A stretch of 47,039 nt of DNA. It comes from Acidimicrobiaceae bacterium (lineage in GTDB: Bacteria > Actinomycetota > Acidimicrobiia > Acidimicrobiales > RAAP-2). The notes below the pieces were generated by a model. It saw only the letters and a program-made list of their open reading frames with translations, had not been told where the DNA came from and did not search any database. How positions within the stretch are numbered: the stretch's first letter is position 1; every line of letters begins with the position of its first letter. The position numbers were made by a program, and so were the translations under genes. Positions 1 to 47,039 of the stretch are shown one piece after another. The stretch is taken from NCBI GenBank assembly GCA_003133405.1, contig PKXH01000041.1, positions 1 through 47,039 on the forward strand, written 5' to 3'.

Positions 1-652
1 GCACGACTGTCGCGCCCGCGTATGGACCCGCACCACGAGTTGAGGATGCGGTTTCGATAGAAGTGGAGGGTGTTCTCCCCGAGTCGGCCCGGCCAACGAG
101 ATCGGAAGTGACGTCATGTGGCACGGCGTTGCGCTCCTTGACGGCGCGCTCGACGTCCGCACGCACGACGCGTCCGTGGGGACCCGTACCGGAGAGCGAT
201 GTCAGGGAGAGACGAGCGTCCTCGGCGAGCCGGCGAGCGAGTGGGCTGATGTAAAAGCGGCCTCCACCAAGCGACGAATCTGGTTGTTCGTCCGTGGCCA
301 GCGCCGCGACTGGCTTCGCTGGCGGTACTGGCGGCAGTTCGCCCGTTGCATCCTTGGAAGGTAGAAAGACGGACAGTGCCGCCAGGGCGGCGTCGACATC
401 CTCGATGACCTCGCCGGGCTGAGCAATGAGCGCGACGGGATCACCGACGACAACTTCGCTGCCCGCAGTTACCAGAATGCGAACGAGCACGCCCGCGGTT
501 TCAGACGAAAGATCCACCGTCGCCTTATCAGTCTCAATGGTGGCCAGCGAGTCGGCCGGCTCATACGGCTGACCCTCGCCAAACAGCCATTGCGAAAGAG
601 TCGCACTCTGCGAGCCGGCAGCGACCTCCGGCATGCGCAGCAGTTCAGGCAC
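1..652 (-). CDS. 2-oxoacid dehydrogenase E2 (dihydrolipoamide acyltransferase), partial
   Basis: This is the N-terminal part of an acyltransferase subunit; it runs off the left edge with the frame open throughout. Read from a GTG at 652, it begins VPELLRMPEVAAGS and contains a lipoyl domain with the lipoylation motif ETDKATVD (Lys about 43). Then comes an Ala/Pro-rich linker and a peripheral subunit (E3)-binding domain at about residues 119-153 (YISPLARRLAEDA, GTGPHGRVVRADVE). The catalytic domain lies outside the window. The GTG overlaps the stop of the E1 gene by 8 nt, so the two are probably translationally coupled. An internal ATG at 634 would cut into the conserved start of the lipoyl fold and is less likely. 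The family is certain; the exact substrate (pyruvate, branched-chain or acetoin) is not. Confidence 0.88.
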   Translation of the reverse strand, partial: MPELLRMPEVAAGSQSATLSQWLFGEGQPYEPADSLATIETDKATVDLSSETAGVLVRILVTAGSEVVVGDPVALIAQPGEVIEDVDAALAALSVFLPSKDATGELPPVPPAKPVAALATDEQPDSSLGGGRFYISPLARRLAEDARLSLTSLSGTGPHGRVVRADVERAVKERNAVPHDVTSDLVGRADSGRTPSTSIETASSTRGAGPYAGATVV

Positions 653-2882
653 CCCCGTCTCCAAGCATCTCACGCAACTTCGCCGCCACTTCGGCGGTGC
701 CGGCGATCGCCGCCGCTTCCAGGACTTCGCTAATGCTGGGCGACGCAATGCCCCCGGTGACCCGTTCGACGGGGGCATCCAAGAAGTCGAAAAGACGGCG
801 CTGGATCTCATCAACGACCCAACCGCCGTACGAAGTTCCGAGCGGCCCCTGCTCGGCAATCAGCACGCGATTGGTCTTTTGGACGCTCGCGCTGACCGTG
901 TCCCAGTCGAAACTTGCACGATCCAGCCACCGAAGGTCGATCACTTCGGCGTCGGCACCGGTCCACTCGACGGCCTCCAACACATGCTTGGTCATCGCCA
1001 GGTACGAAAGTACGGTGACGGCCGTACCTGTTCGACGAATCGCCGCCTTACCGACAGGAAGGCAGTAATCCCATTCGTCGGGGACCCCCTCGCCGAGGGC
1101 ACCATAGAGTTCGACATGCTCGAGGACAATGACGGGGTCTTCGCATCGCAGCGCGCTGTTCATAAGCCCGACATAGTCGAACGGAGTGGAGGGCGCCACG
1201 ATGCGCCACCCTGGCGAACTGGCGAAGATGCCAGCCGGATCCATCGAGTGTTGGGAGCCGTAGCCGGTCCCCAACGCAACTTTGGTCCGCAGAACGAGGG
1301 GAACGGGATCGCTGCCACCGAACATGTGCCGTGCCTTACCGATCTGGTTGAACAGCTGGTCGGCAGCCACCCAAATGAAGTCGGCGTACATCAATTCCAC
1401 TACGGGCCGATACCGGCCATCGAGAGCGATTCCAGCGGCCAAACCGGTGAAGGCGTTTTCACTGATCGGCGTGCCGAGCACGCGATCCGGGTGTGCCTCG
1501 CTCAGTCCTCGAGTGGCGCCGCTCGTTCCTCCGCTCAAGCGATGAACGTCCTCACCCAACACCACGATGCGGTCGTCGACAGCCATGCGCCGGGCCATTA
1601 CGCCCGAGACGACATCGATGAACTTGACCTCCGCCATGCGACCGGCGAAGTCCTCACGGTCGGCTGTGGGAGCATCGATGAACTCACTCAAGTCACCGCG
1701 CACCCCGACATCCACAAAAGACGGATGGGGCCACTCACCGGGCTTGATACGACGTTGGCCGGGTTTGCCGCCCGGGTGCGGCTCGAGCAACGTGTTCCCG
1801 AGATCGTGCATCAGTTCCCTGGCCCGCCCGGTGAACTGAGACGCCTCCAACTCCGAAAGGATCGACCGGCGCAACAGCTGCTCGGTCAACTGTAGGATCG
1901 GGTCCCGATCTCGCCACGTTTGCTCCTCCTCTTTCGTGCGGTATCGAAATGCGCTTCCAGCAAACGGTCCATTCTGGTGGAAGTACCGGTAGACCTCCGC
2001 CTCGATAAGCGTGGGACCGTTGCCGGCTCGCATACGGTCGACCGCTTTTGACGTGGCGAGGTAGGTGGCCAGTACATTCATGCCGTCGACCTGGAAGCTA
2101 TCGATCCCAAATCCTGGCCCTCGTCCAGAGAGGCGGGGCTCTCCCGTCGACTCGTCCACCGTCGTGGACACTGCATAGCGATTGTTCTCGACGAAGAAAC
2201 ATATCGGAAGGTGCCACGCCGATGCCAAATTGAGGGACTCGAGAGTCGAACCGATGTTGATGGCACCGTCGCCGAAGTAGGTGACCGCGACGGCATCGGT
2301 CGCCGCTTGACGATGGGCCCAGGCCGAGCCGGCCGCGATCGGAACTCCCCCGCCGACGATGGCATTCGTGCCGGTGGCACCCGCCTCCATCCACCGCAGG
2401 TGCATCGAGCCCCCTCGTCCGTGGCTGTACCCGCGGTCGAGACCGCAAATCTCTGCCAAGGTCCTGAGCAGCTCCGCGCGAATCTCGTCGGAGAAATCCT
2501 TGGCAGGGTCGATGCCCTTCGGCTCGACGTGGGCCAGCACCTTGGCCAGGAACTGGTGGTGACCCCGGTGTGAGCCATTGATGGTGTCGCCGTCCTTCAA
2601 AGCGAGGACCGAACCAACTGCCCCACCCTCCTGGCCAATGCTTGAGTGGGCGGGGCCATGCACCAGACCCTCCGCGGCCAACTCCAGCACGTACTCCTCG
2701 AATGTACGGATGACGACTAATTGGCTGAACATGTTCGTAAGTAGCTGCGGTTCGGCGAGGTCCCAGTCCTGTTCGGTCGTCTCGATTCGCTCCCAGAGCG
2801 CCTCGGACTTAAGTGCTCGACTTTGGGGCACGAAACCTCCTCCGGAACGATGTCGCCAGTCTGGCGTGATCAGATTCATCAC
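645..2882 (-). CDS. 2-oxoacid dehydrogenase E1, alpha and beta subunits fused
   Basis: A 745-residue thiamine-diphosphate decarboxylase component in which E1-alpha and E1-beta are one polypeptide. The alpha part (about 45-365) has the ThDP/Mg motif GDGAIN at 204-209 ending in NN at 233-234. After a linker, the beta part (about 417-745) starts VKFIDVVSGVMARRMAVDD and contains GEDV, VLGTPISENAF and the C-terminal transketolase region. It would oxidatively decarboxylate a 2-oxoacid and pass the acyl group to the E2 encoded next, whose GTG overlaps this stop. Separate alpha and beta genes are more usual; fused forms are known in branched-chain and related dehydrogenases. Starts are possible at the GTG at 2882 or the ATG three bases later. 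Substrate specificity cannot be read from the sequence. Confidence 0.9.
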   Translation of the reverse strand: MMNLITPDWRHRSGGGFVPQSRALKSEALWERIETTEQDWDLAEPQLLTNMFSQLVVIRTFEEYVLELAAEGLVHGPAHSSIGQEGGAVGSVLALKDGDTINGSHRGHHQFLAKVLAHVEPKGIDPAKDFSDEIRAELLRTLAEICGLDRGYSHGRGGSMHLRWMEAGATGTNAIVGGGVPIAAGSAWAHRQAATDAVAVTYFGDGAINIGSTLESLNLASAWHLPICFFVENNRYAVSTTVDESTGEPRLSGRGPGFGIDSFQVDGMNVLATYLATSKAVDRMRAGNGPTLIEAEVYRYFHQNGPFAGSAFRYRTKEEEQTWRDRDPILQLTEQLLRRSILSELEASQFTGRARELMHDLGNTLLEPHPGGKPGQRRIKPGEWPHPSFVDVGVRGDLSEFIDAPTADREDFAGRMAEVKFIDVVSGVMARRMAVDDRIVVLGEDVHRLSGGTSGATRGLSEAHPDRVLGTPISENAFTGLAAGIALDGRYRPVVELMYADFIWVAADQLFNQIGKARHMFGGSDPVPLVLRTKVALGTGYGSQHSMDPAGIFASSPGWRIVAPSTPFDYVGLMNSALRCEDPVIVLEHVELYGALGEGVPDEWDYCLPVGKAAIRRTGTAVTVLSYLAMTKHVLEAVEWTGADAEVIDLRWLDRASFDWDTVSASVQKTNRVLIAEQGPLGTSYGGWVVDEIQRRLFDFLDAPVERVTGGIASPSISEVLEAAAIAGTAEVAAKLREMLGDGGA

Positions 2883-3019
2883 GGAAATTTGGACTCAGGC
2901 TAGCAATCATGCAGGTCGTGCCTTTCAAGATGGACTAACGCGCAGATCTCTTCTCGGTACACGAGACCCCGTGCATGTCGACTTCGCGCCGAAACGAAAT
3001 TCCCTAACGACCTTTCGCC

Positions 3020-4621
3020 TCAGTCTCTCGGAAGCGAGATTCCAGCTTTCTCGCGATCCCATGTCTGCTCGTTGAGAGCGTTCTCTCGAAGTTTCACCTT
3101 TTGGGTTCGGAAGGTGACGTCGGTCTTTGGCAGGGCCTCGGCGATCTCGATGTAACGAGGAATCATGAACCGAGGCATGCGCGGAATGAGAAACTCGATC
3201 AATTCGCGCGGTTCGAGCGTTTGGCTCGGCAGCAGGACGACGATCGCCTTCACGTCTTCCTCGCCGAGATCCGAGGGCACCCCGATGACCGCAGACTCCT
3301 GCACCGCGGGGTGGCTGTTGACACCGGCCTCGACCTCGAAGGAGGAGATATTCTCGCCCCGCCGTCGGAGCGCGTCCTTCATTCGATCGACGAAGTAAAA
3401 GTTGCCGTCCTCGTCTTCGCGGAAGGCGTCGCCGGTGTGAAACCATCCGTTACGCCACGCTGCCGCGGTCTTTTCCGGCATCTTCCAGTAGCCCGCGTTG
3501 ATCACCCACGGCTCGGCGGAGCGGACGATGAACTCACCGACGGTGCCGACCGGTACCGGCTCGTCGTGCTCGTTCACGATGCGTACCTCGTAACCCGGCG
3601 GTCCGGTTCGAACACGCCCGCAACTTCGACCATTGGCCAGATTGAACGCATCGGAAGTGAGCGGGACACCGACTTCCGTCATGCCGTAGCCGGTGCCCAC
3701 GCGAACACCAAAGCGGGACTTGAACTCTTCGACATCGGAAATGAGGGGGCCCATGAAGACGCTTTCCAGCGGCGTCTGGGCGTCGTCCGGTTCCGGTGGC
3801 GCCAGCATGAGCAGGGCCGCCACCGGCCCCAGAATCCCCGCGGCCTGACAGTCGTACTCGCGAATGTCGTTCCAAAACTCGGTCACTGAAAAGGTCTCGC
3901 GAATGACGAGATACGCCTGTCGGTCGCCGGTGAAGTACAACATCGACTTTCCTCCCACGTGGCAGGCGGGGAACGTCGAGTAGTAACCGCGTCCGGGCGC
4001 CAGTGAGTCGGCCGGATTGAGTGAGACGACGAATTGGTACAGCTCGGCCCACGGCACCAGTACGCCCTTGGAGGGACCTGTCGTGCCCGACGTGTAGATC
4101 ATCGCGGCGATGTCGTAGTCGCCAGGTCCATCGCCCAGATCGATCGCATCGCCCTCACGGAGGAACTCCTCACCGGTCTGGATGTCGAACGGCAGGTCCG
4201 GAAGCGGTCCACTGGCGTCGGGGACGATAAGACGTTTCAGGTGCACCAACTCACCGGCCACTTGCTCCAACCGGTCAAGATATCGCTCGGAGATGACTGC
4301 CACCTTGGCTTCGCTGTCGTTGAGGGCGTAGGCGAGCATGTGGCCTCGATACATGGTGTTGACCGGCACCTCAATTGCCCGAAGCCAAGCCACCCCGAGC
4401 CACACGTCGTAGCACTCGAATGAGTTGGGAACCATCGTAAAGACCATGTCGCCCGCTACCACCCCCAGCCGGGCATATCCTCGAGCCCACCGCGTCACTT
4501 GCTCATGCAACTCGCGATACGAGCGTCGGCGACCGCCCACGTCGACCATCGCGAGCGCGTCGGGAGTGCGCTCGGCAAGCTCCTGAAGCCTTTGAGGGAG
4601 GAGATTACTTCTGTCAACCAT
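3020..4621 (-). CDS. AMP-binding acyl-CoA synthetase (ligase)
   Basis: A 533-residue member of the ANL superfamily that would adenylate a carboxylic acid and transfer it to CoA. The P-loop-like motif MIYTSGTTGPSKG is at about 174-186, followed by GTGYGMTE (A5), GWFHTGDAF (A7) and DRMKDALRRRGENIS (A8), so both domains are present at normal length. The C-terminal A10 region reads LPKTDVTFRTQKVKL, where most members have a catalytic Gly-Lys; an Arg occupies the neighbourhood instead. The ATG has an AGGAG sequence upstream. The gene lies between the amidase gene and the E1/E2 genes on the same strand, so its acid substrate may be an amidase product. It resembles CaiC-type ligases, but the substrate is not determinable. 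Confidence 0.88.
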   Translation of the reverse strand: MVDRSNLLPQRLQELAERTPDALAMVDVGGRRRSYRELHEQVTRWARGYARLGVVAGDMVFTMVPNSFECYDVWLGVAWLRAIEVPVNTMYRGHMLAYALNDSEAKVAVISERYLDRLEQVAGELVHLKRLIVPDASGPLPDLPFDIQTGEEFLREGDAIDLGDGPGDYDIAAMIYTSGTTGPSKGVLVPWAELYQFVVSLNPADSLAPGRGYYSTFPACHVGGKSMLYFTGDRQAYLVIRETFSVTEFWNDIREYDCQAAGILGPVAALLMLAPPEPDDAQTPLESVFMGPLISDVEEFKSRFGVRVGTGYGMTEVGVPLTSDAFNLANGRSCGRVRTGPPGYEVRIVNEHDEPVPVGTVGEFIVRSAEPWVINAGYWKMPEKTAAAWRNGWFHTGDAFREDEDGNFYFVDRMKDALRRRGENISSFEVEAGVNSHPAVQESAVIGVPSDLGEEDVKAIVVLLPSQTLEPRELIEFLIPRMPRFMIPRYIEIAEALPKTDVTFRTQKVKLRENALNEQTWDREKAGISLPRD

Positions 4622-4918
4622 CCATCAACTCCTGCGTGATCTGGTTGTATGAAAGTGCCAGCCTACTGCGCGACCGCTCGCCGCTATAAATATCGCGAGG
4701 GCCGAATGGTCGACGTCGCGCGATCAATAGAAGCAGTGCTCGTCGAGTCATCAGCGAACCCATTTTCCAACTCGTCGAAGGGAAGAGAACGTCGCCACGG
4801 CGAATGCTAACTTGCTCATCGCGCGCCGAGTCCTTAGCGACCGTTACTCACGCGTGGTGCGTTAAGCGTTGTCGGGGAATTCAAAATCGGTGATGACCAA
4901 AAATCAAGGCGCACGTGA

Positions 4919-6319
4919 TTACTCAACTGCCACTGACGGCACGGCTCGATGCCAGTCCGTGATGTGTTGGTAGGCGTCGCCAAAGGCGAGGACGCGCGCC
5001 TCGTCCCAGGGTCCTGCCGACACCTGCATCCCGACCGGCAACCCGGCGTCGGTGAAGCCAATGGGAACCGACATGGTCGGGAACCCGAGACCATTCCAAA
5101 CGGCGGTGAACACCGGCAGCGTCAGTGCAGTGGTGAAATCGAGCCCCGCCACCGGCGGCGCACCCGCTCCGGCGGTCAGTCCCACGATCACGTCCACGGA
5201 TTGCAACAGATCCAGCACCTCTCGACGGCCAGCACGACGGACCCGCTGGGACTGCACGTAGTCGACGGCCGAGTAGAACGCCCCCGTCGTGACCATCGCG
5301 CGGGTATAGACCCCGTAGTCCGCCCATCGACGTTGCAGGTTGGCCTGGTGGTAGGTGAACGCCTCGGCAAACGTCGTGATGATGGTGGCCTCGTTGACCG
5401 GATCCCACAGGCTCATCGAAACCTCGACGACCTCGGCGCCGGCCTTGGCGAGCGTGTCGATTGCTGCCTCGAGACAAGCGGCGGCACTCGGATCCACCAG
5501 GGGGGCCCGGGAATGGTGGTCCCGCTCGACGCCGATTCGCAAGCCCTTCACCGAGCCAGTGAGGGCCTTGGTGTAGTCCGGCACCACGACGTCGGCCGAG
5601 CAGTCATCGGAAGGGTCGAAGCCCGCCATCGCGTTAAGCATCAAGGCGCAATCGCGTGCCGTGCGGGCGATCGGACCGACGTGGTCGAGCGTGGAGGCGA
5701 GCGGGACGCAACCCGACTTCGGCACTCTTCCCCACGTCGGCTTCAGGCCGGTGACACCACACAGTGCTGAAGGCATCCGGATGCTGCCCCCCGTGTCGGT
5801 CCCGACGCCGCCAAAAAAGATCCCGGCGGCGACGCCGTTCGCCGTGCCCGAACTCGACCCGCCGGCCCACGCCGTGGTCAGCCAGGGATTGCGCGGCACC
5901 GGAAAGGGTTGGGTCGGATCGGGTAGTCCAATGGCGAACTCCATGGTCGACGTCTTGCCGGTCAACACAGCTCCAGCGTGGCGCAGCCGAGCCACCACCG
6001 TGGCGTCACCGCGCTGACCCCATGCAGGATCCAAAACGAGGCTCTGGGCAGTGGTCGGACAGTCGGCCGTGGAGAGGATGTCCTTCACGGCGAGCGGGAT
6101 GCCCTGCAGCGGACCGCGATCTTTCCCCAGTCGAAAGTCCTCATCGGCTTGGGCAGCCGCCGCCAGGGCCGACTCGTCGCAACGAAACAAATAGGTGCCT
6201 AACTGCGCGTCGAGCCGGTCCGCTCGGGCGAACGTCTCCTCGGTCAACTCGACACTCGATAGTTGGTGGGCCCGAAGAGCGGCCCCCGCCTCCGCGATGG
6301 TGAGGGGGTAGTCGCTCAC
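4919..6319 (-). CDS. Amidase signature (AS) family hydrolase, AtzE/GatA-like
   Basis: A 466-residue amidase with a complete Ser-cisSer-Lys triad: Lys79 in AVKDI, cis-Ser155 in GGSSSGTANG and the nucleophile Ser179 in GTDTGGSIRMPSALCG. The 24-residue spacing of the two serines is typical of the family. It would hydrolyse a carboxamide or carbamoyl bond in the cytoplasm. The GTG start overlaps the stop of the small gene upstream in the sequence GTGA, which indicates translational coupling. AtzE-type amidases need the small DUF4089 partner AtzG, so the arrangement suggests an AtzEG-like complex rather than a GatCAB subunit; no GatB is present. The substrate is unknown. Confidence 0.9.
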   Translation of the reverse strand: MSDYPLTIAEAGAALRAHQLSSVELTEETFARADRLDAQLGTYLFRCDESALAAAAQADEDFRLGKDRGPLQGIPLAVKDILSTADCPTTAQSLVLDPAWGQRGDATVVARLRHAGAVLTGKTSTMEFAIGLPDPTQPFPVPRNPWLTTAWAGGSSSGTANGVAAGIFFGGVGTDTGGSIRMPSALCGVTGLKPTWGRVPKSGCVPLASTLDHVGPIARTARDCALMLNAMAGFDPSDDCSADVVVPDYTKALTGSVKGLRIGVERDHHSRAPLVDPSAAACLEAAIDTLAKAGAEVVEVSMSLWDPVNEATIITTFAEAFTYHQANLQRRWADYGVYTRAMVTTGAFYSAVDYVQSQRVRRAGRREVLDLLQSVDVIVGLTAGAGAPPVAGLDFTTALTLPVFTAVWNGLGFPTMSVPIGFTDAGLPVGMQVSAGPWDEARVLAFGDAYQHITDWHRAVPSVAVE

Positions 6320-6477
6320 GCTTCGAAGCCCTGCTCGACGGTATATATGGTGTCGGCTCTTGATCGCAATATCGGATACATCATCTCGAAAAAGGCGACT
6401 TCATCTCCTGACGGGGCGAGTCCCGCCGCCGTCAGCAACTCCCGGGCAAGGTTGTCGGCGGGCACGGTGTCAGACAT
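6316..6477 (-). CDS. Small DUF4089/AtzG-like partner of the amidase
   Basis: A 53-residue protein starting MSDTVPADNLAREL and ending VEQGFEA. It has a good ribosome-binding site (AAAGGAG) eight bases before the ATG, and its stop overlaps the GTG of the downstream amidase by 4 nt. The sequence is largely helical in character, with a Leu/Ala-rich first helix and a second segment around FFEMMYPILRSR. Size, position and helix pattern match the AtzG/DUF4089 proteins that stabilise AtzE-type amidases (also related to GatC). The family call is my inference from context and pattern; that the gene is translated is well supported by the RBS and the overlap. Confidence 0.6.
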   Translation of the reverse strand: MSDTVPADNLARELLTAAGLAPSGDEVAFFEMMYPILRSRADTIYTVEQGFEA

Positions 6478-6505
6478 CGTCGACTCCTTTCGTTTTTCGC
6501 TAAGT

Positions 6506-6517
6506 GAACTATAGTTC
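6506..6517. promoter_or_regulatory. Perfect palindrome in divergent promoter region
   Basis: GAACTATAGTTC is a perfect 12-bp inverted repeat between the leftward amidase operon and the rightward TIGR03084/CoA-transferase operon. Its centre, TATAGT, could serve as a -10 element on either strand; on the minus strand TTCAAA lies 16 bp before it. This looks like an operator over shared promoter elements. No regulator gene lies next to it. Confidence 0.5.
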
Positions 6518-6542
6518 GAACAAGCGCCATTTGAAGGGCGAT

Positions 6543-7349
6543 GTGGACACCAGCCAAGATCGAGTCAGATACCAGCGTCTCGGCGACGACCTCGTCGCCG
6601 AAGAAGAAGCCCTCGACGACATCGTCGTTGGCATCGACGACGCGAGTTGGGCTGTGGCCACACCAGCCCAAGGCTGGGACGTCCATGATCAGATCGCACA
6701 CTTAGCGGCCAGCGAGGACCTGGCCGCGCTGGCCGCTTCAGACCCCTTAGCCTTCGGGGCCGAACTCACGAGGCTGCTGTCCAGTCCAGACGGCCCCGAG
6801 TTGGAACACCTCCAACGAACCCGAGCAATGACACCGAGTGAGGTACTCAGGTGGTGGAGGACGGCGCGGTCGCGCACCGTCGCTGCTCTATGGACCCACG
6901 ACCCGACCGATCGACTGCCGTGGGCCGGTCCCGACATGAGTGCGATGTCATTCGCGAGCGCCCGACTCATGGAGACATGGGCGCACGGCCAAGACATCGT
7001 CGATGCCCTGGGGATCGAGCGGATGCCAACAGACCGCCTCTTCCACGTCGCCCTGCTGGGAGTCCGGACCCGCCGTTTCTCATACGTCAACCGGGGATTG
7101 CCCTTTCCCGTTGGGGAGGTGCGAGTCGAACTGCTATCCCCGAGCGGGCGCCGATGGGTCTGGGGTGACGCGGGGGCGATGGACCGAGTCACCGGTCCCG
7201 CGCTCGACTTCTGTCTGGTAGTGACCCAGCGCCGATGGGTGGGCGACACCAATCTCGATGTCATCGGCGACGCGGCCAACGAGTGGATGGCGATCGCGCA
7301 GACCTTCGCCGGGCCGCCAACAGACTCTCGAACGGCGCGGGAACCTTGA
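6543..7349 (+). CDS. TIGR03084-family DinB/maleylpyruvate-isomerase-like protein
   Basis: A 268-residue protein from the GTG at 6543. A more upstream GTG (6504) would place the palindrome at 6506-6517 inside the gene and has no RBS, whereas GAAGGGCG precedes 6543. The N-terminal four-helix part contains TPAQGWDVHDQIAHLAASED, the typical DinB/MDMPI metal-binding helix with His. A second motif, MSFASARLMETWAHGQDIVDALG, supplies further His residues. This matches the actinobacterial TIGR03084 family, related to mycothiol-dependent maleylpyruvate isomerases, whose function is not established. It overlaps the CoA-transferase gene by 4 nt (TTGA), so the two are probably made together. Confidence 0.75.
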   Translation: MDTSQDRVRYQRLGDDLVAEEEALDDIVVGIDDASWAVATPAQGWDVHDQIAHLAASEDLAALAASDPLAFGAELTRLLSSPDGPELEHLQRTRAMTPSEVLRWWRTARSRTVAALWTHDPTDRLPWAGPDMSAMSFASARLMETWAHGQDIVDALGIERMPTDRLFHVALLGVRTRRFSYVNRGLPFPVGEVRVELLSPSGRRWVWGDAGAMDRVTGPALDFCLVVTQRRWVGDTNLDVIGDAANEWMAIAQTFAGPPTDSRTAREP

Positions 7350-8629
7350 TCAAAGCGAACGAGCCACTCGCCGGACTGCGCGTCATCGAAATGACCACTG
7401 GCGTCCTGGGCCCCATGTGCGGTGTCCACCTCTCGGACATGGGCGCGGAAGTGATAAAGGTGGAGCCACCCGAAGGCGACCTGACCCGCTACTTTCGCGG
7501 CGTGGCTAATCCGCTCCCGGCCGGAGCGGCCGGTCCAATGTTTAGCGCCGTCAATCGGGGCAAGCGGTCTGTGGTCCTCGACGCCATGTCGCCGCTCGGC
7601 CAGTCCGCGCTTCGTCAGTTGCTCACCACCGCTGATGTCTTCCTCAGCAACTTCCGACATGAAGCCCTCGAACGGCTCGGCCTTGATGAGAGGACCCTTC
7701 GAGCGACGAACCAGCGACTCGTCTACGCCGTTGCGTCCGGGTTCGGCGCCGCCGGTCCCGACGCCGGCAAGTCAATGGTCGACGGCTCGGGCCAGGCGCG
7801 CGGCGGCCTCACCGCCGTCACGGGTCACGCCGGTGAACAGACGCTGGCCGGCCCGGTCATCGCCGACTCGGCCGGTGCGCTGCTCTTGGCCCTCGGGGTT
7901 ATGACGGCCCTCGTGTCTCGCGAGCGCTACGCCGTCGGTCAGCGGGTCGACACTTCGGCGCTGGCGGGCCAGTTGTGGCTGCAGTCGTGGGAGTTGGCGC
8001 ACACGTCGATGACGGGCTATGTCCCGGTCGCCCAAGGGCCGCATCACCCGATCTTCGCCGGGGTGTACGGACTGTACCGGACCGCCGACGGTCGAGGGCT
8101 CTTCATCGCCAACGTCGCCAGCCCCGAAAGTTGGCGGGCCTTCTGCGCATTTGGCGAGATCCCCGAGGCGTGCGACGACCCCCGTTGGGACAGCAATCAG
8201 AAGCGGGCCAGCTTCGACCCGACCGTACCGGTCGATCAGGTCAATGAGCTGCGTCCGCATATCACGGCCGCCGTCGCGCGCCGAACCTTGGCCGAATGGG
8301 AAGCGTTTCTCGATGCGCACGCCGACATCATCTTTCAGCGGGTCCAGGACTACGGCGAAGTACTGCGGGACCCACAGGTCGTGGCCAATGGCTACCTGGC
8401 CGACGTTGAGGTGTTCGGCGCCGGCTCCCACCGCCTGGTGGGTAACCTCGTCGGACTTTCGGAGACGCCCGGATCGGTCAAAGGTGGGCCCCCATCGCTC
8501 GGCCAAGACACCGACGCCGCATTAGCCGAGGTCGGCTGTTCGCCCGAGGAGGTGGCAGCGGTGCAGACCGAGGCGGCGAATTCATTGAGCCGGAAATCTC
8601 CGAAGATGCATCTCAAGCCAACCGACTGA
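7346..8629 (+). CDS. Class III CoA transferase (CaiB/BaiF family)
   Basis: A family III CoA transferase, which moves CoA between an acyl-CoA donor and a carboxylate acceptor. The conserved start PLAGLRVIEMTTGVLGP, the strand/turn LSDMGAEVIKVEPPEGDLTR and the RGKRSVVLD segment identify it. The frame is open from 7235, but the conserved N-terminus fits the TTG at 7346, which overlaps the preceding stop in TTGA; this gives 427 residues, normal for the family. The active-site Asp region is around YAVASGFGAAGPDAGKSM. Coupling to the TIGR03084 gene and the facing ligase gene suggest alternative ways to activate the same acid. The CoA donor and acceptor are unknown. Confidence 0.88.
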   Translation: MIKANEPLAGLRVIEMTTGVLGPMCGVHLSDMGAEVIKVEPPEGDLTRYFRGVANPLPAGAAGPMFSAVNRGKRSVVLDAMSPLGQSALRQLLTTADVFLSNFRHEALERLGLDERTLRATNQRLVYAVASGFGAAGPDAGKSMVDGSGQARGGLTAVTGHAGEQTLAGPVIADSAGALLLALGVMTALVSRERYAVGQRVDTSALAGQLWLQSWELAHTSMTGYVPVAQGPHHPIFAGVYGLYRTADGRGLFIANVASPESWRAFCAFGEIPEACDDPRWDSNQKRASFDPTVPVDQVNELRPHITAAVARRTLAEWEAFLDAHADIIFQRVQDYGEVLRDPQVVANGYLADVEVFGAGSHRLVGNLVGLSETPGSVKGGPPSLGQDTDAALAEVGCSPEEVAAVQTEAANSLSRKSPKMHLKPTD

Positions 8630-8933
8630 GCTGCTCGGGCGCTATGACGCGTCTAGTTTCACCAGAATCATTCGACAACGAGTCCAACACTTGAACTGTT
8701 CGATCGTGCAACTAAGACCGCGGTCGCTCGTGAACTCGACGTTCGCCGCGATGGCGTGAGTCGCCGGTAGGAAGAATGGACGCGTGGCGAAACTTCTCCG
8801 CTGAAGCGTGCGGACCGGCCCACTCGAAGGAACAGAGTTGCCGTTGCATTGTGCACTTTCGAAAGTTGTGCGAACGCCAGAAGAGTACACTTCCGGTGTT
8901 AGCGTCATCCCCTGCAGCAAAGGAGGTGGGTTC
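8630..8933. other. Intergenic region with a 12-bp palindrome
   Basis: No gene is apparent. The perfect palindrome ACTTTCGAAAGT at 8855-8866 lies 67 bp before the aminotransferase ATG and is a candidate operator. I see no convincing paired -35 and -10 elements or terminator. Confidence 0.4.
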
Positions 8934-10226
8934 ATGACCAACCTATGGCATCCTTTCGCCGACATGGCCGCCGTCTCGGCCTCTGGCGAGTTCACAATCG
9001 AGCGAGGAGACGGCGTTTACGTTTGGGACGAGGCCGGTCGTCGGTACTTCGACGCCACGGCCTCACTGTGGTACTGCAACGTGGGCTTCGGACGCCGTGA
9101 GATCGCCGACGCGGTGGCGGCTCAACTCCGAAAACTGCACGCCTATTCAAACTTCGGGAACCTCGCCACGAAGCCGACGCTCGAGTTGGCCGATCGCTTG
9201 GCGGAATTAGCTCCCGAACCTGGCACCAAGGTGTTCTTCACCAGTGGCGGGTCAGATTCGGTGGACACCGCGGCCAAGCTGGCCCGACGGTACTGGCACA
9301 CGATGGGTCAGCCCGAGCGCGACGTGATCATCGTTCGGCGTCACGCGTATCACGGCATGCACGTGGGCGGCACCAGCCTCTCTGGTATCGATGGCAACCG
9401 CACAGATTACGGACCGCTCGTAGAGGGTATCGCGCGCATTGACTGGGATACGCCGGCGTCCCTGGCCGAGGCGTTGGCCACGATCGGTCCCGAGCGAGTG
9501 GCCGCATTCTTTTGTGAGCCGGTGATTGGTGCCGGGGGCGTGTTTCCTCCGCCGCCAGGCTACCTTCAAGCTGTTCGCGAACTGTGTCGCGAGTCGGGGG
9601 TGTTATTCGTCGCCGACGAAGTCATCACGGGTTTCGGTCGCATCGGTGGTGCCTGGTTTGCCAGTGAACGGTTCGATCTCAAACCTGACATGATCCTGTG
9701 CGCCAAAGGTATTACCTCGGGATACGTCCCGCTCGGCGCCGTGCTCGTCGCTCCGCGAGTCGCCGGTCCGTTCTGGTCCGAGGGAACACACAACGTGTGG
9801 CGTCACGGCTACACCTACTCGGGCCATGCCGGCGCGGCAGCAGCGGCGATGGCCAACCTCGACATCCTTGAACGCGAAGACCTCTTGAGTCGAACCGGCG
9901 AACTCGAACGTACCCTGGCGTCGACGCTAGCGCCCTTGTCTGATCATCACTTAGTGTCCGAGGTTCGCTCCGGCGTCGGTGTTATGGCCGCCATCCAATT
10001 CGCGCCCGAGTCCCTGGCGGCAGACCCCACGTTGCTGGACCGAGCCATAGTCGGACTTCGGCGCCACGGCGTGCTCACCCGCGCACTGGCCTGCGGCGCT
10101 CTACAGATCTCTCCGGCGTTCACGGTGGAGAGAGAGCAACTGGTCGAGTTGGTCGGGGCGCTTAACCTCGTCTTGGAGGAGTTGAGTTCGTCAGTCGGCC
10201 GCCCCGTCGAAGTTGGACGAATCTGA
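8934..10226 (+). CDS. Class III (omega) aminotransferase
   Basis: A PLP-dependent fold-type I transaminase, 430 residues from the ATG at 8934. That ATG has a near-perfect ribosome-binding site (AAAGGAGGT); the longer open frame upstream lacks one. Visible family features are NLWHPFADM at the start, FFTSGGSDSVDTAAKLAR (PLP phosphate cup), the PLP-binding Asp in FVADEVITGFGRIG, the Schiff-base Lys in CAKGITSGYVPLGAV, and THNVWRHGYTYSGH. It would convert a terminal or beta amine to an aldehyde or ketone with pyruvate or 2-oxoglutarate as acceptor, as in beta-alanine:pyruvate or omega-amino-acid transaminases. Lying between amidase and CoA-activation genes, it may act on an amine freed by amide hydrolysis. 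Confidence 0.9.
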   Translation: MTNLWHPFADMAAVSASGEFTIERGDGVYVWDEAGRRYFDATASLWYCNVGFGRREIADAVAAQLRKLHAYSNFGNLATKPTLELADRLAELAPEPGTKVFFTSGGSDSVDTAAKLARRYWHTMGQPERDVIIVRRHAYHGMHVGGTSLSGIDGNRTDYGPLVEGIARIDWDTPASLAEALATIGPERVAAFFCEPVIGAGGVFPPPPGYLQAVRELCRESGVLFVADEVITGFGRIGGAWFASERFDLKPDMILCAKGITSGYVPLGAVLVAPRVAGPFWSEGTHNVWRHGYTYSGHAGAAAAAMANLDILEREDLLSRTGELERTLASTLAPLSDHHLVSEVRSGVGVMAAIQFAPESLAADPTLLDRAIVGLRRHGVLTRALACGALQISPAFTVEREQLVELVGALNLVLEELSSSVGRPVEVGRI

Positions 10227-10337
10227 TCGCCATCTTCGCTGACTAGTCCCGAGTGCGATGACGTCTTGAGTGCCCCATACGTCCAGCATCGGCGCGGACC
10301 GTACTGGCGACATCGATATCTGAATTACTGTTCCCGT

Positions 10338-11891
10338 ATGAACAACACGGTGGACTTTCGGACTCGGTCTCTGGCCCAGTGGGCAAACGCAGTACGCCGT
10401 AGAGAACTCTCTGCCCGGGAGCTCACCGACGTTGCGCTAGCCAATATTGAGGCGTGGAACATCCAGGTCAACGCCTTCGTCGCAGTTGACGCCGAGCGAG
10501 CGAGGGCCGAAGCCGACGCCATCGACGCTCGCCTGGCGGCGGGCGAGACCGTGGGAGCGCTGGCCGGCATACCGATCGGCGTGAAGGACCTCGAGGATGC
10601 CCGCGGGTTCATTACCACTTTCGGGTCGGCCGCTCACGCGAGCGACATGCCGGCGGAACGTGACTCCGTGCTGGTAGAGCGTCTGCGCTCGGCCGGATGC
10701 GTCGTCATTGGCAAGACCAATACTCCCGAATTCGCCCTGAAGGGCAACACCGATAACGTCACTTTCGGGATTACTCGAAACCCTTGGGACCTCAACGTCA
10801 CTCCCGGCGGCTCATCGGGCGGCAGCGCGGCGGCGCTGGCCACTGGCATCGTTCCGTTGGCGACAGGATCAGACGGCGGCGGCTCTATCCGTATCCCGTC
10901 AGCCGTGTGCGGCCTTTCCGGGTTCAAGCCCTCACTGGGGCGGGTACCCTCGGGCGATCCGAACGCGCCGTCCTGGGGTGCCCTGTCCACCAAGGGCCCG
11001 ATGGCTCGACGCGTCCGTGACGTTGTTTTAGCTCTCGACGAGGTCGTTGGTCCCTACTCGCGTGATCTGCGGTCCCTTCCCCCGCCGGCTACTCGATGGT
11101 CGGCGACCTTGGACTCACCTCGTGCCCCGGTCCGGGTCGCTTGGTCGCCGACGCTGGGCTATATGCAGGTGGACCCCGAGATCCTCGCCGTGTGCGAACA
11201 GGCGGTGAAGGCGTTAGCTGCTTCTGGCGTCGAAGTCATCGATGTCGACTCGGTGTTCACTACCGATCCGCGCAACGTCATCTCCACCTTGGTCGGAACC
11301 TACACCCTTCGCAATATTGAGAGGTACCGGGGCACTCCCTTCTGGGATCAACTTGACCCGATCGTGGTCATCACCGCGGAAATGGCTCGAGCCACGGTCA
11401 GCGGTCTCGACATGGTCGCGGCCGAAGACGGCTGTCACCGTCTCAACTGGGAGTTGTGCGACGTGCTGGACAATGCCCCTCTGCTCCTATGCCCGACCAC
11501 CTCGGGGATCACGCCCCAGTGCTTCATGCCCACCAACGTCGATGAGATCATCAAAATATTCACGCAAATGGGCACGTTCGACGTGACCGAAATAGATCCA
11601 TCCGTAGACGTCAACGCCCTCTTCGACTGGCTGCGATCCAAGCAGTCCATCAACCTCCCCTTCGGCACCGTCGCGGGCCAACCGGTAATGGACTGGTCGG
11701 GCATGACCCAACCCTTCAACCTCACTCGATCGCCGGCGGGCACCGTCTGTGCTGGGTTCACCAGCGGATCGCTGCCGGTAGGGCTCCAGATCATTGGCCG
11801 CCAACACGCCGATCTTGAAGTCCTCGAGACGATGGCCTTCCTAGAGGACCTCTTAACTATCGATCGCACGGCCGTGCTGGCGCAAGGCTAA
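10338..11891 (+). CDS. Second amidase signature family hydrolase
   Basis: A 517-residue amidase counted from the ATG at 10338. An upstream TTG at 10266 would add 24 residues without family similarity. The triad is complete: Lys83 in GVKDLEDARG, cis-Ser159 in PGGSSGGSAA and nucleophile Ser183 in GSDGGGSIRIPSAVCG. It is only distantly similar to the amidase at 4919-6319 and has no small partner gene, so the two probably act on different amides. It is the last gene of the rightward run before a long gap. The RBS before the chosen ATG is weak. Confidence 0.9.
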   Translation: MNNTVDFRTRSLAQWANAVRRRELSARELTDVALANIEAWNIQVNAFVAVDAERARAEADAIDARLAAGETVGALAGIPIGVKDLEDARGFITTFGSAAHASDMPAERDSVLVERLRSAGCVVIGKTNTPEFALKGNTDNVTFGITRNPWDLNVTPGGSSGGSAAALATGIVPLATGSDGGGSIRIPSAVCGLSGFKPSLGRVPSGDPNAPSWGALSTKGPMARRVRDVVLALDEVVGPYSRDLRSLPPPATRWSATLDSPRAPVRVAWSPTLGYMQVDPEILAVCEQAVKALAASGVEVIDVDSVFTTDPRNVISTLVGTYTLRNIERYRGTPFWDQLDPIVVITAEMARATVSGLDMVAAEDGCHRLNWELCDVLDNAPLLLCPTTSGITPQCFMPTNVDEIIKIFTQMGTFDVTEIDPSVDVNALFDWLRSKQSINLPFGTVAGQPVMDWSGMTQPFNLTRSPAGTVCAGFTSGSLPVGLQIIGRQHADLEVLETMAFLEDLLTIDRTAVLAQG

Positions 11892-12254
11892 AGAATCGTT
11901 ACCGCGGCGAAATGTCAACGCCTCGAGATCTACCAGGGTGAAAATGGTCTCAACAAAGAGTTCTGATGCACCGGGATTCTCGGTCAACGAGTTCGATGGG
12001 GGCAGAACCTCTAAATTTCGGGACGCCCGTCTAAACACTCACCGACAACTACAGCACCGGATTCGAGTGGATAGTTCAACGCGAAGGATGGGGTAGCTTC
12101 AAGCGCCCATTACGTTCCTGCCAGCACCATTTCGTACGGCCATTGAACTTTGGCGGGACTTGCCCGTCTTACAGGGACCATACTGATTCGCTTCTCCCGA
12201 GCATTGTGATCAAGCACTCGAAGTTTCTACTATGTGATGAAATCAAGTCCTCAA
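11892..12254. other. Intergenic gap, no gene seen
   Basis: About 360 bp between the amidase stop and the duplicated leader. The region is poorer in G+C than its surroundings. I see no ORF with coding character and no clear hairpin terminator. Confidence 0.5.
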
Positions 12255-12462
12255 GACTAACGTTTGAACGCCAAAGGACTTCTAATATCTAGATCTGAAG
12301 TAGACACGGGACGCGATCAAGGTCGATCCGCTGAAAAAGTAATGGCATGCCGTTTTGACACAGTTAGGGAGTTCATTAGATGGATGATGCGGTCATGGTC
12401 AACGTCGTTGGTACGCCAGATGGAAAACGAAGCGGACCGTTACGCGGTTGGCACCCGCCAAC
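12255..12462 (+). repeat. Thiolase leader and start, diverged copy 1
   Basis: This stretch aligns with 13550-13758. Both copies contain CTAATATCTAGA, and in both the ATG begins exactly 98 bases after the C of that box, so there is no net length change in the leader. Similarity continues through the first 26 codons of the thiolase, where I count about 60 of 78 identical bases, then stops. Copy 2 is the intact thiolase leader; copy 1 now precedes the alpha/beta hydrolase gene. Confidence 0.8.
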
Positions 12463-12484
12463 TCGAAAGGTGATTGAACAATGA
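12380..12484 (+). pseudogene. 34-codon remnant of thiolase N-terminus, possible leader peptide
   Basis: The short ORF reads MDDAVMVNVVGTPDGKRSG and continues to a TGA that overlaps the hydrolase ATG in ATGA. Its first 26 codons parallel the thiolase start (MRDAVIVDAIRTPGGKRNG), including the GWHP/DWHP segment. AGGGAG precedes its ATG, so it may be translated and feed ribosomes into the hydrolase. Whether it is a decayed gene end or a retained coupling leader cannot be decided from one sequence. Confidence 0.65.
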
Positions 12485-13467
12485 GTGAATCGGGAAGCTA
12501 TTCGCCCTTGGATGCCGAGATTGAAATGGCATTTAGAGCACTCGCTCCCGACTCGCCCTTTTTCGCAATCGTCGGCCTTACACCCGATGGAATCGCCCGA
12601 GTGCGCGAAGGGGCAAAAATGGGACGTCCGTCTGACGATTCCCTTCGAAGGGGCGGACGAGTCGAATTCGAAGAAGTACTCATTCCCGGTCCCCTCGGCG
12701 CCCCCGATATCGAGTTGCTCGTGCTTCGACCAGCCGTAGGTGTCGGACCCTTTCCCTGTGTTTACTTTATTCACGGCAGTGGAATGGTGGTGGGCGAAAG
12801 CAACCGGCTTGGAATAGACGAAGCCCTTAACTGGGTGGAGGAGTTCGGTACCGTTGTCGTGAGCGTTGACTACCGCGTCGCGCCAGAAAATCCGCATCCA
12901 GCACCAGTTGAAGACTGTTACGCCGGCCTCGTGTGGACTTCGGAAAACGCCGACAAACTCTCGATTGACCCAGACCGAATCCTCATCGCGGGGATCAGCG
13001 GGGGCAGTGGGCTCGCGGCGGGGACGGCGCTGCTTAGCCGAGATCGCCATGGACCGTCGCTCACCCACCAAGTGCTCATCTGTCCCATGCTCGACGACCG
13101 AGAGCTGAACGTCTCGAGCAAATTCGACGGTGTGATCTGGGACCGAGTGTCGAACCAGACTGGCTGGTCCGCGCTACTCGGTGACGCCAGAAATGGAGCC
13201 GACGTCAGGCCTTACGCCGCCCCGTCCAGGGAGCAAGACCTCAGCGGTCTGCCCTCGACCTATCTCGACGCGGGGTCCTCCGAGGTGTTCCGAGATGAAG
13301 TAATTGATTACGCGACACGTATCGCTCAGACCGGTACGGCCGTTGAACTCCACATCTGGTCTGGGGCAATGCACGCCTCTGAACTCCTGGCACCCCAGGC
13401 GGAAGCTACGAAGGCCGCCATTGCGGCCCGTACGAGTTTCATGCGCCGAGCCCTCGCGTCGCACTAG
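12481..13467 (+). CDS. Alpha/beta hydrolase (HSL-like esterase family)
   Basis: A 328-residue alpha/beta-hydrolase fold-3 enzyme. The oxyanion-hole segment is FIHGSGMV (usually HGGG), the strand VVVSVDYRVAPENPHPAP is typical of the hormone-sensitive lipase family, and the nucleophile elbow is GISGGSG. The catalytic Asp is likely in DAGSSEVFRDEV and the His in SGAMHASE. There is no signal peptide, so it acts in the cytoplasm on a carboxylic ester or an acyl derivative. AAAGGTG precedes the ATG, which also overlaps the stop of the short thiolase-derived ORF. The duplicated leader suggests expression together with the thiolase. Confidence 0.87.
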   Translation: MSESGSYSPLDAEIEMAFRALAPDSPFFAIVGLTPDGIARVREGAKMGRPSDDSLRRGGRVEFEEVLIPGPLGAPDIELLVLRPAVGVGPFPCVYFIHGSGMVVGESNRLGIDEALNWVEEFGTVVVSVDYRVAPENPHPAPVEDCYAGLVWTSENADKLSIDPDRILIAGISGGSGLAAGTALLSRDRHGPSLTHQVLICPMLDDRELNVSSKFDGVIWDRVSNQTGWSALLGDARNGADVRPYAAPSREQDLSGLPSTYLDAGSSEVFRDEVIDYATRIAQTGTAVELHIWSGAMHASELLAPQAEATKAAIAARTSFMRRALASH

Positions 13468-13549
13468 CAGAGCCTTATAAACATGCGGACTGTCGTAGGC
13501 TTGGGTCCACGAATGAGGTACGCATCAAGCAACGTGACGATGCTCTTGG

Positions 13550-13758
13550 GGCTAGCGTCTTAACTCCGCGAGTCGTCTAATATCTAGAACTGAAGTAAGC
13601 ACGAGACTCGGCCGAGGTCGACCCTAAGCGAATTTGTTGACGGGCAGCGATGACACACTTGAGGAGACCAGCAGATGCGTGATGCAGTCATTGTCGACGC
13701 TATTCGTACGCCCGGTGGAAAGAGAAACGGGCAGTTACGCGATTGGCACCCCGTCTCG
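13550..13758 (+). repeat. Thiolase leader and start, copy 2 (intact)
   Basis: The second member of the pair with 12255-12462. It contains CTAATATCTAGA 98 bases before the thiolase ATG and GAGGAG as RBS. The shared region probably carries the promoter and any operator for both the thiolase and the hydrolase. The box CTAATATCTAG is AT-rich against its surroundings and is the best-conserved part. Confidence 0.75.
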
Positions 13759-14835
13759 CTGGCCGCGTTCGTTCTGAACACTCTGGTTCAACGTAACGAC
13801 CTCGATCCCGCCCTCATCGACGACGTGATAATGGGCTGCACGATGCAAGTCGGCGAACAAGCAATGAATATCGCTCGCAATTCGGTACTCGCCGCAGGAT
13901 GGCCCGAGTCAATCCCGGGAACAACCATCGATCGCCAGTGCGGTTCGAGCCAGCAAGCTATGCATTTTGCGGCCCAGGGGGTGATGGCTGGGGCGTACGA
14001 CGTTGTCGTGGCCGCGGGCGTGGAGTCGATGACGCGCGTCCCGATGTTCTCATCGTGGACTGACATCGGCAATCCCTGGGCGCCCGAGCAACTGGCGCGA
14101 TATTCGCTTACCGAAGCCCCGAACCAGGGCATCGGGTCAGAGATGATCGCCGACGAGTACGGGCTAACTCGTTTGGATCTTGACCAGTTCAGCGTACAGA
14201 GTCAATTAAGGGCTGCCCTCGCGACCAAAGAGGGTCGCTTTGAGAACGAAATCCTCCCGATTCCCATCGACTTTGGCGACGGCGTCAAGCTGGCGACGAG
14301 AGACGAAGGGATTCGTGAAGGAACGACTACCGAGACCCTTGGCACCCTGAAGCCTTCTTTCGTTGAGGGTGGAAAGGTCACGGCCGGTAACTCCTCGCAA
14401 ATCTGTGACGGCGCTTCGGCAGTTCTCATCATGAGTTCGCAAAAAGCCGCGGAGCTTGGACTGCGACCCCGGGCACGGTTCCACGCGTTCGCCCTCGCCG
14501 GCGCGGACCCGGTGACGATGTTGAAGGGGCCAATCCCCGCGACCGCCAAGATCTTGGCCAAATCCGGACTAACCCTTGACGACATTGATCTGGTGGAAAT
14601 TAATGAAGCGTTTGCTTCGGTGGTGCTGGTGTGGCAGAAAGCAACGGGCGCCGACTTGTCCAAAGTGAATCCGAACGGAGGCGCCATTGCCCTCGGTCAC
14701 CCACTCGGCAGTACCGGAACCAAGCTCATGGCTACCCTGCTCAACGAACTCGAGCGCACGAAGGGACGTTACGGCCTTCAAGTGATATGCGAGGGCGGTG
14801 GGATGGCCAACGCGACGATCATCGAGAGGATTTGA
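13675..14835 (+). CDS. Thiolase family protein (acetyl-CoA C-acyltransferase)
   Basis: A 386-residue thiolase that would cleave a 3-oxoacyl-CoA with CoA, or run the reverse condensation. The nucleophile is Cys89 in DRQCGSSQQAMHFAA. The conserved C-terminal blocks are NPNGGAIALGHPLGSTG (His342) and ICEGGGMANA (Cys372), so all catalytic residues are present. GAGGAG precedes the ATG. No acyl-CoA dehydrogenase, hydratase or 3-hydroxyacyl-CoA dehydrogenase is encoded nearby, so a full beta-oxidation route would need genes elsewhere. Its leader and first codons are duplicated before the hydrolase gene. Confidence 0.92.
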   Translation: MRDAVIVDAIRTPGGKRNGQLRDWHPVSLAAFVLNTLVQRNDLDPALIDDVIMGCTMQVGEQAMNIARNSVLAAGWPESIPGTTIDRQCGSSQQAMHFAAQGVMAGAYDVVVAAGVESMTRVPMFSSWTDIGNPWAPEQLARYSLTEAPNQGIGSEMIADEYGLTRLDLDQFSVQSQLRAALATKEGRFENEILPIPIDFGDGVKLATRDEGIREGTTTETLGTLKPSFVEGGKVTAGNSSQICDGASAVLIMSSQKAAELGLRPRARFHAFALAGADPVTMLKGPIPATAKILAKSGLTLDDIDLVEINEAFASVVLVWQKATGADLSKVNPNGGAIALGHPLGSTGTKLMATLLNELERTKGRYGLQVICEGGGMANATIIERI

Positions 14836-14995
14836 AGAATTCCTTCAGCCTCCCACGTAGGTGCCGTGCGCGAATCATTCACGTGAAGGCGGTAATCGCG
14901 GATCAACGGGCTCGGGCCAAGGAAATTCCTTCAATAACTATCGACATTGATGACGTTTCGTAATTGATCTAGGTAGCCCATAGAAAGAGATCGCC

Positions 14996-15532
14996 GTGAA
15001 ATGGTTGAACGAACCGGCCCGATGGGCCCAAGCGGGTGACGAACTCAACGTCACGGCCGATGCCGCCACCGACTTTTGGCGGGTCACTGGCAATGGAAAC
15101 ATTCGCGACAGCGGCCACGTCTATGGAGACATGCTTGCCGGTGAATTTGACCTTTCGATGAGATTCCACGGCTCCTACCGCGAGCAGTACGACCAGGCGG
15201 GCGCGATGGTGCGAGTTGACGAGCGCCATTGGATCAAGACCGGAGTGGAATACTTGGACGGCAGACCACGATTCAGTGTCGTCGTGACCATGGAAAATTC
15301 CAATTGGACATTCGCCGAATTGCCGAACGACCTCAACGAGTTGAACTTGTTGCTCTCGCGTCGCGGAGATGCGATTGAAGTTCGCTACGCCATCGAAGAT
15401 CGCGAACTCGAACTTGCGGCTGTCTTGTACCTTCCCCCCGACGAGAGGGTGATGGCCGGTGCCATGTGCGCCGCGCCCCAGGGCAGCGGCTTTCAAGTTA
15501 CCTTTAACAATCTCAAGATCACGAACCCTTAG
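14996..15532 (+). CDS. DUF1349 domain protein (concanavalin-A-like fold)
   Basis: A 178-residue cytoplasmic protein beginning MKWLNEPARWAQAGDELNVTADAATDFWR (GTG start, AAAGAGAT upstream). The blocks TDFWRVTGNGNIRDSGHVYGD, YDQAGAMVRVDERHWIKTGVEYLDGRP and VMAGAMCAAPQGSGFQVTF are characteristic of DUF1349, a beta-sandwich family related to yeast Ree1 (regulation of enolase). The function of bacterial members is not established. It stands alone between the thiolase and the PLP enzyme. Confidence 0.75.
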   Translation: MKWLNEPARWAQAGDELNVTADAATDFWRVTGNGNIRDSGHVYGDMLAGEFDLSMRFHGSYREQYDQAGAMVRVDERHWIKTGVEYLDGRPRFSVVVTMENSNWTFAELPNDLNELNLLLSRRGDAIEVRYAIEDRELELAAVLYLPPDERVMAGAMCAAPQGSGFQVTFNNLKITNP

Positions 15533-15706
15533 GTATTCAGTGCCATTCTCAGCGTCAATCGCCTCAAACGTTGCGTAGGCCCAAGAACTTTCGAAATCAT
15601 TCAAGAGTGAGACAATCGCGGATCGTCGAGCGACGGCGAGCCGCCACGATACAGGCGTGACTCAAATGACTCTAGAAGAAATGTAATCCTGCAATATGGT
15701 GGGCGC

Positions 15707-16930
15707 ATGCGCAACGAGGGGCGACCAGCAAGCGAAGTGCTCGCCGAATTGGACGAGCGACAACAACGAGATCCCGATGTTCATGGAGCTCGACTCTTTG
15801 GCTTGGTGTACCCCACGGGTCGCGAGGACATCGAATCCCTTATTCGAGGGGTCTACGATCGCTACCTCTTTTCCAATGCGCTGAACCCGCTGAAGTTCAC
15901 CGCCCTGGCCACGATCGAGCGAGAAGTTCTCACCGCGACCTCGCAACTCGTTCATCGAACCGCCACTGAAGTCCACGCCGGTTCAATGACGTCGGGCGGC
16001 ACCGAATCGATCCTGATGTCAATGTTGGTCAATAGAGAACGCGCTCGCGCCAAGGGGATCAAACGGCCCCAGATTCTGGCCCCCGCCTCGGCACACCCCG
16101 CCTACGCCAAGGCGGCCCACTACTTTGACATGGACTACGTGCGCGTGCCGCTCGATGAGGGCTACCGCGCCGACGTTGGCGCCGCGCGTTCGCTCCTCAC
16201 CAGCGAGACTTGCGTCATCGTGGCCTCGGCGTACAGCTATCCCCACGGCATCATCGATCCGGTTTCGGAACTTGCGGCCCTCGCCCTAGAACACGGGTGT
16301 GGCTGTCACGTCGACGCCTGCATTGGGGGTTTCGTGCTGCCCTTCATGGAACAACTGGGCCGAGCGGTGCCGCCGTGGGACTTCCGTGTGGCGGGGGTCA
16401 CGGAGATCTCGATGGACCTCCATAAGTATGGCTACGTGCCCAAGGGCGCGTCGGTGATATTGCACCGCGATGATGACTGGCTCTGGCATCAGACATTCTT
16501 CTACGACCAGTGGGGCTCGGGTCTTTACGCCACACCCGCCATCGCGGGCGCTCGTAGCGCGGCACCGACGGTGGCGGCCTGGGCCGTGATGGAGTACCTC
16601 GGCGAGGCAGGCTACCGAGCCATTGTGCGTGGCCTCTGTGAGACGAGCGACCGGGTGAAGGCCGGGATTGGCGACATCGAGGGATTGGAGATCGTGGGTA
16701 GCCCCATTGGACCGCTCATCGCCCTACGAAGCGACCGAGTTGATCTCTACGCGGTGGCCGACGTGATGGACGAGCGGGGGTGGCATCTGAATCGCAACAT
16801 CGATCCCTACGGTCTCCATCTGATGCTCTCGCCCGTTCATCACGAAACTGTCGATGAGTTGCTCACGGATCTGGCGCACGCGGTGAAGCATCACGGTGTG
16901 AGCAAAGGTCGAGCGGCTCGCTACTCATAG
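15707..16930 (+). CDS. PLP-dependent lyase/decarboxylase (sphingosine-phosphate-lyase-like)
   Basis: A 407-residue fold-type I PLP enzyme of the group II decarboxylase/sphinganine-1-phosphate aldolase group. Visible are the phosphate-binding TSGGTESILMSML, the PLP-stacking/Asp region CHVDACIGGF, and the Schiff-base Lys240 in SMDLHKYGYVPKGAS. Bacterial homologues without the sphingolipid membrane anchor occur in many actinobacteria with unknown substrates; reactions may be decarboxylation or retro-aldol cleavage of an amino compound. The ATG has no strong RBS, and there is a competing out-of-frame ATG just upstream. It lies on the same strand as the glycerate kinase. Confidence 0.8.
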   Translation: MRNEGRPASEVLAELDERQQRDPDVHGARLFGLVYPTGREDIESLIRGVYDRYLFSNALNPLKFTALATIEREVLTATSQLVHRTATEVHAGSMTSGGTESILMSMLVNRERARAKGIKRPQILAPASAHPAYAKAAHYFDMDYVRVPLDEGYRADVGAARSLLTSETCVIVASAYSYPHGIIDPVSELAALALEHGCGCHVDACIGGFVLPFMEQLGRAVPPWDFRVAGVTEISMDLHKYGYVPKGASVILHRDDDWLWHQTFFYDQWGSGLYATPAIAGARSAAPTVAAWAVMEYLGEAGYRAIVRGLCETSDRVKAGIGDIEGLEIVGSPIGPLIALRSDRVDLYAVADVMDERGWHLNRNIDPYGLHLMLSPVHHETVDELLTDLAHAVKHHGVSKGRAARYS

Positions 16931-17053
16931 CGCGTCGGCGGGTTCGCGCGACCGGACTGTCACGCGACTGATCGGGGCCTGGCGACTACGACCGCGATCT
17001 CCTCGACCAGCGCCCCGAGACACGTCGATTGTGTCAATCTTGACCGAACGAAC

Positions 17054-18109
17054 ATGAAGCCCGAAACTTTCCCCTCGACCTCCGTGGTGCTCTCGGCGAT
17101 GGACAAGTTCCGAGGCACGGCGACGGCGCGCGAAATCGGTGGCGTCGTCGAAGCGGCGGTCGCCAGTCTGGGTCTACTCGTCGATGTCCAATCGATGTCC
17201 GATGGCGGAGAAGGTTTCCTTGACGCCTTCGACGGTGAGTTGGTCCTCGTTGAGGCGCCAGGCCCACTCCTCGAGCCGGTCATCGCAAGAGTAAAGATCG
17301 TTCCCTCGTCGTCGGGTTCGACGGCCGTCATCGAGGCGTCCGACCTGGTGGGTCGGGACCGCTTACCCGCCCCTTCTCCACAACAGGCGCTCACGGCGTC
17401 GAGCGAGGGCGTCGGCGTCGTGATCCTGGCCGCGGCGCGACTCGGGATCGACGCGGCGTTGGTGGGCTGCGGGGGAACGGCCACGTCCGACGGTGGACTC
17501 GGTTGCTATCGAATCCTCGCGGCAGCCGGCGGACTGCCCGTAACGGTCACGGCCGCCACGGACATCACGGCGCACTTTTTAGGTGCGCGCCGCTACGCGC
17601 GTCAGAAGGGCGTGCGGGCCAGTGACCTCGGTCTGGTCGACGAGCGCTTGGCCGCCGCGCGGGCCACGTACCTCGCCGAACGCGGGCTCGACGTCGAGGG
17701 CATCGAGCGCTCCGGCGCGGCCGGCGGGATTCCCGGAGCGCTCGCCGCGCTCGGCGCCGTCGTCGTCAGCGGCGTGGACGCGGTCGCTCGTTCGGTGAAC
17801 CTCGCGCCGCGTCTCGCGCGGTCGTCGCTGGTCATCACCGGCGAGGGCCGCTTCGACGCAGGCAGTCTCGAGGGCAAGGTCGTGGTGGGCGTCGCGAGGC
17901 TCGTCGACCCTCTCGTGCCCCTCCTCGTCGTGTGCGGCTCATTCAACGATGCGGCGGCCCGATCGTTCCGGCGACAGTACACCAACGCTCGGATCGTCAG
18001 CCTCGAAGACCGCTTCGGATTGGATCGTGCGCTCAACGAGGTGCGCGAATGCGTCGACACCGTCGTGCGCGAAGAGGTACCCCGCGTTCTAAGGTCCTCA
18101 CTCGCCTAA
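17054..18109 (+). CDS. Glycerate kinase (GlxK/GarK type)
   Basis: A 351-residue type I glycerate kinase, which phosphorylates D-glycerate and links it to glycolysis. Family blocks are SAMDKFRGTATAREIG (usually DKFKGSLTA), SMSDGGEGFLDAF, GCGGTATSDGGLG, GAAGGIPGALAALGA and VITGEGRFDAGSLEGKV. It would collect glycerate produced by the upstream reactions; no tartronate-semialdehyde reductase is nearby. The start could be this ATG or a slightly later residue. Confidence 0.88.
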   Translation: MKPETFPSTSVVLSAMDKFRGTATAREIGGVVEAAVASLGLLVDVQSMSDGGEGFLDAFDGELVLVEAPGPLLEPVIARVKIVPSSSGSTAVIEASDLVGRDRLPAPSPQQALTASSEGVGVVILAAARLGIDAALVGCGGTATSDGGLGCYRILAAAGGLPVTVTAATDITAHFLGARRYARQKGVRASDLGLVDERLAAARATYLAERGLDVEGIERSGAAGGIPGALAALGAVVVSGVDAVARSVNLAPRLARSSLVITGEGRFDAGSLEGKVVVGVARLVDPLVPLLVVCGSFNDAAARSFRRQYTNARIVSLEDRFGLDRALNEVRECVDTVVREEVPRVLRSSLA

Positions 18110-18296
18110 CTACGTCCTGCGAGGGCAGCGCGAAACTGGCGCGAACGGACGTGCGAGAACTTTTTATGTTCCTCATCGCGTTTCTTAATCAGATCTCAAA
18201 GTGGGCCCGGTAACTTCCACTTCGCCGTCCGCCATCTGGTGGACACACCGCTCGCCAAGGTGGGCCGGCGACGGGACCGAGGAGATATCAAGTTAC

Positions 18297-19205
18297 ATGC
18301 CACGTTTACGCCGCCGGACCAGGCGAACCGCCATTGGCGGCGTCGCGCTGGCCAGCGCCCTCTTGCTCTCAGTGGCGATGACTCCATGGTCGACGTCAAT
18401 GGCCGGAGCGGCGACGACCACGCCCGCCTTCTACTTGGACCTCGGTGCGTCGGTGTCGGTCGGCGTGCAGCCGACTCCTACGGCCCCTAGAGGTCATCCC
18501 ACGATTCACGGCTACGCCAACGACCTCGTGGCGATGGCGTCCACCAACGGGGTCAGCTTGGCGTTGACCCAGCTCGGCTGTCCGGGAGAGTCGATCGACA
18601 CCTTCATTCACGGCGGCGACCGCTGCTACACGGGCAGCGACACGCAACTCTCGGACGCGCTGGCCTTCTTGCGCGCACACTCCAACCAAACCGGACTCGT
18701 CACCATCGATCTCGGCTTCAACACCATTAATCCCTGTTTTGATGGGCTCTCCTTTGACGCCACCTGCCTAAGCCAGAAGTTCGCGACGATTCAACCGCAG
18801 TTGAGCCAAGTCGTCGCCTCCCTAAAGGCGGCCGCGGGTCCGAACGTCACCTTCGTCGGAGTCGGACACTACGACCCGTTCTACGCGAGCGCCCTCGGTG
18901 GCGCCAGCGGTCAATTGTTCGCCGCCGCCAGTGTGGACGTGATGCGCACCCTCAACGACGTCCTGCAAAGTGTGTACAGCTCGTCCAATGTCCCCTTCGC
19001 CAGGGTGGCGGAGGCCTTTTCTGACCACGCCAAGGCGGTCGTTCCGCGGACGAATGGCGTCACGGCGACGGGCAACGTGGCCGCGGCGTGCACTTTGACG
19101 TGGATGTGCGCGCCAGCCCCCTTTGGCCCGAATATCCACCCCACCGACGCTGGCTACCAGGTCATCGCCAAGGCGATCTCGGCGCTGATCCCCTCATCGC
19201 TCTAG
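18297..19205 (+). CDS. Secreted SGNH/GDSL-like hydrolase
   Basis: A 302-residue protein from the ATG at 18297, which has GAGGAGAT upstream and directly starts a signal peptide: MPRLRRRTRR, a hydrophobic stretch AIGGVALASALLLSVAM, and Ala-Gly-Ala before the mature part. Block I of the SGNH fold is YLDLGASVSVG (the GDS serine region modified), GFNTINP supplies the Asn block, and the catalytic Asp/His pair is in NIHPTDAGYQVIA. Paired cysteines are consistent with an extracellular enzyme. A role as esterase or lipase on exported substrates is likely but not shown. Confidence 0.8.
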   Translation: MPRLRRRTRRTAIGGVALASALLLSVAMTPWSTSMAGAATTTPAFYLDLGASVSVGVQPTPTAPRGHPTIHGYANDLVAMASTNGVSLALTQLGCPGESIDTFIHGGDRCYTGSDTQLSDALAFLRAHSNQTGLVTIDLGFNTINPCFDGLSFDATCLSQKFATIQPQLSQVVASLKAAAGPNVTFVGVGHYDPFYASALGGASGQLFAAASVDVMRTLNDVLQSVYSSSNVPFARVAEAFSDHAKAVVPRTNGVTATGNVAAACTLTWMCAPAPFGPNIHPTDAGYQVIAKAISALIPSSL

Positions 19206-19297
19206 GCCGGATCCGTCGACGCGAACAGTGGCATCACCACCGTCCTCAACTTCGACGCGCCACGCGGATACTGCCCCATCAGAACTTTGGTCTGGGT

Positions 19298-20101
19298 TCA
19301 CGCGTCGATGAGCCACGATTCAGTACCGACCGGCTCGAACTCCATCAACGTCTCGCTGCGCAGACCGAGTCGGATCGTCTCGAGGCCCACCAAGTCGGCC
19401 GGTGCGACGTTGCCCAGGTTCACGTTCGGTCCCACGCGCTTGACGAAATAGTTCTGCAGTTCGCTCGACGGCGCCTCGAAGAGCAGACGGTCCACGTCGA
19501 GCCCGCTGGTGACGATCTCCTCGACGAGTCCGATGCGTAAGTCGCCGTTGGGCCGACACATGCCCGACTTCCCGCCCTCGCGGGTCTCCAGGGTGACCAG
19601 GGTGGCCCCCGCGTCCACATCATCTGAGATGTAGCCGATCCACTTGTTCGGCGCCATGTTCTCGGACTTGAGTTGGTCCTTCGAGCCGACTTCCGAGATC
19701 ACCTTGAAGTCCTTGGCCAGTTCGGCCACGTACTGCGACTTCCTCGCGTCACTCAGGTTGATCGTGCCATTGGACACTTCGAGGTATTGACAGTCGTAGT
19801 ACCAGCACAGATCGCGGAACTCGGCGAAGCGGTTCTGGAGGACGTACTTTTCGAACAACGTCCCGCCGAAGTAGAAGTCGACGCCCGCGTCGCGCAAAAT
19901 GTCAATCTTCTCGCGCAAGAACTTGTCCACCACCGACGTACCCCAACCAAACTTGACGAAGTCAACGTAGTCGCCCCCGCTCTCGATGAGGTCAGCGAAA
20001 TAGTGCAGCGGTGAGCCCTTGTCGATCGCCATGGTGAGGCCGACCTGACGGGGCTTCTCGGCTCGGTTGGGCAGATCCAGGTAGTTCTCATTAAAGGTCA
20101 T
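19298..20101 (-). CDS. Phosphosulfolactate synthase (ComA) family protein
   Basis: A 267-residue TIM-barrel protein of the ComA family. ComA adds sulfite to phosphoenolpyruvate to give (2R)-phospho-3-sulfolactate, the first step of coenzyme M synthesis in methanogens. Family blocks seen are GLTMAIDKG, DYVDFVKFGWGTS, GVDFYFGGTLFEKY, CQYLEVSNGTINL, VISEVGSKD, LFEAPSSELQNYFV and NVNLGNVAPADLVGLETIRLGLR. The gene stands alone and converges on the SGNH gene; no ComB phosphatase, ComC dehydrogenase or sulfonate gene is adjacent. Some homologues outside methanogens have other or unknown roles, so the reaction here is a family-based guess. Confidence 0.85.
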   Translation of the reverse strand: MTFNENYLDLPNRAEKPRQVGLTMAIDKGSPLHYFADLIESGGDYVDFVKFGWGTSVVDKFLREKIDILRDAGVDFYFGGTLFEKYVLQNRFAEFRDLCWYYDCQYLEVSNGTINLSDARKSQYVAELAKDFKVISEVGSKDQLKSENMAPNKWIGYISDDVDAGATLVTLETREGGKSGMCRPNGDLRIGLVEEIVTSGLDVDRLLFEAPSSELQNYFVKRVGPNVNLGNVAPADLVGLETIRLGLRSETLMEFEPVGTESWLIDA

Positions 20102-20708
20102 AACGCTTCCTCACTTTTCCATCGCCTAGGGGCGGAAGCCTCGATCATGAAGCGTCCTACCACTCGTTTAGCAGCGCACTCTGTGAGGGGACTAATAGCG
20201 GGTTGTGAAAATCTTGAGAGTCGAGCGCGCCACCATGGCGCTGAATGTCCCAGCCGACGACTCGAGCTTCACGACCGAACTCGACGCGTGGCCGCCAACA
20301 TAAATCGGCGTTCGGAACTGGGCTTAATGCTGCTCGCCGGCGCTCTCAATGCAGGGGAATATTACTCCGAGGGACGTCGCCCGGCGTGTCGAGATCGAGT
20401 GACCACGGTCCCACACCGAAGTCGACCACCGAAAAGTCGAGATCTCGATTCACTCGCGGGGGCGAACGTTCGCCCGAGTGAAAGGCTGCGTCGAGTTGCT
20501 TGAGTGTCGCGAGCCCACGCGGTATGAAGAGGCTGCAGTTGACCTTCGGCGGCGCTCCCTACCACGACGCTCCGCCTGACCCGGATTTATCTCGAGATCA
20601 CGAACTTGGTTTGATGGGGATCTGCTGCGAAGTTGCCAACCTTAAGAGATTGATTCCTCTTCCTTGCGCCACGCCAAATTCAATCCAACGCATTACTAAT
20701 GTGACACC
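20102..20708. other. 607-bp divergent intergenic region
   Basis: This lies between the divergent ComA and methyltransferase genes. Open frames exist on the plus strand, but none has a recognisable domain or RBS. A 12-bp palindrome, TCGAGATCTCGA, is at 20437-20448. TACTAAT at about 20696 lies close before the methyltransferase ATG and could be a -10 box of a nearly leaderless transcript. Confidence 0.35.
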
Positions 20709-21584
20709 ATGGGTCACAAGCAAACGGACGACGCCAGAGAAGAGACGGACAACTATCAACAAGATCGGTTCTGGAATGGCCCCGCCGGCCAGTTGTGGGT
20801 CTCCTCCCACGAGGAAACCGAGCGCCACACCGGACCCTTTGGTGACGTCGCGCTCCTAGCGGCAGCCCCAGCGCCCGGCGAGCGATCGCTCGATGTCGGC
20901 TGCGGATGCGGTACGACCACCCTCGCCCTCGCGAGGTCGGTTGGCGCGACGGGCGACGTAGTGGGCGTCGATCTCAGCAGCATCATGTTGGATCGAGCGA
21001 TGGAATTGGCAGCAGCCGCCAAGTTGACCAATGTTGTCTTTCGCCGGCTCGATGCTCAGACCGCCCCACTCGGTCGCCACGTGTTCGACCTCGTCTTCTC
21101 CCGGTTCGGCGTCATGTTCTTCGCCGATCCCACGGCGGCGTTCACCAACTTGCGCGCGTCACTGCGCCCCAGCGGTCGACTGGCGTTCGCCTGCTGGCAA
21201 GTACCGTCCGCGAACCCATGGATGGCGTTACCCAGTCGGGCCGCGTTGCAATTCTTTGGCCTGACCGCGCCACCGCACGACGCGCCCGGCCCCTTCTCCT
21301 TAGCCGACCCCGATCGACTTCGACGCGTCTTGACCGATGCTGGGTTCAACGACATCGACATCACTCCGGAGATTCGGACCCTTACGTTGGCTCTCGGACA
21401 CAGCCTTGATAACTGGGTACACGAGCGACTGCTCATGGGCCTCGCGGGTGAGATCTACGCGAACAGTAGTGTTGAAATCCAAAGTCGGGCCCGCCAGCTC
21501 TTGATTTCGTCAGTGGAGCCATACCAGGTCGAGGACGGGTTGGAGATGAGTGGGGCTTCCTGGATTGTTACGGCGCGCCCTTAA
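20709..21584 (+). CDS. Class I SAM-dependent methyltransferase
   Basis: A 291-residue Rossmann-fold methyltransferase. Motif I is LDVGCGCGTTTLAL, followed by the acidic strand end VVGVDLSSIML, the RLDAQT segment and motif IV FDLVFSRFGVMFF. The pattern resembles UbiE/Methyltransf_11 and Methyltransf_25 enzymes acting on small molecules. The ATG has no clear RBS. The gene's last codons overlap a tRNA-3'-end-like sequence (21574-21622), which suggests that the stop was set by an insertion or scar. The substrate is unknown. Confidence 0.82.
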   Translation: MGHKQTDDAREETDNYQQDRFWNGPAGQLWVSSHEETERHTGPFGDVALLAAAPAPGERSLDVGCGCGTTTLALARSVGATGDVVGVDLSSIMLDRAMELAAAAKLTNVVFRRLDAQTAPLGRHVFDLVFSRFGVMFFADPTAAFTNLRASLRPSGRLAFACWQVPSANPWMALPSRAALQFFGLTAPPHDAPGPFSLADPDRLRRVLTDAGFNDIDITPEIRTLTLALGHSLDNWVHERLLMGLAGEIYANSSVEIQSRARQLLISSVEPYQVEDGLEMSGASWIVTARP

Positions 21585-21622
21585 TCCCTAGGTGCTGTAT
21601 CGAGACCCGGTTGGCCCACCAA
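21574..21622 (+). repeat. tRNA-3'-end-like sequence, related to 34299-34352
   Basis: It contains CTTAATCCCTAGGTGC, then TCGAGACCCGG and GGCCCACCA, in the layout of the 3' half of a tRNA (anticodon side, T-arm, acceptor end with CCA). It aligns well with 34299-34352 (CTTTTAATCCCAAGGTGC, TCGAGACCCGG). The T-arm is imperfect, so it is not a working tRNA. It overlaps the end of the methyltransferase gene. Confidence 0.45.
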
Positions 21623-22113
21623 ACAGTGGCGCTGCTCACACCGGAGTCTTCGTGTCATTTCTCACGACACAAAGAGGAGCCGCGATCGACCAGATCCGAA
21701 CCACCTTAGAGACCATGCGATCGACCGCTCCGGAGCGACTTGATCTTGGCCTCATCGAGAAGGTGCTTCCCGAAGACGACAGTCCGTTCGTCACCGTGGA
21801 GCGCGTCCACGGGGCCATTCTTCGCGCGTATGTCGAACTCGCCGAACCGTTCGAGAAGCGCCCGAGAAGCCATCGCCAGGCGAGGATTCCCAGCGGGCCG
21901 ACTCAGGCCAACTCTCCTCGCCCCCACGCAGTGTTCAGATTCGACTGCGGCTCACGAAGTTCCGTCAACGCGCCGCCGGCAGTGAAGTACCGCTTGCCAG
22001 CAACCAATAGCTCCTCCGCCGGGAACTTCGTGATGACCTCGCACCCGGTCGCGGTGACCACCACTTCTTCCTCGATTCGCGCCGCTGACCATCCATCCTT
22101 CGCGGGCCAGTAG
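21592..22113 (+). pseudogene. Unrecognised reading frame, possibly a truncated gene
   Basis: The frame from 21592 has coding-like composition up to about 21900 (VSFLTTQRGAAIDQIRTT, LIEKVLPEDDSPFVTVERVH, ILRAYVELAEPF). It then runs on antisense to the 3' end of the M24 gene. I recognise no family. The start falls inside the tRNA-like scar, so this may be the remains of a gene cut by rearrangement, or chance. Confidence 0.2.
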
Positions 22114-23255
22114 GTCTCGAGGGCGAAGACCATACCCTCTTCTAGAACCTCGGGATGCTCGAAGGAGATCATGCGACTGAAAATCGGCCGCTCCCAGATG
22201 GAAAGCCCGACCCCGTGACCATACTGCAGGCCGAACGCCGCCTCCTCGTTGGCGAACCCGAAGTCCTGGGCCGCCGGCCACAGCGCCACGACGTCGGCGG
22301 TGGTGGTACCGGGCTTGACCATCGCGATCGCGGTGTCGACCAGCTCGCGGCACTTGGTGTAGGCGTCGCGCTGGGCCACCGACGCGCTGCCGACCGCGAA
22401 GGTGCGGTAGTAGCACGTGCGATACCCGTTGTAGCTGTGCAGGATGTCGAAGAACGCGGGGTCGCCCGGTCGGATGAGCCGGTCGCTGTAGACGTGGGGG
22501 TGCGGCGAACACCGCTCGCCCGAGATCGCGTTCACTCCCTCCACGTGCTCGCTACCCAGGTCGTAGAGGACCTTATTTACCAGGCCCACGCACTCGTTCT
22601 CCCTCACCCCGGGACGAAGGAACGTGTACAGCTCTTCGTAGGCGGCGTCGACCATGGACGCCGCTTGCGTGAGCAGGCTGATCTCATCGGCCGTCTTAAT
22701 GCGCCGCGCCGCGAGAAACACCTGCTGGCCGTCGACCAGGCTGATGCCCTCTTTCGCGAAGGCCGCCAGGATGGGCATCTCGACAATGTCCACCCCGACC
22801 GGCTCGTTCTCGAGCCCGAACTGAAGAAGCACCTCCTTGATCTTCTGGGCGACCGACCCCGCGCGGTCCGCGCCGGGCGGGATGGCGCCGCGCAAGGTCG
22901 AGATGCCCGCGCGCGCGCCCTCATAGGGCACCGTCGTGCCGTCGGGGCCCACCTGGACTCCCGAGAGCCACGGGTTGTAGAGCTGGTGGTGGCGAGCCGC
23001 GGAACCGAAGTCCCATACCACCGGCTTGCCGCCGCGAGGCAGTAGAGCGAAACGGATCAGTTTGTCCATGGCCCAGGTGCCGATGTGGGTGCCGGTCATG
23101 TATCGGATGTTGTGGAAGTCGAAGGTCAGCAACGCGCCTAAGTCCGAGCGCTCCAGCTCGGCCTGCAGGCGCGAAAGGCGCTCCTCGCGCAGGCGCGGCA
23201 TGTCGATTCGCGCCTCCCAGTCCACTGCGTTGGTGCCGTACGTGTGCACTCCCAT
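21903..23255 (-). CDS. M24 (creatinase/aminopeptidase P fold) enzyme
   Basis: A 450-residue protein with an N-terminal creatinase domain (about 20-180: LLTFDFHNIRYMTGTHIG, PVVWDFGSAARHH) and a C-terminal pita-bread domain. The expected metal ligands are Asp270, His347 (YGHGVGLSIWERP), Glu380 (ALETYW) and Glu395. The second Asp of the usual pair is replaced by Cys281 (YNGYRTCYYRTF). M24 includes Xaa-Pro peptidases, creatinase, ectoine hydrolase and the DMSP lyase DddP; size and layout suit the non-peptidase members. AGGAGG precedes the ATG. It is the last gene of the sugar-type ABC operon, so it probably acts on the imported compound. Precise activity is unknown. Confidence 0.82.
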   Translation of the reverse strand: MGVHTYGTNAVDWEARIDMPRLREERLSRLQAELERSDLGALLTFDFHNIRYMTGTHIGTWAMDKLIRFALLPRGGKPVVWDFGSAARHHQLYNPWLSGVQVGPDGTTVPYEGARAGISTLRGAIPPGADRAGSVAQKIKEVLLQFGLENEPVGVDIVEMPILAAFAKEGISLVDGQQVFLAARRIKTADEISLLTQAASMVDAAYEELYTFLRPGVRENECVGLVNKVLYDLGSEHVEGVNAISGERCSPHPHVYSDRLIRPGDPAFFDILHSYNGYRTCYYRTFAVGSASVAQRDAYTKCRELVDTAIAMVKPGTTTADVVALWPAAQDFGFANEEAAFGLQYGHGVGLSIWERPIFSRMISFEHPEVLEEGMVFALETYWPAKDGWSAARIEEEVVVTATGCEVITKFPAEELLVAGKRYFTAGGALTELREPQSNLNTAWGRGELA

Positions 23256-23291
23256 ATTTCCTCCTGGTTTCGAACTTAATTGTTCCGGGCC

Positions 23292-24308
23292 CTAGCGCCG
23301 GCGCAGACGGACCCACGAGTCGAGGCCCACAGCGATGAGCAGGATCAGCCCGAGGACGATCTGTTGGTAGAGCGGGTCGATACCGAGCAGGTTGAAGCCG
23401 TTGCCGATCAACGCAATGAAGAGCACGCCGATGCCCGTGCGCCAGACCGATCCCTGGCCGCCGGCGATGGAAGTGCCTCCGACCACGATGCCCGCCAGGA
23501 CCGTGAAGGATAGCGCGCTGCCGCCGCTCGCCGCCTGGGCGCTGAGCAGGCGCGAGATGTCAATGGCGCCGCCAAGTCCGGCCGCGCCACCGCTCAGGGT
23601 AAAGGTCACGACCTTGATCAGATTCACTCGCACCCCGGCCAGACGCGCCGCCTCGGCATTGCCGCCCGAAGCCACCATGTAGCGACCGAACGTCGTGCGC
23701 GAGAGCAGAAGTCCCAAGACCACCACGAAGACCAGCGTCATCCACACCGCACTCGGAATCGTGAGGAACTGCGCGTTGGCGAACCGGTAGAACCCAGAGT
23801 TCTGAGAGAGGACGATGAGGTTCCCGCTGGTCACCTTGAGGGCCACGCCGCCAATGACGAACGACATCGCCAACGTGGTGATCAGCGCGTTGATCCTAAA
23901 GACCGTGACGATGAGCCCGTTGACGAGTCCAACGACCAATCCCGTCAAGATGGCGGCGGCGATGGCGAGCACGGGTGAGTGGTGCGCGGCGATCTCGCCC
24001 GCCACGACGGTAGCCAGTCCGTACGTCGCCCCGACCGAGAGGTCAATCCCGCCGGCGACGAGCACCAACGTCCCCGCCGCGGCGATACAGAGGGTCGCGG
24101 CCTGCTGGTCGAGAATGTTGATCAGGTTCGTCGTGTGCAGGAACGGTTGGCTCGTGATCGAGAGGATCACGAAGAGGATGGCGAAGGGGATGAAGATGCC
24201 GGCCATTCGCCACGACTGCATCAATTTCGAAGCGCCCGCGCGCAGCCCTACGCGCCCGAGGCCGTCCTCCTCGAGCACGTCGACGTCATCAGCACTCGGA
24301 TTGTTCAT
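23292..24308 (-). CDS. ABC importer permease, RbsC type
   Basis: A 338-residue membrane protein of the BPD_transp_2 family with about eight to ten hydrophobic segments and the family blocks LVAGGIDLSVGATYGL, GLVNGLIVTVFRINALITTLAMSF and GIVVGGTSIAGGQGSVWRT. It would form the homodimeric channel of a CUT2-type importer. The ATG has GGAGG upstream and lies 9 nt after the ATPase stop. The CUT2 family carries pentoses, autoinducer-2 and other small polar molecules, including purine nucleosides, so the name of the family does not settle the substrate. Confidence 0.93.
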   Translation of the reverse strand: MNNPSADDVDVLEEDGLGRVGLRAGASKLMQSWRMAGIFIPFAILFVILSITSQPFLHTTNLINILDQQAATLCIAAAGTLVLVAGGIDLSVGATYGLATVVAGEIAAHHSPVLAIAAAILTGLVVGLVNGLIVTVFRINALITTLAMSFVIGGVALKVTSGNLIVLSQNSGFYRFANAQFLTIPSAVWMTLVFVVVLGLLLSRTTFGRYMVASGGNAEAARLAGVRVNLIKVVTFTLSGGAAGLGGAIDISRLLSAQAASGGSALSFTVLAGIVVGGTSIAGGQGSVWRTGIGVLFIALIGNGFNLLGIDPLYQQIVLGLILLIAVGLDSWVRLRRR

Positions 24309-24317
24309 CTCGCCTCC

Positions 24318-25862
24318 TCAGCCGGCGACGTTCTCGGCGAAGGCGGCCGCGAGCACGGCCTGCTGGTTCATGTCCTCGCCACTGAGTTCAGCGGAAATAC
24401 GGCCATGACGCATCACCAGGACCCGATGGGCGAGTCCCAAGACCTCTTCGAGCTCGGAAGAGATGACGATGATACCCATTCCGTCGTGGGCCATCTCCAC
24501 CAAGAGGTCGTAGATCGCCCGTTTCGAGCCCACGTCGACGCCCCGTGTCGGCTCGTCGGCGATCAGCACCGAGGGCGAGCACATCACCGAACGTGCAAAG
24601 AGCAGCTTCTGCTGGTTGCCGCCCGAGAGCATCATGGCCGGTAACGCCATGCTGGCCGCTTTGACGTTGGTCTTTTCCAGGACCTTCGACACCGCGCGGC
24701 GCTCGCGGATGGCCGCGATCCACCCCAGGCGACTCACGAGGTCGAGTCGCGAGAGCGAGACGTTCTCTCTCACCGAACGACCCATGAGCAGGCCCATATC
24801 CTTACGCGACTCGGGGATGAGGGCGAGACCGCGCTGGATCGAGCGATGCGGACTGTGCCCGGCGAGCTCGGCGTCGCCCAACCGGACTCTCCCCGCGGAG
24901 ACCTTGGCGTCACGAAAGATGGCTCGGGCGAGTTCTGACCGACCGGCGCCCACCAACCCGGAGATCCCGAGAATCTCACCCCGGCGCAGGACCAAGGAGC
25001 AGTCCACTACCCCCGGCGCACTCAAGTGCTCGACTTCCAAGAGGACCGGCGCGGCCACGTCGGCGGGTGCTTTCACTGGGAACGCGGCGGTCAACGATCG
25101 TCCGAGCATCCCCTCGATCAGTGACTCCTCGGTTGCGCTCTTGGCGTCGACGGTGCGAATGAGGCGACCGTCGCGCAAGGTCGTGATGCTGTCCGAGAGC
25201 GACAGCACCTCCGAGAGGAAGTGAGAGATCAGCACCACCGCGCTGCCTCGACGAGCCAGTGAGCGGATGGTTTTGTGCAACGCTGCTGTCTCATCACTCG
25301 AAAGGGCCGCCGTCGGCTCGTCCATCACCACGATCGACGCGTTGCGCGACAGCGCGCGCATGATATCCACCTTCTGCTTGTCGGCAGTGGCAAGGTTCCC
25401 GGCGAGGTCGTCCGGGGAGAGATCAAAGCCCACGTGACCCGCCAGCGCACGGAACCGGCGCCGCGCCTCACGGCGGTGGACAAAGCCCATGGTGGCGACC
25501 TCCGAGCCGAGGTAGACGTTCTCCGCCACGGTGAGACCGGGGACGATGGCCGTCTCCTGGGCGATGGTCACGATGCCGTTCGCGAGCGCCTCGCGCGGCG
25601 AGCGTAGTACGAGGTGCCGCGCGCCGAGGGTGAGCGTTCCCTCGTCGGGCTCGATCACGCCCGAGATGATCTTGCCCAACGTCGACTTGCCCGCGCCGTT
25701 CTCGCCGATCAGTGCGTGGACCCTACCCGCTTCGATGGTGAGCGAGACGTCGCTCAAGGCAGGGACCCCACCGAACCGCTTGGATACCCCGGTGACGACT
25801 AAATCGTCACCAGTGGGGCCAGCGGTTCGGTGGGGATGCTCTTCAGACGTCCCTGCCGACAT
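24318..25862 (-). CDS. ABC importer ATPase, RbsA type (two nucleotide-binding domains)
   Basis: A 514-residue protein with two fused ABC domains. The first has Walker A GENGAGKST, a degenerate signature (NLATADKQKVDIMRALS) and Walker B VVMDEPTAAL. The second has GLVGAGRSEL in place of Walker A, a canonical signature LSGGNQQKLLFAR and LIADEPTRGVDVG. This asymmetry is normal for CUT2 ATPases such as RbsA, MglA and XylG. It energises the permease encoded directly downstream. Confidence 0.94.
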   Translation of the reverse strand: MSAGTSEEHPHRTAGPTGDDLVVTGVSKRFGGVPALSDVSLTIEAGRVHALIGENGAGKSTLGKIISGVIEPDEGTLTLGARHLVLRSPREALANGIVTIAQETAIVPGLTVAENVYLGSEVATMGFVHRREARRRFRALAGHVGFDLSPDDLAGNLATADKQKVDIMRALSRNASIVVMDEPTAALSSDETAALHKTIRSLARRGSAVVLISHFLSEVLSLSDSITTLRDGRLIRTVDAKSATEESLIEGMLGRSLTAAFPVKAPADVAAPVLLEVEHLSAPGVVDCSLVLRRGEILGISGLVGAGRSELARAIFRDAKVSAGRVRLGDAELAGHSPHRSIQRGLALIPESRKDMGLLMGRSVRENVSLSRLDLVSRLGWIAAIRERRAVSKVLEKTNVKAASMALPAMMLSGGNQQKLLFARSVMCSPSVLIADEPTRGVDVGSKRAIYDLLVEMAHDGMGIIVISSELEEVLGLAHRVLVMRHGRISAELSGEDMNQQAVLAAAFAENVAG

Positions 25863-25921
25863 GTGGGGTCAGCACCGACTTCTCAAGATGGGGTTTCTTG
25901 CGTTCCTCAACCTCGCGGGTA

Positions 25922-26926
25922 TCAGCCGGGCCACTCAGCGGTGAACTTGCTGACGTTGCCCTGGTTGAGTACACCGTGGTTCGGCAGGGCCGCGACTGGA
26001 TTCTCGGAACCGGAACCTTTACCAGTCTTCATAGCCTTAACGAGCGCGATCATGCCCAACTGGCCCTCTGACGATGGCGCCTGGGCCACGTCAGCGAACC
26101 ACGCGCCGCTCTTGATGGCCGAAAGGCCGGCCGCGCTCGCCCCGTAACACACGAGCTTGACGGTGGTGTTCTTGGCCGCGGTCAAGGCCGACTGGGCCCC
26201 CTCGCAGTTCTGGTCGGATCCGACGATCACGTTGAGCCCGGAGTGGGCGACCAGCATGTCCTGCGCATCGGTCAACGACGCCGAGATCGTGTACAGGCCA
26301 TCGGCTTCGGCGACGACCGAGTCGTTGGGATACGTGGCGAGTTGCGATTTGAAGGCCGCCGTGACGGCCGCGTCTGGCTCGTAACCCTCGAAGTTGTGGA
26401 TCAAGCCAACTTGGCAGGGGTTGGTTCCGGCGCACGCCTGATTGGTCAGCGTCGCCAACTGCGTGCCGATCTTCGACGGGAAGAACACGACGTTACCCGA
26501 GAGTCCCGCCACCTGGATCTGGTCGGTGGTGTACTTCGTGCCGAGGATCTGGTCGATGTTGACGACCTTGATCTTCTTCTTGATGGCCTTCTTCACCGTT
26601 GGGATCAATGCCGCGCCGTAGATCGGCTGGACGATGATGCCCTGGTATTGGCCGGAGTTGATGGCGTCCTGCAGCTGCGAGACCTGCGTGGTGTACGAGT
26701 TATTGGCGTCGAACACAGTCACCTTGACGCCATCAGCCGCCGCCACAGCCTTGGCCGCCGCCAGCATGGGGGCGTCGTAACTGTTCGCCAGCGCGTAGGA
26801 GAGGTACGCCACCTTGTAGGTCTTGTGCTTCGTCGCGGCTTGAGCCGCCCCAACACCAAACGAGGCGGTGGACAGCAACATGGCCCCCACTGCGACGCCG
26901 GTGACCCAACGAGAATTGAATCTCAC
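25922..26926 (-). CDS. ABC importer substrate-binding protein, RbsB type
   Basis: A 334-residue periplasmic-binding-protein-like (peripla_BP_4) lipoprotein or secreted protein. The signal peptide is MRFNSRWVTGVAVGAMLLST with cleavage near AAQA-ATK. The fold markers KVAYLSYALANSYDAPMLAAAKA, GIIVQPIYGAAL, VNIDQILG and VIVGSDQNCEGAQSAL are typical. Trp and acidic side chains that might contact the ligand cannot be assigned by eye. It starts with GTG after GGGGG and is the first gene of the importer operon, with a promoter about 150 bp upstream. Confidence 0.92.
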   Translation of the reverse strand: MRFNSRWVTGVAVGAMLLSTASFGVGAAQAATKHKTYKVAYLSYALANSYDAPMLAAAKAVAAADGVKVTVFDANNSYTTQVSQLQDAINSGQYQGIIVQPIYGAALIPTVKKAIKKKIKVVNIDQILGTKYTTDQIQVAGLSGNVVFFPSKIGTQLATLTNQACAGTNPCQVGLIHNFEGYEPDAAVTAAFKSQLATYPNDSVVAEADGLYTISASLTDAQDMLVAHSGLNVIVGSDQNCEGAQSALTAAKNTTVKLVCYGASAAGLSAIKSGAWFADVAQAPSSEGQLGMIALVKAMKTGKGSGSENPVAALPNHGVLNQGNVSKFTAEWPG

Positions 26927-27080
26927 TTTTGCCCCCTTGAGAAGTCACGCGCAACTTACGCACGACCGATGAATGTCGCCCTCCGCACTAGACGGTCGGC
27001 GGACCGGCAGCCAACTCATAGGGCAGCGGCTCCGGTCGCCGACGCCTCACTGAAGAGACGTACGACATGCACTCACGGGG

Positions 27081-27109
27081 ACTCTAATGGTGTTCACCAA
27101 ACCTGTCAA
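27081..27109 (-). promoter_or_regulatory. Sigma-70-type promoter of the ABC importer operon
   Basis: On the minus strand, TTGACA (27104-27109) is followed after exactly 17 bp by TAGAGT (27081-27086), pointing to the binding-protein gene. TTGACA is a perfect -35 box. Confidence 0.6.
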
Positions 27110-27125
27110 GTGATAGTGAACACTT
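27088..27125. promoter_or_regulatory. Two inverted repeats around the importer promoter
   Basis: TGGTG-TT-CACCA (27088-27099) fills the -35/-10 spacer. AAGTG-N8-CACTT (27108-27125) overlaps the -35 box. The octamer GTGTTCAC occurs once in each orientation (27091-27098 and 27116-27123). These are candidate repressor sites. The arms AAGTG/CACTT recur in the palindrome at 28762-28783. Confidence 0.5.
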
Positions 27126-27269
27126 ACTAGCTCTGTAGCACGGAAAAAAATGGCGACGAGCCCATTTTGCGCCTCCCGACCGCGAAATACAGCAAAATCC
27201 GCTACGCGGCCCATGATCAAACCGTGAAGAGAGGCTGTACGCGCCACCCGCCAAGCCCTGAACCCGGGG

Positions 27270-28709
27270 CTATTTCGTATAGGTGTACGGGTTCTCTCGC
27301 TTCTGACGTGCGGGCACCTCGGGGTTCATCCCGACGTGCCACGCCTTGCTGCCGAGCTCGCTCTCGAGATACGACACCGTCTCTTCGACGACCGCGCGCG
27401 CCCGCGCCAGGTCGACGCCGAGCAAGCGGTGCTCGTGCTTGACGAGGTTGCCGTCAATGACCACCGTGTCCACCTCGGCGCGCTGAGCCTGCATGACCAC
27501 GTGACCGTACGGGTTGAGGATCGGGAACATCACGGGCGACTCGTCGTTCTTCAGTAACACCAGGTCGGCCCGCTTGCCGACTTCGAGACTGCCGACCTTG
27601 CTGTCGAGGCCCAGGGCCACCGCTCCACCGCGCGTGGCCCAGTGAAGCACCTCCTCGCAACGTAGGTCTAGGTGCGTGACGGTGTCGCCGTCGCGCTTAG
27701 CTTCGAAGTGCTGGCGAGAACGGTCCGCCCCGATCGTGGTGCGCATCGCGGTGAACAGGTCGGCGCTCCACCACACCGACGTGTCCTGCGAGAGCGAGAT
27801 CGGGATGTCGAACTGACGCAATTTCCACGATGAGGGGTAGCCCTGGCCCGCGCTTTGCTCGCTTTCGGTCGAGACCGAGGCCGAACCGCCCGACGCCGCG
27901 ATCCGGTGGTACGAGTCGTCCGAGAGCGTCGAGGCGTGAACGAAGACCGTGGTGGGCCCCATGCAGTCGTTCTCGTGCATGAGACGGATACTGTCGTCGC
28001 CGGTCGCGCCCCAGACACCCGAGTGCGTCGTCACCGCGACGCCAAGGTCACGCGCCACCGCAAAGGCGGCGCGCTCGGGGAACTCCGGGTCGCCGGTCAC
28101 GTCAAAGGCCATCTGGAAGCCGAGCATGTCGCCCTTGCCGTCAAAGCGGCGTCGGTAGAAGTCTTTAAAGGCCGGGTCGGCCGACCACTCCCACGGGCCC
28201 TTTTGGATGTTGCCGTACGCCAGGACGAAGCGGCCGTTAACGGCCTCGAGTGCGTCAACCGCGGCGTCGGCGTGATCGGTGGTCTGTAGACCGTGCGACC
28301 AGTCGACCGACGTCGTCACGCCCGCGTCGATGGCCTCGATGGCCGAGAGCAGATTGCCCGCGTAAATGTCTTGAGGGCGGAACTTGCGCCCGTGCTCTAA
28401 GTAGTACCAGACGAAGTACTGCGACAGCGTCCAGTCCGCGCCGTAGGCCCGCATCGCCGTCTGCCACATGTGACGGTGCGTGTCGATCATCCCCGGCATC
28501 ACGATTCCACCACTGGCGTCGATCTCGAGCGCGCCGTCGGGCGCCTTAATCTGCGAACCAATCTCCTTGATTAGCCCGTCGAGCACTAACACGTCGCAAT
28601 CTTTAAGGACGCGATGGCCGCCATCCATCGTGATGACCAGCCCCTTTCGAAACACGAGCGGACGACCGTGTTCGAGGGACTCCCCCTTTGAGTTGACAAG
28701 ACTGTTCAT
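27270..28709 (-). CDS. Amidohydrolase superfamily deaminase (TRZ/ATZ type)
   Basis: A 479-residue amidohydrolase of the cytosine-deaminase-like/AtzA-TrzN group. The first strand has the metal motif DTHRHMW after GGIVMPGMI. Later ligands are His in VTTHSGVWG, His in FVHASTLSDD and Asp in ISLSQDTSVWW. The C-terminal segment LGLDSKVGSLEVGKRADLVLL is typical of the subgroup. Such enzymes remove amino or other groups from nitrogen heterocycles (8-oxoguanine, guanine, s-triazines, S-adenosylhomocysteine). It is encoded upstream of, and parallel to, the ABC importer, but a separate promoter lies between them. The substrate is open. Confidence 0.87.
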   Translation of the reverse strand: MNSLVNSKGESLEHGRPLVFRKGLVITMDGGHRVLKDCDVLVLDGLIKEIGSQIKAPDGALEIDASGGIVMPGMIDTHRHMWQTAMRAYGADWTLSQYFVWYYLEHGRKFRPQDIYAGNLLSAIEAIDAGVTTSVDWSHGLQTTDHADAAVDALEAVNGRFVLAYGNIQKGPWEWSADPAFKDFYRRRFDGKGDMLGFQMAFDVTGDPEFPERAAFAVARDLGVAVTTHSGVWGATGDDSIRLMHENDCMGPTTVFVHASTLSDDSYHRIAASGGSASVSTESEQSAGQGYPSSWKLRQFDIPISLSQDTSVWWSADLFTAMRTTIGADRSRQHFEAKRDGDTVTHLDLRCEEVLHWATRGGAVALGLDSKVGSLEVGKRADLVLLKNDESPVMFPILNPYGHVVMQAQRAEVDTVVIDGNLVKHEHRLLGVDLARARAVVEETVSYLESELGSKAWHVGMNPEVPARQKRENPYTYTK

Positions 28710-28761
28710 GACACCCCCACGTAGTTACGTCCTTAACCTGCGGAGAGATTAGCACCGTGTT

Positions 28762-28783
28762 AAGTGGGCGTACAGGCCCACTT
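28762..28783. promoter_or_regulatory. Inverted repeat between divergent amidohydrolase and SDR genes
   Basis: AAGTGGG-N8-CCCACTT has perfect 7-bp arms and lies 53 bp before the amidohydrolase ATG. It shares the outer AAGTG/CACTT arms with the repeat at the importer promoter, so one regulator may act on both. It lacks a T-run and sits at gene starts, so I prefer an operator to a terminator. Confidence 0.45.
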
Positions 28784-28995
28784 CACATCATCCGGAGCGT
28801 CGATCACTCGACGTTGCGCTGGCGTCTGACGACCTGGGCCCACGTCCGCAAAGGGTAAGAAGTCTTGAGAATACCGAGGAAGCGACGCACTGATGCCGCC
28901 GAGAGACGTCCACGAGTCAAGCCCAAAACCACAGTTTCCTCATCGACCCGATTTCAGGTATGTTCTGTGTCACTGAACGGAGCGAAGGGAGCTCG

Positions 28996-29700
28996 ATGTC
29001 AACGGAACGCGCGGGTCGTACGGCGATCGTGCTGGGGGGCACGCAGGGCATTGGCAAGGAGATCGTCCGATCGTTGGCGTCGAAGGGATCGAAGGTGGTC
29101 CTCTCGGGGCGAACAATCGAGAGCGCGCAGGCGGCGGCGGCCGAGATTGGCCTCGGTACGCTCGGGATCGCCGTCGACCTGTCCGAGCCCGTCACCATCG
29201 CTGCTGCGCTGGCGAGCATCGAGTCGGTCAATGATCTGGTCATTTCGGCCATCGAACGCGACTCGAACACGCTCGACAACTACAACGTGGCCGCCGCCAT
29301 CCGTCTGGTGACGCTGAAGTTGGTGGGCTACACCGAAGCCGTCCACACCCTGAGGTCTCGACTCACTAGCGACGCCTCCATCGTCCTCTTTGGGGGCCTG
29401 GCGTTGGAGCGTCCCTACCCTGGTTCGACCACGGTGTCCACCGTCAACGGCGGCGTCGTCGGCATCGTCCATTCCCTGGCCTGCGAGCTGGCGCCGGTGC
29501 GCGTCAACGCCATTCACCCCGGCATCATCGGCGACAGCCCGTACTGGGAGAACAAGGACAACACTCACGTCATCAATCGAACTCCACTGGGACGACTCGT
29601 CACGATGAATGAGATCGTTCACAGCGTGGAGTTCCTGCTCGACAACACCGGGATTAACGGCGTCAACCTCGCGGTGGACGGTGGGTGGTTGTTGAAGTGA
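28996..29700 (+). CDS. SDR-fold protein lacking catalytic Tyr and Lys
   Basis: A 234-residue Rossmann-fold protein from the ATG at 28996 (AAGGGAG upstream; the ATG at 28960 lacks an RBS). The cofactor motif GGTQGIGKEIV and the GRT segment are normal, as are the late blocks SLACELAPVRVNAIHPG and GVNLAVDGGW. Where the SDR active site should read YxxxK, this protein has VSTVN, aligned without gaps, and the catalytic Ser position reads FGG. Ordinary NAD(P)-dependent carbonyl chemistry is therefore unlikely. It may be an isomerase, a binding protein or an enzyme using other residues. It is followed by the bicupin gene. Confidence 0.82.
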   Translation: MSTERAGRTAIVLGGTQGIGKEIVRSLASKGSKVVLSGRTIESAQAAAAEIGLGTLGIAVDLSEPVTIAAALASIESVNDLVISAIERDSNTLDNYNVAAAIRLVTLKLVGYTEAVHTLRSRLTSDASIVLFGGLALERPYPGSTTVSTVNGGVVGIVHSLACELAPVRVNAIHPGIIGDSPYWENKDNTHVINRTPLGRLVTMNEIVHSVEFLLDNTGINGVNLAVDGGWLLK

Positions 29701-29738
29701 CGCTGGACGAGACGTAGACAAGAAGGGGGTGCCGCGAA

Positions 29739-30644
29739 ATGTTCTACGCAACGAAAATCGAATCGACCCGGGCGCGAACGCCGTCGCACTACCTAGAGCA
29801 CTCCCGTGGGTACCGCCAACAGATCCTCATCGATCGCCACACCGGTTCGCCCCACATGAGCCTCTCTATCGGACACCTCGACGAGGGTGGACACGTCGAT
29901 TCGGTCCTGCACTCATTCGAGATCAGCCTCTACGTGTTCAGTGGGACACTCGCCGTCACGACGCTTGGCACGACGACGTTGCTGCCACCGAACCACTGCA
30001 TCGTGCTGCCCCTCGGTGCCACCTACTCGATGAAATCAGTCGAGGGGGCGGTCGAGTTCCTCCAGATGGCGTCCCCGGCCGAACTTACTGACGGACGACG
30101 CCACGACACCTTCTTCAGCGGCCAAACTCTGGCCGAATCGACGCCCATCGCGCCCGACATGCGCGACCCACGCAATCGCAACGCTGGGCGCTTCGACGCC
30201 GACTCGATGGACCTGCGCCGTCTCGCCGGAGGATCCGACGTGAACGCCCCGACCGTCTCGCCGAGCATGGCCACCGCGCTCCTCGCCTACAGCGGCATCG
30301 GGGTCAAGATGCTGGTCGACCAGCAGCTTGGCGCTCATCTGCACACGATGTTCGTCGTGGACTACCAGCCGACCGCCATCGCCCACCCGCACGATCACCC
30401 CTTCGAGGAGGCCTACGTCTTCGTCGAGGGAGAGGTCCACGCGCTGGTCGAGGGGAACCTCATGGTCCTTCACGCCGGCGACGTCCTGTGGACCGGGGTG
30501 GGCGCCGACCACGGATTCGAGAACCGCAGCGCGGGGCTGGTGCGATGGATCGAGGTCCAGGCGCCGCAGCCACCGTCGCGTCACTCCTACCGCTTCAGTC
30601 GCGAATGGGAGCACCTCGAGTCGAAGATCGGCCAGGACGACTGA
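29739..30644 (+). CDS. Bicupin, (S)-ureidoglycine aminohydrolase-like
   Basis: A 301-residue protein with two cupin domains (about 45-110 and 190-275). The C-terminal domain has a full metal motif, HPHDHPFEEAYVFVEGE, and a closing His in GVGADHGFENRS. The N-terminal cupin lacks the His cluster, as in ureidoglycine aminohydrolase (UGlyAH/AllE), whose Mn2+ site is in the C-terminal domain. That enzyme releases ammonia from ureidoglycine in purine breakdown. No allantoate or ureidoglycolate genes are adjacent, so a related ureide or another ring-opened product is possible. It lies 38 bp after the SDR gene and is probably co-transcribed. Confidence 0.75.
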   Translation: MFYATKIESTRARTPSHYLEHSRGYRQQILIDRHTGSPHMSLSIGHLDEGGHVDSVLHSFEISLYVFSGTLAVTTLGTTTLLPPNHCIVLPLGATYSMKSVEGAVEFLQMASPAELTDGRRHDTFFSGQTLAESTPIAPDMRDPRNRNAGRFDADSMDLRRLAGGSDVNAPTVSPSMATALLAYSGIGVKMLVDQQLGAHLHTMFVVDYQPTAIAHPHDHPFEEAYVFVEGEVHALVEGNLMVLHAGDVLWTGVGADHGFENRSAGLVRWIEVQAPQPPSRHSYRFSREWEHLESKIGQDD

Positions 30645-30968
30645 TGCATCCGAGCCAGTCTGCGCGCCGAGTCCGGATTTCGCCGACGGATGAAGAGCGG
30701 ACCGCGAATGTCGAGAAGCGTTGCGCTCGCGCCAGGTTCATCGATCGCCCCTCACATCGGCATTCTTCAAAATGGTGCTGTGTACAATCGTCCCAGAGAA
30801 GTTCAAAGCGATTGGACAAACTCGGTGGTCATCAGGTGACGCATCGAATGGCCACTTCAACCAGACAGAGAAGTTGGATTTGCTGTTCGCAGTACCAGGT
30901 TTCGCAAGATTCCACGTCGAGCACACGCTCGAACCCACGATTTGTCAAGCACAATTGGAGACACGAGC
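30645..30968. other. Intergenic region upstream of the regulator gene
   Basis: About 320 bp without a convincing gene. TGTACAAT at about 30781 contains a possible -10 (TACAAT), but I see no well-spaced -35. Confidence 0.3.
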
Positions 30969-31688
30969 ATGACGGCTGAGGTCGGGGCCCTCTTAAGGAT
31001 CGCGAGGCTGAACAAGTCGATGAGCCTGCGAAGCGTCGCTTCGGCGATCGGGGTATCCGCGAGCCTCATCTCTCAGGTAGAAACTGGCAAGACTCAGCCC
31101 TCGGTCTCCACGCTGTACGCCTTGAGCACCTACCTGGGCCTGTCCCTCGACGATCTTTTGGAAAACCGATCTCCCGCGGTCAACTCGTCAACGTCGGCCT
31201 CGACCAATCCCGAACGAACCAATGGCCCGATGGCACCAGTGGTCCAGCACGCCGCCGACAACCCCTGTTTGGAGATGGACAACGGGGTGCGCTGGGAGCG
31301 ACTCGCCGTCAGCGGGAGCGACCTCGCCCAGCCCTTGTTGGTGACCTACGCCCCCGGAGCCTCAAGTTCGATCGAGGGAAAGTTGATGCGCCACAATGGC
31401 TTTGAATTCGCGTACATCCTCGAAGGCGAGCTGACGCTCCAGTTGGAGTTTGAAAAATACTCGTTATCCGCAGGCGACTCCCTACAGTTTGATTCGAATC
31501 GTCCGCACATGTACGCCAACGCCGGCAACGTCCCGGCTCGAGGAGTCTGGTTCGTGGTGGGCCGCCATCAGCAGAACCAGACGTTGCCCACGGCCACTGA
31601 AAATCCTCCGTCAAGGACCGAGAACGGCGGCGCGGGGCTGAATTCGGCGGTCGACGTCCTGTACGCCATGGACCGTCTCATCTCCTGA
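30969..31688 (+). CDS. XRE-family regulator with C-terminal cupin domain
   Basis: A 239-residue transcription factor. The N-terminal HTH (about 5-60) includes LLRIARLNKSMSLRSVASAIG, GVSASLISQVETGKTQPSVST and LYALSTYLGLSLDDLL. The C-terminal cupin (about 140-205) contains PGASSSIEGKLMRHNGFEFAYILEGELTL in segments and GDSLQFDSNRPHMYAN. Regulators of this type, such as PuuR-like proteins, sense small metabolites through the cupin and usually repress nearby catabolic genes. The ATG at 30969 has GGAG upstream; the TTG at 30942 is less likely. It is the best candidate to control the bicupin/SDR, amidohydrolase and importer genes. Confidence 0.87.
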   Translation: MTAEVGALLRIARLNKSMSLRSVASAIGVSASLISQVETGKTQPSVSTLYALSTYLGLSLDDLLENRSPAVNSSTSASTNPERTNGPMAPVVQHAADNPCLEMDNGVRWERLAVSGSDLAQPLLVTYAPGASSSIEGKLMRHNGFEFAYILEGELTLQLEFEKYSLSAGDSLQFDSNRPHMYANAGNVPARGVWFVVGRHQQNQTLPTATENPPSRTENGGAGLNSAVDVLYAMDRLIS

Positions 31689-31691
31689 TCT

Positions 31692-31716
31692 CGCCCGTCC
31701 GGACGGAGAACGGGCG
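31692..31716. terminator. Hairpin between regulator gene and DUF1275 remnant
   Basis: CGCCCGT and ACGGGCG pair across 11 bases. The inner palindrome CCGTCCGGACGG offers an alternative fold. It lies directly after the regulator stop. There is no strong T-run, so termination is only a guess. Confidence 0.35.
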
Positions 31717-31739
31717 GCGAATCTTCGACCACCTTCTCG

Positions 31740-31928
31740 TCAGAGTTCGAGGAAGACGAAGTTGCCCGTCAGGTTGGCGACGAAGACGTGCCCCAAGGTG
31801 AGGCAACTAAAGGCATCGACGAGCCCGGTCGTCATGGTCATGAACACCAGCGCTAGCGAAAGTGGACCGTGTTTGGCGTCGTGATCCGGCACGACGGTGT
31901 TCCGGACGTCAATGAGAAAAAACTTCAT
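31740..31928 (-). pseudogene. N-terminal remnant of a DUF1275 (YoaK-like) membrane protein
   Basis: The 62-residue frame ends right after the first family block: LSLALVFMTMTTGLVDAFS, then LTLGHVFVANLTGNFVFLEL, which matches the start of DUF1275 proteins (usually over 200 residues and six helices). After the stop the sequence shows no continuation in any frame up to the regulator gene, so this is a truncation and not a simple frameshift. It is divergent from katG. Confidence 0.7.
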
Positions 31929-31930
31929 AG

Positions 31931-34210
<2,280 letters not shown>

Positions 34211-34298
34211 TCCCATTGAATTTGTCTCGCACCGTCAAACTATCTCGTCGTGTTCAATATTTACCGAGCGGAACGCAGGGTCGCCCACAGCCTTGAGA

Positions 34299-34352
34299 GC
34301 GCCCTTTTAATCCCAAGGTGCCGGGGTCGAGACCCGGACGCCTCAAGGCGCC
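34299..34352 (+). repeat. tRNA-Lys-like 3'-half sequence
   Basis: CTTTTAA resembles a Lys (TTT) anticodon loop. It is followed by a T-arm-like hairpin, CCGGG-N7-CCCGG, and ACGCCTCA as acceptor end. The T-loop lacks TTC and the CCA is absent, so it is a decayed fragment. It is similar to 21574-21622. Confidence 0.45.
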
Positions 34353-34482
34353 ACCCCCAGGCTTACGCATCAGAGGTTCAGCACTACATTCTCAACAAAT
34401 CGCGAACCTTTCTGACCGCTTTAGCGTCTTTATCTATGTGCTGTCATTCCACCCATTTCTACGATCCACGAGGAACGGATAG

Positions 34483-35031
34483 GTGGAAGGCTCTACCAAG
34501 GTGAACGATCTTGAGGGATGGCTGACCGAGAGTTACCCCCAGTCTGTGCGCACGGCGTACCTGATTCTCGGCAATCGCCTCGACGCCGAAGACGCGGTGC
34601 AAGAGGCCTTCCTTCGCGCATGGAAGTTCCGAGACTCCCTGTCCCAAGGATCGAGCTTCAAGCCGTGGCTGTACCGGGTCGTGGTAAATACCTGCAACTC
34701 CAAACTTCGCCAGGAGATCCCCCATCGGGACCTACGAAGCAGCGACGACGATCTCGCCGAAGTTTCACTCCGTGACGACGTGCCAACTCGGATCGCTCTG
34801 TCGAATGACGTACGTAGCGCTCTAAAGGACCTGCCGGTGAATCTACGCGTGGTCGTCGTCCTTCGTTACTACGCCGATCTCAGCGAGCGAGAGATCGCCA
34901 TCGCCATTGGCCGCAAGCAAGGAACGGTGAAGTCTCGCCTGCACGAAGCCCGGCGACGACTGGCCCTGCATCCGGCCCTGCAGTCCGAGCCGTCACAACG
35001 TTCCACATCTACCGAGGAGGTAACCGGGTGA
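34483..35031 (+). CDS. ECF-type RNA polymerase sigma factor
   Basis: A 182-residue sigma-70 family factor with region 2 (AYLILGNRLDAEDAVQEAFLRAW) and region 4 (LKDLPVNLRVVVVLRYYADLSEREIA, followed by KQGTVKSRLHEARRRL), and no regions 1 or 3, as in ECF (SigE/SigM-like) factors. The GTG at 34483 has GAGGAAC upstream; a second GTG at 34501 is also possible. Its stop overlaps the start of the DUF4349 gene (GTGA), so the two form an operon in which the membrane protein may control the sigma factor. Confidence 0.92.
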   Translation: MEGSTKVNDLEGWLTESYPQSVRTAYLILGNRLDAEDAVQEAFLRAWKFRDSLSQGSSFKPWLYRVVVNTCNSKLRQEIPHRDLRSSDDDLAEVSLRDDVPTRIALSNDVRSALKDLPVNLRVVVVLRYYADLSEREIAIAIGRKQGTVKSRLHEARRRLALHPALQSEPSQRSTSTEEVTG

Positions 35032-36137
35032 GCATGATCGACGAAGGAGCACTGAGTGACACGCTCAACGAGGTCGCCAATTCATTCGAGATTTCAAAGG
35101 ATGCAACCAACCGCATCCTGAGCGAGGCCCGGACCGGCGCACCCCCATCACAGCGGTTCCACGTGCCGGATTTTCTCCACCAACCGGGCCGCGGTCGGAC
35201 GTTCTTGATAGCAGCCGTCTTGGTCTTGGTCGTAGGGGGAATCACGCTGCCCCTCTTTCGCGGCGAGGGCAACCCGCCTAAGAACGCCGCTGCCGTACGC
35301 GGTGCTTCGCCCTCCACGACCATTCCCGGTTCAGCCGCCAGACCGAATACCGGCGTTGCCGGCCAAACGACTCTGGGGGCGCCGACGCTTTCGGCGACCG
35401 CCGGCCAAGTCACGGTGACGGCGTCGGGTATCACGTCAGCGCCCACCAACCTGTCACCAAGAATTGAGTCCAACGGTTCGGTGGATCTGAAGGTGGCCCG
35501 CGGGCACATCGAACTCGCACTCTCGAAGCTGAGCTCGTTGGTGACCGGCGACGGGGGCTACGTCGACAGCACGCAAGCCAACGTGGGCTCACGGGCGCCG
35601 GGCAACTTCTCCTACGCCACCATCGTGCTGCAGGTTCCCCAGCGCACCTTCGCCACCCTGGTCGCCCAGGTCCAGCGCGTCGGTCACACCTCGTCGGTGA
35701 GCACCAGTTCGAACGACGTCACCGCTCAGTACGTCGATCTCAAGGCGCGCATCACGGCCCTCGAGGCCAGCCGCCAGCAGTACTTGTTGATCATGACCCA
35801 CGCCACGTCCATCAGCGACATCCTGGCCGTCCAGAATCAGTTGAACAACCTACAGAGCCAGATCGAGCAGCTTCAGGGTCAGTTGAACGTCCTCAACCAC
35901 GAGACCACCTACGGCTCCTTGACCGTGACGCTCACCGAGGCCGGGCATCCGTCGAACACGCCCCATCACAGATCGGGTCTCGCTAAGGCCTGGCACGACG
36001 CGGTGAGTGGCTTCGTCGCGGGCTTCGAGTGGCTGATACGCGTCTCGGGCCCGACACTCTTCGCTGTACTGATGCTCGGCGCGTTGTGGATCATCGGCCG
36101 GTTCGGTCGGCGAGCGTATCAGCGTCGACGACTGTAA
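35028..36137 (+). CDS. DUF4349 membrane protein, likely sigma-factor partner
   Basis: A 369-residue protein. A cytoplasmic N-terminal part (about 1-55) is followed by a membrane segment (about 60-80, FLIAAVLVLVVGGITL), an external Thr/Ser/Pro-rich stretch, the DUF4349 domain (about 145-305) and a second membrane segment near 345. The DUF4349 part has the typical GGYVDSTQANV, LQVPQRTFATLVAQV, DLKARITALEASRQ and a coiled coil LNNLQSQIEQLQGQLNVL. It lacks the zinc-finger HxxxCxxC anti-sigma motif. Overlap with the ECF gene suggests an anti-sigma or sensor role, which is my inference. Confidence 0.8.
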   Translation: MSMIDEGALSDTLNEVANSFEISKDATNRILSEARTGAPPSQRFHVPDFLHQPGRGRTFLIAAVLVLVVGGITLPLFRGEGNPPKNAAAVRGASPSTTIPGSAARPNTGVAGQTTLGAPTLSATAGQVTVTASGITSAPTNLSPRIESNGSVDLKVARGHIELALSKLSSLVTGDGGYVDSTQANVGSRAPGNFSYATIVLQVPQRTFATLVAQVQRVGHTSSVSTSSNDVTAQYVDLKARITALEASRQQYLLIMTHATSISDILAVQNQLNNLQSQIEQLQGQLNVLNHETTYGSLTVTLTEAGHPSNTPHHRSGLAKAWHDAVSGFVAGFEWLIRVSGPTLFAVLMLGALWIIGRFGRRAYQRRRL

Positions 36138-36143
36138 TTTGAC

Positions 36144-36161
36144 GTCGGCTCCCCGACACCA
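36144..36161. repeat. tRNA-Leu acceptor-end motif with hairpin, first copy
   Basis: GTCGG-CTCC-CCGAC is followed by ACCA, so that CCGACACCA matches the acceptor end of tRNA-Leu seen at 37899-37909. It lies six bases after the DUF4349 stop and marks the left edge of the mosaic region. Confidence 0.6.
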
Positions 36162-36302
36162 ACACAATCCCACTCATCAAAGCGTCGGTAGTTCCGCAGA
36201 CAGTTGCACGGTAGTGACCGGACGCATTGCGGGTGCTCTCATGCAGAGAGCGCACCTGACGAGTCTTGCCCGAGCGAGGATCCAGGGAAGTACCCTTCTG
36301 AC

Positions 36303-36629
36303 ATGATCGTTTGCGTGCCCGTGACCAGTGACGGACAGGTCGATCACCGTTGGGGCCGCGCGGAGTGGATCGCCGTGGCCAACATCGTCAACGGCGAGGT
36401 TGAGAGTTGGCAAGTGATTGAGGTGTCTTGGGACCGACTGCACGATGAGGGTACGTCAGCCCAACACCACGCTCGCGTGGCCCGGTTCTTGCGTCAGAAC
36501 CACGTGGAGGGTGTGGTCGCGCATCACGTCGGGGACGGAATGGTGCGGATGTTGGACACGATGAAGTTGCCATTGTTTCTGGAGGCGACTGGAGACGCCC
36601 GAACTGCCGTGCTGGTGGCGACGTCGTAG
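36303..36629 (+). CDS. NifX/NifB-type (dinitrogenase FeMo-cofactor) domain protein
   Basis: A 108-residue single-domain protein beginning MIVCVPVTSDGQVDHRWGRAEW, then QHHARVARFLRQNHVEGVVAHHVGDGMVRML in segments. This is the ribonuclease-H-like fold of the NifX/NafY/NifB C-terminal family, of which many small stand-alone members occur outside nitrogen fixers with unknown roles. The usual His/Cys ligands are partly present as several His residues. AGGGAAG lies upstream of the ATG; the frame is open further upstream without an RBS. Confidence 0.75.
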   Translation: MIVCVPVTSDGQVDHRWGRAEWIAVANIVNGEVESWQVIEVSWDRLHDEGTSAQHHARVARFLRQNHVEGVVAHHVGDGMVRMLDTMKLPLFLEATGDARTAVLVATS

Positions 36630-36850
36630 TCCGTCTCTTTGACACGAGCACCTTTCAGCCCGACAGCCTCCAGCGCAAGGTGGCACTCCAGTTGCTTTAG
36701 GTCTCTGACGCGAGCCGCACGCTGCAGGGCGACGAACCGAGAATTCCAGGCTTCATGCGTCGAGCTTCCTGACGCACCGGACGAGATCTCCTACGATCAC
36801 CCTGGACCTAGATCCAATATGAGCCAAGTCCCTTCGCGATGCACCGTTCA

Positions 36851-37699
36851 TCAGGTGATCGTGAAAGTGCCTTCGACGCTTCCGACGCTGCAGTTAACTG
36901 ATACGTGAGCCGTCCCTGCGTCAGTCGTTGAACCGATCATCCACGTCCAGGTCGCATCACCACTCGCGTTGGCCGCTGTCGCGCCAAGGCCGCTTTCGGT
37001 GCTTGCTCGGCCGCTCGGTAGCGTAACGGCAAGCGCGCAGGAATCACTTGGCTTGCTCGAATGCACAGTGAGTGATTCATGACCACCGGGAGCCACCGAA
37101 TTGATTAGTGAGGTAATTTTTACGCTACCGACATGAGATGTCGTTGTCACACCTGGTCCCACAGTTGTCGTGGTCGCTGTCGGCGGTACCGCATTGGCCT
37201 TAGGCCATGCGCCGAGAAACTGATGATACGCCGAGACCCAGTTTCTCGCAATGAGAGTCTGGACGCTACGGAGACTGACCTTGCCCGTGCACACGAGAGC
37301 GTGCAGACGGTTTTCAAGGATGTCCTTGCTATTCAAGTAGCCGTGCGGGTGATCATTCAACTCGGGCCACAAGTTGCCAATCGCGTTGCTCCCGCCAAGT
37401 TCGAGAGAGATGAGGTGGTCGATCTCGTACTGGCCGGTCGTGCGATGAGTGATGCCGTACTCCGCGTATACCTGGCTCTTCTCGGATTCGGGAACGTCGC
37501 GCACGCTGGTCGAATAACCGGACCGACAGATCGTCGCAACGTTTACATGGAACGTCACGCCAGGCGTCACACGAAGATCATTCAACGGCTCGCCGTGAAA
37601 GTAACGAAAACTTCCAACGGATGCGAACGCTGCCGAAGAGAGCGTCACGCTGATAATAATCATCATCGCGGCTGCGGCTACTCCGCTTGTGCGCTTCAT
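36851..37699 (-). CDS. Secreted HNH-type nuclease-like protein with C-terminal Ig-like domain
   Basis: A 282-residue exported protein. After a signal peptide (MKRTSGVAAAAMMIIISVTLS, cleavage near AFA-S) comes a domain with YEIDHLISLELGGSNAIGNL, the core of an HNH/His-Me finger nuclease (Asp-His pair and the later Asn), and WPELND. A Thr-rich linker (about 175-190, PPTATTTTVGPG) leads to a beta-sandwich-like domain that ends at the C-terminus. Conserved cysteines fit an extracellular fold. Possible roles are nutrient release from DNA or attack on neighbours; nuclease activity is not proven. Its upstream region is a copy of that of the next secreted gene. Confidence 0.75.
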   Translation of the reverse strand: MKRTSGVAAAAMMIIISVTLSSAAFASVGSFRYFHGEPLNDLRVTPGVTFHVNVATICRSGYSTSVRDVPESEKSQVYAEYGITHRTTGQYEIDHLISLELGGSNAIGNLWPELNDHPHGYLNSKDILENRLHALVCTGKVSLRSVQTLIARNWVSAYHQFLGAWPKANAVPPTATTTTVGPGVTTTSHVGSVKITSLINSVAPGGHESLTVHSSKPSDSCALAVTLPSGRASTESGLGATAANASGDATWTWMIGSTTDAGTAHVSVNCSVGSVEGTFTIT

Positions 37700-37727
37700 T
37701 GGAACCTTCCCGAACGATCTACATCAT

Positions 37728-37849
37728 GGCCCCTACGGTAAGAGAAGCGAAGGCTATGCGCCCATGTAATGCCCAAACCAGCACCAAATACTGACTGGTA
37801 GAAATGCCGTGAGACCAGGGCGCCTACTTCTTGCTGCTGTGAGACATTT
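37728..37849 (-). repeat. Duplicated upstream region, copy A
   Basis: This aligns with 39201-39319: shared blocks are AAGCGAAGGCTA, GCGCCCATGTAA, CCAAATACTGACTGG and TTCTTGCTGCTGTGA, with a few short gaps. It contains the leader and probably the promoter of the secreted HNH gene on the minus strand and continues directly into the tRNA-Leu 3' half. Confidence 0.75.
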
Positions 37850-37909
37850 CCAGCTTGAGGGGCTGGAGCCCTAAGGGGCGTGTGGGTTCAAGTCCCGTCT
37901 CCGACACCA
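37850..37909 (+). pseudogene. tRNA-Leu(GAG) 3' half, copy A
   Basis: The piece begins at a perfect anticodon stem CCAGC/GCTGG with loop TTGAGGG, giving anticodon GAG at 37857-37859. It continues with a class II variable arm (GCCC/GGGC) and a T-arm with loop TTCAAGT. It ends with acceptor strand CTCCGAC, discriminator A and encoded CCA. No matching 5' half (GTCGGAG, D-arm) precedes it. It is therefore a fragment of the kind left by integration at a tRNA 3' end. Confidence 0.75.
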
Positions 37910-37970
37910 ATCAGGCCTTAGTCAGATCAAGCCGCCAGTGCAAGGTTGCATTTCTGTTGCATCGGGTTCG
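37899..37970 (+). repeat. Mosaic repeat unit A
   Basis: The unit starts at the tRNA acceptor end CTCCGACACCA, then has ATCAGGCCTTAG, TCAAGCCGCCAGTGCAAGG and TTGCATTTCTGTTGC, closing with a degraded TCGGGTTC. It matches units B (39369), C (40333) and D (40389). Confidence 0.7.
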
Positions 37971-38119
37971 CGTCGAGTCTCCCGCACGAACAATTGACAA
38001 CTGAGTACTCTTTGGCGGCTTCTCGTGCGTGTGGGTCAGCACCGGGACTAGTCGCAGTTCATCTGTGCCGTGACGCGCGAAGCGCACGACCTTCTACAAA
38101 TGGGTCGTCGTTAGCTTCA

Positions 38120-39172
38120 TCAACTGTTCAGCCCGTTGTAGTAGGCGGTCATGTTCCAGGTAAATGTTCCGTTTCCATTGTTGATGGAGACTAATGTCCA
38201 ACTCGTGGCTTCCACCGGTGCGGAGTAGTAATCCGAGACGTAATCTTGTTGCCCCCAAGCGGCGACTGGCCAAGTTCCGTAAGGGGAATCTGGGTTGCTG
38301 GAGAAGGTTCCGGCTGCCATCCCTGCGACGTCACCACTCCATAGGCAGGTCTCGATGTCCTCAGGTGGTTGACCGGCCGTCACCACGTGATTACCGGTGC
38401 AGGCAGCGGGCCAACTTGCAGTAGGGCCGTAGACGTAGGGAGTCGACACTGTTTGAGCTGGTGTAAACAGGATTGTCAATCCGGCGTAGTAGGCGGTCAT
38501 GTTCCAGGTAAATGTTCCGTTTCCATTGTCGATGGAGACTATTGTCCAGCTCGTAGCAGTGGTTGGTGCTTTGTAGTAATCCGAGATGTATGAAAACTGC
38601 CCCGAAGCGGCCGTTGGCCAATAGCCCGAGGCGCTCCCGGGGCTGTTGGAGAAGGTTCCGGCTGTCATTGCAGGTATGTTGCCACTCCATAGGCAGGTCT
38701 CTACATCCTCAGGCGGTTGACCCGCCCTTTCAATGTGATTGCCGGTGCAGGTAGCGGCCCAACTTGCCGTAGGGCCGAAGGAGTAGGGCGTCGAAGTAGT
38801 TGGGACGGTCGTGGTCGTGGTCGTGGTCGGTGGTGTCTCTCCGGTCTGATTGACCTTCCAGCGATCAATCGTTGTGGTCTTGCCGTTCACGGTCAATGTG
38901 ATCGCATACGACTTCACCGTGGTCGAGGTGTTCGCCGTGAACCTGGCCGAGCGAGCGACGGTGCCGGTCTTGCACTTCACGGTCTTTGCGAATCCCGCGA
39001 TTGTCGGACTCGATGACCAGGCGCAGGTCGTGGCGTTTCTCACCGTGGCAGTGAACGTCAGCGAGCCACCCGAGGCGCTAACTGTTCTCGTCGTGGCGCC
39101 CGCCTGAGCGACAACGAGGCCACCGAGACAGAGTGCAACGCTGGCGATACTGGCGGCAATCTTGCGCTTCAT
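38120..39172 (-). CDS. Secreted protein with Ig-like domain and two tandem repeats
   Basis: A 350-residue exported protein with a signal peptide (MKRKIAASIASVALCLGGLV, cleavage after AQAGA), a beta-rich domain (about 30-110), a Thr linker (about 114-130) and two near-identical domains of 116 residues. Each repeat contains TPYxFGPTASW, GQPPED-ETCLWSG, SDYY and NGNGTFTWNMTAYY. Cysteine pairs inside the repeats suggest disulfides. I recognise no family; a surface, adhesion or binding role is only a guess. Its upstream region and start (MKR) resemble those of the secreted HNH gene. Confidence 0.72.
   Translation of the reverse strand: MKRKIAASIASVALCLGGLVVAQAGATTRTVSASGGSLTFTATVRNATTCAWSSSPTIAGFAKTVKCKTGTVARSARFTANTSTTVKSYAITLTVNGKTTTIDRWKVNQTGETPPTTTTTTTVPTTSTPYSFGPTASWAATCTGNHIERAGQPPEDVETCLWSGNIPAMTAGTFSNSPGSASGYWPTAASGQFSYISDYYKAPTTATSWTIVSIDNGNGTFTWNMTAYYAGLTILFTPAQTVSTPYVYGPTASWPAACTGNHVVTAGQPPEDIETCLWSGDVAGMAAGTFSSNPDSPYGTWPVAAWGQQDYVSDYYSAPVEATSWTLVSINNGNGTFTWNMTAYYNGLNS
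38138..38833 (-). repeat. 348-bp in-frame tandem duplication inside the secreted gene
   Basis: GTAGTAGGCGGTCATGTTCC begins at 38138 and again at 38486, a period of 348 bases or 116 codons. Long stretches are base-identical, including silent sites, so the duplication is recent or is being homogenised. Confidence 0.85.
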
Positions 39173-39200
39173 ACGCGTCTCCTAGAACTGTTCACATTAT

Positions 39201-39319
39201 GGCCAAGAAAAGCGAAGGCTAAGCGCCCATGTAACGCCCAAACCAAAACACAACCAAATACTGACTGGCAGACATAGGACGTGACCAGTACTTTTGCTTC
39301 TTGCTGCTGTGAAACGTTT
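39201..39319 (-). repeat. Duplicated upstream region, copy B
   Basis: The partner of 37728-37849, upstream of the tandem-repeat secreted gene on the minus strand. The same blocks occur in the same order and lead into the second tRNA-Leu 3' half. Confidence 0.75.
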
Positions 39320-39379
39320 CCAGTTTGAGGAACTGGTGCCCCTAGGGGCGTGTGGGCTCAAGTCCCGCCTCCGACACCG
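39320..39379 (+). pseudogene. tRNA-Leu(GAG) 3' half, copy B
   Basis: The anticodon stem CCAGT/ACTGG has loop TTGAGGA (GAG at 39327-39329). A variable arm TGCCCCTAGGGGC, a T-arm and the acceptor end CTCCGACACCG follow. Compared with copy A, T54 of the T-loop is C and the CCA has become CCG, so this copy is more decayed. The 5' half is missing here too. Confidence 0.75.
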
Positions 39380-39447
39380 ATCATGGCCGGTTTGTCTCAA
39401 GCCGCCAGTGCGAGGTTGCAGAACTGTGGCGTCGGGTCTCCGACACT
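39369..39447 (+). repeat. Mosaic repeat unit B
   Basis: CTCCGACACCG, TCAAGCCGCCAGTGCGAGGT and a closing hairpin GTCGG-GTCT-CCGAC with AC behind it. The middle part differs from unit A more than the CAAGCCGCCAGTGC core. Confidence 0.7.
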
Positions 39448-39468
39448 AGCTGTCAAATAATCGCAGTC

Positions 39469-40254
39469 CTAACGGCGTTGCAGTTTGGTGAACAGCGGTG
39501 CAACCATAATGTCGTGACCATGCGTCGGGTGCAACTGCGTAAGTGATTCGATGACGGCGCTCTTAAACTCGACCGCCTCATCGGGGTTCAATTGGTCTGT
39601 GAGCCACCGTGCCCCATGAGTCTGTGTCCACGCCCAATATTCTTCTGGTCCTCCAATCGGAATCCGGACAGGCACGGTGACCTGTTCGATTACGTCGAAG
39701 CCTACGGAATTAATGATCGCCTCATAGATTGGCTCTTCCGTCATTTCCGACGGTGTGCTCGATAAGCGAAGCGAAAAGGTCTCGAAAATCTGTCCGTAAG
39801 ACTCTTCCCACTCCGAGGCTTCGGGGTGACCTCCGGGCTTAGACCAACTCAACGTCCCACCGTCTCTTAGGATCCGGTGGATTTGAATCAGCGCGCTTCT
39901 AAAGTCGCTGAGTATGTGCAGTGTGAAACCACTGACAGCGTGATCGTGACTCGCGTCAGGAATGGTCGATTCCGTGATGTCCTGATGAAGTATCGAGAGA
40001 TTTGAAACGGCGTAGCCCCGGAGGACTTCAATCATTTGCTCCGATACATCGACAGCGGTGACGTGCCCCGGTGGACCTACCGCGGCGAGCGCTGGAAGCG
40101 TGACCGCTCCCTTTCCCGCACCGATATCGAGTACCGACGAGCCCGCGGGTAGATCGGCGAACTCGACGAGCTTTGCACCAAGAATTCGAAAGAATGGCGG
40201 TGTCTCGTCGTACTGTGCCGCAGCGCGATCGAACAGGTCGGCGTTGAAGGTCAT
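39469..40254 (-). CDS. Class I SAM-dependent methyltransferase
   Basis: A 261-residue methyltransferase. Motif I is VLDIGAGKGAVTLPAL, the acidic end of strand 2 is TAVDVSEQMIEVL, and later blocks are LHQDITESTIPDASHDH and FTLHILSDFRSALIQIHRILRDGG, typical of Methyltransf_11/UbiE-like enzymes on small molecules. It is not a copy of the methyltransferase at 20709. It sits alone between repeat units B and C, as if carried in as a one-gene module. G+C is lower than in the metabolic genes. Confidence 0.82.
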   Translation of the reverse strand: MTFNADLFDRAAAQYDETPPFFRILGAKLVEFADLPAGSSVLDIGAGKGAVTLPALAAVGPPGHVTAVDVSEQMIEVLRGYAVSNLSILHQDITESTIPDASHDHAVSGFTLHILSDFRSALIQIHRILRDGGTLSWSKPGGHPEASEWEESYGQIFETFSLRLSSTPSEMTEEPIYEAIINSVGFDVIEQVTVPVRIPIGGPEEYWAWTQTHGARWLTDQLNPDEAVEFKSAVIESLTQLHPTHGHDIMVAPLFTKLQRR

Positions 40255-40332
40255 TGCAGAAACCTAGCGGCGCGCCAGTTTTAAGGATTATTGAGAAAAT
40301 AACCGCGAAAGATTGGTATCGAATCTGTCACA

Positions 40333-40388
40333 TCGGCTCGCCGACACTCAACCGTCCCTTTGTTCAAGCCGCCAGTCGGATTGTGGGC
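40333..40388 (+). repeat. Mosaic repeat unit C
   Basis: It begins with hairpin TCGG-CTCG-CCGA followed by CACTCAA, and contains TCAAGCCGCCAGTCGG. It is shorter in the middle than units A and D and runs straight into unit D, so C and D are in tandem. Confidence 0.65.
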
Positions 40389-40474
40389 GTCGGCTCTCCG
40401 ACGTCAATCAGGCCTTGGCTAGGTCAAGCCGCCAGTGCAAGATCGCATTTCTGTTGCGTCGGGTCTCCGACACC
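40389..40474 (+). repeat. Mosaic repeat unit D with two bounding hairpins
   Basis: The left hairpin GTCGG-CTCT-CCGAC is at 40389-40402 and the right hairpin GTCGG-GTCT-CCGAC at 40458-40471, the latter followed by ACC. Between them lie TCAATCAGGCCTTGG, TCAAGCCGCCAGTGCAAG and GCATTTCTGTTGC, close to unit A. Both hairpins end in the tRNA-Leu acceptor sequence. Confidence 0.7.
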
Positions 40475-40603
40475 AACGATCTCCGAGTGCCTGAGAGTCC
40501 TTGATTTACTTCATCTCAAGTTCGGAAATTTCGCCCACGCATTTTACGGGCGCAGTGAAACAGGGGTCGCACCCGAACTCAACCGTGAGTTTGCTCTGGA
40601 TCT
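40475..40603. other. Short gap after the repeat array
   Basis: The rest of the 40255-40603 gene-free stretch. I see no gene and no further repeat copy. Confidence 0.4.
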
Positions 40604-41083
40604 TCAAAGGAGGCCGTCGATCTGTCCGATCGCACCTGTCATTCCCTCCTCCATGCCCATGCCCAGCATGGTCTCCATCTGGGCAACGTCGACGAAGTGA
40701 GTCACCACCGTCATGCGCGTCCCATGGCCCAGAACCTCAAAGAAAACGGAGCCGTCCATTGGTTCGATCCCCGGGGCAGGTTCGCCGTCATCGCCAGCGA
40801 GGCCATTGGCAAAGTTGATCCGATGCGGTCGATCGATCGCCTGAATCCGCCACCAGCCCTTCGGGGTTTCACCACCAGGTCCGGTCATGAAGTATCGAGA
40901 TTCACCCCCGACGACGAAGTCGTGGCGCGTGAACGTAGCGGGGAATGTGGGTGGGCCCCACCACCGTTCGAGCTTGCGCGGGTCCTCCCATACTTCCCAC
41001 ACTTGCTCTGGGGAAGCGTCGAACTCCGCCACGAGGGTCATCGTGAGACTCGCGACGTCCTTGTTGGTACTGATTACGGTCAT
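40604..41083 (-). CDS. SRPBCC/AHSA1 domain protein
   Basis: A 159-residue START-like protein: VAEFDASPEQVWEVWEDPRKLERWWGPPTFP is the typical N-terminal block, then GESRYFMTGPGGETPKGWW and VVTHFVDVAQMETMLGMGMEEGM at the C-terminus. The fold holds a hydrophobic ligand; actinobacterial members next to ArsR regulators are common but their job is unknown. The ATG overlaps the ArsR stop (ATGA), so both are translated together. Confidence 0.88.
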   Translation of the reverse strand: MTVISTNKDVASLTMTLVAEFDASPEQVWEVWEDPRKLERWWGPPTFPATFTRHDFVVGGESRYFMTGPGGETPKGWWRIQAIDRPHRINFANGLAGDDGEPAPGIEPMDGSVFFEVLGHGTRMTVVTHFVDVAQMETMLGMGMEEGMTGAIGQIDGLL

Positions 41084-41430
41084 GCCTTCTCTCCTTCTTG
41101 GGTTTCGAGGATCTCCTCAATTTGTTCGACCCGGTGAATCCAGAGCTGCTCGTAGCCGTCGAGGAGCGCCGAAGCTCTGCGCATCGTCGCCCCGTTGGCG
41201 TGAACGATCTGCTCACGACCGCGACGCTCTTTCGTAACGAGGGCGGCTCGTTCAAGCACCTTCACATGCTTTTGGACGGCAGCGAAGCTCATCGAATACC
41301 GACTCGCCAGAACTGATACCGAATCGCCATGCTCGACTGTCCGTCGGAAGATGTCGCGCCGAGTCGCATCCGACAGTGCCTGAAAGAGGCGATCGATCTC
41401 ACTCTGCGTCAGCTCGTTATCTACAACCAT
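41080..41430 (-). CDS. ArsR-family HTH regulator
   Basis: A 116-residue winged-helix repressor from the ATG at 41430 (MVVDNELTQSEIDRLFQALSDATRR). The recognition region is SVLASRYSMSFAAVQKHVKVLERAALV, and the wing VTKERRGREQIVHANG. There are no Cys pairs for metal sensing, as in the ArsR type paired with SRPBCC proteins. A longer frame to 41559 is an artefact of reading through a tRNA-like T-arm (it reads MAGIEPA). A 7-bp-arm palindrome overlaps the start codon, so the gene is probably autoregulated. Confidence 0.88.
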   Translation of the reverse strand: MVVDNELTQSEIDRLFQALSDATRRDIFRRTVEHGDSVSVLASRYSMSFAAVQKHVKVLERAALVTKERRGREQIVHANGATMRRASALLDGYEQLWIHRVEQIEEILETQEGEKA

Positions 41431-41439
41431 ACGGTTGTA
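41422..41439. promoter_or_regulatory. Palindrome over the ArsR start, likely operator
   Basis: TACAACC-ATAC-GGTTGTA has perfect 7-bp arms and covers the start codon of the ArsR gene. Binding here would block initiation of transcription or translation. Confidence 0.6.
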
Positions 41440-41539
41440 TGTTAGCAGAGACTCAACCCTCTGCCAGAGGAAATATGCGCTAAAGAGAGCTTTCAGTCTT
41501 GCTGACGTTTCATGACGTCCAACCGTCGTAGCAAGCCAA

Positions 41540-41556
41540 GCGGGTTCGATCCCCGC
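41540..41556 (+). other. tRNA T-arm-like sequence
   Basis: GCGGG-TTCGATC-CCCGC is a perfect T-arm with a normal TTCGA loop. The 3' flank CACTCG could be acceptor sequence, but no CCA and no convincing 5' half are visible. It is probably the remnant of another tRNA 3' end. Confidence 0.4.
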
Positions 41557-41571
41557 CACTCGTTTCGAGGT

Positions 41572-43089
41572 TTACGCTGCGTTGACTGTTGTCTCCGCGC
41601 CAACGCCTTCGCCGGGTCGATCGTCTTCTCCCGACACCTCTTCGAGCGTGCGACCCGACGGCTCGGGGAGGACGCTCGTTAACGAGAACCCCAAGATGGC
41701 CGCAATACCCGCCACCAAGAGCACCCCGCGAAGTCCGATATGTGTTTCCAGCTGTGGAACGAGAAAAACCCCGACGAAGGCGCCGAGTTTTCCGATGCCG
41801 GCGGCGACGCCGTGACCGGTTGCTCGCATGTTCACCGGGAACACCTCCGAAGGCAACACGAACGTCGTCGTGTTCGGCCCGAACTCAGTGAACAGGTAGC
41901 TAACACCGAAGATCGCAATAAACGGGGCGACATTTAAAGTGAGCGCCGGAAATGCCCAGAGAACGAGGAAACAGGCCGCCATTACCGCAAAGCCAATAAA
42001 TTGCAAACGACGGTGGCCGATCTTGTCCATCTTCCACACCGCCAGTATGTAGCCAGGGACGGCAAAGACCACGAAAAGTGCCAGGGTCAACAGCAACTTC
42101 ATCACGAGGCTGGCGTTCGGCGAGACTTCCGTCAAGATGCTCGGAAGTGAGAGGGTGTTGCCGTAATAGGCGTAGTCAAAGAGGAACCAAGAGCCCGCGG
42201 TGCCGAGCATCAGCACAATCATCCGGGGGTTGGAAAAGAACTCGCGAAGTCCCATCAAACGTGTCTCAACCTTCAAGGTTGACGAAGCGTCGACGGCTCC
42301 CCGGGCGAAGTCATGAAGTTCCCGGGCGGCCATCTCGGACTTTCCTTGGACGCGTGCCTTAAACCGAGGCGACTCTGGCATCTTGGACCTGAAGTAGATC
42401 ACGGCGGCTGCGGGAACAGCGCCGAGTCCGAGCATGATGCGCCACGTCAAGGAAGAACTCATCCCCGACGAAAGGAGAATGAGCCCAACGAGGGGCCCGA
42501 CGACGAGACCGACTGCTTGCATCGAAAAGACGAGCCCGACGAGTCGGCCCCGATCCTTGCGATTCGAAAACTCGCTCATTATCACGGCCGATACCGGGTA
42601 ATCGCCGCCAATGCCAAGTCCCAGAACGAAACGCGCCACGATCAAGAAAATCAAATTCGGTGCGAACGCTGAAGCGACGGCGCCCAGGACCATTATCACT
42701 GCCACGCTGACGTAGACCGTTTTACGACCGAGCACATCGGCAATTCGACCGAAGATAAACGCACCGACGAAGGCGCCCAAAATTGCCGCCCCGGTTACCC
42801 AGCTCGTCTGGGTCGTCGAAAGATTCCATTGAAGTTTGACAATTGCGGCCACCGTACCGATCACGAAAAGGTCGTACGCGTCAGTGAAGAATCCCATCCC
42901 CGAGATCAACACGGCTCGATGATGGAACCCACTCAGGGGTGCCTCATCGAGCAACTGGTTCACGGTCTTGGCGCAGCCCACCGACTCGAGATCCGGTACC
43001 GAGCGCTGACCCAATGCGGATGATTCATCTTGCCCAGATACTGCGGGCGCTACTTGCACATCAGTCACGTCGCTCCAATTGCGTTCCAT
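41572..43089 (-). CDS. Major facilitator superfamily transporter (sugar/phosphate porter type)
   Basis: A 505-residue protein with twelve predicted membrane segments. The cytoplasmic loop 2-3 motif is GRIADVLGRKTVY, followed by RFVLGLGIGGDYPVSAVIMSEF, a block shared with Pho84-like phosphate:H+ symporters and aromatic-acid/metabolite:H+ symporters. The central loop with KARVQGKSEMAARELHDFA and the C-terminal PEPSGRTLEEVSGED are typical of this group. It is a proton-coupled uptake carrier for an anion or small acid; the substrate is not determinable. It stands alone on its strand, upstream of the ArsR/SRPBCC pair. Confidence 0.88.
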   Translation of the reverse strand: MERNWSDVTDVQVAPAVSGQDESSALGQRSVPDLESVGCAKTVNQLLDEAPLSGFHHRAVLISGMGFFTDAYDLFVIGTVAAIVKLQWNLSTTQTSWVTGAAILGAFVGAFIFGRIADVLGRKTVYVSVAVIMVLGAVASAFAPNLIFLIVARFVLGLGIGGDYPVSAVIMSEFSNRKDRGRLVGLVFSMQAVGLVVGPLVGLILLSSGMSSSLTWRIMLGLGAVPAAAVIYFRSKMPESPRFKARVQGKSEMAARELHDFARGAVDASSTLKVETRLMGLREFFSNPRMIVLMLGTAGSWFLFDYAYYGNTLSLPSILTEVSPNASLVMKLLLTLALFVVFAVPGYILAVWKMDKIGHRRLQFIGFAVMAACFLVLWAFPALTLNVAPFIAIFGVSYLFTEFGPNTTTFVLPSEVFPVNMRATGHGVAAGIGKLGAFVGVFLVPQLETHIGLRGVLLVAGIAAILGFSLTSVLPEPSGRTLEEVSGEDDRPGEGVGAETTVNAA

Positions 43090-43272
43090 TGTCGGCGCTT
43101 AAATGTTGCCAGTCGCAAATGACCAATGGACCAATCGAAAGTTACGCGAGGGTGAACATTGTGCGAACTCTTGAGCAATATTCAAGCTCGTTCGCAGAGC
43201 ACGCACCCGAGACCACCGCTCATGCCCTCTAACGTCGGATAATTCCACGATTATGCAGCGCTTTGAAAAAAG
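43090..43272. other. Region upstream of the transporter gene
   Basis: No gene is apparent. The right part contains the AT-rich sequence TTTGAAAAAAG (43262-43272), which recurs at 44400-44410 beyond the right inverted repeat. Confidence 0.35.
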
Positions 43273-43320
43273 GCGGTATCCGTCTCAGTGCAGTAAATCC
43301 TCGCCAGCGCCAATCGTGCG
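43272..43320 (+). repeat. Left inverted repeat around the secreted protein gene
   Basis: This 49-bp sequence (GGCGGTATCCGTCTCAGTGC..., ending CGTGCG) is matched, in reverse complement, by 44351-44399 at 43 of 49 bases by my count. It lies 207 bp before the secreted protein gene. Confidence 0.8.
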
Positions 43321-43527
43321 TTGAGTTTCTCACGCGGAACTACGTGGACATCTTCGAACGTGCGGATCGAGCCGTAACCCGGCGCCATGCACCCAAAACA
43401 CAAACGTTGACGCACCGGCCGCCAAGAGCAATACGTCGGCGAACCTTGTCGGCACGCCGTAGCCCGCCCAGCCGTCGACGCCGTCTCGGATACGGTAGAA
43501 GTCGCAGGCTTGTAGCGAGAAGAGAGT

Positions 43528-44280
43528 ATGCATAGAACCGCACGTTGGGCAGCCCTGGCCGTGCTCCTCGGTACATTGGCACCCCAGCTGGCCGGAGGGG
43601 CCAGTGCGTCGCTCTCCAAGAGTCTGGCCTTGGCCACGTTCTGCCAGTCAGAGGCGGCGCTCTACGCAGCTCCAGCCCAACTCGCCAAGATGTGGCCAGA
43701 CGTCACCTCGCCGCCCACGGTCGCCCAGGCGAAGGACATGGTCACCCGCCTCTACACCATGTCCTATCAGGAATTCGGTAATTTTTCGATCGACGCGCCG
43801 ACCAAGGCACTGAAGGCGGAGCTCTACGCGGTCAACTTGGCCAGTGACAAGCAGTTCGAAGAGGCCACGTTCTTCAATCCCGGCTTCAACGTCTCGCACA
43901 CTGCCGCCGCCGAGGCCGGCTACACCACCCTCATTGAGAAGTCCGCCGGCACCATTAAGAAGTTCTTCGCGTCCCAGGCGTCCGTGCTCGTGGGGTACTG
44001 CCGCGGCTTCAACGACACCCGCACGGTCAACGGAATCGCCGTCATGACGACCAACAGCGCTCAGGCGGTGCTGCGCGCGGGCGACACCGCGACAGCGACG
44101 GCCGCGATTCTAAAGAAAGCTGCTAAGCAAGAGGGGCACTACGTGATCTTCGCCTCGTTGTCTGGTCACGGTGCCACCGAAACGGCGCACTACAGAGTGG
44201 CGGCGATCACCGGAATGGTGAACGCGTGCACCACGGTTCCCTCCTCGCTCCCGCCTATCCCCGTTTCCGTTCCCTGTTGA
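43528..44280 (+). CDS. Unknown secreted protein
   Basis: A 250-residue protein with a signal peptide (MHRTARWAALAVLLGTLAPQ, cleavage near GASA-S), and otherwise no family that I recognise. The mature part is mostly helical and Ala-rich, with three or four cysteines (TFCQSEAAL, VGYCRGFND, VNACTTVP, SVPC at the end) that may form disulfides, and a Pro-rich tail. AGAGAG is at a plausible distance before the ATG. It is the only gene between the two inverted repeats. G+C is high and coding character is clear. Confidence 0.75.
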   Translation: MHRTARWAALAVLLGTLAPQLAGGASASLSKSLALATFCQSEAALYAAPAQLAKMWPDVTSPPTVAQAKDMVTRLYTMSYQEFGNFSIDAPTKALKAELYAVNLASDKQFEEATFFNPGFNVSHTAAAEAGYTTLIEKSAGTIKKFFASQASVLVGYCRGFNDTRTVNGIAVMTTNSAQAVLRAGDTATATAAILKKAAKQEGHYVIFASLSGHGATETAHYRVAAITGMVNACTTVPSSLPPIPVSVPC

Positions 44281-44350
44281 TGGTGTGCCAGCAGAAGGCG
44301 GAACAGTTCTTCACCGCCGGAGAGTGAGTTGGTAAATGCATCACGCCTGC

Positions 44351-44399
44351 GCACGACTGGCACAGGTGAGGATTTACTGCACTGAGATGGATACCCCCT
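44351..44399 (-). repeat. Right inverted repeat around the secreted protein gene
   Basis: The reverse complement of 43272-43320 with six differences. TTTGAAAAAAG follows at 44400-44410, as it does outside the left repeat, giving an 11-bp direct repeat at both outer edges. Confidence 0.8.
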
Positions 44400-44582
44400 T
44401 TTGAAAAAAGACGGACAATTCGAGAACCTTTATCTAAATCCCAACGCGGTACTACCTTCTCAGCTGGGGCATCCCGAGCCAGACTTGTTATGTCGTGTCC
44501 CCGAACCAAGTTCCGGGGTAATGATGTGACTACAAGTTTGACGCGAAGCGGAAAGTCGCCTAGACCTTTGAACCAAAACGAA

Positions 44583-44599
44583 TGATGACGTGGTCATCA
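44583..44599. promoter_or_regulatory. Palindrome upstream of the GMC gene
   Basis: TGATGAC-GTG-GTCATCA has perfect 7-bp arms, 33 bp before the GMC oxidoreductase ATG, in the position of an operator for that gene. Confidence 0.5.
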
Positions 44600-44632
44600 A
44601 CCCCGTGAGGGGTCGGGGCGCAAGAGGAGCCA

Positions 44633-46282
44633 ATGAAGCGAGACCGGTACGACTTCGTCATCGTCGGCGGTGGCTCGGCCGGCAGCGCCCTCGCGAATCG
44701 ATTGACGGCCGACGGATCTACCCAGGTGTTGGTGTTAGAAGCGGGTCGGCTCGACTATCGCTGGGACGTCTTCATCCATATGCCGGCGGCCCTCACGATT
44801 CCCATCGGGAACCGGTTCTACGACTGGAAGTACGAGTCCGAACCCGAGCCCCACATGAACGGGCGCAAGATCTATCACGCCCGCGGCAAGGTGCTCGGCG
44901 GCTCCTCGAGCATCAACGGCATGATCTTCCAGCGCGGCAACGCCCTCGACTACGAACGTTGGGCCGCCGATCCCGGGATGGGCGACTGGGACTACCAGCA
45001 CTGCTTGCCCTACTTCAAGCGCATGGAGAACTGCCTCGCCGGGGATGACGAGTACCGCGGCACCGACGGACCACTGATCCTCGAACGCGGTCCCGTCACC
45101 AATCCCCTCTTCGGGGCGTTCTTTGGCGCGGTCCAAGAGGCCGGCTACGAACTCACCAAGGACGTGAATGGGTATCGACAGGAGGGTTTCGCCGCCTTTG
45201 ACCGCACCCTCTACCGGGGCCGGCGCCTGAGCGCCGCCAGGGCGTACCTACACCCGGTCATGAACCGCGCGAACTTAGAAGTGAAGTGCCGAGCGTTCGT
45301 CACGAAGATCCTCTTCGAAGGCCATCGAGCCGTCGGCGTCGAACTCTCCGAGCACGGCAGCAGTAAGAAGATCCACGCGAGCGAGGTGATCCTCTGCGGC
45401 GGGGCCTTCAACTCACCCCAACTGCTCCAGCTCTCGGGCGTTGGCAACGCCGAGGAACTCTCGAAGCTCGGCGTCGACGTGGTGGAGAACCTGCCCGGCG
45501 TCGGAGAGAACCTCCAGGACCACCTCGAGGTCTACATCCAGCACTCGAGTACCCAACCGGTCTCGGTCGCGCCCGCCCTCAAGTGGCGCAACCGTCCCTG
45601 GATTGGCGCGCAGTGGCTGTTCCTTCGAAAGGGACCCGGCGCGACGAACCACTTCGAGGGCGGGGGCTTCGCGCGCAGCAACGGCGACGTCGCCTACCCC
45701 AACTTGATGTTCCACTTCCTACCGATCGCCATCCGCTACGACGGCTCGGCGCCCGCGGGCGGCCACGGCTATCAGGTGCACATAGGTCCGATGTACTCGA
45801 ACTCGCGCGGTTCCGTCAAACTAAAGTCGCTCGACCCGTCCGTGCACCCGGCCCTTCGTTTCAACTATCTCTCCACGGACCAAGACCGCCAGGAGTGGCT
45901 CGAGGCGGTGCGCGTCGCTCGAGACATTCTTCGCCAGCCCTCCTTTGGTCCCTTTAACGGCGGCGAGATCTCGCCTGGCGCAGCGATCTCATCCGATCAA
46001 GAGATTCTCGACTGGGTCCGGCGCGACGCAGAGACCGCCCTGCACCCTTCGTGCACCTGCAAGATGGGCACCGACGAGATGTCTGTCGTTGATCCAACGA
46101 CCATGCGAGTGCACGGCCTCGAGGGGCTTCGTGTCGTCGATGCCTCGGTGATGCCCTACGTCACCAACGCCAATATCTACGCGCCGGTCATGATGGTCGC
46201 AGAAAAGGCCGCCGATCTCATTCTCGGCAACACGCCCCTGCCACCGTCCTCGGTCGACTTCTATCGTCACCCCCACGACTAG
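44633..46282 (+). CDS. GMC-family FAD oxidoreductase (choline-dehydrogenase-like)
   Basis: A 549-residue flavoprotein. The FAD dinucleotide motif [19 protein letters not shown] is at the N-terminus. GMC signature 1 is in [20 protein letters not shown], signature 2 in [17 protein letters not shown], and the C-terminal active-site blocks are HPSCTCKMG and [19 protein letters not shown]. It oxidises a primary alcohol to the aldehyde, as BetA does with choline or AlkJ with aliphatic alcohols; the electron acceptor is probably a quinone. AGAGGAG precedes the ATG. BetA-specific neighbours (betaine aldehyde dehydrogenase, BetT) are absent, so choline is not assured. Confidence 0.92.
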
Positions 46283-46309
46283 GACTCGGCTGATCGAATC
46301 CTCGAGCAG

Positions 46310-47039
46310 CTACGCCGGGCCGGCGCGACCCGACTTTCGAGCCTTGATCGCCTTGACCAACGCCGGGATGATCACGCTGACGTCGCCCACGACCGCGTAG
46401 TCGGCGCGAGAGAGAAACGGCGCGTCGGGATCAGTGTTGATGGTCACCACGTGTTTCGCGCTCCGACATCCCGCCAAGTGCTGGGTAGCGCCACTGATGC
46501 CACACGCCAGGTAGAGATCTGGCGAGATTCGTGTTCCCGTTTGACCGACTTGTTGCGCGTGCGGTCGCCAACCCGCGCTCGTGACCGCCCTTGACACGCC
46601 AACGGCCGCGCCCAGTAAACCGGCCAACTCATCGAGGGGCGCGAAGCCCTCCTCGCTCCCCACACCGCGCCCGCCGCCGACCACGACGCGAGCATCGGCG
46701 AGCGCGACGCCTCCACCTCGACCGATCCACTCAGCGACCTTGATGCTCAGATCGTGCTCACTCGGCGAAAAGTGGAACTCACGCACCGTCGTCGCTACCG
46801 GCGTCGCAACTGGCTCGGCCGTCACGCCATCAAAGGCGACAGTGAGTAGCGCCGATACGCCCTCGAGCACGGCGTCTTCGATGAGACTGCCCGCCCAACG
46901 CTGTCGGCTAAGGCCAACTGTCGTCGCGTCCAACCACGACGCGTGTAAACAGTTGGCCACCATGGGCAGTCCCGTCGTGGCACCGACGTACGCCATGACC
47001 TCGTTGCCCCGGTCGGTACCGGCGGCCACGACCGCCCTC
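46310..47039 (-). CDS. etfA: Electron transfer flavoprotein alpha subunit, N-terminus missing
   Basis: The C-terminal two-thirds or more of an EtfA/FixB protein; the frame is open to the right edge, so the start lies outside. The FAD-binding domain shows GGGRGVGSEEGF, QVGQTGTRISPDLYLACGISGATQHL and TINTDPDAPFLSRADYAVVGD, all canonical. With EtfB it shuttles electrons from acyl-CoA and other flavoprotein dehydrogenases to the respiratory chain. etfB is expected beyond the edge. It converges with the GMC gene across 27 bp. Confidence 0.93.
   Translation of the reverse strand, partial: RAVVAAGTDRGNEVMAYVGATTGLPMVANCLHASWLDATTVGLSRQRWAGSLIEDAVLEGVSALLTVAFDGVTAEPVATPVATTVREFHFSPSEHDLSIKVAEWIGRGGGVALADARVVVGGGRGVGSEEGFAPLDELAGLLGAAVGVSRAVTSAGWRPHAQQVGQTGTRISPDLYLACGISGATQHLAGCRSAKHVVTINTDPDAPFLSRADYAVVGDVSVIIPALVKAIKARKSGRAGPA

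What the first reader, a model, noticed from the sequence alone, without database searches (positions are those of the whole stretch)
36144..40474. Array of tRNA-Leu acceptor-end copies splitting single-gene modules
CTCCGACACCA or close variants occur seven times: about 36152, 37899, 39369, 39437, 40340, 40397 and 40466. Five sit in a GTCGG-N4-CCGAC hairpin or close form. Two are the ends of tRNA-Leu(GAG) 3' halves that lack 5' halves. Each interval holds one or two unrelated genes (NifX-like plus secreted HNH protein, secreted duplicated-domain protein, methyltransferase). This looks like repeated integration at a tRNA-Leu 3' end by a site-specific recombinase that is not encoded here, or a cassette system that uses the tRNA end as recombination site.
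Basis: partly seen in the sequence, partly recalled or inferred. Interest (0 to 1): 0.72.

Follow-up and report, generated by a model that had tools for sequence, protein, structure and literature searches.

The report
Serine-recombinase gene cassettes at a tRNA
The repeated tRNA ends in this environmental actinobacterium mark the joints of a large array of small, exchangeable gene modules that most likely move by a large serine recombinase using a leucine tRNA gene as its landing site, which resembles an integron but is built from different machinery.

Summary
The 'tRNA-end copies' are cores of a ~49-bp one-sided site: 40 matches in this genome (E<=0.01), and matches in 24 of 36 other genomes of the genus but 0 of 24 genomes of other families. 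The intact tRNA-Leu(GAG) lies on another contig and reads into an array; 11 genomes show sites downstream of it.

The likely enzyme is a large serine recombinase, not a tyrosine integrase: in four relatives its gene abuts tRNA-Leu(GAG) and ends inside it, and 21 of 37 related genes in named records abut tRNA-Leu. Here only pseudogene pieces were found.

Modules recur in other species: 18 homologous pairs, no shared neighbours; 10 of 12 compared pairs are 7-17 points more similar than core genes. The window module 36703-37910 occurs in another MAG with both ends at the core and a recombinase gene as its new neighbour.

Closest known: tandem serine-recombinase islands (Dehalococcoides ssrA-GIs, SCC) and actinobacterial AICEs. 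New here: reduction to about one gene per site, and the scale. Catalysis by this enzyme and movement in trans are inferred.

The parts
35028..36137 (+). left flank: DUF4349 protein gene, ends 5 bp before the first site; taken as non-array DNA
   Evidence: Pfam PF14257 E 3.4e-47
36143..36163 (+). left boundary site of the array: core GTCGGCTCCCCGACACCAAC without a recognisable left arm
   Evidence: family D5; unclassified left arm
36204..36629 (+). module gene: NifX/NafY-like (dinitrogenase FeMo-Co cofactor domain)
   Evidence: PF02579 30.3 bits, above the cut-off of 26.3
   Evidence: model R1 E 1.3e-6; homology joint here
36703..37910 (.). complete mobile module: secreted-protein gene, leader and tRNA-Leu 3' half
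   Evidence: 85% identical (1011 of 1183) to L296 (CALGFJ010000042.1), homology starting and stopping at the core on both sides, with other neighbours there
36851..37699 (-). module gene: secreted protein with an HNH-like stretch
   Evidence: translation; no family match
37850..37909 (+). tRNA-Leu(GAG) 3' half including CCA; read as an attB half-site
   Evidence: 97% over positions 28-85 of the tRNA; in L296 the corresponding end is followed directly by a large serine recombinase gene
37923..37967 (+). type A left arm with decayed core shortly after the tRNA half (mini-cassette)
   Evidence: R1 E 2.6e-9
38120..39172 (-). module gene: secreted protein with a duplicated C-terminal domain; leader and N-terminus shared with a gene on contig C91
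   Evidence: repeats D1/D4
39320..39379 (+). second tRNA-Leu(GAG) 3' half, ending CCG instead of CCA
   Evidence: 90% over positions 28-85; sequence
39389..39450 (+). type A site
   Evidence: R1 E 1.9e-16; this site was in the model
39469..40254 (-). module gene: class I SAM-dependent methyltransferase
   Evidence: PF13649 E 1.4e-16
40300..40347 (+). weak site, core ATCGGCTCGCCGAC
   Evidence: R1 E 0.0022
40348..40408 (+). type B site, core GTCGGCTCTCCGAC at 40389
   Evidence: alignment A2
40415..40477 (+). type A site, right boundary of the array
   Evidence: R1 E 2.6e-16; this site was in the model
40472..40500 (+). right half of the last site resembles the 3' end of a type B recombinase gene (probable remnant): a type A / type B hybrid joint
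   Evidence: read by eye against the tRNA-adjacent recombinase ends; this site was not among the 208 counted
40604..41083 (-). right flank: AHSA1-domain protein, followed by an HTH regulator (41080-41559)
   Evidence: PF08327 and PF12840

Best explanation
The window holds a secondary piece of a genus-wide array of small gene modules whose joints are recombination sites of a family of large serine recombinases (LSRs). The chromosomal target (attB) is the 3' end of tRNA-Leu(GAG). Autonomous elements carry the LSR, whose last codons overlap the site, and in two relatives also a pSAM2-type RepSA replication initiator. Most modules carry no recombinase: they keep a ~31-bp left arm plus the core GTCGG-NNNN-CCGACACCA at one end and one or two cargo genes. 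The likely cycle is: an LSR made elsewhere joins a circular module, by its arm-plus-core site, to the core at the tRNA end or at another joint; the module then lies in line, ending in its own arm. Shown by sequence: the sites, their polarity, the tRNA at the head of arrays, LSR genes and remnants abutting the core, and modules shared between species with joints at the core. Inferred: that the LSR catalyses it, that modules without an LSR are moved in trans, and that circles exist.
For: Site profile of 208 anchored sites: conserved from -31 to about +17, little beyond CACCA on the right. Within a locus sites point the same way: 227 hits in the majority orientation over 37 loci, 4 against. Site hits lie downstream of tRNA-Leu(GAG) in 11 genomes (G000, G001, G013, G016, G017, G020, G022, G028, G029, G033, G035). 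The tRNA-nadK distance is 40-64 bp in five genomes but 33.7 kb in G000 and 79.7 kb in G033, both with sites in the gap. The LSR (Resolvase, Recombinase and Zn-ribbon domains) lies directly against the tRNA end in G034, G029, G024 and G020, with C-terminal parts at the tRNA in G003, G011, G017, G023 and G033; 21 of 37 related genes in named records abut tRNA-Leu. Arms next to LSR genes are inverted copies of the array arms (read). 18 homologous module pairs between genomes, 0 collinear neighbours; homology reaches to within 36 bp of the core at both ends in four pairs. Module identity exceeds core-gene identity by 7-17 points in 10 of 12 compared pairs. Window module 36703-37910 in L296 with both ends at the core and an LSR gene as right neighbour. 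111 of 151 modules are shorter than an LSR gene.
Against: No excised circle or strain pair was seen; everything is comparison of metagenome assemblies. The own genome holds only LSR pieces. Of 12 array-rich genomes (14 or more hits) only G008, G009, G028 and G034 have a full LSR; G000, G005, G022 and G033 have fragments; G013, G014 and G016 have none and G027 only a weak N-terminal hit. G024 has a full LSR but no R1 match at E<=0.01. The tRNA-nadK gap is also enlarged, without any recognised site, in G006, G025, G030 and G032 (0.75 to 21.7 kb), so other insertions use it too; in G000 and G033 sites cover only part of the gap. 64 of 208 left arms fit none of the three half-site types. In 12 of the 18 module pairs homology stops inside the module, could not be placed at the core in both members, or (two pairs) is inverted. 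Two of 12 compared pairs are no closer than core genes (76 against 76.2%, 68 against 71.7%). 12 of 36 other genus genomes have no hit.
Confidence: 0.75

Rival explanations
1. Accretion and decay: each module is the worn-down rest of a full LSR element that inserted in tandem and later lost its recombinase. The array is a scar record and nothing is moved in trans.
For: LSR C-terminal remnants abut many sites; 26 of 208 sites keep an LSR-like right arm against 7 of 5000 random places (the 26 include joints with intact LSR genes); the own genome has LSR pieces flush with the site at C84:1266; tandem islands without integration genes are also known in Dehalococcoides (PMC3146451, passages). The sites were found with a model that contains the left arm, so an excess of left over right arms is partly built in.
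Against: LSR-less modules are shared with different neighbours between species, so where whole modules match, their common ancestor already lacked the LSR. Small size is the rule: median 950 bp. Left arms of a known type at 144 of 208 sites against 26 recombinase-type right arms, with the caveat just given.
Confidence: 0.36
2. A classical integron (tyrosine integrase with folded attC sites) that has taken a tRNA as its attI.
For: Array form, polarity, about one gene per site, longest ORFs more often reading toward the conserved arm (83 of 130, binomial p 0.002).
Against: No integron integrase over the TIGR02249 cut-off in any of 41 genus genomes. The attC core motif GTTRRRY occurs in 25 of 208 sites, random windows 16.5 (sd 4.3), with no fixed position.
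Confidence: 0.03
3. A tyrosine integrase targets the tRNA and produced the tRNA 3' halves; the array is a pile of such islands.
For: G028 has a tyrosine integrase gene 19 bp from the tRNA-Leu end and a second 61-nt tRNA 3' end 9 kb on; G008 has a divergent tyrosine-recombinase-like gene downstream of tRNA-Leu. The window's tRNA halves start at position 28, a break that such integrases could leave (general knowledge).
Against: Most array joints share only the acceptor end with the tRNA, not the anticodon-to-end block. G033 and G013, with many sites, have only one or two tyrosine recombinases beyond XerC/D-like ones.
Confidence: 0.08
4. Homologous recombination between short dispersed repeats shuffles neighbouring genes, with no dedicated recombinase.
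For: Sites are numerous and similar, so some exchange is possible.
Against: Sites are short, with a mean column identity of 68% in the type A alignment, poor substrates. Joints fall at the core in the whole-module pairs.
Confidence: 0.06

Closest known systems
Dehalococcoides ssrA-specific genomic islands (DsiB recombinase, PMC3146451; passages read)
   Same: Tandem islands downstream of one small-RNA gene; joints are copies of its 3' end; CcrB-like serine recombinase next to attL with the repeat embedded in its gene; 16 islands with and 15 without the integration module, the latter thought possibly mobilised in cis.
   Different: There the target is tmRNA, the repeat is 20 bp and integration modules have six genes. 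Here modules have a median of about 1 kb, sites have a ~31-bp arm, there are 40 site matches in the genome and at least two arm types.
Serine-recombinase AICEs at tRNA-Leu in Mycobacterium (PMC3218068; passages read)
   Same: AICEs carry a replication initiator and a site-specific recombinase; one group of eight Mycobacterium serine recombinases integrates in a tRNA-Leu gene, described there as rare for serine recombinases.
   Different: Those are single elements (tandem pairs are mentioned for tyrosine types); no arrays of recombinase-less one-gene modules appear in the passages I read.
SCCmec / Enterococcus cassette chromosome with CcrAB (PMC6222049; passages read)
   Same: Large serine recombinases integrating at the 3' end of a conserved gene; about 50-bp repeats with inverted repeats; the best NCBIfam model for the LSR is CcrB, far below its cut-off (125 against 900 bits).
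   Different: The ECC described in detail is 32 kb; tandem ECCs with several ccrAB were not observed directly; other target gene (rlmH).
Chromosomal integrons
   Same: Long polar array of mostly single-gene modules, each ending in its own recombination site, with one chromosomal entry point (integron features from general knowledge).
   Different: Different recombinase superfamily, palindromic core instead of a folded attC, tRNA end instead of attI, no integrase gene found beside the tRNA in the own genome.

Membership tests
Integron | IntI tyrosine integrase | tested here: not met
   TIGR02249: 0 of 41 genus genomes over the cut-off
Integron | attC core RYYYAAC ... GTTRRRY | tested here: not met
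   GTTRRRY in 25 of 208 sites against 16.5 (sd 4.3) in random windows, no fixed position; both motifs in 3 of 208; motifs recalled
Integron | polar array of small modules each with a site | tested here: met
   227 majority-orientation hits against 4; median module 950 bp
Tandem large-serine-recombinase islands (SCC, ssrA-GI type) | large serine recombinase next to the att site | tested here: met
   Domains; position. Met in relatives; the own genome has only fragments
Tandem large-serine-recombinase islands (SCC, ssrA-GI type) | insertion at the 3' end of one conserved gene, with an empty site in relatives | tested here: met
   tRNA-Leu to nadK 40-64 bp in five genomes, 33.7 kb with sites in own; four other enlarged gaps have no recognised site
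Tandem large-serine-recombinase islands (SCC, ssrA-GI type) | excision and integration by the recombinase | not testable with these tools
   needs an assay or reads
AICE (actinobacterial integrative conjugative element) | Rep protein together with a site-specific recombinase | tested here: met
   RepSA PF20199 385.8 bits beside the LSR in G034; a similar ORF, by eye, beside the LSR in G029
AICE (actinobacterial integrative conjugative element) | FtsK-like Tra protein | not tested
   not searched for
Large serine integrase family | sequence relation to solved members | tested here: met
   TP901-1 integrase 1e-29, A118 integrase 7.7e-12

The most novel reading that the evidence does not exclude
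A serine-recombinase counterpart of the integron: a chromosomal platform (tRNA-Leu end plus LSR) that captures, stores and exchanges one-gene cassettes defined by an asymmetric arm-plus-core site, shared as a common gene pool by the species of one acidimicrobial genus.
Probability: 0.37. Interest if true: 0.85.

Novelty: new variant of a known kind. Interest (0 to 1): 0.68.

Why it matters
Gene-cassette arrays are known from integrons, where a tyrosine integrase handles folded single-stranded sites. If a serine recombinase maintains comparable arrays, cassette capture has evolved at least twice with unrelated chemistry. It would also show where these small-genome, uncultured acidimicrobial bacteria keep part of their accessory gene pool, and give natural sets of recombinase/site pairs that use a tRNA end as attB.

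Tried and rejected
Rfam on 30-47 kb of the window: no match. The divergent recombinase on C93 as the array enzyme: of 41 genomes only G008 has a close relative (40%), so rejected, although that relative lies downstream of tRNA-Leu in G008. The C43 tyrosine integrases: on a contig with four sites, but hits of like score also occur in genomes without sites, such as G019 and G030. Integron integrase and attC motif: rejected. A degenerate type A site pattern in IMG/VR: 0 matches. LSR relatives in phage and plasmid records: all below 60% identity (the plasmid list stopped at 5000 records). Five IMG/VR contigs carry closer relatives (60-74%, best 80 of 245 kept), one with a capsid gene.

Literature (10 searches): no paper describing serine-recombinase arrays of single-gene cassettes appeared in these listings. 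I read passages of PMC6222049, PMC3218068 and PMC3146451 only; the library lacks most subscription papers.

Limits of the counts. Module comparisons use parts of arrays (37 loci of 19 genomes: own plus 18 relatives), not all sites, and one search ran with stricter filters that lose weak matches. In one search, 227 hits gave 210 anchors and 208 were used; close site pairs can collapse onto one anchor, so the window site at 40457 was not counted. The 208 include the tRNA ends themselves of G001, G016, G028 and G029. The site model contains the left arm and was refined on the same loci it was counted on, which favours left arms. blastn finds only fairly similar modules, which biases upward. Of the 12 pairs, 11 are among the 18 and one (G000-G036, 68%) comes; I took one pair per pair of genomes with core genes in hand. 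Two of the 18 pairs are homologous in inverted orientation.


Full report
What is there. The two tRNA-Leu 3' halves match positions 28-85 of an intact tRNA-Leu(GAG) that lies on another contig of the same genome, G000:C23:13042-13126. Searching the genome with the repeat, and then with a sequence model built from 21 sites, gave 40 matches at E<=0.01 (49 at E<=1) on many contigs, including the window contig C61, C23, C91, C100, C84, C1 and C70. The 21 model sites match by construction. Two arm types were aligned: type A (CCAGTGCnnGGTTGCAGACCTGTTGC before the core) and type B (CCAGTCGnAGATTGTGGAC before the core).

Range. With the same model, 25 of 61 genomes have a match at E<=0.01: the own genome and 24 of 36 others of the genus, and 0 of 24 genomes of other families in the order (stricter filters). 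Several contigs have the same length as named records (for example G034:C1 and JABBNY010000015.1, both 25,198 bp; G029:C34 and DAIDJP010000034.1, both 42,825 bp). Those records carry mixed submitter labels (Acidimicrobiaceae, uncultured actinobacterium, one labelled Acidobacteria). I infer that the host belongs to Acidimicrobiales, probably Acidimicrobiaceae.

The entry point. tRNA-Leu(GAG) is intact in G000, G033, G022 and G001 with sites downstream, and site hits lie downstream of it in 11 genomes in all. In five genomes without recognised sites there the order is tRNA-Leu, nadK, recN, pyrG, xerD with 40-64 bp between tRNA and nadK (xerD only partly on the contig in G012). In others the gap measures 0.75 (G006), 7.0 (G030), 19.0 (G032), 21.7 (G025), 33.7 (G000) and 79.7 kb (G033). 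Sites are found in the gap of G000 (13.5-28.3 kb of the contig, and one at 43.0 kb) and G033 (43.7-51.6 kb), covering part of each, but none in G006, G025, G030 and G032. So the gap is a general insertion hotspot and the array is one of its occupants. Of 31 genomes with enough sequence, the first 60 bases after the tRNA fall into 26 groups, and the two shared groups are recombinase gene ends.

The recombinase. A large serine recombinase of about 480-520 residues lies directly against the tRNA end, convergent with it and ending inside it, in G034, G029, G024 and G020, with a partial copy at a contig end in G003. Profile search finds C-terminal pieces at the tRNA also in G033, G011, G023 and G017. 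It has Resolvase, Recombinase and zinc-ribbon domains and resembles TP901-1 and A118 integrases. Twelve related sequences were aligned. Four of them (LSR-A) form a well-supported clade; the other eight (LSR-B) are a looser group not shown to be one clade. The two groups match the two kinds of right arm seen beside tRNA genes (by eye). In a named collection, the best 37 of the 49 loci were scanned for tRNAs, and 21 of these 37 have tRNA-Leu at the recombinase 3' end, 20 GAG and one AAG; some of these are the same contigs as above. In G034 the next gene is a RepSA replication initiator, so the autonomous element looks like an AICE. In the own genome only two pieces remain, on contig C84 beside a site.

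The site. Over 208 anchored sites the conserved stretch runs from 31 bp left of the core to CACCA right of it and is one-sided; part of this one-sidedness may come from the model used to find the sites. Left arms were 105 type A, 29 type B, 10 tRNA-like and 64 unclassified. The 10 tRNA-like ones are four intact tRNA ends, two tRNA 3' halves and four array copies. 26 of 208 have a recombinase-type right arm, against 7 of 5000 random places, and 7 have an inverted tRNA-like right half, against 1 of 5000. A plausible reading is attP = arm-core-inverted arm, attB = tRNA T-arm-core-CCA, and array joints = hybrids. The four-base centre would hold the crossover; this is inference.

Modules move. The 151 inter-site modules studied have a median length of 950 bp; 111 are too short to hold a recombinase gene. 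Blastn found 18 homologous module pairs between genomes (68% identity or more, at least 55% of the shorter); none has a conserved neighbour. In four pairs homology reaches to within 36 bp of the core on both sides, in three of them within 16 bp; in two more only the right end is at the core; in the other twelve it stops inside the module, could not be placed at the core in both members, or is inverted. For 12 pairs with core genes in hand, module identity exceeds that of nadK/recN/pyrG/xerD by 7 to 17 points in 10 and does not in 2. Most direct for this window: module 36703-37910 recurs in L296, a named Acidimicrobiaceae MAG contig, 1011 of 1183 aligned positions identical, with joints at the core on both sides. 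Its left neighbour site there is type B-like instead of type A, and its right neighbour is a large serine recombinase gene instead of the mini-cassette. So a tRNA 3' half like the one inside the window has served as an integration site in a relative.

Cargo. Window cargo: NifX-like protein, two secreted proteins, a methyltransferase. Elsewhere in the arrays of this genome: Gmad2, fn3 and DUF4232 proteins, methyltransferases, a mycothiol maleylpyruvate isomerase-type protein, a chloramphenicol phosphotransferase-like protein, a zeta-toxin-like kinase, a sigma factor, a virginiamycin-B-lyase-like propeller, and several proteins without a Pfam match. I tested a choice of ORFs, not all. Longest ORFs read toward the conserved arm in 83 of 130 modules.

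What remains open. Whether modules without a recombinase are moved in trans (cassette model) or are remains of decayed elements (accretion model) is not settled. For trans movement: sharing of whole recombinase-less modules with different neighbours. Against: recombinase remnants at many joints, and full recombinases in only 4 of 12 array-rich genomes. The window locus itself could not be compared with an empty counterpart.

Place among known systems. Tandem islands bounded by 3'-end copies of a small-RNA gene, with a CcrB-like recombinase whose gene holds the repeat and with about half of the islands lacking it, are described for Dehalococcoides (PMC3146451, passages). Serine-recombinase AICEs in tRNA-Leu are described for Mycobacterium, where serine integration in tRNA genes is called rare (PMC3218068, passages). 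This finding is of that kind but reduced to about one gene per module and scaled to dozens of sites per genome. Ten literature searches listed no earlier description of such serine-recombinase cassette arrays.

Noticed in passing
G028:C36:126794-135987 (L238): A tyrosine integrase gene lies 19 bp from the tRNA-Leu(GAG) end, convergent with it, and a 61-nt tRNA 3'-end copy lies 9 kb on: a separate tyrosine-type element at the same tRNA, upstream of array sites.
   Followed up: partly
window 38120-39172 and G000:C91:4037-5374 (L063): Secreted proteins sharing 5' leader, signal-like N-terminus and about 120 residues but with unrelated C-terminal parts (duplicated domain versus virginiamycin-B-lyase-like propeller): mosaic cargo.
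   Followed up: partly
G000:C93:33081-34301 (L077) and G008:C81:6626-7417: A divergent tyrosine-recombinase-like protein; its only close relative among 41 genomes sits downstream of tRNA-Leu(GAG) in G008.
   Followed up: partly
G000:C43:17982-28295 (L073, L074): Two related tyrosine integrases, one beside an ORF resembling the RepSA-type initiator by eye, on a contig that also has four array sites.
   Followed up: no
G006, G025, G030, G032: tRNA-Leu to nadK gap: The gap is enlarged to 0.75-21.7 kb without any recognised array site, so other insertions use the same place.
   Followed up: partly
L347 and L348 (IMG/VR contigs): Relatives of the serine recombinase on contigs classed as viral: one beside a G2P-type Rep, one on a contig with a phage capsid gene.
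   Followed up: partly
G016:C74 (L240), first 160 bp after tRNA-Leu: The real tRNA is followed by a gene-less mini-cassette whose sequence resembles the stretch after the tRNA 3' half at window 37908, so the window copy looks like a duplicated tRNA-array junction.
   Followed up: partly
G000:C84:2552-3163 (L065): A module carries a chloramphenicol phosphotransferase-like protein (PF07931).
   Followed up: no
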